64,000 nt of DNA from Acidobacteriota bacterium (GTDB lineage Bacteria > Acidobacteriota > Thermoanaerobaculia > Gp7-AA8 > JAHWKK01): positions 1 through 64,000 of the forward strand of contig JAHWKK010000007.1 in the NCBI GenBank assembly GCA_019347945.1, in the 5' to 3' direction. Under the pieces are notes generated by a model. The model did not search any database. It saw nothing but the letters and a program-made list of their open reading frames with translations, and was not told the origin of the DNA. The translations under genes and the position numbers were made by a program. Positions 1 to 64,000 of this stretch are shown piece after piece. The stretch's first letter is position 1. Each line of letters begins with the position of its first letter.

Positions 1-777
1 GTGACCCACTCGGTCCCGTCGGAACCTCTGCCCGCCCCCGACGTCGTCTGGACGGTGACCGACCATCTCGGGACGCCGAGGATCCAGACCGACTCGACCG
101 GCGCGATCGTCTGGCACGCCGAGCACGAGCCGTACGGCCGTATCTACCTGCTGCGCGAAGGGGAGGGACGCCACCAGCCGCTCCGCTTCCCCGGCCAGGA
201 GGCCGAACAGCTCGGCCTTAATGCACCCAACGGCAGTACGGACCGGAACTACAACATCTTCAGATGGTATCGAGCGGGGGAAGGGCGGTATACACAAGGT
301 GATCCACTGGGGCTTATCGGTGATGTGAATCTGTATCGATACTCAATGAACAGACCTCTGCTTGTGATCGATAGACTGGGCATGGCCCCATGCGAGAAGG
401 ACCCCTCTCTGGTCGGCTGCATGTATATGGGCTCGACATGCTGTGCGCAGAAATGTATTGACGACCTCCAGTGGATGGTATGTCAGACAAAGAAGAATAA
501 GAAGGATTTCACGATCATCGGAGTTGTGAGCGGCGCCTCCGTCGGCGCAGGCGTTGGACTAAGCATAGGAGGACCGGTAGGAGTGTGTGTTGGAGCGGTG
601 GTGGGCGGAGTGGTTGGTGGCGTGGGAGGCTATACGCTAGGAAAGGAATGGGGCGTAGCTGAGGATCTCTGGTGGATCTATTTTAAGGACTGCATGGCTC
701 ACTGTGGTCAATCCTGCAAGAAGGATGATCAATGCCACCTCAAGAATCAATTCAACGAATTGACTAAAGATCTATGA
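1..777 (+). CDS. RHS repeat protein, C-terminal tip 1 (5' truncated by window edge)
   Basis: This is the end of an RHS/YD-repeat protein. The reading frame is open at base 1, so the GTG there is unlikely to be the true start. Residues 1-105 are the conserved RHS core end (DHLGTPR, RNYNIFRWYRAGEGRYTQGDPLGL), as in polymorphic toxins delivered by cleavage of the C-terminal tip. From about residue 125 the sequence is unique. It has many cysteines and, around residues 172-218, a glycine-zipper hydrophobic stretch (repeated small residues every third or fourth position), which suggests a membrane-inserting domain. The toxin role is inferred from architecture and from the downstream membrane protein. 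The stop codon overlaps the next start as ATGA. Confidence 0.75.
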   Translation: MTHSVPSEPLPAPDVVWTVTDHLGTPRIQTDSTGAIVWHAEHEPYGRIYLLREGEGRHQPLRFPGQEAEQLGLNAPNGSTDRNYNIFRWYRAGEGRYTQGDPLGLIGDVNLYRYSMNRPLLVIDRLGMAPCEKDPSLVGCMYMGSTCCAQKCIDDLQWMVCQTKKNKKDFTIIGVVSGASVGAGVGLSIGGPVGVCVGAVVGGVVGGVGGYTLGKEWGVAEDLWWIYFKDCMAHCGQSCKKDDQCHLKNQFNELTKDL

Positions 778-1085
778 GATACATTGATAAGATTCTCACG
801 TTCTCTCGCACACGACGATACCGTCGAACACTCCTGTTCATAGTAGGTATCGCCGTGGTCGAGTTAGTCGTCAGCTGGTGGCTAATTGTCCACGGAAACG
901 CTGAAATGTATGAAATGACTTCTACGAAAGAAGCACTTATGCTGACAGATACACTCAAGTGTGTTGCGCTTTCGGTTTTTACACTGGTGACGGGTTATAT
1001 CGCGCTTAAGTTTCTCATACCATTGTTTCTAACCGAGGAGCGACTTGCCGCTCTTTCCGATGCGGGAGTTGCATCTAGGAAATGA
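774..1085 (+). CDS. Small two-helix membrane protein, putative immunity to tip 1
   Basis: This 103-residue protein starts at the ATG inside the ATGA overlap with the tip 1 stop, so the two are probably translationally coupled. A basic N-terminus is followed by two predicted membrane helices, about residues 20-40 and 64-88. I recognise no family. Position, size and coupling are typical of an immunity gene paired with a polymorphic toxin. A membrane location fits a partner acting at the membrane. The function is inferred. Confidence 0.55.
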   Translation: MRYIDKILTFSRTRRYRRTLLFIVGIAVVELVVSWWLIVHGNAEMYEMTSTKEALMLTDTLKCVALSVFTLVTGYIALKFLIPLFLTEERLAALSDAGVASRK

Positions 1086-1106
1086 TAGAAGCCTGGGACT
1101 TGTAGA

Positions 1107-1120
1107 GGGCCAGACCGTAG
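1107..1120 (+). repeat. REP-like element copy a (divergent)
   Basis: GGGCCAGACCGTAG resembles the GGGYCASACCTTCG element found after every module in this array. It lies 21 bases after the tip 1 immunity stop and marks the boundary to the next module. Confidence 0.4.
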
Positions 1121-1140
1121 AAGGAGCCACGTCTACGTTT

Positions 1141-1230
1141 TTCGATCATGCTGAGTCTATACGAGTTAGCTCCGGTAGGAGGCTTGGCTGATTCTTTCTT
1201 CACCTCTACGAAGAGTAGACTTATCTAACC
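1141..1230 (+). repeat. Pre-cassette spacer repeat, copy 1
   Basis: This stretch aligns with 4415-4512. Shared landmarks are CTGARTCTATASGAGTTAG and then CTACGARGAGTAGACTT (1206-1222 here, 4488-4504 there), which contains a short TAC/GTA inverted repeat. The CTAC..GGAGTAG motif recurs at 5979-5995 and, partly, at 6262-6275. It sits immediately before the reading frame of the next RHS cassette and could carry its expression signals. That role is inferred. Confidence 0.55.
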
Positions 1231-2166
1231 GTGATAACCACCTCGTCCCTGAATCCTGGATCCTGGTTCCTGACTCCTGCGACCGAAGGGAGCTACGTCT
1301 GGTTTGCCGGGGCGCCGGTCGCGCAGGTGACCCACTCGGTGCCATCGGAGCCTCTGGCCGCCTCTGAGGTCGTCTGGACGGTGACCGATCACCTCGGGAC
1401 GCCGCGGATCCAGACCGACTCGACCGGCGCGATCGTCTGGCACGCCGAGCACGAACCGTACGGCCGCATCTACCTGCTGCGCGAAGGGGATGGGCGCCAC
1501 CAGCCGCTCCGCTTCCCCGGTCAGAAAGCCGAACAGCTCGGCGTCGACGCCGCCAACGGCATCACCGACCGGAATTACAACATCTTCCGGTGGTACCGGG
1601 CGGCGGAGGGGCGGTACACCGAAGCTGATCCGCTGGGCGTCGCGTTGGCGGGTCCAAACCTTTACGGGTATGTCGACGGCAATCCTCTGACACTGATCGA
1701 TCCTGCTGGGCTTCTAAAGGTGAAACAGACAATCACTAAGCGGGGCCCGCAGCTCGGTGGCGGGCAATACAGTCTGAGTTTCTCGAAGGTCAACACCGAC
1801 GCGAGTTGTAGCGGATGTGATGGTGAAGGTTGGTCTTTTGAGCTGAGCCTCAATTACGATCATGGTTATCTGTGCACAACCTTTATTTCGTGCACCATCG
1901 AGAAGCATCACGCCAATATTGCCACCGCGTTTGTTTCTAAAGCGGCGATGACCTTCAAGAAGCACGAAGCTCAGGTGTATTCATCGAAGGCAGCATGTCA
2001 GAAAGCCGCGAAATCCTACGCTCAGGAGTTGAAGTGGTTCATGAAGAACCCCGGGGCGTGGCCGGAAAAAATCCAAGAAGGTTTCTGGAAGGCACAGCAG
2101 GACTACGAGGAAACTCATCACGGAAACGGGTGTGATCTCTGGCCTTGGTGGTGCGGAGCCATGTGA
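1231..2166 (+). CDS. Orphan RHS tip cassette 2
   Basis: This is a 311-residue RHS C-terminal cassette that lacks the upstream YD repeats. The GTG start at 1231 lies just after the spacer repeat. Residues 6-17 are encoded by degenerate heptanucleotide repeats. The core (YVWFAGAPVAQ to RYTEADPLG) covers about residues 24-134. The unique tip (about 160-311) has several Cys and His residues. The segment EKHHANIA together with a later YxxTHHG vaguely resembles DUF922-type putative metallopeptidases, but the first His of a full HExxH is missing, so I do not assign a function. The tip may be silent unless recombined onto a full-length RHS gene. The stop overlaps the next start (TGATG). Confidence 0.6.
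   Translation: MITTSSLNPGSWFLTPATEGSYVWFAGAPVAQVTHSVPSEPLAASEVVWTVTDHLGTPRIQTDSTGAIVWHAEHEPYGRIYLLREGDGRHQPLRFPGQKAEQLGVDAANGITDRNYNIFRWYRAAEGRYTEADPLGVALAGPNLYGYVDGNPLTLIDPAGLLKVKQTITKRGPQLGGGQYSLSFSKVNTDASCSGCDGEGWSFELSLNYDHGYLCTTFISCTIEKHHANIATAFVSKAAMTFKKHEAQVYSSKAACQKAAKSYAQELKWFMKNPGAWPEKIQEGFWKAQQDYEETHHGNGCDLWPWWCGAM
1246..1280 (+). repeat. Degenerate heptanucleotide tandem repeat, TCCTGRA family
   Basis: Five consecutive 7-base units occur: TCCCTGA, ATCCTGG, ATCCTGG, TTCCTGA, CTCCTGC. The same kind of array lies at 4528-4562 in the equivalent position of cassette 4. The units are in frame and form the N-terminus of the cassette product. They resemble the STRR heptamer repeats known from cyanobacteria. 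Confidence 0.7.
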
Positions 2167-2498
2167 TGTTCGACGTTACGACAAGCGCGGGGCTTCTGCT
2201 GCTGGCTGGGGTGGCAGGGGTGACTCTTTCAGTTGTTGTTGCCTTGCTCGTTCTGTATGTTCAACGAGCCACCAGTTCGCCGCCGCTGAAGGTCGTAAGT
2301 CTGGTCGCAATAGTGTTGCTGCTGGGCGGTACACCCTTCGTGTTGGGGCCGCTCATTCAGTGGGTCAACCCGACTTCCGGGGTGGGACGGGTTTTCGTTC
2401 ATCCCTCCCAGCTGGTTTTGCTGGGTCCATCGATGTTAGCGGCAGTTGTGGCCCTGACAGTTTGGATAAAGAGCCGAGTTCACGAACCGGGAAATTAG
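2166..2498 (+). CDS. Small multi-pass membrane protein, putative immunity to tip 2
   Basis: ATG at 2166 shares a base with the TGA of the preceding tip, giving a 110-residue protein. A TTG 21 bases upstream is possible but would lengthen the overlap. Three hydrophobic segments are visible, about residues 5-31, 42-65 and 82-102. No family is recognised. Overlap with the tip gene and envelope location suggest an immunity protein. This is inferred from context only. Confidence 0.5.
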   Translation: MFDVTTSAGLLLLAGVAGVTLSVVVALLVLYVQRATSSPPLKVVSLVAIVLLLGGTPFVLGPLIQWVNPTSGVGRVFVHPSQLVLLGPSMLAAVVALTVWIKSRVHEPGN

Positions 2499-2522
2499 GG
2501 AAATTTGAAGAGCGGATATCGA

Positions 2523-2544
2523 GGGTCACACCTTCGTTTTTCGG
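2523..2544 (+). repeat. REP-like element copy b
   Basis: GGGTCACACCTTCG followed by TTTTTCGG, 24 bases after the putative immunity stop. Bases 2523 to about 2790 align over their length with 7865 to about 8125, so a longer repeat starts here. Confidence 0.6.
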
Positions 2545-2790
2545 TTCGGTCGTACGAATCTGACCGTCGAGGTGATCTACGGGGAGCCGATCCAGATGCT
2601 GGATCGTCGTTTGTTGCTCGTGGGAGCGGTCGAAAAGTGCGTCGAGACAGCCGGGCGACTCAGTACGGCGTCGAGAATGACCAACTCAGGCACAGCTCGA
2701 CCGTGGCGAGGCGATTCAGAATGGCTGTCGGATGAGAACCTCGGGCGGCGGAAGAGGTGGAGCATGCGCGCGGAGGGTCGTCGACGCGAA
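2523..2790 (+). repeat. Long intergenic repeat, copy 1 (second copy 7865-8125)
   Basis: Both copies begin with the REP-like core. They share GACCGTCGARGTG and GAGAATG, then CTCAGGCACAGCTCGA, GAGGCGATTCAGAA and GGCTGTCGGATGAGA, and end near CATGCGC(A/G)CGGAG. The left copy runs into RHS cassette 3. The right copy runs into the probable transposase remnant. No independent gene is evident in it. Confidence 0.6.
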
Positions 2791-4015
2791 GGGTGGTATG
2801 ACGCCGACGTTGCGTCCGAGCTTCTTCCGCGGGCCGCTCGAGACGCTGCCGGGCGCGATGCGGGTCGTGGTCTCCTGGCCGAATCGCCAGACGAGCAAGC
2901 ACGCGCTCGCGATCGACGCGATCTCGGATGACCTCGCCTCCGACGCGCTGGCGGAGTCCACCCTGAGGACGCAGCGGCGTGCAACGAGTCGGGAGCGTCC
3001 CGCCTTTTCGAGCCCCGAGCCCTCAGCTCCGAGCCCCGCTTCTCTCACTGCGAACGCAGCGAGCGTGACGGGAGCTCGTCGCTACTCGCTCTACTCCCCC
3101 GAGATGAATCTTCTCTCCGAGACGGAGTACACCGACGCATCCGCTCCGCCCATCCAGCATGACTACGTCTGGTTTGCCGGGGCGCCTGTCGCCCAGGTGA
3201 CCCACTCGGTCCCGTCGGAGCCTCTGGCCGTCCCTGAAGTCGTCTGGACGGTGACCGATCACCTCGGGACGCCGAGGATCCAGACCGACTCAACCGGCAC
3301 GATCGTCTGGCACGCCGAGCACGAACCGTACGGCCGCATCTACCTCCTGCGCGAAGGGGAGGGACGTCACCAGCCGCTCCGCTTCCCCGGCCAGGAGGCC
3401 GAACAGCTCGGCATGAATGCCCCCAACGGCGTCACCGACCGGAATTACAACATCTTCAGATGGTACCGAGCGGCAGAGGGACGGTATACGCAGGCTGATC
3501 CTCTGGGATTGGAAGCTGGAGCGCACCTCTTCGTCTATGGGGCATGGAGCCCAGCCAGCATGATCGATCCCTTAGGACTGGTAACTTGGAAATGCGACGT
3601 TGAAGTGTTTTCAGCAGGTTTTGTTGCCGTTGGTGTCGCTGATTACGATCTTTTTTGTGTCTCCGCTTGTTATAAGGGAAAGCAGATATGGGTAGATTTA
3701 AATGTTCATGTCATAGGATTCTCATTCGGTACCCCTTCAGGTGGTTATTTCTCGATAGTCCTAGACGATCACTTTGAAAAGCCGAATCCTACGAGCTTGA
3801 GCGGAAAAGCGTTCGTTAAAAGCTTGGCTGCTTCTTTGGGAGGAGGATGGTCTCACGTTGAGATGACGCTTGGCTCAGGTGAAGGTATGACTCCATCCGC
3901 GGGATCGGGGTTGGGATCCGGAGGTGGTGAAGGAGCAGCTGCTGTTGGAGCAAGCTTCGACGTGATGTGGGGTAACTCCATGCTAACCAAGTGGGGGGAG
4001 TGGTGCTGTCCATGA
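2732..4015 (+). CDS. Orphan RHS tip cassette 3 with extended core
   Basis: This 427-residue frame opens inside the long intergenic repeat at ATG 2732. A later in-frame ATG cannot be excluded. Residues 65-105 correspond to core sequence interrupted by GAGCCCC heptamers (SSPEPSAPSPAS), then LYSPEMNLLSETEYTD and the standard core to RYTQADPLGL at about residue 258. The tip (about 280-427) is unique. It begins VTWKCDVEVF and has a Gly/Ser-rich segment near residues 385-405 and a terminal Cys pair. No family is recognised. It is AT-richer than its surroundings, as expected for acquired tips. The stop overlaps the next start as ATGA. Confidence 0.6.
   Translation: MRTSGGGRGGACARRVVDAKGGMTPTLRPSFFRGPLETLPGAMRVVVSWPNRQTSKHALAIDAISDDLASDALAESTLRTQRRATSRERPAFSSPEPSAPSPASLTANAASVTGARRYSLYSPEMNLLSETEYTDASAPPIQHDYVWFAGAPVAQVTHSVPSEPLAVPEVVWTVTDHLGTPRIQTDSTGTIVWHAEHEPYGRIYLLREGEGRHQPLRFPGQEAEQLGMNAPNGVTDRNYNIFRWYRAAEGRYTQADPLGLEAGAHLFVYGAWSPASMIDPLGLVTWKCDVEVFSAGFVAVGVADYDLFCVSACYKGKQIWVDLNVHVIGFSFGTPSGGYFSIVLDDHFEKPNPTSLSGKAFVKSLAASLGGGWSHVEMTLGSGEGMTPSAGSGLGSGGGEGAAAVGASFDVMWGNSMLTKWGEWCCP
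3010..3044 (+). repeat. GAGCCCC heptanucleotide repeat, copy 1
   Basis: Consecutive heptamers GAGCCCC, GAGCCCT, CAGCTCC, GAGCCCC lie inside RHS core coding sequence and encode a Pro/Ser/Ala linker. Equivalent arrays occur at 6071-6119 and 7611-7676. Confidence 0.65.
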
Positions 4016-4299
4016 ACAGAGCCGCAACATGGCTTTTGGGAGCCCTCAGTATATGGCCACTACTATATTCGATGCTGTATTTAATCTGGTGGATCGCTCG
4101 AATGGACCTTCGTCTTGGAATTGTTCACTTCATAACTATAATCATCAGTATTTCCATGGCCATATTCTTTGCGTTTGATGTATTTCGCCGACCGATTGAC
4201 ACATCTCGGAAAAGCTTGTGGTTGGCCGGGTTGATTCTCGCGCCAGTTGTTACTATACCGATCTATTTCTGGTGGTTCCGAAAGCAAGAGTTTGTCTAG
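4012..4299 (+). CDS. Small membrane protein, putative immunity to tip 3
   Basis: ATG 4012 overlaps the tip 3 stop (ATGA) and gives 95 residues. Three hydrophobic helices are apparent, about residues 7-28, 36-58 and 68-88, followed by a charged C-terminus (RKQEFV). No family is recognised. The size, membrane topology and coupling to the upstream tip suggest an immunity role, which is inferred. Confidence 0.5.
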   Translation: MNRAATWLLGALSIWPLLYSMLYLIWWIARMDLRLGIVHFITIIISISMAIFFAFDVFRRPIDTSRKSLWLAGLILAPVVTIPIYFWWFRKQEFV

Positions 4300-4391
4300 A
4301 GGTCTAACAACGCATTTCGAGAGCGTCGGAAAGAGGAGGGTGAGGGGTCTACCATCGGATTTTGAGGGCGGCGGAGGTTGTGGGGGAGGTT

Positions 4392-4413
4392 GGGGCCACA
4401 CCTTCGCTTTTCG
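4392..4413 (+). repeat. REP-like element copy c
   Basis: GGGGCCACACCTTCG followed by CTTTTCG, 92 bases after the third putative immunity gene. It opens the spacer repeat that leads to cassette 4. Confidence 0.55.
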
Positions 4414-4414
4414 C

Positions 4415-4512
4415 AGGCTTAGATCGGAACGCACTGAATCTATAGGAGTTAGGTCAGACTCAGCGCGGCTCGTTCTTTCATCCCCATCTACGAGGAGTAG
4501 ACTTGCCGAACC
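4415..4512 (+). repeat. Pre-cassette spacer repeat, copy 2
   Basis: This is homologous to 1141-1230 and ends in CTACGAGGAGTAGACTT (4488-4504) eight bases before the GTG of cassette 4. It is one of the clearest signs that the modules were copied together with their leader. Confidence 0.55.
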
Positions 4513-5406
4513 GTGAAAGCCACCGCGTCACTGGATCCTGAATCCTGGCTCCTGACCCCTGCGACCGAAGGGAGCCACGTCTGGTTTGCCGGCGCGCCGG
4601 TCGCCCAGGTGACCCACTCGGTGCCGTCGGAGCCTCTGGCCGCCCCCGAGGTCGTCTGGACGGTGACTGATCACCTCGGGACCCCGAGAATCCAAGCCGA
4701 CTCGACCGGCGCGATCGTCTGGCACGCCGAGCACGAACCGTACGGCCGCATCTACCTTCTGCGCGAAGGGGAGGGACGCCACCAGCCGCTCCGCTTCCCC
4801 GGCCAGGAAGCCGAACAGCTCGGCGTGAATGCCGCGAACGGCATCACCGACCGGAATTACAACATCTTCCGCTGGTACCGGGCGGCGGAGGGGCGGTATA
4901 CGCAGGCCGATCCGGCAGGACTATTCGGAGGGCTCAACCTCTATATCTATGTCGGTGATGAGCCAATCAGCGGAAAAGACCCGCTGGCCCTGTGGAAACC
5001 AGGAACGAAGATCGCGAATCCGTATCATTCAACAACCATTTGTAACGGTGATGGTGGTGTAACTTACCAGATTTCGAAAGGAGTCACCGAAGCAGAGATG
5101 GACTGCTTTGGTCACTGCATCAAACTCCACGAGATAACTCATGTGTTTCAAGTTGTCGAAGCCAATCCAGGGATATGTCTAGGTAAGCCCCCTGGTCTGC
5201 TAATCGAGTCGTCGTCGACGGAAGAGCTTCATGCCGCTGAGTATGAAGCCTACGTAGAGACACTGAAATGTCTAGGCCCAATAATCGGCGGACTCTGTTG
5301 TCCACCTTTGGCAGAGAATTACAGGGACACGCTTTACAACAGTTACGAGACGCTCTACGAGAAACACGGCGCAACGCCGCTTCCGGAAGGTCTCGCAAAG
5401 CCATGA
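4513..5406 (+). CDS. Orphan RHS tip cassette 4 with HExxH zincin-like domain
   Basis: This 297-residue cassette is built like cassette 2: GTG start after the spacer, heptamer-encoded residues 6-17, and core from about residue 22 (HVWFAGAPVAQ) to RYTQADPAGL. In the tip (about 160-297) the motif HEITH sits at about residues 209-213. An acidic stretch follows, with EELHAAEYEAY about 30-40 residues later. HExxH with a downstream Glu/Asp is the zinc signature of metallopeptidases, so I infer a metallopeptidase-type toxin. The partner is a lipoprotein, consistent with periplasmic action. The stop overlaps the next start as ATGA. Confidence 0.65.
   Translation: MKATASLDPESWLLTPATEGSHVWFAGAPVAQVTHSVPSEPLAAPEVVWTVTDHLGTPRIQADSTGAIVWHAEHEPYGRIYLLREGEGRHQPLRFPGQEAEQLGVNAANGITDRNYNIFRWYRAAEGRYTQADPAGLFGGLNLYIYVGDEPISGKDPLALWKPGTKIANPYHSTTICNGDGGVTYQISKGVTEAEMDCFGHCIKLHEITHVFQVVEANPGICLGKPPGLLIESSSTEELHAAEYEAYVETLKCLGPIIGGLCCPPLAENYRDTLYNSYETLYEKHGATPLPEGLAKP
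4528..4562 (+). repeat. Degenerate heptanucleotide repeat, TCCTGRA family, copy 2
   Basis: Units TCACTGG, ATCCTGA, ATCCTGG, CTCCTGA, CCCCTGC form a 7-base periodic array in frame at the start of cassette 4, equivalent to 1246-1280. Confidence 0.65.
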
Positions 5407-5876
5407 CACGATGCTTGTTAGCACTGGTTGTTTTAGCGAGTTGTCACGCTCCCGTGCCTCAGGAGTCTACCAGAGAGAAACAGCCAGCAGAGAAACAACT
5501 AATTGACGCCAAACAGATTGAGGCTACTATAATAGAATTCAGGGTGTGTAATGTATCGCCTGAGACCATAGTGGTGCGAGAAGGAAACATGCCGTGGAAC
5601 TATTTGGCGTTCCGGCGCCTGATTGCAATCACCTCTAGAGGCTCTGTCCTCGAAAAGAGTGGTATAATACTTGATCCTTGGGTTGGCCAGAATGTATATA
5701 TCCCTTCAGGAGAATGTAGAACGGGTCAGTTGGATCTGGCGTATTTTTTTCCTAATATTAACGAAGTCCTCTCCCGGGAAGGCCCTGTTGATGTTCTGTG
5801 GCTGATCGATTTCCAGACAAGTACAGAAAGCATTTCGAATTTCGGTGGCGTTACGCTCGACCGTCCTGAGAATTAA
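5403..5876 (+). CDS. Lipoprotein, putative immunity to metallopeptidase-like tip 4
   Basis: ATG 5403 lies in the ATGA overlap with tip 4 and gives 157 residues. The N-terminus MTRCLLALVVLASC is a short lipoprotein signal with lipobox LASC (Cys14). The mature part is a single soluble domain of unrecognised family. A lipoprotein partner would protect the periplasm, which agrees with an envelope-acting metallopeptidase. The immunity role is inferred from position. An open frame extends upstream to 5268, but the signal peptide and overlap fix this start. Confidence 0.6.
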   Translation: MTRCLLALVVLASCHAPVPQESTREKQPAEKQLIDAKQIEATIIEFRVCNVSPETIVVREGNMPWNYLAFRRLIAITSRGSVLEKSGIILDPWVGQNVYIPSGECRTGQLDLAYFFPNINEVLSREGPVDVLWLIDFQTSTESISNFGGVTLDRPEN

Positions 5877-5885
5877 CCGTAGAGG

Positions 5886-5908
5886 GGGGTCACACCTTCG
5901 TTGTTCGG
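5886..5908 (+). repeat. REP-like element copy d
   Basis: GGGGTCACACCTTCG followed by TTGTTCGG, nine bases after the putative immunity lipoprotein stop. Confidence 0.6.
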
Positions 5909-6191
5909 ATTGAACTGGCAACCTACTGAGCATGAGAACGTTATGGTGGCACGCCTCCGACTCTTGTTGGAGCACACTCTACAAGGAGTAGACTTCCACG
6001 ATCCATGGCAACCCGAGTTCTCCCGACCTTGCCCTCCAGACCCCGGCGAGCGCAGCGAACCCGGTCACTAGTCCCGCGTCCCGCCATCTCGAGCCCCGAG
6101 CCCCGAGCTCCGCGCCCCGCCTCTCTCACCGCGAGCGTGAGCTCGGTCACCGGTGATCGCCGCTACAATCTCTACTCACCCGAGGTACGGA
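5909..6191 (+). pseudogene. Broken RHS cassette remnant
   Basis: After a spacer ending in CTACAAGGAGTAGACTT (5979-5995), a frame opens at ATG 6005. It runs through GAGCCCC/GTCCCGC heptamers (6071-6119) into RHS core sequence SVTGDRRYNLYSPE (about 6142-6183). Core homology stops there, exactly where the next REP-like copy begins at 6192. The intact cassette 3 continues as LYSPEMNLLSETEY. This is a cassette cut off inside the core, with no tip and no immunity gene. Confidence 0.6.
6071..6119 (+). repeat. GAGCCCC/GTCCCGC heptanucleotide repeat, copy 2
   Basis: Seven consecutive 7-base units occur: GTCCCGC twice, CATCTCG, AGCCCCG twice, AGCTCCG, CGCCCCG. They lie directly before the RHS core fragment. 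Confidence 0.6.
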
Positions 6192-6330
6192 GGGTCAGAC
6201 CTTCGTCATTCGGTCTTTGCAGGAGTTTCTCCCTCGGAATGGAAACTTTTGTGGCAGATCTCCACGAGGAGTAGAATGCCTTTTGAGTCCCGAAAATGTG
6301 CCTGAACCGACAATCGAAGGTCTGGCCCCC
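6192..6330. repeat. Inverted pair of REP-like elements (copies e and f)
   Basis: GGGTCAGACCTTCG at 6192-6205 faces its inverse CGAAGGTCTGGCCCCC at 6315-6330, enclosing about 110 bases. The interior contains a partial spacer motif, CCACGAGGAGTAGAA (6262-6275), and no gene. The layout is like a REP pair (BIME) or a small non-autonomous element. Confidence 0.55.
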
Positions 6331-6380
6331 AATTCCCCATCTGTTTAGAGAAGTTTCTCAGTCTAAAGTAAGATAAGGCT

Positions 6381-6896
6381 ATGCGAGAACTTAATTTCTT
6401 TATAGTGATTCTGCAGGTACTCCTCTATGGCACTGCCTGTGCGACGGAGGTCACAGAACGGGGTGCGCCTGCTCCAGTGGCTGCTGCGATCGTAGACTGC
6501 CTGAGCAGTAATGACGACACGATCGATACTCAAAGGTGTTTAGCGGAACTAAGACGACGTGATCCTTCGGAAAGAACCATAGTTGCGACGCAAAACCTCG
6601 AACGCAAAATGCGTGATAACGATTTGGATCTAGCACGGCCAACTGTTTTGTGGACCCCGGCCCTGTCGTTGGAGGAGTTTAGGGGTCCTATGACTGGCGG
6701 ACTAAAGCTGTTCGAGGTGTCGGTAAACTCAAAGGGTTATGTTACCCATGTAGAGGCCCACTCGACTACAAACCACGAACAGCTGGATGCTTACCTCCGC
6801 GGAAAGGCGTTCGAAACGGTGATCGTCCCGCCGAAAACTGGCGAAGTTTTCGATTCCGCGAAAGTTATGGTTACTTTTCACATCGATGTCAGGTAG
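6381..6896 (+). CDS. Orphan secreted protein with TonB-C-like domain
   Basis: This 171-residue protein begins with a signal-like hydrophobic segment (residues 6-20, ending near GTACAT; Cys20 could be lipidated although the lipobox is poor). The C-terminal part, about residues 100-171, has the pattern GGLKLFEVSVNSKGYVTHVE then LDAYLRGKAF. This resembles the TonB C-terminal fold used in energy-transducer and related proteins. No RHS tip precedes it, so it could be an orphan immunity gene or a passenger between REP-like elements. A TAAGAT-like -10 lies just upstream. Confidence 0.55.
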   Translation: MRELNFFIVILQVLLYGTACATEVTERGAPAPVAAAIVDCLSSNDDTIDTQRCLAELRRRDPSERTIVATQNLERKMRDNDLDLARPTVLWTPALSLEEFRGPMTGGLKLFEVSVNSKGYVTHVEAHSTTNHEQLDAYLRGKAFETVIVPPKTGEVFDSAKVMVTFHIDVR

Positions 6897-6908
6897 CGGA
6901 GGGGATTC

Positions 6909-6996
6909 GGGTCAGACCTTCGTTATTCGGTTCAGTGGCGGGGTTGAGGACCACCCATGGAGAGCGAAGGGGCCACGCCTTCGAAGGTGTGGCCCC
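6909..6996. repeat. REP-like cluster with near-perfect palindrome
   Basis: GGGTCAGACCTTCG at 6909-6922 is followed at 6969-6996 by a ~28-base palindrome. Its left arm is GGGGCCACGCCTTCG and its right arm CGAAGGTGTGGCCCC. The palindrome is effectively two copies of the element in inverted orientation fused at the TTCGAA centre. Confidence 0.65.
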
Positions 6997-7005
6997 CAAT
7001 TCACG

Positions 7006-7200
7006 ACGTGCCGTTCACTTCGACGGTGATCGCCGACGTCCAGAACCAGCCCGGCGTGCTGGATATCTTCCACGCGGGAGGGAACGGGCGCGACCGGAAG
7101 TTCGGGACCGGACGCACCGGCCGCTACGTCCGGGTCCAGCTCGAGGCCAAGGAGTATCTGACGATCGCCGAGACCGAGATCTACGTCAATCCCACCGGCG
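7006..7200 (+). pseudogene. Fragment of an F5/8 type C-like (galactose-binding fold) domain
   Basis: In the frame through 7006 the translation includes DVQNQPGVLDIFH, TGRYVRVQLEAKEYLTIAETEIYV and a Pro/Gly end. This is the pattern of the last strands of discoidin/F5-8C carbohydrate-binding domains. There is no credible start and homology fades after about 7200, so it is a gene fragment. It may come from a cell-surface protein that once carried the RHS region. Confidence 0.45.
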
Positions 7201-7318
7201 GGCAGGCGAGCCTCGTCTCACCAGGCCATCTGGCCTCGCAACGCCACGCTCCGCGTCACCCGGACATCCAGCTCGCATCCGCGAGCGCGAGTCTCCGCCC
7301 TGGTGCAAGGACCGGAAT

Positions 7319-7366
7319 ACCATCTTCGACCGGGAGGGCGAGGCTCCTGCCGAGCCGCCCCGTTGC
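7319..7366. repeat. GSAGASPS-type interspersed repeat
   Basis: GGAGGGCGAGGCTCCTGCCG at 7335-7354 continues into AGCCGCC. The reverse strand would read GSAGASPSR and the forward strand REGEAPAEP. This short GC-rich palindrome-containing repeat (GGCTC-N5-GAGCC) is recurrent in Planctomycetes and some other phyla and is often mistranslated as protein. It is the only copy I noticed here. Confidence 0.5.
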
Positions 7367-7539
7367 AATCTCGCAGGATGTTTCGGAATCCGAGGCATCG
7401 CATCTCGAAGATTCCTCCGAACCGAGGATCGACGATCAACCGAGAGGCCTCCTGCGGCGTTTTGGCAACGCCTGCAAACGGGGATGGAGCCGCGTGACAA
7501 ACTCATTCACCCAAGGTGAAGGACCGAAGACATCGAGTC

Positions 7540-7964
7540 CGACGATCGCCAGCGACGCGTTCTCGCTGGATCTCGCGCACTACGCGCTGGCCGAGTCGAG
7601 CCTGCGAGGGGAGCAGCGAGCGACGAGTGGCGAGCGGCGAGCCTTTTCGAGCCCCGCGTCCCGAGCTCCGAGCCCCGCTTCTGTCACCGCGAGCGTGAGC
7701 TCGGTCACCGGCGATCGCCGCTACAATCTCTACTCACCCGAGATGAATCTTCTCTCCGAGACGGAGTACACCGACGCAACCACCCCGCCCATCCAGCACG
7801 ATTACGTCTGGTTCGCGGGGGCGCCGGTCGCGCAGGTAACCCACTCGGTCCCGTCGGGAAGAGAGGGCCAGACCTTCGTTATTCGGTTCAGTCACGCAAA
7901 TGTGACCGTCGAAGTGCTTCACAGAAACCGATCCGGTCCTAGAATCGTCGCTCATTGCTCGTGA
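7540..7964 (+). pseudogene. RHS core remnant truncated at a REP-like element
   Basis: Frame 7540 onward encodes ALAESSLR, heptamer-encoded Ser/Pro/Ala linker, SVTGDRRYNLYSPEMNLLSETEYTDA, then YVWFAGAPVAQVTHSVPSG. Homology with cassette 3 ends at about 7857, a few bases into the segment that heads every tip (base 1 of this window corresponds to about 7838). The sequence then switches to the REP-like copy at 7865. The frame continues by chance to a stop at 7964. No tip is present. Confidence 0.65.
7611..7676 (+). repeat. GAG-type heptanucleotide repeat, copy 3
   Basis: Units GAGCAGC, GAGCGAC, GAGTGGC, GAGCGGC, GAGCCTT, then after three bases GAGCCCC, GCGTCCC, GAGCTCC, GAGCCCC. This is the longest heptad run in the window and is translated within the RHS core remnant. 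Confidence 0.65.
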
Positions 7965-8125
7965 GCGCGTCACAAGTGCCGTCAAGACGGCCTAGCTGCG
8001 CCAGTATCGCATCGAGAATGCGCAGCTCAGGCACAGCTCGACAGTGGTGAGGCGATTCAGAACGGCTGTCGGATGAGAGCCTCGGGCGGAAGGGGCGGGG
8101 CATGCGCACGGAGAGTCGTGATGCT
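7865..8125 (+). repeat. Long intergenic repeat, copy 2, headed by REP-like copy i
   Basis: It begins GGGCCAGACCTTCG at 7865 and aligns with 2523-2790. Here it directly follows the truncated RHS core, and its right part overlaps the end of the transposase-like remnant on the minus strand. Confidence 0.6.
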
Positions 8126-8338
8126 TGAATCGATCAGGTGAGCGAGCCCCGGGACCCGATTCCTGTCCGTTTCCACCCGCTTGACGAGCGTCGAAACGTG
8201 GCCGTAGCTCGGCAGGCCGAGAAGCGCCGCGATGTCGCGGAGCCGGCTGAGCGATTCGATCCTGGCCAGATGCGCGATGATCGCCCTTCCGGGATGCCGC
8301 GCTACGTCGTCCTCATTCCCGTCTCCGGGCAAGGGCAT
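8057..8338 (-). pseudogene. Remnant of REP-associated (Y1-type) transposase, C-terminal part
   Basis: The 93-residue minus-strand frame contains HLARIESLSRLRDIAALLG and then SYGHVSTLVKRVE. This matches the helix-turn-helix tail seen in many RAYT/TnpA_REP transposases (related to the DnaA C-terminal helix-turn-helix). The catalytic HUH part is absent and the last ~25 residues are the intergenic repeat, so the gene is broken. It is a plausible past source of mobility for the REP-like elements here. The assignment is tentative. Confidence 0.4.
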
Positions 8339-8376
8339 GCCAGCGTGCAGGGGTCGCGTCTTGCGACATCACGAAA

Positions 8377-8871
8377 CTAGGTCTGCTGCACCTCAGCGCC
8401 GTCGATCTGATAGTCCGTCGCAGCGTGGAGCCGCTGCTCTTCCTTCGAAAGGAAATTATCGAGATCGAGGAGCAGCAGCACCGAGTCGCCCTCTCGAATG
8501 ATTCCGACGAAGAGCTCGCCTCGCAGGTCGTGGACCAGTCGAGGGGCGGGGAGGATCTCCTCGGTGGAAACGGTCAGTATCCGGCGGACGCCCTCGACTT
8601 TCAGACCGAGAGTCCCGACTTTCGAGCTGGTGACGAGAATGAGGGGATAGGGTGACGTCGTGGTTTCCGAGGGAAAGAATCTCGCGCGGAGATCGATGAT
8701 GGGGATCGCGCGATTGCGAACGACAGCGATCCCCTCGACGAATGGTGGAGCTCCGGGCACGGGTGTCGAGCCGGTGTAAGGGACAATCTGCCGGAGGCGC
8801 ATGATGTCGATGACGAACGACTCGCGGCCCACCTCGAACGTCAGCAGTCTGAGTGATCGGGCAGTCGACAT
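8377..8871 (-). CDS. CheW-like domain protein
   Basis: A 164-residue single CheW domain, starting at ATG 8871 (MSTARSLRLLTFEVGRESFV). Typical elements are the opening FEVG..SFVIDI, GAPPFVEGIAVVRNRAIPIIDLRARF, GLKVEGVRRI and the closing LLLLDLDNFL. CheW adaptors couple chemoreceptors to CheA kinase at the inner membrane. No cheA, receptor or other chemotaxis gene is nearby, so it is an orphan that may serve another receptor system. It is divergent from the zinc-ribbon FHA gene. Open frame extends upstream, but the start chosen begins the domain. Confidence 0.8.
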   Translation of the reverse strand: MSTARSLRLLTFEVGRESFVIDIMRLRQIVPYTGSTPVPGAPPFVEGIAVVRNRAIPIIDLRARFFPSETTTSPYPLILVTSSKVGTLGLKVEGVRRILTVSTEEILPAPRLVHDLRGELFVGIIREGDSVLLLLDLDNFLSKEEQRLHAATDYQIDGAEVQQT

Positions 8872-8961
8872 GTGAGTGAATTCTACCGTGCATGAGCTGG
8901 TGGGGGCACCGAGCTGGCGATCTGGACCGTCGTGCCGGGTTCGGGTTAATGTTCTGGCGCG

Positions 8962-9927
8962 ATGCCGATCGTTCGTTGCAGCGGATGTGATCAGCCTTAC
9001 GACATACCGCCGGCGGTGGCGACCAAGCTGCCGTCCTCGATTGCACGCTGCACATGTGGGAAGCTTCTGTTCGGGAACCGGGAGGTGCTGGTCACGCAGG
9101 CTTTGACGCATGGCGATTTGCCCGAGATCGACGTCTCGTTTTATCGGGTCGACGATGTTCCGAGCGCTCCGAGCGAGTCTTCGCCGGAGGCCCCGTTCTC
9201 AGAAGGCGAGCCGATCAGTTTGAGGATCAACGCCCTGGGGGCCGGGAGGAAGATCGACGATGTTTTCACGATCGACGAGGCGCCCCTCTACCTAGGCCGG
9301 ATGGGGTGTCACGTCCAGATTGAGGATGCCGAGCTCTCGATCCGCCATTGCCGGATCGAGCGGAGGGGCGGGGAGCTCTGGGTCGTCGACGAGGGTTCGC
9401 ATACAGGAACCTACATGGACGGAGAAGCGATCGCCGAAGCGAGACTCGGAGACGGCGTCCATCTGATTCGCGCCGGGGGCGCGCTCGTCGCGGTCGAGCC
9501 GACCGAAGAGAAGGGGCAGCTCGTCGAGCCGGTGACGCTCGCCACCGAGAAGCTTCTCGAGGGCTCGCCGCTGCTGATGAAGAAGCTGCTCGAGCGGGGC
9601 GCGAGATCTGCCCGTGAAGCGAACGAGACTCGGCTGGTCCTGGTCTGCGTCGACGGTCCCTGCTCCGGTAACGAATACGACATCCCGCCCGAGGGAGGCA
9701 TCGTCGGCCGGCAGGGCACGGTGCGGATTCCCGACGAGTATCTCTCGAGGAAGCATTTCGCCTTCATTCGTGACGAGGAGGATGGAACATTGCGAATCAG
9801 GGATCTCGGGTCGAGCAACGGAACGTTTCTGAACACGCTTCCTGCCCGTGATACCCGGGTAAGGGACGGGGATGAAGTTCGGGCGGGTTACAGCGTTTTT
9901 CGACTGGAGCGGAGAAATCGGGTCTGA
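8962..9927 (+). CDS. Zinc-ribbon protein with two FHA domains
   Basis: This 321-residue protein begins with a zinc-ribbon-like module (C6xxC9 and C33xC35). Two forkhead-associated domains follow. The first is at about residues 110-165 (LGRMGCHVQIED, SIRHCRIERR, EGSHTGTYMDG). The second is at about 245-305 (VGRQGTVRIPDEYLSRKHFAF, LGSSNGTFLN). FHA domains bind phosphothreonine peptides. The second has the canonical R..S.KH..NGT residues, while the first is more divergent. It is cytosolic and probably acts in Ser/Thr phosphorylation signalling, as does the FHA phosphatase at 18723. It converges with the diguanylate cyclase gene with a 4-base gap. Confidence 0.8.
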   Translation: MPIVRCSGCDQPYDIPPAVATKLPSSIARCTCGKLLFGNREVLVTQALTHGDLPEIDVSFYRVDDVPSAPSESSPEAPFSEGEPISLRINALGAGRKIDDVFTIDEAPLYLGRMGCHVQIEDAELSIRHCRIERRGGELWVVDEGSHTGTYMDGEAIAEARLGDGVHLIRAGGALVAVEPTEEKGQLVEPVTLATEKLLEGSPLLMKKLLERGARSAREANETRLVLVCVDGPCSGNEYDIPPEGGIVGRQGTVRIPDEYLSRKHFAFIRDEEDGTLRIRDLGSSNGTFLNTLPARDTRVRDGDEVRAGYSVFRLERRNRV

Positions 9928-9931
9928 AGCG

Positions 9932-10714
9932 TCAGTTGGTTTCCCACAGCTCGACCCGGTTGCGGCCACTCTGCTTTGCTCGATACAAAGCCTTGTCGGC
10001 GAGCTCGATCAGATCTTCGGCTTCCTGCATTCCGTGCTCCCCCGTGACGCCAGCGACGCCGATCGAGGCCGTCACGTGAAAGGGGGTAACGGTCGACCTG
10101 ATGGTGTTCTCTTCAATTCGCTCGCGGATTCGCTCGGCGACGACCATCGTGTTATCGACCTCTGTCGATGGAAGCATCAGGCAGAATTCCTCGCCGCCGT
10201 AGCGACCGGGAATGTCATACGCACGAAGGCTCTCGCGAATGATCCGTCCCATGTCGCGAAGAACTTCGTCTCCGATCAGATGCCCGTAGGAATCGTTGAC
10301 GTCCTTGAAGTGGTCGACGTCAATCATCAGAACGGACATCGGAAACTCGTGGCGTTGCGAGCGCTGAAGTTCCTGATTGATTTTGTCCTTGACGAACCAG
10401 CGGGTATAGAGTCCGGTCAGGAGGTCGCGAGTTGCCATTTCAGCGAGAGTCCGGTTCTGCTGAACCAGCTCCTGGTTTCGCAGCTCGGCGAGGCGGAGAT
10501 CCTCGCGCAGACTGACGATGGCGGTGCTCGAGTCTTCATTGCGCCGAACAAGGTCTTCGAGCTCGGCGCAGAAACGCGTTTCATCGACGGTCAGCGACTC
10601 CGGACAGGTGACTTTAATCCTGAGGCTCTCGTCAAGGGTGACTTCGAACCGGCGGCCCGTGATTCGCGACAGGTTGTCGATGAGCTGAAGAGACGCTCGG
10701 CTGATACTGCCCAT
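9932..10714 (-). CDS. Diguanylate cyclase (GGDEF domain)
   Basis: A 260-residue soluble protein makes c-di-GMP from two GTP. Residues 1-90 form an unrecognised, partly coiled N-terminus. The GGDEF domain follows (TRDLLTGLYTRWF, DVDHFKDVNDSYGH). The active-site motif is GGEEF at residues 173-177, an accepted active variant. An inhibitory I-site RxxD (RAYD, 164-167) lies exactly five residues upstream, so product inhibition is likely. There is no membrane segment. Confidence 0.9.
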   Translation of the reverse strand: MGSISRASLQLIDNLSRITGRRFEVTLDESLRIKVTCPESLTVDETRFCAELEDLVRRNEDSSTAIVSLREDLRLAELRNQELVQQNRTLAEMATRDLLTGLYTRWFVKDKINQELQRSQRHEFPMSVLMIDVDHFKDVNDSYGHLIGDEVLRDMGRIIRESLRAYDIPGRYGGEEFCLMLPSTEVDNTMVVAERIRERIEENTIRSTVTPFHVTASIGVAGVTGEHGMQEAEDLIELADKALYRAKQSGRNRVELWETN

Positions 10715-10853
10715 TGGTTAGAACTTTCGGTCTGGGTGATTGATCGGGGGGTATTCGAGACCAATCATTATATGCAACTCAGGAGGCAATGCAATCACGA
10801 GGGATGAACTGGAACAGGGGGGCCGTCGCGAGTTTCGAAAAGGGGACGAGATC

Positions 10854-11981
10854 GTGGTCTCTCCCGAAAAACTCGTGGCTGGCGGCGCGTCCCTCTCCCG
10901 TCTCGGTTCCGCCGTGGTGTTCGTGGAGGGGTTGTATCCGGGGGACGTCGCCTCGGCCATCGTGGAGCGAGCCGGGAAGAGCTCGATCGTCGCCGTTCCG
11001 GCCGAGCTGATCGAACCGAGCCCTCTGCGTCGCGTCGCTCCCTGCCCGGTGGCGCTCGAGTGCGGAGGTTGCGACTGGACCTCGCTGAGGCTGGATGCCC
11101 AGCTCGATGCCCGGAAGAGCATTCTTCTCGAATCTCTGATTCGGACGGGCGGCTTCGAGGAGGCAGATCTCCCCGCGCTGACGGTGCACCCGTCGCCGTT
11201 GCGCTACCGCCTTCGCGGACGGCTTCACTTCTCCGGTGAGGGCCGGCCCGGGTTCTTTGCCAGAAGATCGAACAGGGTCGTCCCGGTTCCCGATGAATGT
11301 GAACTTCTCCCGATCGAGGTGATCGAATCGGCGCGGGCGCAACGAGCTGCGAGCGAGACGAGAGCATTCTTTTACGACGGCGAGTCAGTCATTTGGGGGT
11401 CCGAGGCTTTTCCGGCCTCCGTCTCACTCCGGGCAGGCCGCTGGCGATGGAGCGCTTCAACGGCGGCCTTTCTCCAGGCGAATCGCCATCTCCTGACCGA
11501 TCTCGTCGAAACGGTCCTCGAGCATGCTCGCGCGGCCGGCTCCAGGAACCTGGCGCTCGACCTCTACGGCGGGGTTGGATTTTTTGCAATCCCACTCACC
11601 GAGGTGTTCGAAGCGGTATATTCCGTCGAGGGAAATGACGAATCGTCGTCGATGGCCCGGATCAACGGTCTTGCGGCGACGGATCACGGGACCATGGATG
11701 CGGTTACGGGAGATGTCGAAGAATGGTTGACCGAGTTCGACGGAAGGGCGGAGTTCGTCCTTGTGGATCCACCGAGAGGCGGATTGTCATCCGGGCTGAT
11801 CGAAGAAATCGACCGGATCGTTCCCGATATCCTGTCGTACCTCTCGTGCGACCCGGTGACCTTCGCGCGAGATGCCGCCCTGCTGGCCGGAAAGGGATGG
11901 AAAATCGATTCCCTCGATCAGTTCGACCTCTTTCCCAACACGCATCACGTCGAGACGCTCGGAAGATTCTCGAAGAGGTGA
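10854..11981 (+). CDS. TrmA/RlmD-family RNA (uracil-5-)-methyltransferase
   Basis: A class I SAM-dependent RNA methyltransferase. It has an N-terminal TRAM-like segment (LVAGGASLSRL), iron-sulfur cysteines (CPVALECGGCDW), SAM-binding LALDLYGGVGFF, catalytic DPPRGG and the nucleophile Cys in YLSCDP, with the family ending FPNTHHVE. It methylates uracil C5 in tRNA or rRNA; which RNA cannot be told from sequence. GTG 10854 has an AAAGGGG site upstream and gives 375 residues. The frame is open to TTG 10740, and a good AGGAGG site at 10782 points to an ATG (10789) in another frame, so the start is uncertain. Confidence 0.85.
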   Translation: MVSPEKLVAGGASLSRLGSAVVFVEGLYPGDVASAIVERAGKSSIVAVPAELIEPSPLRRVAPCPVALECGGCDWTSLRLDAQLDARKSILLESLIRTGGFEEADLPALTVHPSPLRYRLRGRLHFSGEGRPGFFARRSNRVVPVPDECELLPIEVIESARAQRAASETRAFFYDGESVIWGSEAFPASVSLRAGRWRWSASTAAFLQANRHLLTDLVETVLEHARAAGSRNLALDLYGGVGFFAIPLTEVFEAVYSVEGNDESSSMARINGLAATDHGTMDAVTGDVEEWLTEFDGRAEFVLVDPPRGGLSSGLIEEIDRIVPDILSYLSCDPVTFARDAALLAGKGWKIDSLDQFDLFPNTHHVETLGRFSKR

Positions 11982-12012
11982 AAAAGAGTGGCGACCCCGA
12001 GGGTCGCCACTC
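11981..12012 (-). terminator. Intrinsic terminator for the lipoprotein gene at 12039
   Basis: A perfect 12-bp stem, GAGTGGCGACCC (11986-11997) with GGGTCGCCACTC (12001-12012), has a 3-base loop. On the minus strand it is followed by five T (11985-11981). It sits 27 bases past the minus-strand stop and right at the stop of the convergent methyltransferase gene. Confidence 0.85.
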
Positions 12013-12038
12013 GTTGAATCGCTCGTGAGACTGGTGGC

Positions 12039-12542
12039 TTATCTGCCTTCCAGCCCGGGCTCGACGATCTGGAAATGCTGCTCGTTGACCCTCTCGTCGC
12101 CAACCCAGATCTCGGCGCGGTAGTCCCCGACCTGCCAGCCGGTCGTGTTGGCCGAGAAATTCAGGTACTTCTGACCCGGAGAGACGGACTTTTCTTCGCC
12201 GTCACCGATGGCCATCTCGCCCGGTCCGTACCACATGACCATGACGGCGGCATCCACGGGGGCATCGCCGACTTCCATCGCGACATAAACAGTCTCGCCG
12301 GGCGCGAAATCGTCTCCGCCTTCGCCGATGAGGACGGAACCGTCGGTGTTGAGCTCGTGTCCGATCGTGACGTCGTCGATCCATGTTTGTGCGTTCAGAG
12401 GACTGACGTCGTCCTGCGCACCGACACCCGGAACTTCAGTCGTCGAGGCCTCGGGTGGCGCCTCGGATGCCTCTTCACGGCAGGCACCGAGCGCCAGAAC
12501 GAGCAATACTGACATCACTGCTATCAAGAATCTGTTCTTCAT
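12039..12542 (-). CDS. Lipoprotein with single Ig-like beta domain
   Basis: This 167-residue lipoprotein has signal MKNRFLIAVMSVLLVLALGAC with lipobox LGAC (Cys21), a Glu/Pro/Thr linker to about residue 50, and one beta-rich domain (ETVYVAMEVGDAP, MVMWYGPGE, GWQVGDYRAEIWVG, FQIVEP). The same layout occurs in the lipoprotein at 43137, so the two look paralogous. The domain pattern suggests an Ig-like fold. No function is recognised. The gene has its own terminator and a good AAGGAG site before the ATG. Confidence 0.7.
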   Translation of the reverse strand: MKNRFLIAVMSVLLVLALGACREEASEAPPEASTTEVPGVGAQDDVSPLNAQTWIDDVTIGHELNTDGSVLIGEGGDDFAPGETVYVAMEVGDAPVDAAVMVMWYGPGEMAIGDGEEKSVSPGQKYLNFSANTTGWQVGDYRAEIWVGDERVNEQHFQIVEPGLEGR

Positions 12543-12718
12543 CCTTTTTTCTCCTTGTCAATCATGTGATCCCTACACAGATCACCAGCGCAGCGTCATG
12601 CTGCAATCGGGGCGTTGAGTGGCAAAAGCGATGCCGAGAGGCTCGAAACCGGTGGAAAATCAGTCCAGGAGTGTGACAGGATGAGTCCCGTCACCCGCCC
12701 GACTGCCCGGCTTCCGTC

Positions 12719-14995
12719 ATGGAACGGACGCCGATTCCCGCCGCCCATCCCGTTCTCGCGCTGCTCTGCTGCCAGGCCATCGTGTCGGCCGGAGGAGTGC
12801 CGGTGCCGGCGCCGGTGCTCGTCTCCGGCGTGGCGATCTGCTGCGTCGGTCTGTTTCTGCCGGACCGCCGGGTGGTCCGGGCGGGGATCATCGTCATCGC
12901 GTTGTGGGCCGGGTCGTGGGCGGGGTTGAGGGAGAAGGAAGCGCAGACTCGCGCGGCCGGGATCGCGGGGGAGCTGGCCGGCCCTCGATTCGCCGAGCTC
13001 GTCGTCGCAGTCGAGAGCTCATGGTGGGAGAGGCCGGCGGGTAGTGTTCTGGATGCGCGAGATTTCGTACTCATCCGCGGTGGTGAGAAGCGGAGAATCG
13101 ATCTGCCGATCCGTATCTACGCCCCCGTCGAGGTGCCCGCTCGACTGCTCGATCCGGCGGTGAGCCATCTGAGGTTGAAGGGAGCAGTCGGGCGATCGAA
13201 ACAGACCGGGCAGCTCTACGTCTCGGTCAAATCGTGGAGGCTGGTCCAGCCGGTCCCGGGACCCGGCCGACTCCTCGATCTCCGAGCAGTCAGCCGCAGG
13301 CTCGGGACCGCTCTCGATGCTTTGGCGGCCGAGGCGCCGGAGCGGGTCGGGACGATCGCCCTGGTCAAGGCGGTCGCGCTCGGCAAGGACGAATCCCTCG
13401 ACGAGCCCACCAGGGAGAGGTTCAGGCGAGCCGGCACTTATCATCTGCTCGTCTTTTCAGGGCTGCAGATAGCTCTGGCTGCGGCCCTGATCATTCGCTG
13501 CGCGGAGCTCCTGAATCTCGGGCGGTTGCGATATCTGGTGCTGATCTTCGTCGCTCTGGCGAGCCCTCCTTTTGCCGGCGCTGAACCTTCGGTCACGCGC
13601 GCTGCGCTGATGGTCGGTCTTCTCTCTGCGTCGAGGCTGGCGACCCGGCCAACGGGCATGGAGAACCTCCTTTTCGTTTCCCTCGGACTGAGACTGCTGA
13701 CCAGTCCAGCCGAGCTCGGCGATCCCGGGTTGTGGCTCACCTATGCCGCCACCGGAGGGTTGATCTTCATCGGCAAACCGATGGCCGCTCGATGCAGGGG
13801 ACCTTTGATGAAAACAGTCTGTTTCGGTCTCGCCGCCGAGGTTGCCACCACTCCACTCACTCTCCTCTTCTTCAGTCATTACGTGCTGGGGGGCGGACTC
13901 GTGACGATTGCGGTCGCGCCGCTCATGACGCTGGTGCTCGCTGCTTCGTGGTCGATGATGTTGTTCATCGTGGTCGGCTGGGAACTGGTCGTGAAGGTAC
14001 TCCTCGACTTTCTTCACCTCCTGTTCGAGGTGATCGAGATGGTCAACGTCTTTTCGGGAGAAGTGCTCGATCTCGGCCATTTCGCGCCTGCCCCGCCTGT
14101 CTGGCTGGTGATCGTTGCGTTCGCTGCGGCCCTTCTCATGATTCTCCTGGAGCGACATCCGATCCTTATCGCCTGCTGTCTCGCGATGCCGGGACTCGTC
14201 TCCATTCTCGGCGGAGGCCAGGAGCTCGTGAGCACGCCCTCGGTCACTGTGCTGGACGTCGGGCAGGGAGATGCGATTCTTCTTCAGGACGGCTCGGTCA
14301 CCATGCTGATCGACGGGGGCGGACGAAGGAACGATCCCTCCTTCTGGCGCCGCGTGCTGGTTCCCTCATTGATGAAGGCGGGGGTCAACGAGCTCGATGT
14401 CGTCGTCCTTTCCCATCCCGACGCGGATCATTGCGGGGGACTGCCGGGTCTGGTCGAAAGAATTCGGGTGGAAAGCGTCTGGATGTCGCGGCGTCACGTG
14501 CGGGAGCCGTGCGCTCGGGATCTCTTAGCCGCGGCTCTCGCGCGGGATACAGGGATCGTTTTTCTCAGAGATGGACACGTGGAAGAGGTAGGGGAGTTCC
14601 GGATCGAGGCGATCGTTCCCCGTCTCCGGTACAAGAGGTCCCCGCTGAACAACGGCTCGGTCGCGCTGCGGGTCAGGGCGAACGGCGCGAGTCTGCTGCT
14701 GGCAGGGGATCTGGAGGATGAAGCGGAAAAAACGCTTGCCGAGGAGGAAGGGGAGAGGATCAGGGCGGACTATCTGAAGGTGGGTCACCACGGAGCGCGC
14801 CGCTCGACGACGGAGGTTTTTCTCGACGCGGTCAGGCCGTGCAGGGCTCTCATTTCAGTGGGCAGAGACAACCCGTTCGGCCATCCCCACCCGGACACCC
14901 TGAAGAGGCTTCGCTCGAGGCGGGTCCGCATTCACCGGACCGACCTCGATGGGGCCGTGCGGCTGAGTTTTGATCCGGTGCCTTGCCCGCGTTGA
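12719..14995 (+). CDS. comEC: ComEC/Rec2-family DNA uptake channel
   Basis: This 758-residue inner-membrane protein of natural transformation translocates single-stranded DNA into the cytoplasm. It has N-terminal membrane helices, an OB-like periplasmic stretch, the Competence domain (FRRAGTYHLLVFSGLQIALAA with many helices to about residue 500) and a C-terminal metallo-beta-lactamase-like domain (VLDVGQGDAILLQDG, LSHPDADHCGGL, KVGHHGARRSTTEVFL). Length is normal for three-part ComEC. No other competence gene adjoins. Its stop codon lies within the -35 element of the next gene's promoter. Confidence 0.93.
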   Translation: MERTPIPAAHPVLALLCCQAIVSAGGVPVPAPVLVSGVAICCVGLFLPDRRVVRAGIIVIALWAGSWAGLREKEAQTRAAGIAGELAGPRFAELVVAVESSWWERPAGSVLDARDFVLIRGGEKRRIDLPIRIYAPVEVPARLLDPAVSHLRLKGAVGRSKQTGQLYVSVKSWRLVQPVPGPGRLLDLRAVSRRLGTALDALAAEAPERVGTIALVKAVALGKDESLDEPTRERFRRAGTYHLLVFSGLQIALAAALIIRCAELLNLGRLRYLVLIFVALASPPFAGAEPSVTRAALMVGLLSASRLATRPTGMENLLFVSLGLRLLTSPAELGDPGLWLTYAATGGLIFIGKPMAARCRGPLMKTVCFGLAAEVATTPLTLLFFSHYVLGGGLVTIAVAPLMTLVLAASWSMMLFIVVGWELVVKVLLDFLHLLFEVIEMVNVFSGEVLDLGHFAPAPPVWLVIVAFAAALLMILLERHPILIACCLAMPGLVSILGGGQELVSTPSVTVLDVGQGDAILLQDGSVTMLIDGGGRRNDPSFWRRVLVPSLMKAGVNELDVVVLSHPDADHCGGLPGLVERIRVESVWMSRRHVREPCARDLLAAALARDTGIVFLRDGHVEEVGEFRIEAIVPRLRYKRSPLNNGSVALRVRANGASLLLAGDLEDEAEKTLAEEEGERIRADYLKVGHHGARRSTTEVFLDAVRPCRALISVGRDNPFGHPHPDTLKRLRSRRVRIHRTDLDGAVRLSFDPVPCPR

Positions 14996-15020
14996 CGTTC
15001 GCTGGTTTCGACCCTATGAT
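14992..15020 (+). promoter_or_regulatory. Sigma-70-type promoter, probably leaderless transcript
   Basis: TTGACG (14992-14997), a 17-base spacer and TATGAT (15015-15020) form a near-consensus promoter overlapping the comEC stop. The expected start site lies at about 15027, right at ATG 15028, so the mRNA would have almost no leader. Confidence 0.7.
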
Positions 15021-15027
15021 TTTTGAT

Positions 15028-15360
15028 ATGGCCGGGATCGCGATGAGGGGAGGGCTCTGGGGTATTGTCCTCGTACTCGCGCTCTTTCTCTTTGCCGACC
15101 GCCAGGGGGGGGAGGGCGTTTTGGCCGAACTGATCCAGGATGGGGTCCTGATGGTGATCGCCCAGGTCTCGATTGGCCTCCTCGTGCTCGGCGGGATCCT
15201 TTCGGTGATTCCGAAAATCCGGTTTTCGAAGCCGAAGTGCAAGGTTTGCGGAACGAAGGTCGACCCCGGCTACCTCTACTGCAGGCGTCACCTGAACACG
15301 ATTCTCGAGACCGAGGACAATCGCCGCAGGACACTGAACGTACGAAGACCCGACGTGTGA
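15028..15360 (+). CDS. Small membrane protein with C-terminal zinc-ribbon-like motif
   Basis: Start ATG 15028 is chosen because the promoter -10 lies seven bases before it, giving 110 residues; ATG 15016 is also in frame but falls inside the -10. Two hydrophobic helices (about 9-22 and 39-60) are followed by a cytosolic tail with CKVCGTKVDPGYLYCRRH, a short Cys/His cluster like half a zinc ribbon. No family is recognised. The stop overlaps the miaA start (GTGTGA), so it is probably co-translated with miaA. Confidence 0.65.
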   Translation: MAGIAMRGGLWGIVLVLALFLFADRQGGEGVLAELIQDGVLMVIAQVSIGLLVLGGILSVIPKIRFSKPKCKVCGTKVDPGYLYCRRHLNTILETEDNRRRTLNVRRPDV

Positions 15361-16292
15361 GCACACCGGGTGTTCCGCTGGTGGTGATCGCGGGTCCGAC
15401 CGGCTCCGGGAAGTCGGATCTGGCGTTGGCGGCCGCCCGGCAGCTCGAGGGGGAGATCCTCAACTTCGACTCGGTTCAGATGGTTCGGGGATTCGACGTC
15501 GGATCCGCCAAGCCCTCTGAGGAATCAAGGAAGTCGATTCCTCACCATCTCTTCGACGTCGTCGATCCGACCGAACATCTGGATGCGGCACGATTCGTCG
15601 ATCTGGCCCGCCCGGTCATCCGAGCCGTCGTGGAGCGTGGAAGGGTGCCCATTCTGGTCGGGGGAACTTTCTTCTATCTTCGTGCTTTGCTCGAAGGCCT
15701 GGCAGACATGCCGGGGCGCAACGAGGAGCTTCGAGGGCGACTGGCGAGGATCCGCAATCACAAATCAGGGCTTCGCTGGCTGCGATGGTGGCTCGAACGG
15801 GTCGACCCGGTTTCCGCCGAGCGAATCTCCCCAGCTGACAGCCACAGGATCGAGCGAGCGCTGGAGGTATGGCTCAGCACCGGCCGGCCGATCTCGAGCT
15901 ACTCTCCCGACCGCCCGGGACTTTCCCGCGAAATGCGGACGGTGCAGATCGCGCTGCGGCTGGAGAGAGACGAGCTGCGAGGGCGACTCGACGCTCGGGT
16001 CGGACGGATGTTCGAGAACGGTCTCGTCTCCGAGACCAGGCGCCTGCTCGAGCGTTGGCCGTCCAGCGCGAGGGCCTTCGACGCGATCGGGTATCGCGAA
16101 GCCGTCGAGCTCATCCGGGGCGAAACGACCGAGCTCGAGGCAATCGAGCGTGTCCGCAGGCGAACATGGGCCTATGCGAGACGTCAGATGACATGGTTGA
16201 GAGGGGAACGGGAAATGCAATGGGTCGATGCCGGCGCTGATGCGGAATCGTTGGCTGATGATCTCGTCGAGATGGTTGAAGCTGCTCGCTGA
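15357..16292 (+). CDS. miaA: tRNA dimethylallyltransferase
   Basis: MiaA adds a dimethylallyl group to A37 of tRNAs reading UNN codons. GTG 15357 gives 311 residues, the usual length. Motifs seen are the P-loop GPTGSGKSDLA, FDSVQM (usually DSMQ), PHHLFDVVDP, ILVGGTFFYLRALLEG, AIGYREAVELI and the C-terminal RRTWAYARRQMTWLRG. It is the second gene of a short operon driven by the 14992 promoter. Confidence 0.93.
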   Translation: MSTPGVPLVVIAGPTGSGKSDLALAAARQLEGEILNFDSVQMVRGFDVGSAKPSEESRKSIPHHLFDVVDPTEHLDAARFVDLARPVIRAVVERGRVPILVGGTFFYLRALLEGLADMPGRNEELRGRLARIRNHKSGLRWLRWWLERVDPVSAERISPADSHRIERALEVWLSTGRPISSYSPDRPGLSREMRTVQIALRLERDELRGRLDARVGRMFENGLVSETRRLLERWPSSARAFDAIGYREAVELIRGETTELEAIERVRRRTWAYARRQMTWLRGEREMQWVDAGADAESLADDLVEMVEAAR

Positions 16293-16310
16293 CGCGCAGG
16301 AAAGCCGTCG

Positions 16311-17636
16311 ATGAACGACTACCCCCGGACATCTTTCATGCCCTCGCTTCGCTCGGGCGCGTGTGTCGCGTTGATTCTTCTCGCGACCGCCTGCGCGACC
16401 ACCCCCGATGTCCCACCCGAGACCCGAAAGCCCCCGAGCCCCCGGATCGACGCGCTCGTGGACCCCGTGCTCGGCTGGGAGCGCGACGGAGACCCGCGAA
16501 CCCGTGCGGCATCCGCGGCGTGGGAGGAATTCAGAAAAGGATGGATCGATCGAGCGGAGCGCGCGTGGCAAGAGCTGGCGAGCTCTCCCGCACAATTTCC
16601 TCCGGCACTGCTCGGGCTCGCCGCCGCGGCGATCGAGCGTGTCGAGTACGATCGGGCGGAATCGCTGATCGCTCGTGCGACGGCGCATCAGCGCTGGCTC
16701 GCTTCCGATATCTATTCGGCTCAGCTCGCGCGACTGCGGGGCGACATCGATTCGGCCGTAACGATTCTCTCGACAGTGATCGTCGACCCGCTGACGCCGG
16801 CAAGGATCAGGGATGTCTACAGGACGGTTCAGGCGGACTACATTGCCGATCTCTCATCGAGAGCGCGAATGAGCGACGACCCGCTGCAGCGGATCGCGCT
16901 GCTCGAACGGGCGCTCGAGGCAGGACCGATTTCCGAGGAGGGTCGTCGTCTGCTCGTGCGCGCCCATCTCTCGAGGGACGACGTCGCGCGAGCGAGAGAG
17001 ACCCTGCAGCCGTTGCTCGGCACGGGTGCAGCGGCTCAGAACGAGACGCAGGCGGTTCTGGCCGACATCGAGGCCGCGGAGGGGAACTTCACCGCGGCGA
17101 TGCGCAGACTCGAGCGGCTCGTCGAAGTCTCAGACGACCCCCGTTTCCGCACGCGGCTCGAGGAGGTGAAGGTCGCCTGGCACGAATCGACCTTGCCGCC
17201 CAGATTTCACGAGGCGGTCTCGTCGCCGGCATTGACGCGCGAACAGCTCGCCATCCTGCTCTTCTGGAAGGTGCCCGCGGTCCGGTTCGCCCGGCAGGTC
17301 TCGCAACCGCCGATTGCCGTCGATCTCCAGGGTGTCAGGGGCCGGGAAGAGATGGTGAGAGCTCTGGCGCTCGACCTGTTGTCGGTCGATCCTTCGAGCC
17401 GGCGCGCTCGTCCCTCCGAGCTGATCCGGACCTCGAGGTTCATCGAGGTCGCTGCGGCTGTGATCCGTCTATCGAGACCGGTGTGCAGCAATATCCCGAT
17501 GGTCAGCGCACGAACGCTCCTGAGCGGATGCGGGATCGACACGAGCGCGCTCGGCGAAAATCCCGATGACCTCGTCGAGGGAGAGACAGCTTCCGCGATT
17601 CTGAATCAGATCGTCTCGATCAGCCCAGCAGGCTGA
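16311..17636 (+). CDS. TPR-type lipoprotein
   Basis: A 441-residue predicted lipoprotein with a signal ending LLATAC (Cys28), Ala/Arg-rich helical repeats over about residues 65-290 in the style of tetratricopeptide repeats, and a C-terminal domain of unknown type. That domain carries a likely Cys pair (CSNIP and SGCGID). AGGAAAG seven bases upstream supports ATG 16311; ATG 16338 would also keep the signal. It follows miaA by 18 bases. No function is assigned. Confidence 0.65.
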   Translation: MNDYPRTSFMPSLRSGACVALILLATACATTPDVPPETRKPPSPRIDALVDPVLGWERDGDPRTRAASAAWEEFRKGWIDRAERAWQELASSPAQFPPALLGLAAAAIERVEYDRAESLIARATAHQRWLASDIYSAQLARLRGDIDSAVTILSTVIVDPLTPARIRDVYRTVQADYIADLSSRARMSDDPLQRIALLERALEAGPISEEGRRLLVRAHLSRDDVARARETLQPLLGTGAAAQNETQAVLADIEAAEGNFTAAMRRLERLVEVSDDPRFRTRLEEVKVAWHESTLPPRFHEAVSSPALTREQLAILLFWKVPAVRFARQVSQPPIAVDLQGVRGREEMVRALALDLLSVDPSSRRARPSELIRTSRFIEVAAAVIRLSRPVCSNIPMVSARTLLSGCGIDTSALGENPDDLVEGETASAILNQIVSISPAG

Positions 17637-18294
17637 GCCGGGGGATGCCGTAGTGGCGGCGGATCTCTCTCACGAGAGTCGCTTTTTCAGTTCGCTCCCG
17701 GACGCGGTCGTCAGAGAATTGGATTTTCCGAAGTTGAGCCTCGACTCTGTTCTGCAGCGTCGATGCGACAGACTCGGGGAGAGCTCGCTCCACCTCGTCG
17801 AGAAGCCCGGTCTCGAGTGCCAGTAGAGCTTCGTCGCCTTCCGGCAGCGTCTTCGGATCGAGGCGGCGGATCTCGGAGGCCGTCGTCTTCAGAATACCGG
17901 CGATGCCGGATTCGTCCGACCGGGAAGCGGCCGCGTCGATCTCGTCCGCCAGGGCCGACAGTCTTCCGGCGATCCCGTCTTCTGGAAGGATCGCGTCCTC
18001 ACCACCGACCTGAAGATCGCGTCTCTCCTTCCAGAGATCCCTGACCGCATGGGTGCAATAGCCGAGGCTGGAGACGTTTCGCCGCCTCCCTCCTTTTTTG
18101 TGAGATTCGAAGCATCCGTCGATTGCTTCGAGAACGATTGCGAGCGGGATTTTCGCGTCGAACCACTCGTTCATCAGCGCCCAGTCCTTTGCCGAGAGGA
18201 CGAACGGTGTGCCCCGTCGTTCCGCAAAGCGGGACTCGATCTCCAGAAAGTATTCGGCGGGGTCCGGTGGCGTCGTGTCAGGATCTCGATTCAA
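17620..18294 (-). CDS. Conserved-looking helical protein of unknown function
   Basis: This 224-residue soluble protein is strongly alpha-helical by composition, with a basic patch (KKGGRRR) near residue 70. I recognise no family. Its start overlaps the end of the upstream REC gene by 17 bases, so the two form one transcription unit. Its 3' end overlaps the convergent TPR lipoprotein gene by 17 bases. Confidence 0.55.
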   Translation of the reverse strand: MNRDPDTTPPDPAEYFLEIESRFAERRGTPFVLSAKDWALMNEWFDAKIPLAIVLEAIDGCFESHKKGGRRRNVSSLGYCTHAVRDLWKERRDLQVGGEDAILPEDGIAGRLSALADEIDAAASRSDESGIAGILKTTASEIRRLDPKTLPEGDEALLALETGLLDEVERALPESVASTLQNRVEAQLRKIQFSDDRVRERTEKATLVREIRRHYGIPRLSLLG

Positions 18295-18700
18295 GGATCT
18301 GTCGAAGCTTGTTCATCAGCTCGCTGACTTCGAACGGTTTGGCGATGACCGCCTGAACGTCGAAGTCGTCGAGGCCTTTCATCTTGCTCGAGCCGACCGC
18401 GGTCAGAACGACGACGGGCAGCGAAGGGAGATGATCACGCTCCTGAAGCCATTCGAGCACTTCCCAGCCACTGACTTTCGGCATCATCAGATCGAGCACG
18501 AGAAGGTCGGGTAACTGATTTTCGAGTTGTGCGATCGCCTCTTCCCCATTGGCCGCATCGCGCGCCGGGTAACCGAGCCTGTGAACGATCTGTCTGACGA
18601 GATTACGGATGGGCTGATCGTCATCCACAATCAGGATGTCGAGATCAGATGTCGTCTCCATCAGAATGTGCCCGTCGAGCGGATTTTGTTCAAGTGCCAT
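18278..18700 (-). CDS. Single-domain response regulator (REC only)
   Basis: A 140-residue stand-alone receiver. Acidic pocket VDDD (residues 24-27), phospho-acceptor Asp in LLVLDLMMPKVSG, conserved Thr in VVVLTA and Lys in VIAKPFEV are all present. There is no output domain, so it would act by protein contact. It is divergent from the FHA-GAF-PP2C gene and first in an operon with the helical protein at 17620. ATG 18700 adds a 20-residue N-terminal extension; an ATG at about 18661 is an alternative. Confidence 0.85.
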   Translation of the reverse strand: MALEQNPLDGHILMETTSDLDILIVDDDQPIRNLVRQIVHRLGYPARDAANGEEAIAQLENQLPDLLVLDLMMPKVSGWEVLEWLQERDHLPSLPVVVLTAVGSSKMKGLDDFDVQAVIAKPFEVSELMNKLRQILESRS

Positions 18701-18710
18701 CCACCTTCGC

Positions 18711-18716
18711 TACAAT
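18711..18716 (+). promoter_or_regulatory. -10 element of a probable leaderless transcript
   Basis: TACAAT is exactly six bases before GTG 18723. A weaker TTGTTC lies 19 bases upstream (18686-18691). The arrangement matches the pyk leader (TAGAAT, six bases, ATG). Confidence 0.45.
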
Positions 18717-18722
18717 CTCGCG

Positions 18723-20372
18723 GTGTCTTCGTCCGAAGCGCCTGAGGTCATGATTCGAAACCCGGCGTTCCCACCGCGCACGATCCGTCTCGAGCCGGGG
18801 GCCGTGATGACGATCGGTCGTGCAATCGACTGTAGCATACCGGTCAAAGACAGGTTTCTCTCGCGGCGTCACGCCGAGATCCGATCTTCTGCTGGCGAAT
18901 GGGTCGTCTGGGATTGCGACAGCGCGAACGGTACATGGCTGAATGGCGAACGGATCCGTGAGTCCAGGCCGTTGCGCGATGGAGATCGGATTCGGCTCGG
19001 GGATACCGAGATTGTGTTCTCTCTGCAATCTTCGACCGACCGGCTGTGGATCGCGGGTCACGACTCTCCAAGACCAGACATTTCGATCCCGCTCAACGAA
19101 GCGCTGAAGCCGGAGACCGAGACCCCGGTCGAGCTCGGAGGCGGAAGCGTCGAGCGGCTCATCAGGCTCTCCACGCTCGCCGGAGATCTCATCAACGACC
19201 ATCCGGCCAATCAGCTGTTCGGTTACATCCTGGAAAGGGTGCTCGCTCACCTCGACGCCTCCAGAGCGGCTCTCGCCATGGAGGACGAGCATGGCGAGCT
19301 GACGGTCAGCGAGGTCCGGAGATCTACGGTCGATGATCAGTCGGAGCTGCGCATCAGCAGCACTCTCGTCCGGGAAGTCATGCACGACAAAAAGGTCGTT
19401 TCGTATGTCGACGTCGCGGGGAATGCCAGACTCTCCCAGGCGCATTCGATCGTGACGCAGGGGATCCGGTCGATCATCGCCGCGCCGCTCGTCGTGGACG
19501 ACCGCGTCGTAGGAATCCTCTATGTCGACTGGGTTTTGCGTCAGACGCCGATCTCGGAAGAGGATGTTCGCCTCGTCGCTCAGATCGCCAGATTCGCGGC
19601 GATGAAACTCGAGACCAGCCTCTTGCGCGAAGAGGCGATCGCCAAGAAGCTGATGGACGAAGAGCTCAAGACGGCCTCGGCCGTGCAGGAGAGCCTTCTG
19701 CCCGACCTGTCGCCCCGGATTCAGGGATACACGCTCTACGGGCGCCAATATCCATGCAGGACGGTTGGTGGAGACTACTTCGACTTCGTCATCAGACCGG
19801 ATGGCCGCCTCTATTTCATCATTGCCGACATCAGCGGAAAGGGCGTCACCGCAGCGCTTCTGATGGCGGGACTGCAATCGGCATTTCGAATCTTCGTCCG
19901 CAACGATCCCCTGCCGGCAAGGCTCGTCGAAGAACTGAATGAGACCACGATCGAGTCGACTCCGGCGTCGCGGTTCGTAACGCTCATCGCCGGTGTGCTC
20001 GAGCCCGCGACCGGTGCCGTCGAGCTCACCAATGCCGGCCACGTCTACCCCGTCATTCTTTCGCGAAATCCACGGGAATTGGCGGAATCGGATCTGGTCG
20101 TGGGGATCAGACGAGGGACACGCTACCGGGGTCATCGCTTCGTTCTCGATCGGGGTGACTCGCTGCTTCTCTTCACCGATGGGCTGAGCGAGGTCGAGAA
20201 CCCGCTTGGAGAGCAGTTCCGGATGCGGTCGATTCTGGAGCTGGCTGACGCTTATCGCGGCTCGGAAGCACGTGAGATCGGGGAAAAAATCGAAGATCTC
20301 GTGACCTCGTTCGCGGCCGGACTCCCGTTCGCCGACGACCTGACAATGGTGACGATCTCGAGAAACCGATGA
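18723..20372 (+). CDS. FHA-GAF-SpoIIE (PP2C-type) serine phosphatase
   Basis: This protein of about 549 residues has an FHA domain at about 20-95 (IGRAIDCSIPV, SRRHAEI, SANGTWLNG), a GAF domain at about 150-310 and a PP2C/SpoIIE phosphatase domain at about 335-549. The metal-binding acids GGDYFDF, ADISGKG, LFTDGLSEVE and DDLTMV are retained. Such proteins dephosphorylate anti-sigma antagonist or other Ser/Thr-phosphorylated partners in response to small-ligand and phosphopeptide inputs. GTG 18723 is preferred because of the -10 six bases upstream; ATG 18750 is the alternative. The partner is unknown. Confidence 0.88.
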   Translation: MSSSEAPEVMIRNPAFPPRTIRLEPGAVMTIGRAIDCSIPVKDRFLSRRHAEIRSSAGEWVVWDCDSANGTWLNGERIRESRPLRDGDRIRLGDTEIVFSLQSSTDRLWIAGHDSPRPDISIPLNEALKPETETPVELGGGSVERLIRLSTLAGDLINDHPANQLFGYILERVLAHLDASRAALAMEDEHGELTVSEVRRSTVDDQSELRISSTLVREVMHDKKVVSYVDVAGNARLSQAHSIVTQGIRSIIAAPLVVDDRVVGILYVDWVLRQTPISEEDVRLVAQIARFAAMKLETSLLREEAIAKKLMDEELKTASAVQESLLPDLSPRIQGYTLYGRQYPCRTVGGDYFDFVIRPDGRLYFIIADISGKGVTAALLMAGLQSAFRIFVRNDPLPARLVEELNETTIESTPASRFVTLIAGVLEPATGAVELTNAGHVYPVILSRNPRELAESDLVVGIRRGTRYRGHRFVLDRGDSLLLFTDGLSEVENPLGEQFRMRSILELADAYRGSEAREIGEKIEDLVTSFAAGLPFADDLTMVTISRNR

Positions 20373-20418
20373 TCCCCTCGAGCTCCAGCTGGCATCGAAC
20401 ACGTAAGTGGAGTCCGAC

Positions 20419-21288
20419 GTGAGTCAGGAGAGGCTGGACAGCTCAATCAACATCGATCTGGTCGATACAGAATCCATTGTCGAAATGATTCAGATCGAGG
20501 ACAGACGGGTCTTCGAAGCCCTCGAAGCTGCCCGCTCTCAGCTGGTTCGCGCGATCGATCTCATCACCGAAAGGCTGGTTGAAGGCGGGCGCCTCGTTTA
20601 CGCAGGTGCGGGCACGAGCGGACGCATTGCAATGCTCGACGCATCGGAGCTCCCTCCGACCTATGGTGTCGAGCCCGACCTCATTCGGGTGATCATGGCG
20701 GGGGGAAAACGAGCGTACTTCGAAGCGGTCGAGGGGGCGGAGGACGACGAAGTGGCGGCGGTCAACGCGGTCAATGAGCAGGTCACCGCTGCCGATGCCG
20801 TGATCGGCGTTGCGGCATCCGGAACCACTCCTTTCACAGTTGCCGCCGTTCGTCGGGCAAACATGATCGGAGCGCTCACCGTCTCGGTGACCGGACGAAA
20901 AGGTTCGCCGCTCGCCGCCGAATCCGATATTCCGATCGTCCTGCAGACCGGGGCGGAAGTCATCATGGGCTCGACGAGGATGAAGGCCGGTACGGCGCAG
21001 AAGCTCGCGCTCAACACAATTTCCACCGCCGTGATGATCCGCCTTGGACGCACGTTCTCCAATCTGATGGTCGACATGCCTGCAACCAACCGGAAACTGC
21101 GAGCCCGGGCCGCTTCGATGGTTGCCCTCGCATCGGCGGTGGGCCGATCCGAAGCGGAGCGCGCGCTGAGCGAGGCCGGCGGTCGCGTGCGGACGGCGAT
21201 CGTGATGGCAGCACGGAAGTGCTCGAGGCAGGAAGCGGAGCGGGCCCTGGAGGAGGCTGGCGGTAATCTTCGGGAGGTTCTCGGTTGA
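20419..21288 (+). CDS. murQ: N-acetylmuramic acid 6-phosphate etherase
   Basis: MurQ cleaves the lactyl ether of MurNAc-6-phosphate to GlcNAc-6-phosphate plus lactate in cytosolic murein recycling. Motifs are VYAGAGTSGRIAMLDASELPPTY, the SIS-fold GVAASGTTPF, and MGSTRMKAGTAQKLALN. A short C-terminal helical UBA-like tail is present. GTG 20419 has GGAG seven bases upstream (289 residues); GTG 20407 is also in frame. It heads the murQ-anmK-nagA-nagB operon. Confidence 0.93.
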   Translation: MSQERLDSSINIDLVDTESIVEMIQIEDRRVFEALEAARSQLVRAIDLITERLVEGGRLVYAGAGTSGRIAMLDASELPPTYGVEPDLIRVIMAGGKRAYFEAVEGAEDDEVAAVNAVNEQVTAADAVIGVAASGTTPFTVAAVRRANMIGALTVSVTGRKGSPLAAESDIPIVLQTGAEVIMGSTRMKAGTAQKLALNTISTAVMIRLGRTFSNLMVDMPATNRKLRARAASMVALASAVGRSEAERALSEAGGRVRTAIVMAARKCSRQEAERALEEAGGNLREVLG

Positions 21289-22499
21289 GAAGTATCGAAA
21301 GGCTGAGGGAGAAAGCCGCGCTTTCCACACGCCGGGTCGTCGGCCTGATGTCGGGGACATCCGTCGACGGGATCGACGCATGTCTGGTCGAGATCAGGGA
21401 GAGCGGGGGCGGCCCCGAGATCGAGATCCTGGCGTTCGAGAGCTTTCCTTACCCGCAGAAGATCCGTGAGGCGGTCTTTCGACAATTCAGGCCGTCGGAG
21501 TCGAGCGTCGAGGAGATCTGTCATCTCGACTTCCTGCTGGGCGAGCTTTTCGCTGCCGCCACGGTGAAGCTGCTCGAACGCCACGGGTACACGAGCAGCG
21601 ATGTCGATCTGATCGGTACCGCGGGACAGACTTTGTGGCACGACCCGTCCACGATCAGGCAGAAGGTCGAGATCGACTGGCTGGACGAGCCGGTCGCCAC
21701 ACGCTCGACACTGGCGATTGGGCAGAGCGCCGTGGTGGCCGAGCGTCTCGGTGCCATTACGATCGGCGACCTCAGAGTTCGCGACGTCGCGGCCGGCGGG
21801 GAGGGAGCTCCGCTTGTGGCTTACGCCGACTGGGTTCTGCTCACTCATCCGGAGATGGGTCGCTGCGTTCAGAACATCGGAGGGATCGCCAACGTGACGT
21901 GGCTTCCGCCGAACGGCCGGCTCGAAGACGTCCTCGCATTCGACACGGGGCCGGGCAACATGGTGATCGACGCCCTTGCCGAGGTGGCCACCGGTGGTGA
22001 GAAAACCTTTGATGAGGACGGGGCTTTCGCGGCGGCGGGAACGATCCGGCAGGATCTTCTCGAGGATTGGATGAGGGATCCGTATTTCAGCAGAAATCCT
22101 CCGAAGACCACGGGCCGCGAGAGATTCGGAGTTCACTTCACCCAGCGGATCATCGCTTCGGCTCCGGGAGTGCCGATCGACGATCTCATTGCGACGGCGA
22201 CCGCGCTGACTGCGCAGAGTATCGCGAAGGCGTACCGGGATTTCGTCGAGCCGATCGGGAAGATTCACCAGGTGGTGCTGGGGGGAGGGGGGACGAGAAA
22301 TCCCGTTCTGGTCGGCATGCTGCGGAGCCTTCTTCCCGGAATCGATCTGCTCCACCACGAGGAGCTTGGAATCGATTCCCGCGCCAAGGAAGCGGTCGCG
22401 ATGGCCCTCATTGCAAATGACTCGTTGTTGGGCAGATGCACGAACGTGCCCGGCGCGACCGGAGGACGCCCCGTGATCCTCGGAAAGATCAATCTGTGA
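21285..22499 (+). CDS. anmK: Anhydro-N-acetylmuramic acid kinase
   Basis: AnmK opens the 1,6-anhydro ring and phosphorylates anhMurNAc to MurNAc-6-phosphate, the MurQ substrate. Family motifs are VVGLMSGTSVDGIDACLVE, FDTGPGNMVIDAL, FDEDGAFAAAG, and near the end VVLGGGGTRNPVL. TTG 21285 overlaps the murQ stop (TTGA) and has a GGGAGG site, giving 404 residues. Direct coupling to murQ makes the pathway assignment firm. Confidence 0.93.
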   Translation: MRSIERLREKAALSTRRVVGLMSGTSVDGIDACLVEIRESGGGPEIEILAFESFPYPQKIREAVFRQFRPSESSVEEICHLDFLLGELFAAATVKLLERHGYTSSDVDLIGTAGQTLWHDPSTIRQKVEIDWLDEPVATRSTLAIGQSAVVAERLGAITIGDLRVRDVAAGGEGAPLVAYADWVLLTHPEMGRCVQNIGGIANVTWLPPNGRLEDVLAFDTGPGNMVIDALAEVATGGEKTFDEDGAFAAAGTIRQDLLEDWMRDPYFSRNPPKTTGRERFGVHFTQRIIASAPGVPIDDLIATATALTAQSIAKAYRDFVEPIGKIHQVVLGGGGTRNPVLVGMLRSLLPGIDLLHHEELGIDSRAKEAVAMALIANDSLLGRCTNVPGATGGRPVILGKINL

Positions 22500-22527
22500 A
22501 GCGCGTGTCGACGGCGATCGGAGTTGG

Positions 22528-23643
22528 ATGATGAGCAACCAGCTACGAGGAAAGTTTTTTCTGGAAGACCGGCTCGTCGCGGGGAAGATCTCGATCGCCG
22601 GCTCCCGGATCGAAGCCATCGAGCTGATGGAGCCAGAGCAGGACCATCCGCTCATTGTTCCATCATTCGTCGACGTTCACGTTCACGGCGGAGGGGGTTG
22701 TGATTTCGCCGACGGTGAAGTCGATGGAGCGCTCGAGGTTGCGCGCGTTCACGCGGCCCATGGCACGGGCGCGATGATCGCGAGCATCGTCTCTTCGAGC
22801 GAGGAAGAAACGATCGCAGCAATCGAGTCGGTCGGAAAGGCACGTGAGGCCAACGATCCGAACGCGGCTTCCATCGTCGGCGTACATCTCGAGGGACCGT
22901 GGATTGCGGAAGAGCGCGCGGGAGCTCACGCTCACGACAGGTTGCGGCTGCCCGGCGAGAGGGAGCTCGAGAACTGGCGGCGGGCAGCCGGCGAGATGCC
23001 GATCTACGTCACGCTGGCCCCGGAGCTCCCGGGCGCTCTCCCGCTGATCAGCCGTTTCAGCGACACGGTGAGCTTCGCCATCGGTCATACCGAATGCGAC
23101 TACGCGACCGCGCTCGATGCGATCAGTCGCGGCGCAAGAGCGTTCACGCACCTGTTCAACGCGATGCGCCCTCTGCATCATCGCGCGCCCGGGCCGGTGG
23201 GCGCGGCGCTGATCTCCGAGGCGACTCTCATGGAGATCATTGCCGACGGGGTTCACGTTCAGCCGGTCGTCATTCAGATCGTGGCGCGGCTCGGCGCATC
23301 GCGTTGCATCCTCGTCACCGACGCGATGCGAGCTGCGGGATCCGGCGACGGTGACTGGAAGCTCGGATCCCTCGATGTCCGGGTTCGAAACGGGGAGGCC
23401 CGCCTGGACAATGGTGCGCTCGCCGGGAGCGTGCTGACGATGGATGTGGCATTGCGGAACATGGTCGAGCTCGCCGGGCTGCCACTCGATCTCGTCGTTC
23501 CGATGGCGACCTCGATTCCGGCGGGCTTCGCGTCCCTGGCCAGAAAGGGTCGGGTCAGCCCAGGCTTCGATGCGGACCTACTCGTGCTCGACGAGAAGCT
23601 CGTGATCAGAGACGCCATCCTGCGAGGCAGACGGATCTCATGA
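22528..23643 (+). CDS. nagA: N-acetylglucosamine-6-phosphate deacetylase
   Basis: NagA removes the acetyl group of GlcNAc-6-phosphate. The amidohydrolase metal and substrate motifs are present: DVHVHGGGG, GVHLEGPW, IGHTECD, FTHLFNAM, and the catalytic Asp in LVTDAM. 371 residues is the usual size. It starts ATGATG; the second ATG is equally possible. It ends in an ATGA overlap with nagB. Confidence 0.93.
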   Translation: MMSNQLRGKFFLEDRLVAGKISIAGSRIEAIELMEPEQDHPLIVPSFVDVHVHGGGGCDFADGEVDGALEVARVHAAHGTGAMIASIVSSSEEETIAAIESVGKAREANDPNAASIVGVHLEGPWIAEERAGAHAHDRLRLPGERELENWRRAAGEMPIYVTLAPELPGALPLISRFSDTVSFAIGHTECDYATALDAISRGARAFTHLFNAMRPLHHRAPGPVGAALISEATLMEIIADGVHVQPVVIQIVARLGASRCILVTDAMRAAGSGDGDWKLGSLDVRVRNGEARLDNGALAGSVLTMDVALRNMVELAGLPLDLVVPMATSIPAGFASLARKGRVSPGFDADLLVLDEKLVIRDAILRGRRIS

Positions 23644-24416
23644 AATGGACGACCGTCGAAGACTACGCGGAGCTCTCGCTCCGGGCCGCCCGGCTCGTCC
23701 TCGATCAGGTCGAACGCAAGCCTGCTTCGACCCTCGGCCTTCCGACCGGGAACACGCCGCTCGGAATGTATCGGGAGCTCGCGGCCACCTGTCAGGTCGA
23801 CTATTTCTGTTTCAACGAAGTCCAGACCTTCAACCTCGATGAATATGTAGCGGTTCCCTCCGAACACCCGGGCAGCTTCGCCTCCTTCATGCATCGCAAT
23901 TTCCTGAATTACGTGGACATCGAACCCGGCAGCGTGCACATTCCTACGGGCGATCCGGATCTCCTTGTAGAGCGATTCGGTTCGGATCTCGACTTCGAAG
24001 AGCTGCTCGCCCGTGAATGCGCCTGGTACGAGGAGGAGATCGCCGATGCGGGTGGTCTCGACCTGATCGTCCTCGGAGTCGGCCGCAATGGGCACATCGC
24101 GTTCAACGAACCGGGAACGCCCTTCGAGTCGCGAACCCATGTGGTAGAGCTGGATGAGTCGACACGACAGGCAAACGCTGCGGGGTTCCCGGGAGAGGAA
24201 GTGCCGCGGCGCGCCATCACGATGGGCCTGGCCACGATCCGGAACGCCCGGCGAGTGGTTCTGCTCGCGTCGGGTGCGACGAAACGGCAGCCTCTCGAGA
24301 GGTTGGCCGGCGGAGAGGTGCACCCGGATCTTCCGGTGAGCGTTCTCCGTGATCATCCGGACGTCGAGGTGGTCACGGACAACGCAGCGAGCCCGGATCT
24401 TGAAGGGGCGGAATGA
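23640..24416 (+). CDS. nagB: Glucosamine-6-phosphate deaminase
   Basis: NagB converts GlcN-6-phosphate to fructose-6-phosphate plus ammonia, feeding glycolysis. It has GLPTGNTPLGMYREL, FNLDEY with the catalytic Asp, and LGVGRNGHIAFNEPG. 258 residues is normal. It is coupled by ATGA at both ends, to nagA and to the following EEP-family lipoprotein. Confidence 0.92.
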   Translation: MKWTTVEDYAELSLRAARLVLDQVERKPASTLGLPTGNTPLGMYRELAATCQVDYFCFNEVQTFNLDEYVAVPSEHPGSFASFMHRNFLNYVDIEPGSVHIPTGDPDLLVERFGSDLDFEELLARECAWYEEEIADAGGLDLIVLGVGRNGHIAFNEPGTPFESRTHVVELDESTRQANAAGFPGEEVPRRAITMGLATIRNARRVVLLASGATKRQPLERLAGGEVHPDLPVSVLRDHPDVEVVTDNAASPDLEGAE

Positions 24417-25246
24417 AGAACGACCGGACCGTGAAGTTCGTTCTCGTCCTGGTCGTGCTCGGCAGCGCGTGCGGAATCGAGGAGCTCGAAATTGGTGAAG
24501 GTGAAATCGTGATCGCTCTCGAAAGTCGGGAACCCCGCGCGGGTAACGTCCTGACGGTGCTGAGCTGGAACGTTCACGGCGCATCCCAACGGAAGGACTC
24601 GAGTCATCTCGCGAGGATCTCCGAAGAGATCAACACCTTCGAACCGGACGCGGTGTTTCTACAGGAGGTTCATCGCCGCACACCCGGCAGCGGCGGAGCG
24701 GATCAGGTCGAAGAGCTGGTGGAGCGAACCGGACTGAACGCGTGCTTCTCCCCCTCGATCGACATCGGTGATGGTGAATACGGAACGGTCGTTCTCGTCC
24801 GGGGCCGGATCGAGGGTCTGGATGTGAGCCCTCTTCCCGGCGGTGGCGAACCCCGTTCGCTCGGAAAGTGCCGGGCGCACCTGCTCGGGCGCACGATCGA
24901 CCTCTTTTCAGTCCACCTCACCGCGTGGGGCCGGCTCAATCGAGCGGATCGCGCGCGGCAGATCGACTCGGTTCTGGAGGTCGTCGAGTCTGCCGAGCTT
25001 CCCGTTGTCGGCGGAGACTTCAATGCATCGAGACGGGCCCCCGATCTTCTCGCGATCAATTCGTCGGTGAGGTTGCAGTCCGTCCTGGAGGAGTCGCTCG
25101 TGACTCATCCGGCGACCCGTCAGAGTTTCGATCACATTTTCGTCGACCGGGCATGGGAGGTGCTCGAGGCCGAAGTCGCAAAGCGAGGGCCTTCCGATCA
25201 CTGGCCCGTTTTTGCGAGGCTTCGACTGAAGGAGGCGGTGGAATGA
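24413..25246 (+). CDS. Endonuclease/exonuclease/phosphatase-family lipoprotein
   Basis: This 277-residue protein has a lipoprotein-like signal ending LGSAC (Cys20) and an EEP fold: LSWNVHG, FLQEVHR (metal Glu), VVGGDFNAS and the terminal SDHWPVFARL. EEP proteins hydrolyse phosphodiester bonds in DNA or lipids. An exported lipoprotein makes a lipid (sphingomyelinase-like) or extracellular nucleic acid substrate more likely. ATGA coupling to nagB and to the HKD-family gene suggests a shared envelope role. Confidence 0.8.
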   Translation: MKNDRTVKFVLVLVVLGSACGIEELEIGEGEIVIALESREPRAGNVLTVLSWNVHGASQRKDSSHLARISEEINTFEPDAVFLQEVHRRTPGSGGADQVEELVERTGLNACFSPSIDIGDGEYGTVVLVRGRIEGLDVSPLPGGGEPRSLGKCRAHLLGRTIDLFSVHLTAWGRLNRADRARQIDSVLEVVESAELPVVGGDFNASRRAPDLLAINSSVRLQSVLEESLVTHPATRQSFDHIFVDRAWEVLEAEVAKRGPSDHWPVFARLRLKEAVE

Positions 25247-26562
25247 GTAGTGAAACTTCCGGGAAGGGAGAGCGATGGTGGCAGAAGGAAACCGAGATTC
25301 CCCGGCTGATGCTGTGGACCGGTATCTTCCTGATCGCGTTGTTGATCGCTCTGCTCTGGACGACGACGAGGCATCGAAGCTTCAGCCTGGTCACACGGCA
25401 GGCGCAGGCTCGCAATTTCACCGAACAGGTTCGGTCGGTTGCGTCGCTGTCGCAGGGGACGCTGATCGAAGGTAACCATATCGAGGTGGGGATCAATGGT
25501 GAGTTCTTCGATCGGTTGCTCGATGACATGGCGAGCGCCGAAGAGACAATTCATCTCGAGACATTCGTCTGGTGGGACGGCGAGATTACGGAGAAGATTG
25601 CCGAGCTGCTGGCGAGCAAAGCGTCGAGAGGGGTCGAAGTGCGCGTGATGGTCGATGCCTCGGGTGGCAGCGAGATGACCGGCGAGGTGAAGCGAACGAT
25701 GATGGAGGCCGGTGTCCAGCTGCTCTGGTTCCGGCCGTTTCGCTTTGGCAATCTGGGCAGGCTCAACTTCAGAGACCATCGCAAGATCGTCGTCATCGAC
25801 GGGAAACTCGCCTATCTCTTCGGTCATGGAATCGCCCAGGAGTGGACCGGCGACGCCGAGGGAAAGGACCGCTATCGCGATACGTACGCGAGAATTCGAG
25901 GCCCGATCGTCAATCAGATTCAGGGGGTTTTCTTCGAGAACTGGGTCGAAGAGAGCCGGGACCTTCCTTCCGGAGCGAAGTATTTTCCCAGGATCGAGCC
26001 CGTGGGATCGATGGCGGCTCATCTCGCGTGGATTCAGCCGATCGGGGACATCTCGTCGGTGGAGGTCCTTCATTACGCAGCGATCGCGGCTGCACGGGAG
26101 GATATCGTCATTCAGAATCCCTATTTCGTCGTCGAAGACAGCGGGCTGGCTCTGCTGCGCCAGGCCATCGACCGTGGAGTTCGAGTGCGCGTCATGGTGC
26201 CATCGGTCGAGGGGACCGACAACCCCCTGGTCCAACACGCCAGCCATGCGAGGTTCGAGGAGCTGCTGGAGGCGGGCGTCGAGATCTGGGAGTACGACCG
26301 GACGCTTCTCCACCAGAAGATCATGGTGATCGACGGGATCTGGTCGGCGATCGGGTCGACCAACTTCGATGATCGATCCTTCGAGCTCAACGACGAGATC
26401 CAGATCGGCGTCATGGATGCGGGAATTGCCGCGGAGCTGATCGCGGATTTCGAAGAGGACATGAAATATGCACGGAAGGTCGATCTGGAGGAGTTCCGGA
26501 AACGTCCGTTGCTGGATAAGTTGAAAGATTGGGGGTCTTACACGTTCAACGAGCAGCTTTGA
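25243..26562 (+). CDS. Phospholipase D/cardiolipin synthase-family membrane protein
   Basis: Start ATG 25243 overlaps the preceding stop (ATGA), giving 439 residues; an open frame extends upstream but is not needed. One membrane helix (about 20-42) precedes two PLD domains with intact HKD motifs, HRKIVVIDG and HQKIMVIDG, each followed by the expected downstream pattern (SAIGSTNFDDRSF in the second). It is probably a cardiolipin synthase or related phosphatidyltransferase at the inner membrane. It terminates the murein-recycling operon or leads on to the GNAT gene. Confidence 0.87.
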   Translation: MSSETSGKGERWWQKETEIPRLMLWTGIFLIALLIALLWTTTRHRSFSLVTRQAQARNFTEQVRSVASLSQGTLIEGNHIEVGINGEFFDRLLDDMASAEETIHLETFVWWDGEITEKIAELLASKASRGVEVRVMVDASGGSEMTGEVKRTMMEAGVQLLWFRPFRFGNLGRLNFRDHRKIVVIDGKLAYLFGHGIAQEWTGDAEGKDRYRDTYARIRGPIVNQIQGVFFENWVEESRDLPSGAKYFPRIEPVGSMAAHLAWIQPIGDISSVEVLHYAAIAAAREDIVIQNPYFVVEDSGLALLRQAIDRGVRVRVMVPSVEGTDNPLVQHASHARFEELLEAGVEIWEYDRTLLHQKIMVIDGIWSAIGSTNFDDRSFELNDEIQIGVMDAGIAAELIADFEEDMKYARKVDLEEFRKRPLLDKLKDWGSYTFNEQL

Positions 26563-26635
26563 GACGGCGCCGGCAGGGCGGTCGACCCAGATTGTGGACT
26601 TCGACCTTCCGATTCACGCATCCTTCGGTAAGAAG

Positions 26636-27493
26636 ATGAGTGTTCAGCATCAGATCGACTGGATTCGGGGACGACGCCTGGTCGACGAAGACGAGCGCGA
26701 AGCCAGAGCGCTGCTCGGATCGGATCCGCTGGTCAATGTCCAGCTCAGGGAGAGACTCTCGGACACGCCACTTTCCGCAGCGCCTTTCTTCGGAATCGAG
26801 CGCAACGGAGATCTCGCCGTGATCGCGATAATTGCGCCGAGCGTTCATATCGCGGTTGCGAGGGATCTGAACGGTTCGGAGACGGCGTACGCCGGCGCTT
26901 TGATTGCAGCTGAGATTCTTCGCCGCGCGCTGCCCCTTCGCGCCATCATTGCCCCGGCGCAGATCGTCGACCCTCTCTGGACCGAGCTCCAGGGTCGCGT
27001 ACCTGCGCCCCCGGTGGATCGTCGGAGGCAGCCGATCTACGGGCTCGACCCTCCACCCCGGGGAACCCTCAGCAGCGTTCGGCTCGCTGTCCCCGCCGAT
27101 CTCCCCCATCTCATCCCGGCGTGCGCGGCGATGTATCGGGAGGAGGTGGGCATCGACCCCCTCCAGCGAGATCCGAAGTGGTACGCCGAAAGGATTCGCG
27201 ATCTCGTTTTCTCCGGCCGATCATTCGTCATGCTCCGGGACGGCGAGATCCTCTTCAAGTGCGAGATCGCAGCGGAAACCGAGGATGCGGTGCAGCTGAT
27301 GGGGGTATGGACACGGCCCGACCGGAGGAGAGCCGGCATCGCTCGACAGGGCCTCTCCGAGGTCATTGGTTACATCGGCTCGATCGGGAAATCGGTGACA
27401 CTGTTCGTCAACGACTTCAACCGCCCCGCCATCGATCTCTACGAGTCGCTCGGTTTCAGCATCGTCGGCGTCAATCGAGCCCTGATCTGGTAG
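26636..27493 (+). CDS. GNAT-family N-acetyltransferase with N-terminal DUF4081-like region
   Basis: This protein of about 285 residues has an N-terminal half (EREARALLG, NVQLRERL, FFGIERNGDLAVI) like the DUF4081 regions found before GNAT domains. The C-terminal acetyltransferase domain shows VMLRDGEILFKCEIA, the acetyl-CoA loop region RPDRRRAGIARQGL and YESLGFSIVGVNRALIW. The substrate is unknown. GTG 26594 is an alternative start. It lies 19 bases before pyk. Confidence 0.8.
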   Translation: MSVQHQIDWIRGRRLVDEDEREARALLGSDPLVNVQLRERLSDTPLSAAPFFGIERNGDLAVIAIIAPSVHIAVARDLNGSETAYAGALIAAEILRRALPLRAIIAPAQIVDPLWTELQGRVPAPPVDRRRQPIYGLDPPPRGTLSSVRLAVPADLPHLIPACAAMYREEVGIDPLQRDPKWYAERIRDLVFSGRSFVMLRDGEILFKCEIAAETEDAVQLMGVWTRPDRRRAGIARQGLSEVIGYIGSIGKSVTLFVNDFNRPAIDLYESLGFSIVGVNRALIW

Positions 27494-27500
27494 ACGACGG

Positions 27501-27506
27501 TAGAAT
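27501..27506 (+). promoter_or_regulatory. -10 element before pyk, probable leaderless start
   Basis: TAGAAT is six bases upstream of the pyk ATG, leaving no room for a ribosome binding site if transcription starts at the usual distance. No clear -35 was seen. Confidence 0.4.
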
Positions 27507-27512
27507 CAGCCA

Positions 27513-28985
27513 ATGGCGATCCGTTCAGACACTCTTCGCCTGAAGCATCGCCGAACCAAGATCGTGGCGACGCTCGGGCCGGCTTCCTCCTCGGTGCGTA
27601 TGATCGAACGGCTCATCGAGCATGGAGTCGATGTTTTCAGGCTCAACATGTCGCATGGGGATCATGCGTTTCATCGGGAGACTTTCGCAAGCATCAGGAA
27701 CGTGGCGGAGAAGCAAGGCTGTCACACGATGATTCTGGCGGATCTGTCGGGTCCGAAAATCAGGTGCGGGACTTTCGAGAACGGCTATATCGATCTCGTC
27801 GACGGAACCGTCGTGACCGTGACCACACGGGACGTCGTCGGGAGAGACGGTCTGATTCCTTCGCAATACGAGGCACTTGCCTCCGACGTTCACCCGGGAG
27901 ACAGAATCCTGCTGGACGATGGGAATCTTGAGCTCGAAGTGCTCACGGTTTCCGGAGAGGACGTCTCCGCACGGGTCGTTCATGGAGGCCGGCTGAAGGA
28001 TCGGAAGGGGATGAATCTCCCGGGAGTGGCGATCTCGGCGCCCTCGCTGACCGAAAAGGACCGGCGGGACGCGGCGGTCGCCCTGGAGCTCGGAGCCGAC
28101 GGCATCGCTCTCTCCTTCGTCCGGCGAGCCTCGGATGTCCGAGAGCTGAGAGATCTGATCGAAGAATCGCAGAAGCGCCCGACCGTGATCGCGAAGATCG
28201 AAAAGGCGGAAGCTCTCGACGACATCGATGCGATCCTCGACATTTCCGACGGGATCATGGTCGCGCGTGGCGATCTCGGGGTCGAACTGCCCCCTGAGAA
28301 CATACCGATCATCCAAAGCAGGCTCGTCGAGCTCGCGAGAGCTCGAGGTCGGCCGGTGATCGTCGCGACCCAGATGCTCGAATCGATGGTATCGAACGCC
28401 CGTCCGACCCGCGCCGAGGTCTCGGATGTCTCCACGGCGGTCATCAGTGGAGCGGATGCCGTGATGCTGTCGGCGGAGACCGCGTCGGGAGAGCATCCGC
28501 TGGAAGCGGTCGAGACGATGGACAGGATCGCGCGTAAGACCGAGGGTTATCTTTTCCGGCACGGTGCCTTCGGAGGCTTCCGCGCGCTGTTCGAAAGCGA
28601 GGACCAGAATCGGCCTGAAGGAGCGATTCCGCTGGGAGAGGCGATCGGGCGCGCGACCGCTCACCTTTCCCGCGATCTGGCGGTCCGATCGATCATTGTC
28701 GAATCGAGCCATGGGATCTCGGCCGTGAGGGTCAGCTCGGGCCGGCCGGCTGCTCCGGTGATCGCGGCCTCGCCCGACGCGACTGTGTGCCGCCAGATGT
28801 CTCTCCTTTGGGGAGTACTTCCGATGTTGAGCACCCCTGAGAATGCGGCGGATCCCGATGCGGCCGCCCGTCAGCGGGTGATCGATCTCGGTCTCGGCAA
28901 GCCAGGCGAGTACATCCTGAAAGTCTCGGGCTTCCATCGGACTCTCGAGCACAGCCGGCCGAGCGTCACGGTACTCGCGCTTTGA
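27513..28985 (+). CDS. pyk: Pyruvate kinase
   Basis: Pyruvate kinase makes pyruvate and ATP from phosphoenolpyruvate and ADP. At 490 residues it has RRTKIVATLGPAS, FRLNMSHGDH, ADLSGPKIRCG, the catalytic IAKIEKAEAL motif, MVARGDLGVELP and ATQMLESM. The C-terminal regulatory domain is complete. It lies downstream of the amino sugar genes, whose fructose-6-phosphate enters the same pathway. Confidence 0.95.
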   Translation: MAIRSDTLRLKHRRTKIVATLGPASSSVRMIERLIEHGVDVFRLNMSHGDHAFHRETFASIRNVAEKQGCHTMILADLSGPKIRCGTFENGYIDLVDGTVVTVTTRDVVGRDGLIPSQYEALASDVHPGDRILLDDGNLELEVLTVSGEDVSARVVHGGRLKDRKGMNLPGVAISAPSLTEKDRRDAAVALELGADGIALSFVRRASDVRELRDLIEESQKRPTVIAKIEKAEALDDIDAILDISDGIMVARGDLGVELPPENIPIIQSRLVELARARGRPVIVATQMLESMVSNARPTRAEVSDVSTAVISGADAVMLSAETASGEHPLEAVETMDRIARKTEGYLFRHGAFGGFRALFESEDQNRPEGAIPLGEAIGRATAHLSRDLAVRSIIVESSHGISAVRVSSGRPAAPVIAASPDATVCRQMSLLWGVLPMLSTPENAADPDAAARQRVIDLGLGKPGEYILKVSGFHRTLEHSRPSVTVLAL

Positions 28986-28989
28986 TACG

Positions 28990-29730
28990 ATGCGAAGTTC
29001 GATGAGGACCGGGAATCAGATCCTGGATGCACTTCCGGGGGCCGAGGCGAAGGATCTCCACAGGTACCTCGAGCCGGTCGAGCTTCGGGTGCAGCAGGTG
29101 CTCTCGAACCCCACGGATCTGTCCGGATTTGCTTACTTTCCGGCCTCCGGTGTGATTTCGCTTCTCCGCGGCTTCGAAAATGGAGCCGTCATCGAGGTCG
29201 GGGTCGTCGGGAGGGAGGGGATGACCGGCATCCATGCGTTTCTCGGCGACACGCTCGAGCCGAATCACGCGATCGTTCAATGCGAAGGAAGAGGCTTTCG
29301 GATCAGTGATGCGGAGCTTCGGAGGTTGTTCCGCAAGGGGGGCTCGCTGCAGGCTCTTCTCTTGCGATTCACATATTGCCTGATTGCACAGATCTCCCAG
29401 ACCGCGGCGTGCAACCAGCTGCACCTGGCGGATCAACGCCTTTCCCGATGGCTTCTCGCGATGTCCGACCGGATCGATGATTCCGTGATCCCGCTGACGC
29501 ACGAGTTCCTCGCCCACATGCTCGGGGCGAGCCGGGCGCGTGTCAGCGAAGCGTTGCGGAGGTTCCGGGATGGCGGTGCGGTAGAAAGCAGGCGAAATCA
29601 GATCGTCATCCGGGATCGGCAGAAGCTCGAGGCGTGGGCATGCGAGTGTTACGAGGAGGTACGTAACATCGATGATTCACTTCCCCCTGCGAATAAGGCG
29701 CGGATGAGTCCGACCGGGTCCAACCCGTGA
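28990..29730 (+). CDS. Crp/Fnr-family transcription regulator
   Basis: A 246-residue protein has an N-terminal cyclic-nucleotide-binding-type beta-roll (ASGVISLLRGFENG, VGVVGREGMTG) and a C-terminal winged helix (LTHEFLAHMLGASRARVSEALRRF). The residues expected for cAMP binding and the Fnr iron-sulfur cysteines are not evident, so the signal is unknown. ATG 29002 is an alternative start. It is coupled by GTGA to the sigma-54 activator. Confidence 0.85.
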   Translation: MRSSMRTGNQILDALPGAEAKDLHRYLEPVELRVQQVLSNPTDLSGFAYFPASGVISLLRGFENGAVIEVGVVGREGMTGIHAFLGDTLEPNHAIVQCEGRGFRISDAELRRLFRKGGSLQALLLRFTYCLIAQISQTAACNQLHLADQRLSRWLLAMSDRIDDSVIPLTHEFLAHMLGASRARVSEALRRFRDGGAVESRRNQIVIRDRQKLEAWACECYEEVRNIDDSLPPANKARMSPTGSNP

Positions 29731-31127
29731 ACCTGCTGATCGTCGACGATGAGGCTTCTTTGAGGGACTTCCTCTCGATCGTTTTCGAGGAGGAGGGATG
29801 GGGCGTGCAGACCGCCGGATCGGTCGCGGAAGCCCTCGAGCAGGTCGAGATCCGGGAGCCGGACGTGGTTCTCTGCGACCTCATGATGCCGGATGGTTCC
29901 GGCATCGAGCTGCTGCGCCGGGTCAAGGAAACCCGGCCCGACGTACCGTTTGTGATGATCACGGCGTACACCTCGGCAAAATCGGCCGTTGCAGCACTGA
30001 AGGCGGGAGCTTACGACTACATCGCAAAGCCGTTCGACGTCGACGAACTGAAGATCGTGATCCAGAAGGCCGTCGAACGGAGTGAGCTCGAGCACGAGAA
30101 CGTCTACCTGCGCCAGGCGCTCGAGGAAAAAATCACCTATTCGAGCATCATCGGGAAAAGCCGGCGGATGCAGGAGATTTTCGGCGTCATCGAGCGAATC
30201 GCCCGAACGGGGTCGACGGTGCTGGTTACCGGGGAGTCGGGCACGGGGAAGGAGATGATCGCCCGTGCGATTCATGCGCGCTCCGGTCTCGCGGGCAGAT
30301 TCGTCTCGATCAACTGCGGAGCGATGCCGGAAAACCTGCTCGAGTCGGAGTTGTTCGGACACGAGCGAGGGGCATTCACGGGCGCGATCCGCGAGAAGAA
30401 AGGGCTGTTCCAGGAGGCGCACAGAGGCACGATCTTCCTCGATGAGATCGGCGAGATGTCGCCCGTCATGCAGATCAAACTGCTTCGAGTCCTCCAGGAG
30501 AAAAGTATCCGGCGCGTCGGCGGCAACGAGGAGATTCCGGTCAATGCCCGCGTGATCGCGGCGACCAATCGTGACTTGACTGAAGCGATCCGAACCGGAG
30601 AGTTTCGTGAAGATCTTTATTATCGGATCAACGTCATTCCGATCAGCCTGCCACCTCTCCGGGAGCGTCGCGACGACATCCCGATCATGGTCGAGCACTT
30701 CATCGAAAAGTATTGCGAGGCGCTCGGCCAGCCGAACAGAAAGGTGTCGATCGACGCAATGGCGGCGCTCGAGAACTATGCATGGCCGGGTAACGTGCGT
30801 GAGCTCGAGAACGTCATCGAGCGAACTGTCGCACTCGATTCGGAAGAGGTCATCACCCGGAAGAGCCTTCCAGCCAATCTGGTGACGGGAATGGAACCGT
30901 TGCGGGAGCTCCACGAGCTTCCGGAGGAAGGGATCGATCTGGAGGCACACCTCGAAGCCATCGGTAAACACCTCATGCTCGAGGCACTCGAACGAACAGG
31001 CGGTGTGCAGAAGAATGCCGCCGAGCTGCTCGGTATGTCCTTTCGTTCTTTTCGCTACTACGCCAAGAAGTACGAGCTGCCGACGGGACGCAGGTCGTCC
31101 CGGAAGGAGGCGGATGCCGAGAGCTGA
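29727..31127 (+). CDS. NtrC-family sigma-54 response regulator
   Basis: This 466-residue protein has a receiver domain (VDDE, phospho-Asp in CDLMMPDGSG, Lys in IAKPF), an AAA+ domain (Walker A GESGTGKE, the GAFTGA loop that contacts sigma-54, Walker B IFLDEIGEM) and a Fis-type helix-turn-helix (KNAAELLGMSFRSFRYYAKKY). The tail resembles PilR-like regulators. All residues for ATP-driven open-complex formation are present. The cognate kinase is not adjacent. It overlaps the Crp-like gene, so they are co-regulated. Confidence 0.92.
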   Translation: MNLLIVDDEASLRDFLSIVFEEEGWGVQTAGSVAEALEQVEIREPDVVLCDLMMPDGSGIELLRRVKETRPDVPFVMITAYTSAKSAVAALKAGAYDYIAKPFDVDELKIVIQKAVERSELEHENVYLRQALEEKITYSSIIGKSRRMQEIFGVIERIARTGSTVLVTGESGTGKEMIARAIHARSGLAGRFVSINCGAMPENLLESELFGHERGAFTGAIREKKGLFQEAHRGTIFLDEIGEMSPVMQIKLLRVLQEKSIRRVGGNEEIPVNARVIAATNRDLTEAIRTGEFREDLYYRINVIPISLPPLRERRDDIPIMVEHFIEKYCEALGQPNRKVSIDAMAALENYAWPGNVRELENVIERTVALDSEEVITRKSLPANLVTGMEPLRELHELPEEGIDLEAHLEAIGKHLMLEALERTGGVQKNAAELLGMSFRSFRYYAKKYELPTGRRSSRKEADAES

Positions 31128-31599
31128 GCTCATTGCGGTGTTGGCGATTCTCGCAGTTCCGTTCGGTTGTGCCGATCGTGTGTCGGACCCGGTCCCGTCT
31201 CCGGTCGACTATCCGGCCGTCGTCGCTCCGGACGGTTCCGTGATCGAGGTCGAGGTCGCCGATGAGCCGATGCGCCGGGCGCGAGGCCTGATGTACAGAA
31301 GCTTCCTTCCAGAGGACCGGGGGATGATTTTCATCTTTCCGAAGCCAGGCGCCGAGACTTTCTGGATGAAGAACACTCTGATCCCTCTCGACATGATCTG
31401 GCTCGACGAGGATCTCGAAGTCGTGTGGATCGAGCGCGACGTGCCGCCGTGCGAAGCCGATCCATGCCCGAGCTATGGCTCGGAGTCGGTCGTGAGTAAA
31501 TTCGTGCTCGAGCTGGCAGCGGGAGGAGCCCAGCGATACGGGATCGTCAAAGGATCGGTTCTGCAGCTGAGGAACATTGACCCCTCGATCGCCCGTTGA
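31114..31599 (+). CDS. DUF192 lipoprotein
   Basis: ATG 31114 has a strong GGAAGGAGG site and lies within the end of the upstream gene. The 161-residue product has a signal with lipobox-like PFGC (Cys19) and then a DUF192 domain (RARGLMYRSFLPEDRGMIF, FWMKNTLIPLDMIWLDE, VLELAAGG). DUF192 proteins are small exported or periplasmic proteins of unsettled biochemical role. The next start overlaps its stop. Confidence 0.85.
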   Translation: MPRAELIAVLAILAVPFGCADRVSDPVPSPVDYPAVVAPDGSVIEVEVADEPMRRARGLMYRSFLPEDRGMIFIFPKPGAETFWMKNTLIPLDMIWLDEDLEVVWIERDVPPCEADPCPSYGSESVVSKFVLELAAGGAQRYGIVKGSVLQLRNIDPSIAR

Positions 31600-31607
31600 G
31601 CCGTTCG

Positions 31608-32504
31608 ATGTCGCATCGTGACTACAGGTCGATCTACGTATTTCTCTTTTTACAGATCGCCTTCTTCTTTTTTCAGCTCCAGAGCTCCCAGCGTTTCGTC
31701 GAGGCTTTTGCTCTCACCCGCTCGGGACTCTTCCGGGGAGAGATCTGGAGACTGCTGAGCTTTCAGTTCGTGACCGCGCCGGCGTTCGGATCGCCTGCGA
31801 TCGGGCTGTTCTTCACGCTGCTGATCTTTTACATATTCGGCGGGGCGATCGAGGAAGCGTGGGGAACGGCTCACTTTCTGACGATCTTTGCACTCGGAAC
31901 GACGGCATCGGCCGTGTTCGGGATTGCAACCGGCATCCCGCTGCTGGGCGGCTTCTTTTTCGAGTACGTGCTGTTGTTCATCTTCGCGCACATGTACCCG
32001 AACCACGTCTTTTATCTTGCGCTGATCCTCCCGATCAAAGTGAAATGGATCGCCGTTTTCGCCGGCGTCATCCTGCTGCTCGGCCTCATTCGCCTCGACC
32101 CCTACGCCATCGCGGCTTTTCTCGGGGCGGGTGCGGGGTTCGGCTACTACTTCCTGATCTCCCGGCCGAATCTGCTGCGCACGATACGATCCGCCGCTGA
32201 TGAAACCAGGAAAGGCTTCTCGCCGGTGTCCGGGGCGAGAGGGGGAGGAGACGACAATCTCGCGCTCTCCCGTGAGATCAGGAAGATGCTGGAAGAGGGA
32301 GATGTCGAAGGAGCGCGCGATCGGATTGAACGATTGCGCCCCGGAATCGTCAGGGGAGTCAACATCTGCCCGCCGGCCGACTACAAGCCCGAAGCCGCAG
32401 ATCGCTATTGCATTCAATGCGAAGGCTTCTATGAATGTACGATCCGCGATACCGAGGCGAGCCTGGCGGAAGAGCCGGGCGAGGGGACCGCGTCGGGCAG
32501 CTAG
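31608..32504 (+). CDS. Rhomboid-family membrane protein, apparently without catalytic serine
   Basis: This polytopic protein of about 298 residues (TTG 31596 is an alternative start) has the rhomboid landmark FYIFGGAIEEAWGT and a second helix region ending in FAHMYPNH. Where active rhomboid proteases have GxSG, the sequence reads GGFFFEYVLL, so the nucleophile is missing. It is therefore a probable pseudoprotease (Derlin/iRhom-like in principle). The soluble C-terminal tail carries several Cys residues (ICPP, CIQCEGFYEC). It is coupled to the DUF192 gene. Confidence 0.7.
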   Translation: MSHRDYRSIYVFLFLQIAFFFFQLQSSQRFVEAFALTRSGLFRGEIWRLLSFQFVTAPAFGSPAIGLFFTLLIFYIFGGAIEEAWGTAHFLTIFALGTTASAVFGIATGIPLLGGFFFEYVLLFIFAHMYPNHVFYLALILPIKVKWIAVFAGVILLLGLIRLDPYAIAAFLGAGAGFGYYFLISRPNLLRTIRSAADETRKGFSPVSGARGGGDDNLALSREIRKMLEEGDVEGARDRIERLRPGIVRGVNICPPADYKPEAADRYCIQCEGFYECTIRDTEASLAEEPGEGTASGS

Positions 32505-32510
32505 GATGAA

Positions 32511-32545
32511 GAAGAGTGAAGAGTGAAGAGTGAAGAGTGAAGAGA
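32511..32545 (+). repeat. GAAGAGT heptanucleotide tandem repeat
   Basis: Four exact GAAGAGT units and a fifth variant GAAGAGA begin seven bases after the rhomboid gene stop. Two further units plus the same trailing AGAGACG occur at 32821-32848. Confidence 0.85.
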
Positions 32546-32820
32546 AAGAAGAGACGGCTGAACGGGTTCGCCACCCCCACTCACTCATAGCAGATCCACC
32601 ACGCCCGACCCTCATCGAGCTTGCCTCCGACGCACCAACCCCGTCGTCCCCAGCGGGCGGCGAGCCGAGCAGCGTGTGACGATCTCGCGATTCCCCATGG
32701 GCGGGCAAGCGAGGGACCCCGCCGTCCAGTACAGAGTTGCCCGGGGCGCAGCGCCGCCTATTGATTGTCAGGAAGGAAAACCCGAAACCGTGCCGGATCG
32801 CGGCCGCGCTAGACGCGGGG

Positions 32821-32848
32821 GAAGAGTGAAGAGTGAAGGAAGAGACGT
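32821..32848 (+). repeat. GAAGAGT repeat, second array
   Basis: Two GAAGAGT units are followed by GAAGGAAGAGACG, homologous in order to the end of the first array at 32532-32555. Confidence 0.65.
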
Positions 32849-32908
32849 CAATCGTTCATCAGAACTCACCCCGGAGAGTCGGATGCCCGGGATTGCTCGA
32901 GGTGAAGG

Positions 32909-34225
32909 TCAGCGAACCAGCGCGACGTGCATTCGCCTGAAATCGATCTTCAGCACGAAGTGCTCGAGGAAGTTCTGCCCGAGAATCCCGAGCGTGTCCG
33001 TTCGCTCGTCCCGATAGAGCGGAAGATCGTCGAAGACCCCCATCCATCGCGCGGCGCCGATCGAAACGTTTTCGATCCGGACTCCGGTCTTGATCGCTCC
33101 GCCGAGCCCCTGGAGATTCGCGGAGTGAATTCTGGGGAAGGCGCTTCTCAGGTCGCGAACCTCGATTTTCGAAAGGTTCAGGAACGTCACCTCCGATCCG
33201 GTATCGAGCATCATCGGGAACCATGCGCGCCCGTTGATCGCCGCCATCAGGAATGGCCGGCTTTCGATCAGGAAGAGGTTCTGATCCGGAGACGGGTCGG
33301 GTGGAAGGTCTCCGGTCCATTCGAAAGTCGCACGGTCCTGCCGGTAGTCGAGCTCCATTGTGAAGTTCCTCAGCAGCCCGGTGCCGAGAAGCAGGTCGAT
33401 CTGGAATCGCTCACGACCGCCAATCGCAAACTGCAGTTTTCGCGTCGCCATGATCGCGACCGGCACATTGCGGATCTCGATCGAGCCGATCTCCAGGCTC
33501 TCGATCAACCCGAAATCGACGTCGATCGGTTCGCTCAGCAGGCCCTGAACGACCGCACGGGTGTCGGGGTAACGTCGTACACCGAGTCCGTCCGCGAGAT
33601 CTCCGGAGATGATCGACAGGGACGAGCCCGTGTCGACGACACCTCGCGCGGGATGACCGTTGATCCCGACAAGGATGCGGGGAATCGCGGGACGATCGGA
33701 CTGGAGATCGACCTCGGTATTTCGCACAGAACCGGCGAGCTCGTTCGGGACGGTCTCGAGGAGTTGTTCGTGAAGACGGAAATACCAGCGCCGAATCTCG
33801 AGTCCGCCGTTCCGGGCTTCGTTTGCCTTTTCGAGCGCGCGAGCCAGATCCCCGTTCATCATTGCAACCTGTGCGAGATCCCAGTGCAGCCGTGCGCGCC
33901 GCTCCCGGTTCCGCTCATGTTCGAGAGCCCGGGAGAGGTGGGTCTCCGCGTCGGCGAGGCGCATGGCGAACAGCTCCGCGCGCCCGAGAGCCGCGAGCTC
34001 GATCGGATCGTCGGACAGCGATTCGATGATGTCGGCTCTGGAGAGGACGGCCGCGTAATCTCCACGATCGAATGCGACCACGGCGTTCGGGTGGCGCTGA
34101 ATGTCGTTCGGCGTCAGGTGGAGCGGCATGATCGTGACGTTCGAAGAGAGCGCGCACCCTCCCAGCGCGAGCGCGCAGAGCGCAGATAACCCTCTCGATG
34201 CCGATCTCGTCACGGATCGAAGCAT
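32909..34225 (-). CDS. Lipoprotein with helical repeats and two pepsin-type aspartic protease lobes
   Basis: Start ATG 34225 gives 438 residues and places a lipoprotein signal (LALGGC, Cys24) at the N-terminus; the open frame upstream is not coding by this view. Residues about 45-140 look like TPR helices. Two lobes follow, each with the aspartic protease signature: VVDTGSSLSII (Asp198) and MMLDTGSEVTFL (Asp341). Two DTG lobes on one chain could form a complete active site by themselves, unlike dimeric retropepsins. It would act at the periplasmic face of a membrane. The substrate is unknown. Confidence 0.8.
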   Translation of the reverse strand: MLRSVTRSASRGLSALCALALGGCALSSNVTIMPLHLTPNDIQRHPNAVVAFDRGDYAAVLSRADIIESLSDDPIELAALGRAELFAMRLADAETHLSRALEHERNRERRARLHWDLAQVAMMNGDLARALEKANEARNGGLEIRRWYFRLHEQLLETVPNELAGSVRNTEVDLQSDRPAIPRILVGINGHPARGVVDTGSSLSIISGDLADGLGVRRYPDTRAVVQGLLSEPIDVDFGLIESLEIGSIEIRNVPVAIMATRKLQFAIGGRERFQIDLLLGTGLLRNFTMELDYRQDRATFEWTGDLPPDPSPDQNLFLIESRPFLMAAINGRAWFPMMLDTGSEVTFLNLSKIEVRDLRSAFPRIHSANLQGLGGAIKTGVRIENVSIGAARWMGVFDDLPLYRDERTDTLGILGQNFLEHFVLKIDFRRMHVALVR

Positions 34226-34309
34226 AGCAAGATGCCCAGCCTGTCTCTCAGGGGTTTGCGAAGGTGTTTCCGCTCGCCGTGGCATGGTTTTCGCCCCCGA
34301 AATGACGTT

Positions 34310-34912
34310 GTGAGAGTCCAGGCACGCATCATCGCATCGGTTCTGCTTTTCGGCGTTTCGTGCAGCGACGAAAAACCGCTTCGCGGATGGAAGAACAGCG
34401 ACGTCGAGGTGATCAACGAGGGAACCGCCAGCGGGAGCGCCAGCCACGTGGTGGCGCCGGGAGAAAGCTTCGAGCCGATGACCTCGACCGACGTCGACAC
34501 GACTACGGTCACCGATATCGTCGGAACGGAAACGCTCGAGGAGGGGGAGTTCGTCGACGAGGGCACTCTGGCGTCGACACTCGAGCTCGATGAGGAAGGT
34601 CAGCCGGTCAGCGGGAACCCACCCGAGACCCGGCCACGACGGGCAGCTCCTCCGCAGCCGTCACCAGGTCCCTCTCCCGCGGAGCCGGCAAGAGAGACTC
34701 GACGATCCACCGAACCTGAACCAGTCGAACGACCAGATCCGACAGATGCGACTCGGGAGGAGCCTGAGGAGCCCGAAACGGAGCCGGAAGAAGAGCCCCC
34801 GACCGAAGAGTCGGAAGAGCCGCCATCCGAAGAGCCGGACGAAAACCTTTCGGATGAGGCAGATTCGGTGGAGGAATCGGCGGCGAGCTCGGAGAATGAT
34901 CGTCGCTACTGA
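34310..34912 (+). CDS. Acidic Pro/Glu-rich lipoprotein
   Basis: GTG 34310 gives 200 residues with signal RIIASVLLFGVSC (lipobox VSC, Cys18). From about residue 110 the sequence is low complexity: Pro/Arg, then long runs of Glu/Pro/Asp/Ser. It is probably an unstructured periplasmic spacer or wall-associated lipoprotein. No family is recognised. It overlaps the convergent GGDEF-EAL gene by seven bases. The low complexity means homology calls would be unreliable. Confidence 0.55.
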   Translation: MRVQARIIASVLLFGVSCSDEKPLRGWKNSDVEVINEGTASGSASHVVAPGESFEPMTSTDVDTTTVTDIVGTETLEEGEFVDEGTLASTLELDEEGQPVSGNPPETRPRRAAPPQPSPGPSPAEPARETRRSTEPEPVERPDPTDATREEPEEPETEPEEEPPTEESEEPPSEEPDENLSDEADSVEESAASSENDRRY

Positions 34913-37248
34913 GCGGTGGCTTTCGGTCGTTCGAGGTACGGAAGCAGCTCTGCGAGAGGAATCGGCCTCGCAATCGCGTAGCCTTGGGCGAGATCGCACC
35001 CGAAACTCGCGAGGACCTCAATGATCTCTTCGTCCTCGACTCCCTCTGCGACGACCTCCATCCCCATGGCGTGACCGAGATCGACGGTCGAACGAACGAC
35101 GACGTGATCCTGCGAAGGGCCATCCGAGAGGTGCATCACGAAGGAGCGGTCAATCTTCAGTTCGTGAGCGGGAAGGCGGGTGAGGTTCGACAGCGACGAG
35201 TAGCCCGTCCCATAGTCGTCGATAGCGAGGACGACACCGAGCTCGGCGAGTCGCTCGAGAGTTCTGATCGATCGGGGAGGATCCTGCATGATCGCGCTCT
35301 CCGTGATCTCCAGAGTCAGCAGCGCCGGAGGGAGACCGTGTTCCTCCAGGTGATGGGAGATGAGCCCGACCAGATTGTCGTCGAAGAAATCGAGGGCCGA
35401 CAGGTTCACCGCCACTCCTTTTGGCAGTGATACGCGTTCGGACAACGATGCGATGTCCCGGATGGCACGCGCAAGGACCCATCGCGTGATTGCGCTGATG
35501 TTTCCCGATTGTTCCGCGATAGGAATGAATTCGCCCGGGGGGAGCATGCCGTGGACCGGGTGCTGCCACCGGACGAGTGCTTCCACCCCCACGATCGATC
35601 GGTCGGCGATTCTCATCTTAGGCTGATAGAAGAGTTGAAGCTCATCGCCTGCAATCGCGGTGCGGAGCTGCGAAACCATGGCGAGCCGTCGGAGCGAGTG
35701 CTGATCCTGTCCGGGATGATAGAGAACGAAAGGCTCGTGGTTCCGCTTGGCCTGATACATGGCGATGTCGGCGCGCATCATGATCGTCTCTTCATCGTCC
35801 CCATCCTTCGGAAAGATTGCGACACCCTGGCTGGCGGTGACCTCGACCATCGCTCCTTCCAGTTCAAACGGCTCATCGAATGCCTGCTGGATCCGTCGGG
35901 GTACGACATCCCATTCATCGGAAGCATCCCCTACGAAAGCGACCGCGAATTCATCGCCGCCGAGGCGGGCGACTGTATGATCCTCGCCCAGGAGGTTCTC
36001 GAGCCTCCCACCGATCTCGCGGAGTAGAAGATCCCCGGTCTGATGACCGAGCGTATCGTTGATCTCTTTGAAGCGATTGATGTCGAGCATGATCATGATC
36101 GCGACGCGATCGAGCCGTCGCGCGTTCGCAATGTGGCTCGCGAGCTGGTCGAGAAGGTGAGCGCGATTCGGAAGCCGGGTCAGCTCGTCATGGGTCGCCT
36201 GAAACCGGATTTGTTGTTCGCGCGACGCGATCCCTTCTTTCATGCTGTTGAAAGCAGTGGTGAGGCGGCGAATCTCTTCGCCACCGGAAACTTCGATCGG
36301 ACGGGCGTAGTCGCCGCGCTCGATGCGGCCGGCGGCATGACTGAGCTCCAGCAGCGGCCGGCTCACCCCTCTCGCCACTGCGACGGCCGCAAGAAGAGCA
36401 AACGCGAGAGCCAGCATGGAAAGAAGAAAGATGCTCCATTCGAGCTGTCGCTGCGAGCTTCGTACGTCGGTGATCGATCGAACGAGTAACAGCGAGATCT
36501 CGGAACCGTCTCCCGTATCGAGAAGCCGGCGCATCGCGAGAAAGGGTGTTTCCTGAAGATCGACGATCTCTCCGTAGGGCACTGCGGAAACTCGGTCGAG
36601 AAGAGTCGGTAGCTCGTCGGGGGGGATAGACGAGGCCGTCTTCGTCGCGCTGGTCAGATCGCCGCTCCAGATCGTGGCATCCCATGAGGTCTGCAGCGGG
36701 ACGACCGACAGAACCTCGTCGTCGACGGCGAAGAGGCTCGCCACGTAATAAATGGGATTTGGAGCGAGGACGGGAACCACGACGACCTGATGCGGTGACC
36801 CCTCGAAGGTGACCAGCGCGGAAGTGCCGGGCTCACCCGACGCTCCGTTCAGCAGCTCGGGGAAGGGAAAAGACGTGGTGGAACCCGGCGAGTCGACCGT
36901 CGACGCTGTGACCGATCCGTCCAGTTCGAGCAGATACGCAGCATCGGCCGAGACTCTTCCCTGATGATTGGCGAGCGCGGATTCGATAGTGGGCTGATCC
37001 CCGAGCGCCAGCGCTTCCCTGAAAGCGAATTCCGAGGCGAGCACGCGAACGAAATTGCCGAGCTCCCGCCGCTGCGACTGCAATCGTTCATCAAAGACTT
37101 CATTGGCCTGGCTCAGTTGACGAGGAACCTCGTCGTCGAGCCGCCGTTCACCCGCCAGGCGGACCGCGATCAGCGTGGTGAGCTGCAAAAGTGCGAGGAC
37201 CGCCACGAAGAGAAGAATCAGACGCGACTGGAAGCCTCGAAAAATCAC
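34906..37248 (-). CDS. Membrane GGDEF-EAL c-di-GMP enzyme with periplasmic sensor
   Basis: This 780-residue protein has an N-terminal helix (about 9-31), a ~235-residue periplasmic sensor (CHASE4-like in size), a second helix (about 272-293), HAMP (294-350), GGDEF and EAL domains. GGDEF (430-434) is intact but lacks the RxxD I-site. EAL carries VGVEALVRW, LEITESAIM, IDDYGTGYSSL and EVVAEGVED, so phosphodiesterase activity is likely. It is last in an operon with a beta-barrel and a cupredoxin; its start overlaps the cupredoxin stop. Confidence 0.9.
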   Translation of the reverse strand: MIFRGFQSRLILLFVAVLALLQLTTLIAVRLAGERRLDDEVPRQLSQANEVFDERLQSQRRELGNFVRVLASEFAFREALALGDQPTIESALANHQGRVSADAAYLLELDGSVTASTVDSPGSTTSFPFPELLNGASGEPGTSALVTFEGSPHQVVVVPVLAPNPIYYVASLFAVDDEVLSVVPLQTSWDATIWSGDLTSATKTASSIPPDELPTLLDRVSAVPYGEIVDLQETPFLAMRRLLDTGDGSEISLLLVRSITDVRSSQRQLEWSIFLLSMLALAFALLAAVAVARGVSRPLLELSHAAGRIERGDYARPIEVSGGEEIRRLTTAFNSMKEGIASREQQIRFQATHDELTRLPNRAHLLDQLASHIANARRLDRVAIMIMLDINRFKEINDTLGHQTGDLLLREIGGRLENLLGEDHTVARLGGDEFAVAFVGDASDEWDVVPRRIQQAFDEPFELEGAMVEVTASQGVAIFPKDGDDEETIMMRADIAMYQAKRNHEPFVLYHPGQDQHSLRRLAMVSQLRTAIAGDELQLFYQPKMRIADRSIVGVEALVRWQHPVHGMLPPGEFIPIAEQSGNISAITRWVLARAIRDIASLSERVSLPKGVAVNLSALDFFDDNLVGLISHHLEEHGLPPALLTLEITESAIMQDPPRSIRTLERLAELGVVLAIDDYGTGYSSLSNLTRLPAHELKIDRSFVMHLSDGPSQDHVVVRSTVDLGHAMGMEVVAEGVEDEEIIEVLASFGCDLAQGYAIARPIPLAELLPYLERPKATAQ

Positions 37249-37856
37249 GGTGACCGGTCAGCACTCGAACCGAGTGTCACGACCGATCGCGAGGAGTCGA
37301 CCTCCACTCGCGTCGCGGTGACGGCCGATCGAATCCCCGGATACCACAACATCACGTCGTACGAACCCTCGTCGAGATCCTCGAAAGTCACTGTTCCTCC
37401 CGCGGTGGTGCTGGCGAACCAGGGGGTGTCGACGACGACGATCCACGCGCTCATCTGATCGTGAATGTTGCACCCGAGCGAAACCAGCCCGGCCTTGTCG
37501 AATATCACCGGATTCTGAGTCCTGCCCCGGTACAGCGGAAGCTGAAACACCTTCGGCTTGGAAAAGGAGTAGACCTGATGCTGAATGTTGTCGCTGTTCG
37601 GAAACTCGACGGGCGTTCCTCGCTGAATCGGCAGAACGTGAGGGATGAACATCCGGTTGTTCTGATCCATCACGGCCCTCACGTCGGCGGGGGGCGGCGG
37701 AACGGTCCGCCCAACGGGGACCGCCCATACGACGGCGTCCCCCGTCGAAGCTCCAGGCAGGCTGCCGATCCTGATCTCCAGTTCTGCGGCAAAGCTGCTC
37801 GATGGCAGGGCGCCGAGCATCAGAATCGGAATCATTTTCCTTGCGAACCGTTCCAT
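37245..37856 (-). CDS. Periplasmic cupredoxin-like (methylamine-utilization-type) protein
   Basis: A 203-residue secreted protein with signal MERFARKMIPILMLGALPSS cleaved near SFA-AE. The cupredoxin fold shows VEFPNSDNIQHQVYSF and LVSLGCNIHDQMSAWI. The spacing His..Cys-x2-His-x2-Met supplies type 1 copper ligands. A carboxypeptidase-regulatory-like strand pattern (AGGTVTFEDLDEGSYDVMLW) ends the protein. ATG 37856 is preferred over TTG 37865. It probably senses or carries copper or electrons for the adjoining c-di-GMP enzyme. Confidence 0.8.
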   Translation of the reverse strand: MERFARKMIPILMLGALPSSSFAAELEIRIGSLPGASTGDAVVWAVPVGRTVPPPPADVRAVMDQNNRMFIPHVLPIQRGTPVEFPNSDNIQHQVYSFSKPKVFQLPLYRGRTQNPVIFDKAGLVSLGCNIHDQMSAWIVVVDTPWFASTTAGGTVTFEDLDEGSYDVMLWYPGIRSAVTATRVEVDSSRSVVTLGSSADRSP

Positions 37857-37861
37857 GTCGA

Positions 37862-39001
37862 TCAATTGCCATTCAATCCTAGTGAAAAAGCGTATTCGCC
37901 GAAAAACGCGAGGCGGGTGTCGTCATCAGTTGCGGATATCTCGGCGCCCGCCCGGAAGCGACTCGGCGGGGTCCAGATCCACGCCACCGTCAGGGCTTCG
38001 CCGCGATCTTCCTGGTAGCCGGCGAGCGGGTCGGGGGGAAACTCGGTTCCGTAGCTGTCAAAGCGGCCCGAGAGCCTCCACGACTCGAACTTCTTCGAAA
38101 TCAGCACGTAGGACGCATCGATCTCGGCTTCGACCTCGCCCGAGTCGAAACGCGCGATCGTGACGCCCCAGCCGACCTCGGCTATGAATGTCCAGTCCCC
38201 CCGGACGTGCTCGGCGCTCACGATACGGAACGGTGTTTCCCAGGTGAGGATGTCACCGTAGCGGAACCCGTCGGCTTCGTTGTCGATGATTGTCAACTGA
38301 ATCTGAGTCGCCTGATTGTTCCAGCGTGCGCGAGCCGCCCAGCCGGTCCGACCGTCGAGCTCCGGCGAGATCGAGGTGATCGTCCCGGGAACGAGGTCGA
38401 TTCGCTCGTCGAGCAGAGCCACGTTGTCGTGCAGACTCCATCCCCGCTCGGCGACGATGGAGCCGAAGGCATCATTGCCGCGATAGGCGGTCGCCCCGAT
38501 CGTGAACCCTGACCGGTAATAGTCCAGGTCGATTCCAATCGGGCGGAACTCTTCACCGAGCCATGAGTTCAAAGCGGATGCATTGATCGTGTAGGGATTC
38601 TTCCAGAACGCGTCGACGTGCTCCCTCGAGGTCGGAAGAAAGAACGCGCCGGCCTTGATCCGGAAGCGCTGAGCGCGCGGGCGGAAGTTCAGCTCCAGGT
38701 AGCCCTCGATCAGTCCCAGTTGCTCCCGTCGCCTCTCAGGGCGGTCGTCGCGCGCAAGGACGTCAGCGTGAACGCGTACCGATGGATGCAGATACCAGTC
38801 GGCCCCGAGTCGGAGCTCATAGCCCGGATCGAGCTCGGGCAACGCCGTCGACTCCTCACTCAGGGAAGCAGAGCCGGAGACGAGCCCGCTGAGCTGGAAC
38901 GACTGCTGTGCCAGAGCACTTCCGGCGAGTCCCATCTCGACCAGAAGGACGATCACGACCGGCGTGCGCACGCCCGTGCGGAGCGGCAGTTCATGTCTCA
39001 C
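37862..39001 (-). CDS. Outer-membrane beta-barrel (porin-like) protein
   Basis: This 379-residue secreted protein (signal ending ALA-QQS) has alternating hydrophobic/polar strands throughout, many with aromatic girdle residues (WYLHPSVRVHADVLARD, WAARARWNN, EYAFSLGLNGN), as expected of a barrel of about 16 strands. The last residue is Asn rather than Phe. It is five bases upstream of the cupredoxin gene and overlaps the YfhO-like gene by 11 bases. Its substrate is unknown. Confidence 0.7.
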   Translation of the reverse strand: MRHELPLRTGVRTPVVIVLLVEMGLAGSALAQQSFQLSGLVSGSASLSEESTALPELDPGYELRLGADWYLHPSVRVHADVLARDDRPERRREQLGLIEGYLELNFRPRAQRFRIKAGAFFLPTSREHVDAFWKNPYTINASALNSWLGEEFRPIGIDLDYYRSGFTIGATAYRGNDAFGSIVAERGWSLHDNVALLDERIDLVPGTITSISPELDGRTGWAARARWNNQATQIQLTIIDNEADGFRYGDILTWETPFRIVSAEHVRGDWTFIAEVGWGVTIARFDSGEVEAEIDASYVLISKKFESWRLSGRFDSYGTEFPPDPLAGYQEDRGEALTVAWIWTPPSRFRAGAEISATDDDTRLAFFGEYAFSLGLNGN

Positions 39002-41267
39002 GACGCTCCAGTTTACGTCGCCCGGCCAACCACGTGCGACCCACCAAGGATAGGACGATGATGGAAATGAGCAGGGTCGAGCCCCCCCAACTCAGAAGAA
39101 TCAAAGACCGCCGCCTGCTGAACTCGAGCTCGATCCGAGAGCGGCCAGCCGGTACTTCGACCCCGAGCTGATCGACGTACACGGGGGTGATCCGGAGATC
39201 CCGGCCCTCTGCCGTGGTCGCTCTCCAGGCTGAAAAAAATGTATGGGGCGTCACGATGAGACCCGCCTTCTCGGCCGACAGATCCAGCAGTACGCCCTGG
39301 CTGCCTGCTCCGACGAGTGCGATTCTCGCATCGGCCGCGACCGTAAAAGGTCCGCGTGGAACGAGAACGATCCTCGCCGGATCGAGTCCCCCTTCAATTG
39401 CCTCGACCGCATCGTTGACGTTTCCGACCTGAATCACCTCCGGCGGGCTTCGATAGGGATCGGGATGATCGATCGAGGAGAGGACGGCCGGCAGCGGAGC
39501 GCCCGCGGCTCTCAACGCGACCGCACGGCGATCTTCGAGCGGAGTCGGAGTCACCATCAGATCGGCATTGGCGGCTCGAGCCCAGATAATTTTCAGAGCG
39601 TCGGAACCGGACTCGAAACGCTCTGCTGTCACCCGCGACAGGTACGATGACATTCCATCCGGTGACCGGACGAGGGCGTAGGAGGCTCCATCTGCGATTG
39701 CAGAAAAGGGGACGGCCCGGCTCTCATACGTCCGGTAGAGAATTCGAGGGGGGAGAGTCGCGTCGCTCCCCCGGGTGACCCGCGTGTCGTAAGCGATCGA
39801 TTTTCCGGTGAGGCTCGAGGTCAGCGGGGAGGGCTGCTCATAGAAAGAGGACCGATCGATGCCGAGCGTCGCCGGGAAGAGCAGAAGCAGTCCGCCGAGA
39901 CTGAGAGCCCCGGACGCCAGCGCCGCGCGCCGACCATTCCGCACGACCAGAAGGATCGCGAGGGAACCGAACCCGGCCAGAGTTGCCGCGATGACTCTCG
40001 ATCCGGAGACGATGTCCGTCGTGAACCAGCCCGCGGAGATGGCGCTCAGCGCAATCACCCCGATCAGAGGACCGAAGATCACGCGGCGACCGGACCGCAC
40101 ACTTTCCAGCAGCATGCCGGTCAACACAACACCCGAAAGAGTCGTCACGAGAAGGAGCTTCTGAGGATAGCGGACGGCCAGATCGAGTCCGGCCGTCGCG
40201 AAGAATGACTCGAGACCCGGAAGGAATCGCCCGAGAGAAAAAAGAAGACTCGTCGCAAAGAGAAGCTTCCAGATCCACGCCCTCGCCGGAGTCGGTGAGC
40301 CCGCCAGGAGTGCCGGAAGGAGGAGGGCGCCGATGAAGATCGAGTGGAACAGCAGCTCGTCGGTCGGAAAACCGACCGGCAGCCGATCGAGCTCGGCCGC
40401 GGAAAGCGAAGGCATCGGTCCGTATGGAGCGGCAGCGAGAAGCTCGGGGATTCGGATCGGGTGGAGGGACGCGGTCAGGGCGACCTCAGGTGAAAAACTG
40501 AACACGCCTCGCTCAGTCTCATCGATGATCTCATCGGTTGCGATCAGTTGCGGCAGGACGATGAGGAGGGCGATCGTGAAGGCGAGAGCGAGTGCGGGAG
40601 CATGCCTCCATCCGATCCTGGAGACCCCTAGGAGAATCAACGTCACCCCCGTGGCAGCGATGACCAGAGGCTCGCCGCAAAATCCGAACAAACCGAGCGC
40701 GAGGCCGAGCACTGGCCCTGCACGGAGAGCTTCCCGGATCGAGCGGGAGTCCGCCAGAGTCTCCAGCGCCAGGACGCACCACGGCAGAAAAGCCGCCGCA
40801 ACGATCAGGTTGTAAAGGCTGGCACACGAAGCGACGACTCCGCTGGTGAGGTAGAACAAACCGGTCATCACGCTGATCGGGGGTGACAGTCCGAGCCTGC
40901 GGCCCAACCTTCGCGCGCCTTCGAAGGCCAGCGCGAGATGGATGAGAAAGTGGAGGTTGAAACCGACCCGCGCCGGAACGATGAGTTGCAGCAGCGTCGT
41001 CGGATGGAACGTGAGGTAGTTGGGATTTCCCGCGAGTGGCTGACCTCCCGACACGGCCGGGTTCCACATCGGAAGCTCGCCGGAGAGAAGGATCTGCCGG
41101 GTCATTGCCTTGACCGGGTAGTGCGTGGAGAAGTTGTCGCGATAGAAGAAGAAGTATCGGGTGGAGACGACGATGATGAAGCCCAGGAGCAGGGTAACGA
41201 GAGTGCCCGTGATCAGGATCCGGATCCGGGTGTTCGGAGTTCCGGAAGAGCGATCTTCCTCGAGCAT
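38991..41267 (-). CDS. YfhO-like polytopic membrane protein
   Basis: A 758-residue inner-membrane protein has about a dozen helices over residues 15-480 and a C-terminal periplasmic region ending in one more helix (LILLSWGGSTLLISIIVLSLVG) and a basic tail. The opening Tyr/Asp-rich loop (FFFYRDNFSTHYPVKAM, LPMWNPAVSGGQPLAGNPNY) is typical of YfhO/GT-C-like proteins that handle lipid-linked sugars. The exact reaction is unknown. It is first in the minus-strand operon leading to the barrel gene. Confidence 0.75.
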   Translation of the reverse strand: MLEEDRSSGTPNTRIRILITGTLVTLLLGFIIVVSTRYFFFYRDNFSTHYPVKAMTRQILLSGELPMWNPAVSGGQPLAGNPNYLTFHPTTLLQLIVPARVGFNLHFLIHLALAFEGARRLGRRLGLSPPISVMTGLFYLTSGVVASCASLYNLIVAAAFLPWCVLALETLADSRSIREALRAGPVLGLALGLFGFCGEPLVIAATGVTLILLGVSRIGWRHAPALALAFTIALLIVLPQLIATDEIIDETERGVFSFSPEVALTASLHPIRIPELLAAAPYGPMPSLSAAELDRLPVGFPTDELLFHSIFIGALLLPALLAGSPTPARAWIWKLLFATSLLFSLGRFLPGLESFFATAGLDLAVRYPQKLLLVTTLSGVVLTGMLLESVRSGRRVIFGPLIGVIALSAISAGWFTTDIVSGSRVIAATLAGFGSLAILLVVRNGRRAALASGALSLGGLLLLFPATLGIDRSSFYEQPSPLTSSLTGKSIAYDTRVTRGSDATLPPRILYRTYESRAVPFSAIADGASYALVRSPDGMSSYLSRVTAERFESGSDALKIIWARAANADLMVTPTPLEDRRAVALRAAGAPLPAVLSSIDHPDPYRSPPEVIQVGNVNDAVEAIEGGLDPARIVLVPRGPFTVAADARIALVGAGSQGVLLDLSAEKAGLIVTPHTFFSAWRATTAEGRDLRITPVYVDQLGVEVPAGRSRIELEFSRRRSLILLSWGGSTLLISIIVLSLVGRTWLAGRRKLERRET

Positions 41268-41326
41268 CGACGCGAGTGTACATGAGCCGAGCGGAACCCT
41301 TCCGGGCGATGTATCCTTGCGCCCGC

Positions 41327-42358
41327 ATGACGGTCCGACATCCCCTCATCGAATTGACGGTTGCCCGCGTCAAGGAGTTCGTCCGCCAGCCGGAGGCAGT
41401 GTTCTGGGTCCTCGCATTCCCGATCATTCTCGCGATGGCGCTCGGGTTCGCCTTTCGGGAAAAGGAACCGGAGAGGATTCCGATCGGCGTGATCGAGGGC
41501 TCCGGCGGGGATTACATGGAGGCCCTCGCGTCGTCGCCTGCATTGAAGGTGGTGGAGTACGAGCCGGAGGCGGGTGCGGAAGCTCTTCGTACCGGAAGGA
41601 TCTCGCTATTGGTCGACGCGCGGGAGGATGTGACGTTCTCTCTCGATGAAACGCGCCCCGACGCCCGCATCGCGCGACTGGAGGCGGGAGAGGCGATCCA
41701 ACAGGCGGCTGGACGGCAGGATGTCGTTCAGATCGTCGATCAGAGGATCGAAGAGAAGGGCTCGCGATATATCGATTTTCTGATTCCAGGCCTTCTCGGG
41801 ATGAACCTGATGGGTACAGGGATGTGGGGTGTCGGCTTTTCCGTCGCGACTTCCCGAATGCAGAAGCTGCTGAAGCGCCTGATCGCAACTCCGATGAGCC
41901 GGACCCATTACTTCATGGCGTTCATCTTCTCCCGCATCGTGTTTCTGGTCCTCGAGGTAGCTGTGATCGTAGCCTTCGGCTGGATCGTATTCGACGTTGC
42001 GGTTCGCGGCTCGATACTGGTGTTTGCAGTCGTCAGCCTCGTCGGTGCATTCACTTTCTCGGGGCTCGGGCTTCTCGTCGCGTCCCGGGCGCAGACGATC
42101 GAAGGAGTGAGCGGACTGATGAACCTCGTGATGGTTCCGATGTGGATCCTCTCGGGCGTCTTCTTTTCATCGGAACGGTTCCCCGACTGGTCGCAGCCCT
42201 TCATCCAGACACTTCCCCTGACGGCGCTCAATGACGCGTTGCGAGCCGTGATGTTGGAGGCCGCGGGTATCGGCGCGGTCGCACTCGATCTTCTGGTAAT
42301 GGCGGCGTGGCTCGTGATCAGTTTCCTCATCGCGCTGAAGATCTTTCGATGGACGTGA
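41327..42358 (+). CDS. ABC-2 type transporter permease
   Basis: A 343-residue permease: one N-terminal helix, a soluble periplasmic domain (about 40-160), then five helices with the ABC-2 pattern (DFLIPGLLGMNLMGTGMWG, LLKRLIATPMSRTHYF, WILSGVFFSSERFP). ATG 41327 starts the typical HPLIELTVARVKEF opening; GTG 41276 is further upstream. The ATPase partner is not in this window's neighbourhood, so it must be encoded elsewhere. It could export a drug or a lipid; the substrate is unknown. Confidence 0.85.
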   Translation: MTVRHPLIELTVARVKEFVRQPEAVFWVLAFPIILAMALGFAFREKEPERIPIGVIEGSGGDYMEALASSPALKVVEYEPEAGAEALRTGRISLLVDAREDVTFSLDETRPDARIARLEAGEAIQQAAGRQDVVQIVDQRIEEKGSRYIDFLIPGLLGMNLMGTGMWGVGFSVATSRMQKLLKRLIATPMSRTHYFMAFIFSRIVFLVLEVAVIVAFGWIVFDVAVRGSILVFAVVSLVGAFTFSGLGLLVASRAQTIEGVSGLMNLVMVPMWILSGVFFSSERFPDWSQPFIQTLPLTALNDALRAVMLEAAGIGAVALDLLVMAAWLVISFLIALKIFRWT

Positions 42359-42378
42359 TCTGAAGACGCCTCCGGTAG

Positions 42379-43131
42379 TTACAGGTCCCGGACAAGGATG
42401 AAGATCGCCACGGCGATGACGAACCAGCCGAAGAGTTTCCGCAACCCTCGAGCGTCGATTTTCCCTCCCATGTGTGTTCCCGCGACCGCACCGGCAACCG
42501 CGCAGATCGTCACCAGCAGAGCAATCCGGAGGTCGAATCCACCCTGCTGCAGGTGCCCGACCAGCCCTGCCGCGCAGTTGATCGTGATCACGACGAGCGA
42601 CGTGCCGACAGCTTCCCTGACGTGCAGACCGCCGAACACCATCAGCGCCGGAACGATGAGGAACCCCCCGCCGACTCCGAGAAACCCGGTCAGCACGCCG
42701 ACGACCGCTCCGGCGAGAAGCGCGCTCGGGGCCGAGCGGTGCGCATCCTCGAGCTCCTTCCGCTCACCGCGAAGGAGCATCATTGCCGCTACGATGAACA
42801 TCAGAAGAGCGAACAGCAGGAGCAGCGTCCGGGGTGACACCAGATAAGTGAGACGGGCTCCGAAAAAGGCGCCGGCAATTCCGGCGGCACCGAAGAGGCC
42901 GGCTGTTTTCCAGACGACTCTGCCTTCGCGATGATGGAGCAGCGAGCTCACCAGACTCGTCGACCCGACGACGGCGAGCGACATGCCGATGGCTTCTCGC
43001 GCTCCGACGCCGATCACGTAAACAAGGATTGGCACCGTGATGATCGAGCCGCCGCCTCCCATGAGACCGAGCGAAATGCCGATCAGAACGCTCAGGACCA
43101 GCCCTGCGACCAGCCCGCCCGTCAACCCCAT
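42379..43131 (-). CDS. TauE/SafE-family sulfite/organosulfur exporter
   Basis: A 250-residue membrane protein of eight hydrophobic segments in two homologous halves, with the repeated glycine-rich motifs LGLMGGGGSIITVPIL and TGFLGVGGGFLIVPAL. Members export sulfite, sulfoacetate and similar anions. It lies five bases downstream of the lipoprotein gene at 43137 and converges with the ABC permease. Confidence 0.9.
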   Translation of the reverse strand: MGLTGGLVAGLVLSVLIGISLGLMGGGGSIITVPILVYVIGVGAREAIGMSLAVVGSTSLVSSLLHHREGRVVWKTAGLFGAAGIAGAFFGARLTYLVSPRTLLLLFALLMFIVAAMMLLRGERKELEDAHRSAPSALLAGAVVGVLTGFLGVGGGFLIVPALMVFGGLHVREAVGTSLVVITINCAAGLVGHLQQGGFDLRIALLVTICAVAGAVAGTHMGGKIDARGLRKLFGWFVIAVAIFILVRDL

Positions 43132-43136
43132 TCCGG

Positions 43137-43652
43137 CTACTCGATCTCGAACTCGAACTGATCGACGAGGTTGCCGCCGAGATAAGCCTCGACTGAGTAG
43201 CTTCCCGGGTTCCGGAGATTCTCCGGCATTGCAAACCGGACCGAGCGGCTCTGTGGGACGTCGACCTGTTGCTCACTGAGCGCCTCTCCAGCCGAATCGA
43301 GCCATCGAGCTCGCGCCACCAGCCCTTCCGGCACTTCGCGGACCCGGACGAGGAGCGTGATGGTCTGCGAGGTCGAGAAGCTCGAGCTCTCGTCGACGCC
43401 ATCGCCGGACGGTGTACCCAGACTCGCCGTATCGAGGAGAATGACCTCGGCAGCCTCTCCGACTTCCGCCTCGATACTCGTGGTCGTCTCGGAGAGATCC
43501 GTCACTTCTTCCGTCACCTGCGCGGGCTCTTCGGTGGTTTCTTCAGCGGGTGCGACCGGCACCTCGATCGTCTCTCTGCAGGCGAGCGGAATCGTCGCGA
43601 TCAGCACTGCCCACAACGCCACGCTCTTCAACTCGAATCGTCCGATCATCAT
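43137..43652 (-). CDS. Lipoprotein with single Ig-like beta domain (paralogue of 12039)
   Basis: A 171-residue protein with a signal ending IPLAC (Cys25), an acidic Thr/Glu linker (about 30-75) and one beta domain (TITLLVRVREVPEGL, ARARWLDSAGE, NPGSYSVEAYLGG, FEFEIE). The layout and strand pattern match the lipoprotein at 12039. The function is unknown. It is upstream of and close to the TauE/SafE gene. Confidence 0.65.
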   Translation of the reverse strand: MMIGRFELKSVALWAVLIATIPLACRETIEVPVAPAEETTEEPAQVTEEVTDLSETTTSIEAEVGEAAEVILLDTASLGTPSGDGVDESSSFSTSQTITLLVRVREVPEGLVARARWLDSAGEALSEQQVDVPQSRSVRFAMPENLRNPGSYSVEAYLGGNLVDQFEFEIE

Positions 43653-43699
43653 CCGTAAGTCTACACTCTGTGGAACCGAACTTGCTCGAATCGAACGAC

Positions 43700-44695
43700 A
43701 TGACCAACGATGCCGCGGAGCGCCCCGAAGTCGTCGTCATCACTGGAGCCTCGGCAGGTGTCGGGCGAGCAGCGGTCCGACGATTCGCCTCGGCTGGTGC
43801 TCATATCGCGCTGATCGCCCGTGACGGCGAGCGTCTCGATGCGGCCGTCGAGGAGATTTCGAATCTCGGGGGTCGGGGAATCGCCATCTCCGCCGACGTC
43901 GCCTCGAGAGAAGAGATCGAAGCGGCCGCGAGTCGGGCCGAAGAAGCGCTCGGCCCCATCGATGTCTGGATCAACAATGCCTCCGCGACGGTCTTCGGTC
44001 CCGCCACGAGTCTCTCTCCGGAGGAGATCCGGAGGGTTACCGATGTCACCTACCTCGGAACCGTGTGGGGGACGCTTGCGGCACTGGCGAAGATGTCGGC
44101 GCGGAAGTCCGGAAAGATCGTCCAGGTCTGCTCGGCACAATCGCTGCGAGGTCTGCCGCTGGAGAGCGCCTTTGCCGGGGCGTCCCACGCGATCCGTGGC
44201 TTCACCGATTCCCTCAGAGCCGAGTTGCTTCATGAAAAGAGCGGGGTTCATCTCTCTCAGGTGATCCTCCCCGCAATGAACACGCCGCGATACCAGTGGG
44301 CGAGGAATCATGCGGGCCAGGAAATCGAGCCCTCACCGATCTATCAGCCTGAAATCGCGGCCGAGGCCATTCACTGGATCGCCCATCATGACCGCCGCGA
44401 CCTGACTCTCGGCTGGGGTACTCTCGGTCTGATCTGGTCCGATCGACTCCTCCCCGAGGCGGTGGACGCCTGGCTTGCCGGTCCGGCATTCGATGCGCGG
44501 CTCTCGGATGACCAGGTCGATGCGGAGCGGAAGGACAATCTCTTCGAGCCCGTGCCGGGAAACTTTGCCGCGCACGGCGAGCTCGATCCCGAGGCCACCC
44601 GATCGCAGGTCCAGCTCGTCGCCAACGAGCACCGGGGGATCGTCTTGGGGGCGATCGGGCTGCTCGCTTTCCTGGCGTGGCTGCGGAGGCGGTGA
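43700..44695 (+). CDS. SDR-fold protein lacking the catalytic Tyr/Lys
   Basis: A 331-residue short-chain dehydrogenase/reductase. Rossmann motif ITGASAGVGRA, NNASATV (NNAG variant) and the active-site-type Ser in VQVCSAQS are visible. The YxxxK pair expected in YSASKHAIRGF reads FAGASHAIRGF, so both catalytic Tyr and Lys are replaced. A C-terminal membrane helix (LGAIGLLAFLAWLRRR) anchors it. It may bind NAD(P) without classical activity. GTG 43670 is an alternative start. Confidence 0.8.
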   Translation: MTNDAAERPEVVVITGASAGVGRAAVRRFASAGAHIALIARDGERLDAAVEEISNLGGRGIAISADVASREEIEAAASRAEEALGPIDVWINNASATVFGPATSLSPEEIRRVTDVTYLGTVWGTLAALAKMSARKSGKIVQVCSAQSLRGLPLESAFAGASHAIRGFTDSLRAELLHEKSGVHLSQVILPAMNTPRYQWARNHAGQEIEPSPIYQPEIAAEAIHWIAHHDRRDLTLGWGTLGLIWSDRLLPEAVDAWLAGPAFDARLSDDQVDAERKDNLFEPVPGNFAAHGELDPEATRSQVQLVANEHRGIVLGAIGLLAFLAWLRRR

Positions 44696-44727
44696 GAAGG
44701 GGCGCAGCTCCCCGCCGAGCCTGCTGT

Positions 44728-46134
44728 TTATCGGCCGATGGGAAACGTCAGGGTGTAGATACGACGACCGCGAGCAATCGACAGAACGATCGAAGTCCGA
44801 TCGACCGATCGGGCGAGAATGGCATCGAGCTCCTCGACCGACCGAACCGTCACGCCGTTGACGCCCACGATGAGGTCACCCGGAACGAGCCCGATCTGAT
44901 CTGCCCGGGATCCCCGGTCGACGCGATCGATGACGATGCGTCCGCCCGATTCCGCGGGTGAGAGGCCACTGACCGCTCGGAGAACGCGCAATCCCAGCCT
45001 GCGAGGCGCTTCCGAAGGGGTGATGGCGAGCCTGATGTCATCGCGCTCCCGCCGGACCCGGAACTCGATCGGTTCGCCTGCCCTCGCCGTCGTCAGGATC
45101 GTTACGAGCGCTTCTCTGGAGTCGACCGGCGCACCCGCCACCGACACGATCACGTCGCCGAGCTCGATTCCGGCGTCGGCTGCGGGCGAATCGTCGAAGA
45201 CTCGGGTGACGATTGCTCCGGCTCCGACATCGAGTCCAAGACGATGCGATTCTTCCGGTGTGAGGGTTGCGGTGGCGAGTCCAATCCATGCGGGGTGAAC
45301 CTCCCCATAGCGCCGGAGATCCTCGACGATCTTCCTTGCGCGGTCGACGGGGATTGCGAAGCCGATTCCCTGAGCCTCCGCGTAGATCGCCACATTGATG
45401 CCGATGATTCTGCCGTCCATATTGACGAGCGGTCCGCCGGAGTTGCCGGGGTTGATGGAGGCATCGGTCTGGATGAAGTCGGTAAAGGTGCGATCCTGCT
45501 CCGCGGAAGGAACCGACCGTCCGGTGGCCGAGATCACCCCGGTCGTGACGGTACCGCTCAGTCCGAAGGGGTTGCCGATCGCGACGACGGTCTCGCCGAT
45601 CATCAGATCGGAGGAGGTCCCGATGGGGGCTGCCGGGAGATCGCCGGCGTCGAGCTCGAGCACGGCGAGATCGCTGTCGGGGTCGACGCCGATGACCCGC
45701 GCCTCGAACGATCGGCCATCGGCGAGATTGACAGTAATGGCCGAGGCGCCCTCGATCACGTGGGCATTGGTGACCACCGTGCCATCGGAGCTCCAGATGA
45801 ATCCGGATCCTGCCGACTGGGTTCTGAAGATCCGATCCCTTCTGAAGAGGTCGAACCAGGGATCGAAGGAGCGACGGGTCATCGTCGATTCGACCTGAAT
45901 GTTCACCACCGAGGGGAGGACGTTCCGTACGACGGCGACGACGGGAGTCACCCTCGCTCCGGAAGGGGGGATCGGAACCAGGGCATCCGCTGGTCTCGGA
46001 CCGCTGGTCCCGGTGGCGGTGTCATCTGCCTGGGGGCATCCGCCGGCGAGAAGGGCCAAGACACCGACCGCGAGGCGGATCGTCAGACGACGACGAGCCG
46101 GTGAACGCTGAAAAGTTCCTGAGGATCCATCCAT
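44728..46134 (-). CDS. HtrA/DegP-type serine protease, lipoprotein
   Basis: A 468-residue envelope protease has a lipoprotein-type signal (ALLAGGC, Cys33), a trypsin-like domain with triad His in VTNAHVIEG, Asp in DSDLAVLE and Ser in NPGNSGGPL, then two PDZ domains (about 275-365 and 385-465). It degrades or refolds damaged envelope proteins. Its first 52 bases overlap the end of egtD, so the genes are co-transcribed; a later start would shorten the signal too much. Confidence 0.9.
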   Translation of the reverse strand: MDGSSGTFQRSPARRRLTIRLAVGVLALLAGGCPQADDTATGTSGPRPADALVPIPPSGARVTPVVAVVRNVLPSVVNIQVESTMTRRSFDPWFDLFRRDRIFRTQSAGSGFIWSSDGTVVTNAHVIEGASAITVNLADGRSFEARVIGVDPDSDLAVLELDAGDLPAAPIGTSSDLMIGETVVAIGNPFGLSGTVTTGVISATGRSVPSAEQDRTFTDFIQTDASINPGNSGGPLVNMDGRIIGINVAIYAEAQGIGFAIPVDRARKIVEDLRRYGEVHPAWIGLATATLTPEESHRLGLDVGAGAIVTRVFDDSPAADAGIELGDVIVSVAGAPVDSREALVTILTTARAGEPIEFRVRRERDDIRLAITPSEAPRRLGLRVLRAVSGLSPAESGGRIVIDRVDRGSRADQIGLVPGDLIVGVNGVTVRSVEELDAILARSVDRTSIVLSIARGRRIYTLTFPIGR

Positions 46135-47057
46135 GTTCGTGCGATTGCGAAGCCGGTATCGGCGATCAGGTCTCTGAAGCTGGACAGCGTGTATTTGTAC
46201 GAGTTCTCCGTGTGAATCGTTTCGCCTTTTCGAAACGTGACGCGCTCGTCTCCGATCGCGACGGTTTGATCCCGCAGGCTCCGGAGGTGCATCTCGATGC
46301 GGCTCGACTGCTCGTTGAACAGAGCCTCGTGCGCGAAGGCTGCGGGATCGAAGCTGCTGCCGAGCACGCGGTTGATGTGGTTGAGAACATTCAGATTGAA
46401 GGCGGCGGTCACGTTTGCAGAATCGTTGTAGGCGGCTTCCAGAACCGAGCGATCCTTGACCAGATCGACCCCGATGATCATCTCGTCCCGCGGCGCCTGT
46501 CGCTCGGCGATCATCGAGAGGAACGCCCGGGCGTCTTCCGGCTCGAAGTTTCCGATCGTCGAGCCCGGAAAGAAGAATATCCGGCGGTCGAAAGTCTCCC
46601 AGCCGGGGATGTCGAGGCTGGAGGTGTAATCGGTGCAGACTGCGACGACTTCGATGGCGGGGTAGTCGGTCGAGATCGCACGCGCGGCGTCTTCGAGGTG
46701 CTGCCGGGAGATGTCGAGCGGCATGTAAATGATGTGATCATCGTGAGCATCGAGCAGGATGCGGACTTTCTCGCTGTTGCCGCTTCCGAGCTCGATCAGT
46801 GCCGACAGAGGGGAGAAGCTCGATACGATCTCGTCGGCATTCGCCCGCAGGATTCCGATCTCGGTTCTCGTGGGGTAGTACTCCGGCAGCGCGGTGATCT
46901 TTTCGAAAAGTTCGGAGCCGTTCTGATCGTAGAAGAGCTTCGGCGCGAGGGTCTTCGGGAATGCTCGGAGGCCTGCGAGCACGTCGGTCCTGATGTCGCT
47001 CAGCCTCGGATGCTGGTCCACGACGGTGATCGAATGGGGTGCGAGGTCCTTCTCCAT
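46083..47057 (-). CDS. egtD: L-histidine N(alpha)-methyltransferase (EgtD)
   Basis: EgtD makes hercynine by SAM-dependent trimethylation of histidine, the first step of ergothioneine synthesis. Motifs are PKLFYDQNGSELFEKIT, LPEYYPTRTE, SAM-binding IELGSGNSEKV, and FFPGSTIGNF. ATG 47057 gives 324 residues, the usual length. egtB is not adjacent, so the later steps must be encoded elsewhere if made at all. Confidence 0.9.
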   Translation of the reverse strand: MEKDLAPHSITVVDQHPRLSDIRTDVLAGLRAFPKTLAPKLFYDQNGSELFEKITALPEYYPTRTEIGILRANADEIVSSFSPLSALIELGSGNSEKVRILLDAHDDHIIYMPLDISRQHLEDAARAISTDYPAIEVVAVCTDYTSSLDIPGWETFDRRIFFFPGSTIGNFEPEDARAFLSMIAERQAPRDEMIIGVDLVKDRSVLEAAYNDSANVTAAFNLNVLNHINRVLGSSFDPAAFAHEALFNEQSSRIEMHLRSLRDQTVAIGDERVTFRKGETIHTENSYKYTLSSFRDLIADTGFAIARTWMDPQELFSVHRLVVV

Positions 47058-47184
47058 TTCGGGGGATTGTATCCGCCGGCGGCACGCTGTGGCCGGTTCA
47101 ATGTGCCGTGTCGGGAATCGAACCGCGGAATCCCGGTTGTGGCAGGCAGCAGTCCGGGACAGGCCGCGGCGCCCGGATCGCGGT

Positions 47185-47212
47185 TTGGAAGGGGTTGTCT
47201 CCCCGGAATAAT
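47185..47212 (+). promoter_or_regulatory. Candidate promoter of the str operon
   Basis: TTGGAA (47185-47190), a 16-base spacer and AATAAT (47207-47212) lie in the gap before rpsL. Transcription would start near 47219, leaving a leader of about 117 bases. The rest of the gap (47058-47335) holds no gene. Confidence 0.35.
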
Positions 47213-47335
47213 TGGCCGCTCGCGGCGTTATGGGCTCGCGCGCGAAGACTGCCCGCCACGCGGGAGAGCCTTCCCGTTTTCTGAAAATCCGGCCCGACGC
47301 GGGTCGCTTTGTCATTGTTGTTCGAGAGGAAGTTC

Positions 47336-47710
47336 ATGCCGACAGTCAATCAGCTGGTCAACAAGGGACGCAAGTCACTCAAGGCGAAGACGAAATCCCC
47401 GGCTCTCCAGGACTCGCCCCAGAAGCGGGGAGTCTGCACGCGCGTCTATACGTCGACCCCGAAAAAGCCCAACTCGGCCCTCCGCAAGGTGGCTCGTGTG
47501 CGGCTGACCAACGGGATCGAGGTCACGACCTACATTCCGGGCGTCGGCCACAATCTCCAGGAGCACTCGATCGTGATGATCCGCGGAGGCAGAGTCAAGG
47601 ATCTTCCGGGAGTTCGCTATCACGTGATCCGCGGGACCCTCGATGCTCAGGGCGTGGCCAACCGCAAACAGGGACGAAGCAAATACGGCGCGAAGCGACC
47701 GAAAGCCTGA
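47336..47710 (+). CDS. rpsL: 30S ribosomal protein S12
   Basis: S12 sits at the decoding site of the 30S subunit. Start ATG 47336 (GAGGAAG site) gives 124 residues. [22 protein letters not shown] and ATYIPG-type [19 protein letters not shown] are canonical. The Lys of TPKKPNS, changed in streptomycin-resistant mutants, is wild type. First gene of the str operon. Confidence 0.97.
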
Positions 47711-47724
47711 GACGAGATCAGATT

Positions 47725-48195
47725 ATGCCGAGACGAAGAGAAGTTCCGAAACGTGAGATCCTTCCGGATCCGCTCTACAACAGCCAGCTCGTGACCAAGT
47801 TCATCAACGCCCTGATGCGTGACGGCAAGAAGGCTGTCGCCGAAGGCATCTTTTATGGTGCGATGAAGAGAATCGAGGGTCGCGGCGAGGAAGATGCCCT
47901 GAAGACCTTCAAGAAGGCCGTCGATAACGTCAAGCCGGCTCTCGAGGTCAAGAGCCGCCGAGTCGGCGGTTCGAACTACCAGGTTCCCGTCGAGGTGAGG
48001 CCCTCTCGCCGCGCGTCGCTGGCGATTCGCTGGCTCGTTCAGTACTCGCGCGCTCGTGGTGAAAAGACGATGCAGGAACGTCTCGCTGGCGAGATTCTCG
48101 ATGCGGCCAACGGGCGAGGTCAGGCGTTGAAGAAAAAGGAAGATACCCACCGGATGGCCGACGCGAACAAAGCATTCGCGCACTACCGCTGGTGA
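47725..48195 (+). CDS. rpsG: 30S ribosomal protein S7
   Basis: A 156-residue 16S rRNA head-assembly protein. Start ATG 47725 begins [17 protein letters not shown] much longer open frame (from 47212) reaches it from upstream but overlaps rpsL in another frame and is spurious. [27 protein letters not shown] and [10 protein letters not shown] are diagnostic. Confidence 0.97.
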
Positions 48196-48265
48196 GCGTC
48201 GTTCCAACGCTGCTTCCGAAGGGAATCGGCGGAATATTGAAGCACCGTAGTTTGATTTGAATGTG

Positions 48266-48289
48266 CCGACCGGGGCCCGCCCCGATCGG
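48266..48289 (+). promoter_or_regulatory. Hairpin in the long rpsG-fusA gap
   Basis: CCGACCGGGGC (48266-48276) pairs with GCCCCGATCGG (48279-48289) with one C-A mismatch. The 297-base rpsG-fusA gap is otherwise gene-free and much longer than other gaps in this cluster. The hairpin lacks a T tract, so it looks like a processing or leader structure and not a simple terminator. Confidence 0.45.
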
Positions 48290-48492
48290 AGTTCCCCCCG
48301 TAGCTCCGTCTCGACCGGATAACACAGGGTACGCCCTGCGGTTCCGGACCGAGCAACGGGATAACGAAAAAACGAAGACCAGTCGACGTGCCGACCTCTG
48401 TCCGGATGGCGAGGCCGGACTCGTCTCGCCGTAGCCGTCGTGTGGCGGCGCGGAACCGCTGGTGCAGTGCCAGCAGAGGACATTCGAAGCCA

Positions 48493-50571
48493 ATGGCTAG
48501 ACAGGTACCCATCGCAAAGCAGCGCAATATCGGCATCATGGCGCACATCGATGCGGGGAAGACTACGACTACCGAACGAATCCTCTTCTACACGGGAATT
48601 ACCCACAAGATCGGTGAGGTCCACGAGGGTACCGCGACGATGGACTGGATGGCCCAGGAGCAGGAGCGTGGCATCACGATCACCTCGGCTGCCACCACAT
48701 GCTTCTGGGGCGACCACAGAATCAACATCATCGACACCCCGGGCCACGTCGACTTCACCGCAGAGGTCGAGCGCTCGCTTCGCGTTCTCGATGGTGCCGT
48801 CGCCGTGTTCTGCGCCGTCGGGGGAGTCGAGCCGCAGTCGGAGACCGTATGGCGGCAGGCCGACCGGTATGGCGTTCCGCGGATCGCCTTCGTCAACAAG
48901 ATGGATCGCATCGGCGCTAACTTCGAGGCGGTCGTCAATCAGGTCCGCGAAAAGCTCGGTGCTCATCCGGTTCCGCTGCAGTTCCCGATCGGCGCCGAGG
49001 ATACCTTCAAAGGTGTCATCGATCTGGTCAGGATGAAGGCGCTCGTTTTCAGGAGCGAGGATCTCGGCGCCACCTACGAGGTCGAGGAGATCCCCGCCGA
49101 CCTGGTCGAGGACGCCAACCACTGGCGGGAGAAGCTGATCGAGGCGATCGCCGAGCAGAATGACGAGCTGCTCGAGAAGTACCTCGGCGGCGAGGCTCTC
49201 ACGAATGAGGAGCTCGTCGCGGGCATCCGGTTCGCGACGATCAGGAATCACATCACCCCCGTTCTGTGCGGGACGGCGTTCAAGAACAAAGGCGTTCAGC
49301 CGCTTCTCGACGCGGTGGTGACCTATCTTCCTTCCCCGATCGACATCGACCCGATGGAGGGAATCAACCCGAACAACGAGCAGGAAGAAGAGCGACCCGC
49401 ATCCGACGAAGCTCCCTTCTCAGCGCTGATCTTCAAGATTGCCACCGACCCGTTCGTCGGCCAGCTCGCGTTCTTCCGTGTCTACTCCGGACATCTCGAG
49501 TCGGGCTCGGCCGTGCTGAACTCGACCAAGGGGACCACCGAGCGGATCGGGCGTCTGCTGAAGATGCACGCCAACAAACGTGAAGAGATCAAGGAAGTCT
49601 GGGCCGGAGACATCGGTGCCGCGGTCGGTCTCAGAAACGTCGTCACCGGAGACACGATCTGCGAAAAAGGGCGGCCCATCGTGCTGATGGCGATGGATTT
49701 TCCCGAGCCCGTCATCGCTGTTGCCATCGAGCCGAAGACAAAGGCCGATCAGGAGAAGATGGGCCTCGCGCTCGCGAAGCTCACCCAGGAAGATCCGACC
49801 TTCAAAGTGCACACGGATCACGAGACGGGCCAGACGATCATTCGCGGCATGGGAGAGCTTCATCTCGAGATCCTCGTCGATCGGATGGTCCGGGAGTTCA
49901 ACGTCGAAGCGAACGTCGGACGGCCTCAGGTTGCCTACCGCGAGGCGATCACCCGCGAAGCGGCCTCCGAGGGCCGATTCGTGCGCCAGTCGGGTGGTAA
50001 GGGGCAGTACGGGCACGTCAAGATGCGCTTCGAGCCTCTCAAGGATGGGCAGGATTTCGAGTTCGTCGACGAGATCAAGGGCGGAGCGATTCCGCGCGAG
50101 TACATCAAGCCGGTCGAGCAGGGGATCCGCGAGGCGATGGAGAACGGCATTCTCGCCGGCTACCCGATGACGGGAATCAGGGCGATTCTCTACGACGGCT
50201 CGTACCACGACGTCGATTCTTCCGAGATGGCCTTCAAGATCGCCGGATCGATGGCGTACCAGAGTGCGGCCAAGTCCGCGGGACCGGTTCTGCTCGAGCC
50301 GATCATGGACGTCGAGGTCGTCTCGCCGGAGGACTTCGCGGGCGATGTGATGGGCGATCTGTCGCGTCGCCGGGGCAAAATTCAGAGGATGGAAGAGCGG
50401 GGGGGCGCCAAGGCAGTTCGTGCGCATGTTCCGCTCTCTGAGATGTTCGGCTACGCGACCGAGCTTCGGTCGCTGAGTCAGGGACGGGCGAGCTACACGA
50501 TGCAGTTCGCCCAGTACGAACAGGCGCCGAAGAACGTTTCGGACGAGATCATTGCGAAAGTGGCAGGTTAG
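48493..50571 (+). CDS. fusA: Elongation factor G
   Basis: EF-G is the translocation GTPase. Start ATG 48493 ([15 protein letters not shown]) gives 692 residues; upstream open frame belongs to the leader. GTP motifs [23 protein letters not shown] and NKMDRIGA are intact, as are domain [15 protein letters not shown] and the C-terminal [12 protein letters not shown]. Third gene of the str operon. Confidence 0.97.
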
Positions 50572-50626
50572 GTGAGTCAGAAATACGACGGGGACCGGGT
50601 TCCCGGACGAAATCAGGAGGTTGGCG

Positions 50627-51814
50627 ATGGCCAAAGAGAAATTCGACAGAAGTAAACCCCATGTCAACGTCGGTACGATCGGACACGTTGATCACGGGAA
50701 AACGACGCTGACGGCGGCGATTACCCGCGTTCTCGCGGAGAAGGGCCTTGCCAACTTCACGGCGTTCGACTCGATCGACAAGGCACCGGAAGAGCGCGAG
50801 CGCGGGATCACGATCGCAACCGCACACGTGGAGTATTCGACCGAGAACCGGCACTATGCTCACGTCGACTGCCCCGGTCACGCGGACTACGTGAAGAACA
50901 TGATCACCGGAGCCGCTCAGATGGATGGAGCGATTCTGGTGGTTTCCGCCGTCGACGGCCCGATGCCGCAGACGCGAGAGCACATTCTGCTCGCCCGTCA
51001 GGTTGGCGTCCCCGCGATGGTCGTGTTCCTCAACAAGGTCGACATGGTCGACGACGAGGAACTGCTCGACCTGGTCGAGCTCGAAGTTCGCGAGCGTCTT
51101 ACCGAGCAGGATTTCCCTGGTGAAGACATTCCGATCGTCCGCGGGTCGGCGCTCAAAGCCCTCGAGGACCCGACCGGCGAATGGGCCGACAAGGTCATGG
51201 AGCTGATGAACAAGGTCGACGAGTACATTCCAATGCCCGAGCGCGACATCGAGAAGGAGTTCCTGATGCCGATCGAGGACGTCTTCTCGATCTCCGGCCG
51301 TGGAACCGTCGTCACCGGTCGTGTCGAGCGAGGACAGGTCAAGGTCGGTGATGAAGTCGAGATCGTCGGTATCCGCCCCACTCAGAAGAAGGTCGTCACG
51401 GGCGTCGAGATGTTCAAGAAGCTTCTCGATTCCGGTCAGGCCGGCGACAACCTCGGCCTGCTGCTCCGCGGCACCGAGCGTAAGGACGTCGAGCGCGGGC
51501 AGGTCGTCGCCAAGCCCGGCTCGATCACGCCCCACACGAAGTTCAAGGCGAAGGTCTACGTTCTCAACAAGGACGAGGGCGGCCGCCACAAGCCGTTCTT
51601 CAATGGATACCGTCCGCAGTTCTACTTCCGGACCACCGACATCACGGGTGTTGCCACCCTCGGCGAGGGTGTCGAGATGGTCATGCCGGGCGATGATGCG
51701 AACCTCGACGTCGAACTGATCGCTCCCATCGCGATGGAGAAGGGTCTTCGCTTCGCGATTCGCGAAGGCGGACGCACCATCGGAGCCGGAACCGTCACGG
51801 AAGTCGTCGAATAA
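50627..51814 (+). CDS. tuf: Elongation factor Tu
   Basis: EF-Tu delivers aminoacyl-tRNA to the ribosome. ATG 50627 is seven bases after a perfect AGGAGG site; the in-frame TTG 50621 is not used. 395 residues with [34 protein letters not shown] and GSAL GTP motifs. Last gene of the str operon. Confidence 0.97.
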
Positions 51815-51820
51815 CCAATC

Positions 51821-51859
51821 CGGGAGAGCCGCCTCGTGCGGTCTCCCGACTGTTCTTTG
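51821..51859 (+). terminator. Hairpin terminator/attenuator between tuf and rpsJ
   Basis: CGGGAGA (51821-51827) pairs with TCTCCCG (51842-51848), extended by CCGC/GCGG across a one-base bulge with a 5-base loop. TGTTCTTT follows. It probably separates the str and S10 operons, perhaps partially, as the next start is only about 30 bases away. Confidence 0.7.
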
Positions 51860-51878
51860 TGAGCCAGCAAGAGGAAAT

Positions 51879-52193
51879 ATGAACGAGAAGATCCGAATCA
51901 GACTGAAGGCATACGACTATCGCGTTCTCGACCAGTCGACACTCGAAATCGTCGATACGGCGAAACGGACGGGAGCGGATGTCGTCGGTCCGATTCCGCT
52001 GCCGACGCAGATTTCGCGTTACACGGTGCTGCGCAGTCCCCATGTCGACAAGAAGTCCCGGGAGCAGTTCGAGATGCGGACGCACAAGAGACTTCTCGAC
52101 ATTCTCGAGCCGACGGCTCAGACGGTCGATGCCCTGATGAAGCTCGAGCTTCCCGCGGGTGTCGACGTAGAGATCAAGGCGTTCGGTAAATAG
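51879..52193 (+). CDS. rpsJ: 30S ribosomal protein S10
   Basis: 104 residues; 30S head protein and NusB partner in antitermination. [31 protein letters not shown] and the [12 protein letters not shown] motif are typical. AGAGGA site upstream. It opens the S10 operon. Confidence 0.97.
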
Positions 52194-52204
52194 GCGGTGA
52201 AACG

Positions 52205-52846
52205 ATGATTCGAGGAATCATAGGCAGGAAGATCGGGATGACCCAGGTCTTCGAAGAGGACGGAGCGGCGATCCCGGTGACGGTGATCCAGGCCGGCCCC
52301 TGTCTGGTCGTACAGAAGAAGACGGCTGAACTGGACGGCTACGATGCCGTGCAGGTGGGTCTCGTCGAAAAGATGTCCCCACGACGGGTCACTTCGCCCG
52401 TCCGCGGTCACTTCGCAAAGGCGGACGTTCAGCCGATGGGCAACCTTGCCGAGTTCGAGTACGAGGGCGATGCCAACGTCGGCGACCGGGTGATGGTCGA
52501 CATCTTCAACGTCGGCGACTCGATCGACGTGATCGGCAAGTCGAAGGGAAAAGGCTTCCAGGGCGTCATCAAGCGTCATGGATTCCGCGGAGGTCGCGCC
52601 TCGCACGGCTCGATGTTCCACCGTGCTCCCGGCTCGATCGGTCAGTCCGCGGCTCCGTCGCGAGTCTTCAAAGGTACGCGCATGCCGGGTCGCACCGGCG
52701 GAAAGCGCGTCACCGTGAAGAATCTGAAGGTCACACGCGTCGATGCCGACAACAACCTGATCTACGTACGCGGTGCCGTTCCGGGCGCGCGCAACTCGCT
52801 CGTCGTCCTTCAGCACTCGGCCAATGGAAAGGCTCAGGGTGAATGA
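52205..52846 (+). CDS. rplC: 50S ribosomal protein L3
   Basis: 213 residues. L3 nucleates 50S assembly next to the peptidyl-transferase centre. [17 protein letters not shown] opening and the [19 protein letters not shown]-like centre are canonical. It overlaps rplD by ATGA. Confidence 0.97.
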
Positions 52847-53475
52847 CCATGCCGACCATTGAGATCAGAAACTGGAACAATGAAAAGGTCGGAACGAGGG
52901 ATCTCCCCGAGGAGGTCTTCGGCGTTCCGTACAAAGAGCAGCTCATCCACGAGGCCGTCCGGCATCATCTGGCCGCCGTCCGTTCGGGAACTCACAAGAC
53001 CAAGGTTCGCAGCGAAGTCTCCGGTTCCGGTCGAAAGCCTTTCCGGCAGAAGGGAACGGGGCGCGCGCGCCAGGGGGGTGGTCGTCCCGGGATTCACAGG
53101 CACGGTGGAACGATCCACGGTCCGGTCCCGAGAGACTACTCGTTCAAAATGAACCGAAAGGAAAAGAAGATCGCGCTGCGGTCGGCGCTGTCGAGAAAAG
53201 TGGCCCAGGGAGAGCTGCTGCTCCTCTCGGACATGAACCTCGAGGAAGCGAAGACCGGAAGTCTGGCGCGGACCATCACCGGGCTCGGGGTTGACGGGCG
53301 GGCGCTGCTCGTCGATTCGCTCGACAACCTGAATCTGGTGCTGGCGTCACGTAACCATCCCAGGATGGGAGTCGCGGACGCGTCCAACGTCAGCGTTTAC
53401 GACATCGTCAATGCGAAATGGGTCGTGATCAGCGAGCAGGCACTCGACCGGCTCACGGAGGTTCTGAGCAAATGA
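52843..53475 (+). CDS. rplD: 50S ribosomal protein L4
   Basis: 210 residues. L4 lines the exit tunnel, and in enterobacteria it also autoregulates the S10 operon. [15 protein letters not shown] and [19 protein letters not shown] are diagnostic. The start lies in an ATGA overlap with rplC; ATG 52849 is an alternative. It overlaps rplW. Confidence 0.96.
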
Positions 53476-53762
53476 ATCTGCACAAGATCATCATCCGGCC
53501 GATCGTGACCGAAAAGAGCGTGCTCGCCAAAGAGACCCGAAATGTCATCGCATTCGAGGTCGCGAGAAGCGCGAACAAGATCGAAGTCAAGAAGGCAGTC
53601 GAGAAGCTCTTCGAAGTGAAAGTGGACGATGTCCGCCTTCTCAACGTGAGAGGAAAAGTGAAACGCCTCGGCAGGAACGTCGGCAGAAGGCCGAACTGGC
53701 GCAAGGCTTACGTCCGCCTGGCGGAAGGAGAGCGCGCGCCCGAGTTCTTCGAGGGCGTGTGA
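53472..53762 (+). CDS. rplW: 50S ribosomal protein L23
   Basis: 96 residues, ATG in the rplD stop (ATGA). L23 sits at the tunnel exit and docks trigger factor and [15 protein letters not shown], the [22 protein letters not shown] core and [13 protein letters not shown] are typical. Confidence 0.96.
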
Positions 53763-53775
53763 GGGGAGTCGCGAA

Positions 53776-54600
53776 ATGGCTGTGAAAAAATACAAACCGA
53801 CTTCACCGGGTCGGCGGTTTCAGACGCATCTCTCTTTCGACGAGATCACGTCCCGGACTCCGGAGAAGTCGCTGACCAAAGGGAAGACGAAAACCGGTGG
53901 GCGCAACAGTACGGGGCGCGTCACCTCGCGATTCATCGGTGGCGGGCACAAGCAGCGCTACCGGGAAATCGACTTCAAGCGCGACAAGCGCGGCATCCCC
54001 GCGCGTGTGGCGACGATCGAGTACGACCCGAACCGAAGCGCCCACATCGCACTGCTGCACTACGTTGATGGAGAGAAGCGCTACATCCTGGCGCCGAAGG
54101 GGCTGACCGTAGGGTCCGAGGTCGTCTCGGGTCCCGAGGCGGACATCCTGCCGGGCAATGCCCTTCCGCTCAGCGGCATTCCGCTCGGCACGACCATTCA
54201 CAACATCGAGCTCAAGGAGGGCCGCGGCGGCCAGATGGTCCGGTCGGCCGGAACGGCGGCTCAGCTGATGGCCCGCGAGGGCGACCTCGCCCTTCTGCGC
54301 CTCCCCTCGGGTGAGCTGCGGCGGGTTCACGTCCGGTGCTATGCGACCATCGGAGAAGTCGGCAACTCCGATCACGAGAACGTTTCGATCGGAAAAGCCG
54401 GACGCAAGCGCCACCTCGGAAAGAAACCGCACAACCGCGGCGTCACGATGAATCCCGTGGATCACCCGCTCGGCGGTGGTGAGGGCCGGACCTCCGGCGG
54501 TCGCCATCCCGTCACTCCATGGGGCAAGCCGACCAAGGGTGCGAAGACTCGCAGAAACAAACGAACGACGAAGATGATCGTCAAGCGGCGCGGCAAGTAA
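53776..54600 (+). CDS. rplB: 50S ribosomal protein L2
   Basis: 274 residues, next to the peptidyl-transferase centre. [26 protein letters not shown], and the conserved [18 protein letters not shown] with its functional His are present. The C-terminal [11 protein letters not shown] is complete. Confidence 0.97.
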
Positions 54601-54627
54601 CGGCGGACAAGGAGATCACGACAAACC

Positions 54628-54915
54628 ATGGCACGCTCAATCAAAAAGGGTCCGTTCACCGACGAACATCTTCAGAAGAAGATCGATGCGATGAACGACA
54701 AGAACGACAAAAAGGTCATCAAGACCTGGTCGCGCCGGTCGACGATCAATCCGAGCATGGTGGGCCACACGATCGCCGTTCACAACGGACGCAAATTCAT
54801 TCCGATCTACATCGCGGAGAACATGGTCGGCCACAAGTTGGGCGAGTTCGCGCTGACTCGGACGTTCAAGGGCCACACGGGTGGCAAGAAGGAGCAGGCC
54901 GGAAAGGCCCGCTGA
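54628..54915 (+). CDS. rpsS: 30S ribosomal protein S19
   Basis: 95 residues. [34 protein letters not shown] and the [12 protein letters not shown] ending are canonical for this 30S head protein. AAGGAG site upstream. Confidence 0.96.
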
Positions 54916-54933
54916 TCGACTGGAGAGCTCGAG

Positions 54934-55296
54934 ATGGAAGCGAAAGCACAGCTCAAATATCTGAAGGTGTCGCCACAGAAGGTCCGGCTCGTGGCCGACC
55001 TGATCCGCGGCCGCCGCGTCGACGATGCGATCCAGATCCTCCGATTCACGAAGAAGTCGTGCTCCGGAGATCTCGAGAAGCTTCTGCTGTCGGCCATCGC
55101 CAACGCAGAAAACAAAGAGGCGGCGCCGGACGTGGACGACCTCGTGGTATCGCGCATCGTCGTCGACGACGGACCGCGTGAGAAGCGTGTCCAGCCAGCA
55201 CCGATGGGCCGGGCATTCCGAATTCTGAAGCGACAGAGTCACGTGACCATTCACGTCTCTGACGACGTGAAGCCGAAGGGCGCTCGAAACAGCTAA
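54934..55296 (+). CDS. rplV: 50S ribosomal protein L22
   Basis: 120 residues. L22 reaches the tunnel constriction. [31 protein letters not shown] and the [16 protein letters not shown] hairpin loop are present. The short tail [11 protein letters not shown] follows. Confidence 0.96.
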
Positions 55297-55306
55297 GGGG
55301 GAGAAG

Positions 55307-55957
55307 TTGGGTCAGAAAGTACATCCATACGGTTTTCGACTGGGGTTCAACAAAACCTGGCATTCCCGCTGGTTCGGCGGAAAGAACTACTCGGAGACGC
55401 TCCACAAGGATCTGGAGCTTCGGGAGAACCTGAAGAAGCGGCTCTCGCACGCCGGTGTCTCGGAGATCGACATCGAGCGCACCGCCAACAAGATGCGAAT
55501 CAACATCTACACCTCACGCCCCGGAATCATCATCGGACGGAAGGGGGCGGAGGTCGACAAGCTTCGCGACGAGCTGCAGAAGATGGTCGACGGTGACGTC
55601 TACATCAACATTCAGGAGATTCAGCGGCCCGAGCTCGATGCGCAGCTCGTCGCCGAGAACATTGCGAATCAGCTGGTCCGCCGGATCGCGTTCCGCCGGG
55701 CGATGAGGAAGTCGATGGAGAGTGCATTCCGGTTCGGAGCGAAGGGCGTGAAGATCCGCGTCGGTGGCCGGCTCAACGGAGCCGAGATTGCGCGCAGCGA
55801 GTGGTACCAGGATGGCCGTCTGCCGCTTCACACGCTGAAGGCCGACGTCGATTACGGCGAGGCGGTGGCGAATACCACCTACGGCACGATCGGCGTGAAG
55901 GTCTGGCTTTACAAGGGCGAGCTCACCAAGGCGAAGTCGCGCCGGCGAATCGCGTGA
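55307..55957 (+). CDS. rpsC: 30S ribosomal protein S3
   Basis: 216 residues from a TTG start (55307) with a strong AAGGGGGAG site. [14 protein letters not shown] opening, KH domain [18 protein letters not shown], and the C-terminal [10 protein letters not shown] are typical. S3 is part of the mRNA entry site. Confidence 0.96.
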
Positions 55958-55986
55958 GCGGGGAAGTGAAATAGGAGATTTGAACG

Positions 55987-56412
55987 ATGTTGATGCCGAA
56001 AAAAGTCAAGTACAGAAAGCAGCAGCGGGGGCGGCGAGCCGGAATCGCCACTCGTGGTGCCACGCTTTCGTTCGGCGACTACGGACTCCAGGCGCTCGAG
56101 GCGGGCTGGCTCACGGCCCGGCAGATCGAAGCGGCCCGTATCGCGATGACGAGGTACATCAAGCGCGGAGGCAAAATCTGGATCCGCATTTTCCCCGACA
56201 AGCCGATCTCGAAGAAGCCTCTCGAGACGCGAATGGGGAAAGGAAAAGGCGCGCCGGAAGAGTGGGTCGCGGTCGTCAAGCCCGCGCGGATGCTCTACGA
56301 GATGGAAGGCGTCACGCGGGAGATCGCGGAAGAGGCGTTGCGTCTGGCCGCGCACAAGCTGCCGATCAAGACTCGCTTCGTGTCGCGTGAAGAGATGGAG
56401 ATCGGAGCATGA
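55987..56412 (+). CDS. rplP: 50S ribosomal protein L16
   Basis: 141 residues. [34 protein letters not shown] and [22 protein letters not shown] are diagnostic. ATG 55993 is an alternative start. It overlaps rpmC by ATGA. Confidence 0.96.
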
Positions 56413-56621
56413 GCAAGGCAACGGGCCTCAGGGAAAAAACGGAGAACGATCTGGTCAACCGTCGTCAGGATCTGACCGAGCAGCTCTTCAAGATGCGTTT
56501 TCAGAGTGCGACGGGCGCTCTCGACGATCCTCAGAAGGTCAAAGGGGCCCGTCGTGAGATCGCGCGCATCAACACGATTCTGCGCGAGCGCGAGATCGAA
56601 GCCGGGAAAAAGGCTGAGTGA
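56409..56621 (+). CDS. rpmC: 50S ribosomal protein L29
   Basis: 70 residues, two long helices: [26 protein letters not shown] with the conserved [24 protein letters not shown]. Located at the tunnel exit beside L23. Coupled by ATGA to rplP and by GTGA to the next frame. Confidence 0.94.
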
Positions 56622-56632
56622 AGGATCAGAAT

Positions 56633-56926
56633 ATGGCCGAAAAAAACGAGAACGAGGACACCGGAGCGACGAAGCGATCGACGAGTAAGGTCGGTACCGT
56701 CGTCTCGGACAAAATGGACAAGACAGTGGTCGTCGCGGTCGAGAACCGCAAGATGCATCCGGTCTACCTGAAGTACGTCAAGAGAACCTCGAAGTTCTTC
56801 GCGCACGACGAAACCAACGAGTGCAACGTCGGAGACCGCGTCGTCATCGAGGAGTCGCGCCCACTCTCGCGCCGTAAACGCTGGACGGTCGCTCGGATCA
56901 TCGAACGATCCGAAGCGATCTCCTGA
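56633..56926 (+). CDS. rpsQ: 30S ribosomal protein S17
   Basis: About 97 residues with an acidic N-terminal extension ([14 protein letters not shown]) before the S17 fold ([41 protein letters not shown] type motifs). ATG 56633 has an AAGGAT site; GTG 56618 overlaps the rpmC stop and would add five residues. Confidence 0.94.
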
Positions 56927-56940
56927 CAGGAGCAATCACG

Positions 56941-57312
56941 ATGATTCAGATGGGTACATTGCTGAAGGTTGCCGACAACACCGGTGCGAGAACGATCGCG
57001 TGCATCAAGCTGCGCGGCGGCTCGAGGGCCGGCCGCTATGCGGGTGTCGGCGACGTCATCTCGGCTTCGGTCAAGGAAGCCTCGCCGGATGGCACGGTCA
57101 AGAAGGGAACGGTCGTTCGCGCGGTGATCGTCCGGACCAGGAAGCAGACGCGCCGCAAGGATGGCACCTACATCCGGTTCGACGAGAACGCGGCGGTACT
57201 GGTCAACGATACCGGCGAGCCGGTCGGGACGCGCGTGTTCGGTCCAGTTGCCCGCGAGCTTCGTGAGCGGCGTTTCATGAAGATCATCTCGCTGGCTCCC
57301 GAGGTCCTCTGA
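56941..57312 (+). CDS. rplN: 50S ribosomal protein L14
   Basis: 123 residues. [17 protein letters not shown], the [16 protein letters not shown] core and [27 protein letters not shown]-type ending are canonical. First gene of the classical spc operon segment. Confidence 0.97.
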
Positions 57313-57327
57313 GAAAGGCGAGACGTT

Positions 57328-57660
57328 ATGAAAGTTCACATCAGAAGAAATGACGAGGTCGAAGTGGTCGCCGGTACATCGAAGGGTCAGCGGGGGAAGG
57401 TTCTCCGCGTCTACCCGTCGAAGAAGACGGCAATCGTCGAGCGCGTCAACATGATCAAGCGTCACACGCGACCCAACCCGAGCCGCAACGTCAAGGGTGG
57501 AGTCGTCGAGCGTGAGGGTGCAATCCACGTATCGAACCTCCGCCTGCTGGAGCGAGGCACGGTCGAGGGTCGTGCGGAAACCAAGGAGACCGCGGCTTCG
57601 AAGAAGAAGGCGAGCAAAAAGAAGACGGCTTCGAAGAAGAAGGCCGAGGCGAAGGCTTAA
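57328..57660 (+). CDS. rplX: 50S ribosomal protein L24 with Lys/Ala tail
   Basis: 110 residues. KOW motif [20 protein letters not shown] and KRHTRPN typify this assembly initiator. The last ~22 residues are a Lys/Ala/Ser run (KKKASKKK repeats), an extension beyond the usual length that could bind rRNA. Confidence 0.95.
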
Positions 57661-57696
57661 GTTCGACGCAGTCGGCGTCGAGGAGATTGGCAAGAG

Positions 57697-58242
57697 ATGG
57701 CAGTGGCGAGACTCAGAAAAGCGTACGAAGAGGAAGTCGTTCCGAAACTACGGAGCGAGTTCAAGATCGAAAATCCGATGGCCGTGCCGCGGATCGAGAA
57801 AGTCGTGCTCAACATGGGCGTTGGCGAGGCCACGCAGAACAGCAAGCTGCTCGATTCGGCGATCGAGGATCTGGCTGCGATCGCGGGACAGAAACCCCTG
57901 ATGACGCGGGCGAAGAAGTCGATCTCGAACTTCAAGCTGCGCGAGGGTGTCCCAATCGGCGCGATGGTGACGCTCAGGAGCGAGCGGATGTGGGAGTTTC
58001 TGGATCGGCTCATCACCACCGCCCTTCCGCGCGTTCGCGACTTCCGCGGCGTGCCGAAAAAATCCTTCGATGGACGGGGGAACTACACGCTCGGTGTGAA
58101 GGATCACCTGATCTTTCTCGAGATCGATTTCACCAAGGTCGACAAGTCGAAAGGATTGAACATCACGATCGTCACTACGGCAGAGAACGACGAGCAGGCC
58201 CGGTTTCTCCTCAGGGAGATCGGGATGCCCTTTGCGAGGTAA
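57697..58242 (+). CDS. rplE: 50S ribosomal protein L5
   Basis: 181 residues; binds 5S r[28 protein letters not shown]-type [23 protein letters not shown] and [14 protein letters not shown] are diagnostic. Confidence 0.97.
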
Positions 58243-58253
58243 GGAGAGAAGCA

Positions 58254-58439
58254 ATGGCTAAACAATCACTGATCGCGAAAGCGAACCGAAAGCCGAAATT
58301 TTCGAGCCGCCGGGTCACCCGATGCAAGCGCTGCGGCAGACCTCGCGGATACCTCAAAAAGTTTCAGCTCTGCAGGATCTGCTTTCGCACACTCGCCCTC
58401 GAGGGCTATCTGCCTGGCGTGACCAAGGCAAGCTGGTAA
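58254..58439 (+). CDS. rpsN: 30S ribosomal protein S14, zinc-binding short form
   Basis: 61 residues from ATG 58254. The zinc ligands CKRC and CRIC are separated by 12 residues, with [11 protein letters not shown] between. This is the zinc-dependent short paralogue; such genes are sometimes partnered by a zinc-free copy elsewhere for zinc starvation. It was too short to stand out from an overlapping longer frame. Confidence 0.95.
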
Positions 58440-58466
58440 TCCGAAAGTGTCACGGAGGAATCGAAC

Positions 58467-58865
58467 ATGTCGATGACGGATCCAATCGCCGATATGCTCA
58501 CGCGCATCCGCAACGGGCTGACAGCCCGCCACGAGCGTGTGGACATCCCGGCTTCGAAGCTGAAAACGGAGATCGCGAGAATTCTCAAAGATGAAGGATT
58601 CATCGCGGATTACAAGCTGGCGCAGGATGATTCCCAGGGGACTTTGAGGGTGTTCCTCCGCTATACCAGCGGGGGCGACCCGATCATTCACGGGATGCAG
58701 CGCGTTTCACGCCCCGGCCGGCGGGTCTACCGGCGGAAAGCCGAGATCCCGAGAGTCCTCGATGGTCTCGGGCTGTCGATACTGTCCACGTCCCGTGGAG
58801 TGCTTTCGAGCGACGACGCGCAAAAAGAAGGCGTCGGCGGCGAAGTGCTCTGCCAGGTCTGGTGA
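58467..58865 (+). CDS. rpsH: 30S ribosomal protein S8
   Basis: 132 residues. MTDPIADMLTRIRNGLTA, and the C-terminal SRPGRRVYRRK and LSILSTSRGVLSSDDA are canonical. In Escherichia coli S8 autoregulates the spc operon. Confidence 0.96.
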   Translation: MSMTDPIADMLTRIRNGLTARHERVDIPASKLKTEIARILKDEGFIADYKLAQDDSQGTLRVFLRYTSGGDPIIHGMQRVSRPGRRVYRRKAEIPRVLDGLGLSILSTSRGVLSSDDAQKEGVGGEVLCQVW

Positions 58866-58873
58866 GGTGAGAA

Positions 58874-59413
58874 ATGTCACGCGTAGGTAGAAAAGAGATT
58901 CCGCTGCCGAAGGGCGTCGAGGTGAAGGTCAACGGGCAGACCGCGGTCGTGAAGGGACCGAAGGGTCAGCTCGAAACACCGATCGCAGACGGCATCGAGA
59001 TGGCGGTCGAAGGCAACGTCGTGCGGCTCAGCCGCGGTAACGACGAGAGGCAGTCTCGCGCACTGCACGGACTGACGCGCGCGCTTCTGGCCAACAGCGT
59101 CCAGGGTGTCGCCGAGGGCTTCCGGAAGGAGCTCGACATTGTCGGTGTCGGCTACCGAGCCGAGGTGAGGGGGAAAGCCGTGGTTTTCCAGCTCGGCTAT
59201 TCGCATCCGATCAATTTCCCGATCCCCGAGGGGATCTCGGTGGAAGTCGACAAGGCTGGTCACGTCGTCGTCACCGGGATCGACAAACAGAAAGTCGGGC
59301 AGGTTGCAGCGGAGATCCGCGGTCTTCGCGAGCCGGATCCGTACAAGGGCAAAGGCATCAAGTACACGGGCGAACAGATTCGCCGCAAGGCCGGAAAGAC
59401 GGCGGGCAAGTAA
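58874..59413 (+). CDS. rplF: 50S ribosomal protein L6
   Basis: 179 residues, two similar domains. [17 protein letters not shown], the VKGPKGQL loop and [23 protein letters not shown] ending are diagnostic. Confidence 0.97.
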
Positions 59414-59453
59414 AGCATTCCAGGGCGGTTTTCGTCCGGAGGTCAGAACAGTT

Positions 59454-59816
59454 ATGGATCGAGCCAAAGCGAGAGCAGATCGAAGAAAGCGGGTCAGAAC
59501 GCGGGTCCGGAGGAAGGTGCACGGAACCACGGCACGTCCGCGGCTCACGGTCTTCAAGAGCCTGAACCACATTTATGCCCAGGTAATCGACGACCAGAGC
59601 GGAAAGACGCTGGTGTCGGCTTCGTCGAAGGACAAGGACTTCGGAGCGGATCGCGGGTCCAACGTCGCCGCTGCAAAGCGGGTCGGTGAGCTCATCGGGC
59701 AGCGCGCGAAGAGTGAAGGGGTCGAGACGGTCGTGTTCGATCGGGGCGGTTACCTGTATCACGGACGAGTCAAAGCTCTCGCCGATTCGGCGCGCGAGCA
59801 GGGATTGAAGTTCTAA
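59454..59816 (+). CDS. rplR: 50S ribosomal protein L18
   Basis: 120 residues from ATG 59454. [36 protein letters not shown] and [19 protein letters not shown] identify this 5S rRNA binder. The longer upstream frame is spurious. Confidence 0.96.
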
Positions 59817-59836
59817 AGGAACGCGGAGGTCTATAA

Positions 59837-60493
59837 GTGCAGCGACAGAATACAGGACGAGGTCGGATGGATCGCCTGGATAGTGGTCTGATCGACAAGG
59901 TCGTCTACATCAACCGGGTCACCAAAGTCGTCAAGGGCGGCAAGAACTTCAGTTTCAGCGCCCTCGTCGTGGTCGGTGACGGGAAAGGCCGCGTCGGCTT
60001 CGGTTCCGGCAAGGCGAAGGAAGTTCCTTCGGCGATCAGAAAGGGTATCGAGATCGCCAAGAAGAACATGATCCCGGTCGCCATGAACGGAACGACGATT
60101 CCTCACACGGCTCTCGGGCACTACGGTGCCGGACGCGTCCTGCTGAAGCCGGCATCCCCGGGAACCGGCGTCATCGCCGGCGGCCCGGTCCGTGCGATTC
60201 TCGAATCGGCCGGCATCCAGGACATCCTGACCAAATCGATCGGAACGGCGAACCCGCACAACGTGGTCAAGGCGACATTCGAGGCCCTCAAGCTTCTCAA
60301 GACCGAAAACGAGTACCGCGCGCTCCGTGGACTCGAGATCGTCGAAGAGCCCTACGTCAGCGAGGACGACGAAGCGACCACCGGCGAAGCTTCCCGAGGA
60401 GACGAGAAAGCCGAGGCGGACGAGGCTGAAGAAAAAGGCGAAACGCCCGACGCTGAAAAAGAAGCCGAGCCGGCGGGTACGGAGGAAGCGTGA
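59837..60493 (+). CDS. rpsE: 30S ribosomal protein S5 with acidic C-terminal extension
   Basis: 218 residues from GTG 59837 (GGAGG site). [36 protein letters not shown] and the [11 protein letters not shown] region are canonical. The S5 fold ends near residue 165; about 50 further residues are almost all Glu/Ala/Asp/Lys (for example [17 protein letters not shown]), an unusual tail. Confidence 0.95.
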
Positions 60494-60681
60494 TGGCCAA
60501 AGCCAGAGCGACTCTCCGGATCAGGCAGGTTCGGAGCGGAATCGGAAATCCCAGAGAGATGCGCGAGACGCTGAAGGCGCTCGGTCTTCGTCGCATCAAC
60601 CATGTGGTCGAGCGGCTCGACACGCCTGAGACCAGAGGGATGGTTCACAAAATCTCTCATCTCGTCGAGATCGTCGACTGA
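60490..60681 (+). CDS. rpmD: 50S ribosomal protein L30
   Basis: 63 residues. [30 protein letters not shown] is the compact L30 pattern. GTG 60490 overlaps the rpsE stop; ATG 60493 gives 62 residues. Confidence 0.94.
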
Positions 60682-60698
60682 ACGGAGTGAGGAAAACA

Positions 60699-61148
60699 AT
60701 GGATCTGAGCAATCTCAAACCGGCGAAAGGCTCGCGCAAACCGCGGAAGCGTGTCGGACGTGGACCCGGCTCCGGGCTGGGGAAGACCTCCGGTCGCGGT
60801 GAGAAGGGACAGAAATCGCGAAGTGGCTACTCCGGCAAGGTTGGATTCGAAGGCGGCCAGATGCCGCTTCATCGCCGCGTGCCGAAGCGAGGCTTCACGA
60901 ACATCTTCAAGAAGCAGTTCGACATCGTGAACGTATCCGATCTCGAGACCCGCTTTAAGGAGGGACAGGTGGTCGACGCGGAGTCGATGGCGGCCGCCGG
61001 CCTCCGCAAGGCCAACAGCACGAAGAAGATCAGGGTCCTGGGCAAGGGTGATCTCAAAACGAAGCTCACCGTCCATGCCGATCACTTCTCCGCCTCGGCC
61101 AAAGAGAAGATCGAAAAGGCCGGGGGCACCTGTCAGGAGATCCAGTGA
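60699..61148 (+). CDS. rplO: 50S ribosomal protein L15
   Basis: 149 residues from ATG 60699 (GTGAGG upstream; GTG 60687 is in frame). MDLSNLKPAKGSRKPRKRVGRG, the GEKGQKSRSG loop and FEGGQMPLHRRVPKRGF are diagnostic. It overlaps secY by GTGA. Confidence 0.96.
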   Translation: MDLSNLKPAKGSRKPRKRVGRGPGSGLGKTSGRGEKGQKSRSGYSGKVGFEGGQMPLHRRVPKRGFTNIFKKQFDIVNVSDLETRFKEGQVVDAESMAAAGLRKANSTKKIRVLGKGDLKTKLTVHADHFSASAKEKIEKAGGTCQEIQ

Positions 61149-62551
61149 GACTCGCCGAGGCCGTCAGGAACATCGCAGCGATCCCCGACCTGAGGAAGCG
61201 GATTCTCTTCATGCTCGCTCTCCTCGCGGTCTACAGGCTCGGCGCGCATATCCCGACACCCGGAATCGACCCGCAGGCCCTCGCGGAGTTTTTCGGTTCC
61301 ATGCAGGGGAGCGTTCTCGGCTTCCTCGATCTCTTTTCGGGCGGGGCCCTGAGCCGTCTTTCGATCTTCGCGCTCGGCATCATGCCGTATATCTCCTCCT
61401 CGATCATCCTGCAGCTCCTCACGGTCGTCTGGCCGTATCTGGAAAAGCTGAGCAAGGAGGGGGAGCTCGGTCGCAGAAAGATCACCCAGTACACCCGGTA
61501 CGGTACGATTGTCCTGGCGGTGATCCAGTCGATGGGGGTCGCTTTCTGGCTCAAGAGTCTCACCTCGCCAGGGGGAGCTCCGATCGTCCCGCCGCACGTT
61601 CGAGACTGGTTCTTCGGCGCGGGCTTTCCGATGATGACCGTGCTCACGCTCACCACCGGGACGGTCTTCGTCATGTGGCTGGGCGAGCAGATTTCGGAGC
61701 GCGGGATCGGCAACGGCATCTCCCTGATCATCTTCGCCGGAATCGTCGTCGGCCTTCCGAGCGCGACGTTCGGGCTGATCGCCGACATCCGGACGGGAGA
61801 GCGGGGAATCTTCGGAGTCCTCGTACTCGTCATCTTCATGATCGCCGTTACGGCGTTCGTCGTATTCATGGAGCGGGCACAGCGGCGAATCCAGGTGCAG
61901 TACGCAAAGCGGGTGGTCGGACGACGAGTGTACGGAGGGTCGAGCACTTACCTTCCGCTGCGGGTCAACTCGGCCGGCGTCATCCCGGTCATCTTCGCTT
62001 CGTCGATTCTCGTCATTCCTTCGACGATGGCACAGATGGCGGGCGTACCGGCGCTCCAGGCGGTCGCGGACCAGATTCAGATGGGGCAGCCTCTCTACTA
62101 CCTCCTCTACGTCGCCACGATCCTCTTCTTCACGTTCTTCTACACCTCGATCATCTTCAATCCGGTCGACGTCGCGGACAACATGAGGAAGTACGGTGGC
62201 TACATCCCCGGATACCGCCCCGGAAAGAAGACGGCGGAGTACATCGACAAGACCCTGACCAGGATTACGACGGTCGGCGCGATTTATCTTTCGCTGGTCT
62301 GCGTCATCCCGGATTTCATGATCGCGGGCTTCAACGTTGCGCAGCTTCCGCTGATCGGCGCGACGCTCGACAACAGCCTGCCGCTGCTGGTGACCGAGGG
62401 GCTCAACGTTCAGTTCTACTTTGGCGGGACGTCGCTTCTGATCATCGTTGGCGTTGCGATGGACACGGTGCAGCAGATCGAGTCCCAGCTCGTGATGCGC
62501 CACTATGACGGTTTCATGAAAAAGGGTCGCATACGGGGTCGGCGCGGATGA
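61145..62551 (+). CDS. secY: Preprotein translocase subunit SecY
   Basis: 468 residues, ten membrane helices; the protein-conducting channel of the inner membrane. RILFMLALLAVYRLGAHIPTPG, the plug region LDLFSGGALSRLSIFALGIMPYI and VIFASSILVIPS, and the C-terminal YGGYIPGYRPG are typical. It is slightly longer than E. coli SecY because of a longer loop after about residue 140. It overlaps both neighbours. Confidence 0.97.
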   Translation: MRLAEAVRNIAAIPDLRKRILFMLALLAVYRLGAHIPTPGIDPQALAEFFGSMQGSVLGFLDLFSGGALSRLSIFALGIMPYISSSIILQLLTVVWPYLEKLSKEGELGRRKITQYTRYGTIVLAVIQSMGVAFWLKSLTSPGGAPIVPPHVRDWFFGAGFPMMTVLTLTTGTVFVMWLGEQISERGIGNGISLIIFAGIVVGLPSATFGLIADIRTGERGIFGVLVLVIFMIAVTAFVVFMERAQRRIQVQYAKRVVGRRVYGGSSTYLPLRVNSAGVIPVIFASSILVIPSTMAQMAGVPALQAVADQIQMGQPLYYLLYVATILFFTFFYTSIIFNPVDVADNMRKYGGYIPGYRPGKKTAEYIDKTLTRITTVGAIYLSLVCVIPDFMIAGFNVAQLPLIGATLDNSLPLLVTEGLNVQFYFGGTSLLIIVGVAMDTVQQIESQLVMRHYDGFMKKGRIRGRRG

Positions 62552-63192
62552 AAGTGGTTCTTCTCGGCGCGCCCGGAAGTGGGAAGGGCACCCAGGCCGA
62601 GCTCCTCGAGGAGCGGCTCGGGCTTCCGCATATCTCCACCGGGGAAATGCTCCGGGACGCGGTGAGCGAGGGGACCGAGCTCGGGAAGAAGGCCGCGCCG
62701 ATCATGGAGGCCGGCGGGCTCATCTCCGACGATCTGATGAACGGGATCGTGGCCGAGAGGCTCGCGAGAGACGACGTCAGCGAGGGGTTTGTCCTCGATG
62801 GCTACCCGAGAACGGTGGACCAGGCGAAGAGCCTCGAGCTGATCGACGGAGGGAATGGCCCCGGAGATCTCCGGGTTATTCAGCTTTCGGTCCCCGATGA
62901 CGTCATCGTCAGCCGGGTGGCCGCGCGCCTTTCCTGCCCCAAATGCGGAGCGATCTACCATCGGGAGAACTGTCCTCCGAAAGAGGAGGGGAAGTGCGAC
63001 CGGTGCGGATCAGCGCTCGTGACGAGGGCCGATGACCGGGAAGGCGCCTCGGTTCGGAAACGGCTTGACGAGTATCACCGGGCAACGGTGCCGGTGATCG
63101 AGTTTTATCGCGATAAGGGGATGTTGCACGAGATCAATGGTCTCGGCGACGTCGAATTGATCTTTGAACAGATACGCAAGTTCCTGAACTGA
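62548..63192 (+). CDS. adk: Adenylate kinase, zinc-LID type
   Basis: 214 residues; interconverts AMP, ADP and ATP. P-loop LLGAPGSGKGTQAELL, ISTGEMLRDAV and DGYPRTVDQAK are canonical. The long LID carries four Cys (CPKC and CDRC), indicating zinc binding. It starts in an ATGA overlap with secY. Confidence 0.97.
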   Translation: MKVVLLGAPGSGKGTQAELLEERLGLPHISTGEMLRDAVSEGTELGKKAAPIMEAGGLISDDLMNGIVAERLARDDVSEGFVLDGYPRTVDQAKSLELIDGGNGPGDLRVIQLSVPDDVIVSRVAARLSCPKCGAIYHRENCPPKEEGKCDRCGSALVTRADDREGASVRKRLDEYHRATVPVIEFYRDKGMLHEINGLGDVELIFEQIRKFLN

Positions 63193-64000
63193 TGGGTGTC
63201 ATCCTCAAGTCGAAAGACGAGATCGCCACGATGGAGAGGGCGAATCGCATCGTTCTCGAGACGCTCGACGTTCTCCGGGAGATGATTCGCCCGGGGGTGA
63301 CGACGGCGGAGCTCGACTCGGTGGCGATGAAAGAGCTCGACAGGCGCGGAGCGAAGTCGCCCTTTAAGGGGTATGCGCCGAACGGGATGCCTCCCTATCC
63401 GGGTGTGGTCTGCAGCTCGGTGGATGACGTCATCGTCCACGGGATCCCGAATGGGAAGCCGCTGGAGGAAGGACAGATTCTGGGGCTCGACTTCGGAGCG
63501 GTCCTCGACGGGTTCGTCGGCGACGGGGCGGTGACCGTCGCGGTGGGGAAGATATCGAAGGAGGCGGATCGCCTTTTGCGAGTCACCAGGGAGTGCCTCG
63601 ATATGGCGATCGACGAGATGCGGCCGGGAAGACGGATCGGAGACATCGGGGCGGCGGTGCAGGAGCATGCGGAAGCGAACGGATTTCACGTGATCAGGAG
63701 CTTCGTCGGTCATGGGATCGGACGGAGCATGCACGAGGAGCCGCAGGTTCAGAACTACGGCCGTAGAGACCGGGGTCTGGAGCTGCGGGAGGGAATGGTT
63801 CTCGCGGTGGAGCCGATGTTGTGCGAGATGGGACCGATTCTCGAAAAGAGAATCGCAATGAGTCGTAATGGAACAGTCGATGATGTTCGAACCGACCGGG
63901 ATGGCTGGACGGCGCGGACGCTCGACGGGGGTTTGGCCGCTCATTTCGAGCATTCGATCGCGATCACGGGCAACGGGCCGGTGATTCTCGGTCGCGGCGG
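63192..64000 (+). CDS. map: Methionine aminopeptidase type I (3' end outside window)
   Basis: ATG 63192 shares a base with the adk stop. At least 269 codons are visible and the frame runs off the window. Metal ligands are LGLDFGAVLDGFVGDGA (two Asp), GHGIG (His), AVEPM (Glu) and FEHS (Glu). It removes initiator Met. Between EPM and DGW there are about 15 more residues than usual, containing a small DNA hairpin (63836-63854). Confidence 0.93.
   Translation, partial: MGVILKSKDEIATMERANRIVLETLDVLREMIRPGVTTAELDSVAMKELDRRGAKSPFKGYAPNGMPPYPGVVCSSVDDVIVHGIPNGKPLEEGQILGLDFGAVLDGFVGDGAVTVAVGKISKEADRLLRVTRECLDMAIDEMRPGRRIGDIGAAVQEHAEANGFHVIRSFVGHGIGRSMHEEPQVQNYGRRDRGLELREGMVLAVEPMLCEMGPILEKRIAMSRNGTVDDVRTDRDGWTARTLDGGLAAHFEHSIAITGNGPVILGRG

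Follow-up and report, generated by a model that had tools for sequence, protein, structure and literature searches.

A predicted blue-copper protein as candidate periplasmic partner of a dCache-HAMP c-di-GMP enzyme in an Acidobacteriota bacterium

It is poorly understood by what means bacteria detect redox conditions beyond the cytoplasm and convert them into decisions through c-di-GMP or cAMP. In Vibrio cholerae, the membrane GGDEF-EAL enzyme MbaA has a periplasmic protein, NspS, as its ligand. Iron oxidation in Acidithiobacillus combines an outer-membrane barrel (Cyc2) with a periplasmic cupredoxin (rusticyanin). YfiBNR (TpbB) of Pseudomonas aeruginosa comprises an outer-membrane protein, a soluble periplasmic regulator and an inner-membrane HAMP c-di-GMP enzyme (PMC2837407, PMC4655355), a composition found likewise at the locus described here. 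In the same species the IsmP-ImcA iron module passes a metal signal to c-di-GMP through a CHASE4/Cache-type domain (PMC10904736). Copper and cupredoxins are not mentioned in a 2022 review of c-di-GMP stimuli (PMC8846402).

The locus lies in a window of 64,000 nucleotides, the whole stretch analysed, from an Acidobacteriota bacterium (contig JAHWKK010000007.1). Its features are the following:

38991..39001, minus strand: 11-base overlap between the GTG start of the barrel gene and the upstream gene for a 758-aa membrane protein (ORF coordinates)
37862..39001, minus strand: predicted outer-membrane porin-like beta-barrel, 379 aa, with signal peptide (AlphaFold2, Foldseek)
37245..37856, minus strand: secreted cupredoxin, 203 aa, with a C-terminal carboxypeptidase-regulatory-like (Ig) domain (family profile, CarboxypepD_reg)
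37578..37580, minus strand: putative copper ligand His93, invariant in 81/81 sequences and in 21/21 motif-independent sequences
37452..37472, minus strand: putative copper ligands Cys129-x2-His132-x2-Met135 (CNIHDQM), invariant in 81/81 and 21/21
37245..37248, minus strand: GTGA overlap of cupredoxin stop and enzyme start (sequence)
34906..37248, minus strand: inner-membrane dCache-HAMP-GGDEF-EAL enzyme, 780 aa (Pfam HAMP, GGDEF, EAL)
36445..37149, minus strand: predicted periplasmic dCache sensor domain, residues 34-268 (AlphaFold2, Foldseek, Pfam in relatives)
36232..36378, minus strand: HAMP domain, residues 291-339 (Pfam E 2.9e-12)
35737..36198, minus strand: GGDEF domain, residues 351-504 (Pfam E 1.5e-41; motif intact)
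34963..35670, minus strand: EAL phosphodiesterase domain, residues 527-762 (Pfam E 7.4e-68)

The preliminary description of this DNA had reported three minus-strand genes with a 5-base gap and an ATGA overlap. All three genes are present and the gap separates those of the barrel and the cupredoxin. The cupredoxin and enzyme genes do share four bases, but these read GTGA, with a GTG start, rather than ATGA. Since the barrel start overlaps the upstream gene (38991-41267) by 11 bases, the transcript may exceed three genes. This upstream gene was rejected as a member of the module because its homologue is absent from the loci of relatives.

The soluble protein is a cupredoxin by fold, as judged from its family profile, which matches Cu nitrite reductase in its type 1 Cu domain (E 1.4e-4) and also a blue copper protein (E 7.6e-4). 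The type 1 copper ligands previously noted were found, all four being present (H93, C129, H132 and M135) with an amicyanin-like C-x2-H-x2-M spacing, and the protein is thus a putative type 1 (blue) copper protein. They are kept throughout a set of 21 sequences gathered without use of copper-ligand motifs; in addition, Met135 lies outside both patterns of the pattern scan. The conserved face around the putative copper site covers residues 85-135. A CarboxypepD_reg domain occurs in 54/60 members of the family. The window protein gave no match to the amicyanin family model (NCBIfam), and a paralogous cupredoxin scored 17.6 bits against it (cut-off 110.2). Used as a single query against the genome contigs, the window cupredoxin found no match; its relatives were recovered by an alignment-based scan.

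The enzyme has a first transmembrane helix at about residues 8-29 and a periplasmic region at about residues 34-268 followed by a second helix, in agreement with the sensor of some 235 residues reported earlier; the GGDEF and EAL domains reported with it are both recognized by Pfam. The region between the two helices is predicted to be a dCache fold: its model (AlphaFold2, pLDDT 91.8) matches the dCache domains of DctB and PctA (Foldseek). With Pfam dCache_3 the window sensor scores 21.2, below the cut-off of 25.7, and several relatives score above it (E down to 1.2e-11). In the sensor domain no Cys or Met is conserved and His forms the majority at a single column, suggesting that any metal site would reside in the cupredoxin. 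The window enzyme has an intact EAL motif, and the catalytic N, E, DD, K, E and Q positions of this domain, present here, are kept in 56/56 aligned family members whereas the GGDEF motif, intact in the window enzyme, is so in only 28/56. This points to c-di-GMP breakdown as the main output, and the window enzyme probably destroys c-di-GMP.

The first gene had been called a beta-barrel, and a porin-type fold is indeed predicted for its product. The AlphaFold2 model has moderate confidence (pTM 0.76, pLDDT 74) and long antiparallel strands. It matches V. cholerae OmpT (Foldseek E 1.7e-10) and, more generally, OmpT, OmpU and chitoporin with a query TM of about 0.5-0.6. No Pfam or NCBIfam family matched the barrel. 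Its sequence contains no cysteine and therefore no c-type heme site. Elsewhere, its place is taken by unrelated outer-membrane-type families, one of which comes with a secreted globin. Of the 80 best cupredoxin loci, 61 include a gene from one of three outer-membrane-type families, and 12/80 combine a cupredoxin and a GGDEF-EAL sensor without a recognized outer-membrane partner. An all-against-all BLAST of the neighbours of cupredoxin loci revealed one new recurrent outer-membrane-type family. Most of the other recurrent neighbours in that comparison were either antisense artefacts or genes specific to a genus.

Related cupredoxin loci are numerous (at least 592 in several phyla by the pattern scan), and the cupredoxin-sensor pair recurs in two phyla when searched from the sensor side; a check of co-occurrence had been suggested for the whole trio. 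Across 61 related genomes, a search with the sensor by itself gave ten matches, all adjoining a cupredoxin. From 297 genomes of the phylum came 81 sensor matches; for 67 of them a cupredoxin lies at most 5 kb away, and for 44 at most 600 bases. All 44 close cupredoxins are located upstream of the sensor on the same strand, the other 23 sensors having one within 5 kb. About 0.0006 cupredoxins per sensor would be expected within 600 bases by chance, so that the observed arrangement is far above chance. In the class of Pseudomonas chlororaphis (229 genomes), 13 of 19 sensor matches are adjacent to a cupredoxin and 3 more have one within 5 kb (16/19). From the cupredoxin side, a sensor gene follows directly downstream at 58 of the 80 best loci. 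A further 8/80 carry a cupredoxin-barrel pair without a linked sensor, suggesting that the cupredoxin may also act beyond signalling. Literature searches for such a module found no description of it, and the pair apparently represents a widespread, undescribed module.

Two other lines were abandoned. Distance matrices of the cupredoxin correlate as well with those of the EAL domain (r 0.84) as with those of the sensor (r 0.81); co-inheritance therefore does not mark the sensor, over the EAL domain, as the part in contact, and the correlation was dropped as contact evidence. Candidate cupredoxin-sensor gene fusions among the open reading frames of the loci proved to be stop-to-stop artefacts.

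The same sensor precedes different outputs: GGDEF-EAL, a class III cyclase, a histidine kinase, or a cyclase-like domain with a Ser/Thr kinase. Given the cyclase and kinase versions, c-di-GMP would be only one of several outputs. A globin is a frequent partner gene at the cupredoxin loci; a truncated globin was sought in the window's own genome and not found.

These observations suggest a signalling module spanning three compartments, in which the dCache-HAMP receptor has the periplasmic cupredoxin as its dedicated sensory partner. We give this reading a probability of roughly 55%. The pairing of cupredoxin and sensor in many unrelated bacteria implies that a blue-copper protein is seemingly used as a sensing part. 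Copper binding, physical docking and a dependence on redox state or metal are inferred, as are the role of the barrel and the sign of the response. The oxidation state of the copper site, or its copper loading, would alter docking of the cupredoxin on the periplasmic dCache domain. The HAMP domain would relay this change to the cytoplasm and set the phosphodiesterase activity of the EAL domain, the GGDEF domain having a mainly regulatory role or a secondary activity. The barrel might provide the upstream input by letting through metal, an oxidant or some small redox molecule. Alternatively, it might offer a docking site that keeps the cupredoxin off the receptor, in the way that YfiB holds YfiR. 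What is sensed may be copper, the redox state, or a gas (NO or O2, for example). An earlier proposal had copper or redox state, reached through the barrel, passed to c-di-GMP levels. Its central step, a cupredoxin feeding the sensor of the enzyme, gains strong comparative support from the two-phylum pairing, the fixed gene order and the swapped outputs. Entry through the barrel is a possibility suggested by the recurrent linkage of outer-membrane proteins. As to c-di-GMP levels, the conserved output is a phosphodiesterase, most likely acting in breakdown, and other outputs exist.

The cupredoxin could instead carry electrons, linking an outer-membrane redox partner to the respiratory chain, with a sensor that monitors this transfer or is merely co-regulated. 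Barrel-cupredoxin pairs do exist without a linked sensor, and paralogous cupredoxins in relatives are directly flanked on one side by a secreted one-CxxCH protein resembling Cyc2 (a lead only) and on the other by a ferredoxin/pyridine-nucleotide oxidoreductase-like protein. We nevertheless consider electron transfer unlikely: the window barrel has no c-type heme site, no recurrent cytochrome or reductase was seen beside the trio-type cupredoxins, and what recurs next to them is a receptor, for which four output types are seen. In a copper homeostasis role, copper would enter through the barrel and be chaperoned or stored by the cupredoxin, whose copper loading the receptor would report to adjust attachment. 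This would be in keeping with the complete, invariant type 1 site and with the adjoining porin-type barrel. However, among the neighbours of the 80 loci no copper exporter, oxidase or regulator was seen to recur, and the frequent globin points to O2 or NO chemistry. Both points tend to favour redox or a gas over copper supply and leave a homeostatic role a somewhat slimmer prospect.

That the four ligands are invariant in 21/21 distant, motif-unbiased relatives would be unexpected if copper were dispensable. This argues against a purely structural adaptor, a cupredoxin in fold only, with a small ligand of the dCache domain as the true signal. Such domains typically bind small molecules directly (as is established for DctB and PctA, whose folds are nearest) and the Ig-like C-terminal domain of the cupredoxin could serve docking, but this explanation appears improbable. 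Chance neighbourhood or simple co-expression with no functional link is highly improbable. Each part is found in some genomes without the others; the two-phylum pairing, the constant order and rates hundreds of times above expectation oppose it.

Returning to the cupredoxin as sensory partner, a broader proposal can be made more tentatively, at somewhat less than even odds. Blue-copper proteins may be a general class of periplasmic ligands that report redox state to dCache receptors. A single input unit, composed of an outer-membrane barrel and a cupredoxin, sometimes with a secreted globin, would feed c-di-GMP, cAMP-type, histidine-kinase or Ser/Thr-kinase outputs in various phyla. Should the cupredoxin indeed act as a sensory partner, a widespread family wrongly labelled "methylamine utilization protein" would turn out to be a sensory subunit. 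The family would also be a natural case of a single input wired to several outputs. The idea is open to test in culturable carriers such as Pseudomonas chlororaphis or a Methylovorus species.

Amicyanin has its copper-ligand spacing in common with the window cupredoxin. Homologues of the latter on Caballeronia and Comamonas plasmids are annotated "methylamine utilization protein", although no methylamine-utilization genes occur in the annotated neighbourhoods of homologues that were examined. Cyc2 (covered in PMC8406198) carries heme; the window barrel lacks Cys, and its cupredoxin pair is linked to a receptor. NspS belongs to the polyamine-type solute-binding proteins, whereas the periplasmic partner here is a predicted copper protein. 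In IsmP-ImcA the CHASE4 domain itself binds iron, whereas the window dCache domain is devoid of conserved metal ligands and the putative site is in a separate cupredoxin. The trio appears to resemble YfiBNR in architecture, with no claim of homology. YfiR is not a cupredoxin, while the periplasmic protein of the window matches cupredoxins; YfiB is an OmpA/Pal-like lipoprotein instead of a porin-type barrel; and YfiN, a cyclase, lacks an EAL domain and has a periplasmic domain of PAS-like type, where the window enzyme combines a predicted dCache domain with GGDEF-EAL.

The preliminary description placed three genes on the minus strand, and all are present at the positions it gave, with the 5-base gap between the barrel and cupredoxin genes seen in the sequence; the overlap between the cupredoxin and enzyme genes reads GTGA rather than ATGA.

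Features of the window
32909-34447, minus strand: protein with a TPR-like part, matching retropepsin-like aspartyl proteases twice
34906-37248, minus strand: GGDEF-EAL enzyme
37245-37856, minus strand: cupredoxin
37862-39001, minus strand: barrel, GTG start
38991-41267, minus strand: upstream 758-aa protein, apparently a multi-spanning membrane protein, no Pfam or NCBIfam match

Since the 758-aa gene shares 11 bases with the GTG start of the barrel, the transcript may extend beyond the trio. This gene was rejected as a module member because it is without a homologue in related loci.

At least 592 related cupredoxin loci (L numbers) were identified by an alignment-based scan of named genomes. 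The best 80 of them span Acidobacteriota, Pseudomonadota, Nitrospirota, Nitrospinota, Chthoniobacterales, Methylomirabilota, Rokuibacteriota, Riflebacteria and others, and the gene carrying the sensor is directly downstream on the same strand in 58 and within the locus in 69. Starting from the sensor is the stronger test because the search does not begin with the cupredoxin. In 61 related genomes, all 10 matches of a sensor-only search lie beside a cupredoxin match. Among 297 genomes of the phylum, a cupredoxin occurs within 600 bases of at least 44 of the 81 sensor matches (chance expectation about 6e-4 per sensor), upstream and in the same orientation in every case among the matches listed, and 23 more bring the number within 5 kb to at least 67. 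For the class to which P. chlororaphis belongs (229 genomes), counts made by eye gave 13 of 19 sensor matches adjoining a cupredoxin and 3 more within 5 kb. Co-occurrence, proposed earlier as a check on the trio, shows the cupredoxin-sensor pairing from both sides. Eight of the best 80 loci have barrel and cupredoxin with no linked sensor. Seven of these eight genomes encode a sensor elsewhere: a second cupredoxin adjoins it in five, while the single cupredoxin and single sensor of the other two are unlinked.

The genomes closest to that of the window belong to Acidobacteriota. Within the window's own taxonomic order, ten trio-type cupredoxin loci were examined: a GGDEF-EAL sensor gene adjoins the cupredoxin in seven, and the barrel family of the window, often divergently transcribed, in nine. 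The tenth (L066) instead has a truncated globin and a DUF3034 protein where the barrel would be. The trio recurs at two more loci in more distant genomes of the phylum (L145, L146). In a variant (L147), the cupredoxin is accompanied by a barrel of the window's family and by a sensor whose output is a Ser/Thr kinase. In relatives of the window's order, a paralogous cupredoxin (L041, L043, L045-L048) lies between a 450-490 aa secreted protein, directly upstream, and a ~610-aa Fer4/pyridine-nucleotide oxidoreductase downstream. The secreted protein, for which Pfam and NCBIfam gave no match, has one CxxCH near its N-terminus (IPAFARKYETSCQTCH...) and resembles a Cyc2-type fusion of cytochrome and porin.

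The cupredoxin carries a signal peptide and, as claimed, type 1 copper ligands (H93, C129, H132, M135) with amicyanin-like C-x2-H-x2-M spacing. A profile of its family finds both a blue copper protein and the type 1 copper domain of Cu nitrite reductase, and 54 of 60 members have a recognisable carboxypeptidase-regulatory-like domain at the C-terminus. The ligands are invariant in 81/81 cupredoxins. H93, C129 and H132 were included in the scan patterns, so the fair tests are M135, which lay outside them, and 21 sequences gathered without patterns; both are complete. Residues 80-147 hold 29 of the 35 positions with at least 90% conservation, and this clustering around the copper site suggests a protein-contact face.

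The periplasmic sensor, GGDEF and EAL described previously resolve into a dCache domain followed by HAMP, GGDEF and EAL. The predicted dCache fold (pLDDT 91.8) is close to DctB and PctA; across the sensor neither Cys nor Met is conserved at any position, and His is the majority residue in a single column. Behind sensor and HAMP, GGDEF-EAL is the commonest output (most loci), with a class III cyclase in 8 of the 10 non-GGDEF partners scanned, a histidine kinase in L104 and L109, and a cyclase-like region plus Ser/Thr kinase in L049 and relatives. Another cupredoxin paralogue precedes a 740-960 aa protein that fuses HAMP, cyclase-like and Ser/Thr protein kinase parts, an uncommon design for a receptor kinase (L042, L044, L049, L050, L143, L144, L147). 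EAL catalytic residues are retained in 56/56 GGDEF-EAL partners whereas the GGDEF motif is intact in 28/56, and from these motifs the common output appears to be c-di-GMP breakdown. Both are intact in the window enzyme, making dual activity possible.

The window barrel has no match in Pfam or NCBIfam but its predicted structure is that of a porin (pTM 0.76), with OmpT as a Foldseek match at E 1.7e-10. Three families occupy the outer-membrane position across loci: this one, DUF3034, and a third that has a signal peptide and a mostly aromatic C-terminus. The latter two, probably also barrels, have no sequence relation to the first. The third, unnamed family (~290 aa) lies directly upstream of the cupredoxin at 14 loci (including L065, L069, L071, L072, L073, L080 and L109); two members scanned gave no Pfam or NCBIfam match. 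DUF3034 is accompanied by a truncated globin, secreted or lipoprotein, none being recognised in the genome of the window. The Pseudomonas globins (L096, L102, L110, L118, L138) have a lipobox-like N-terminus (e.g. LAACAQQ) and are apparently lipoproteins. Plasmids of Caballeronia and Novosphingobium carry annotated sets of the DUF3034-globin type, in which the cupredoxin is labelled 'methylamine utilization protein' or 'carboxypeptidase regulatory-like domain-containing protein'.

The sensor is seldom found without the cupredoxin, whereas outputs differ between loci; on the most economical interpretation, the cupredoxin, presumably through its state, is what the dCache domain senses. The presence of an outer-membrane gene and a globin points to an agent that enters from outside and would set this state, be it copper, an oxidant, NO or O2.

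No description of the module was found in the literature searched, in which coverage of subscription papers is thin, and a 2022 review of c-di-GMP stimuli mentions neither copper nor cupredoxins. The layout resembles that of YfiBNR, the tripartite c-di-GMP module of P. aeruginosa (PMC2837407). However, the module's periplasmic regulator and outer-membrane protein both fall outside the Yfi types, and membership was rejected on these grounds. We read the module as a receptor with a periplasmic accessory protein, a known kind of arrangement, in which the accessory is here a blue-copper protein.
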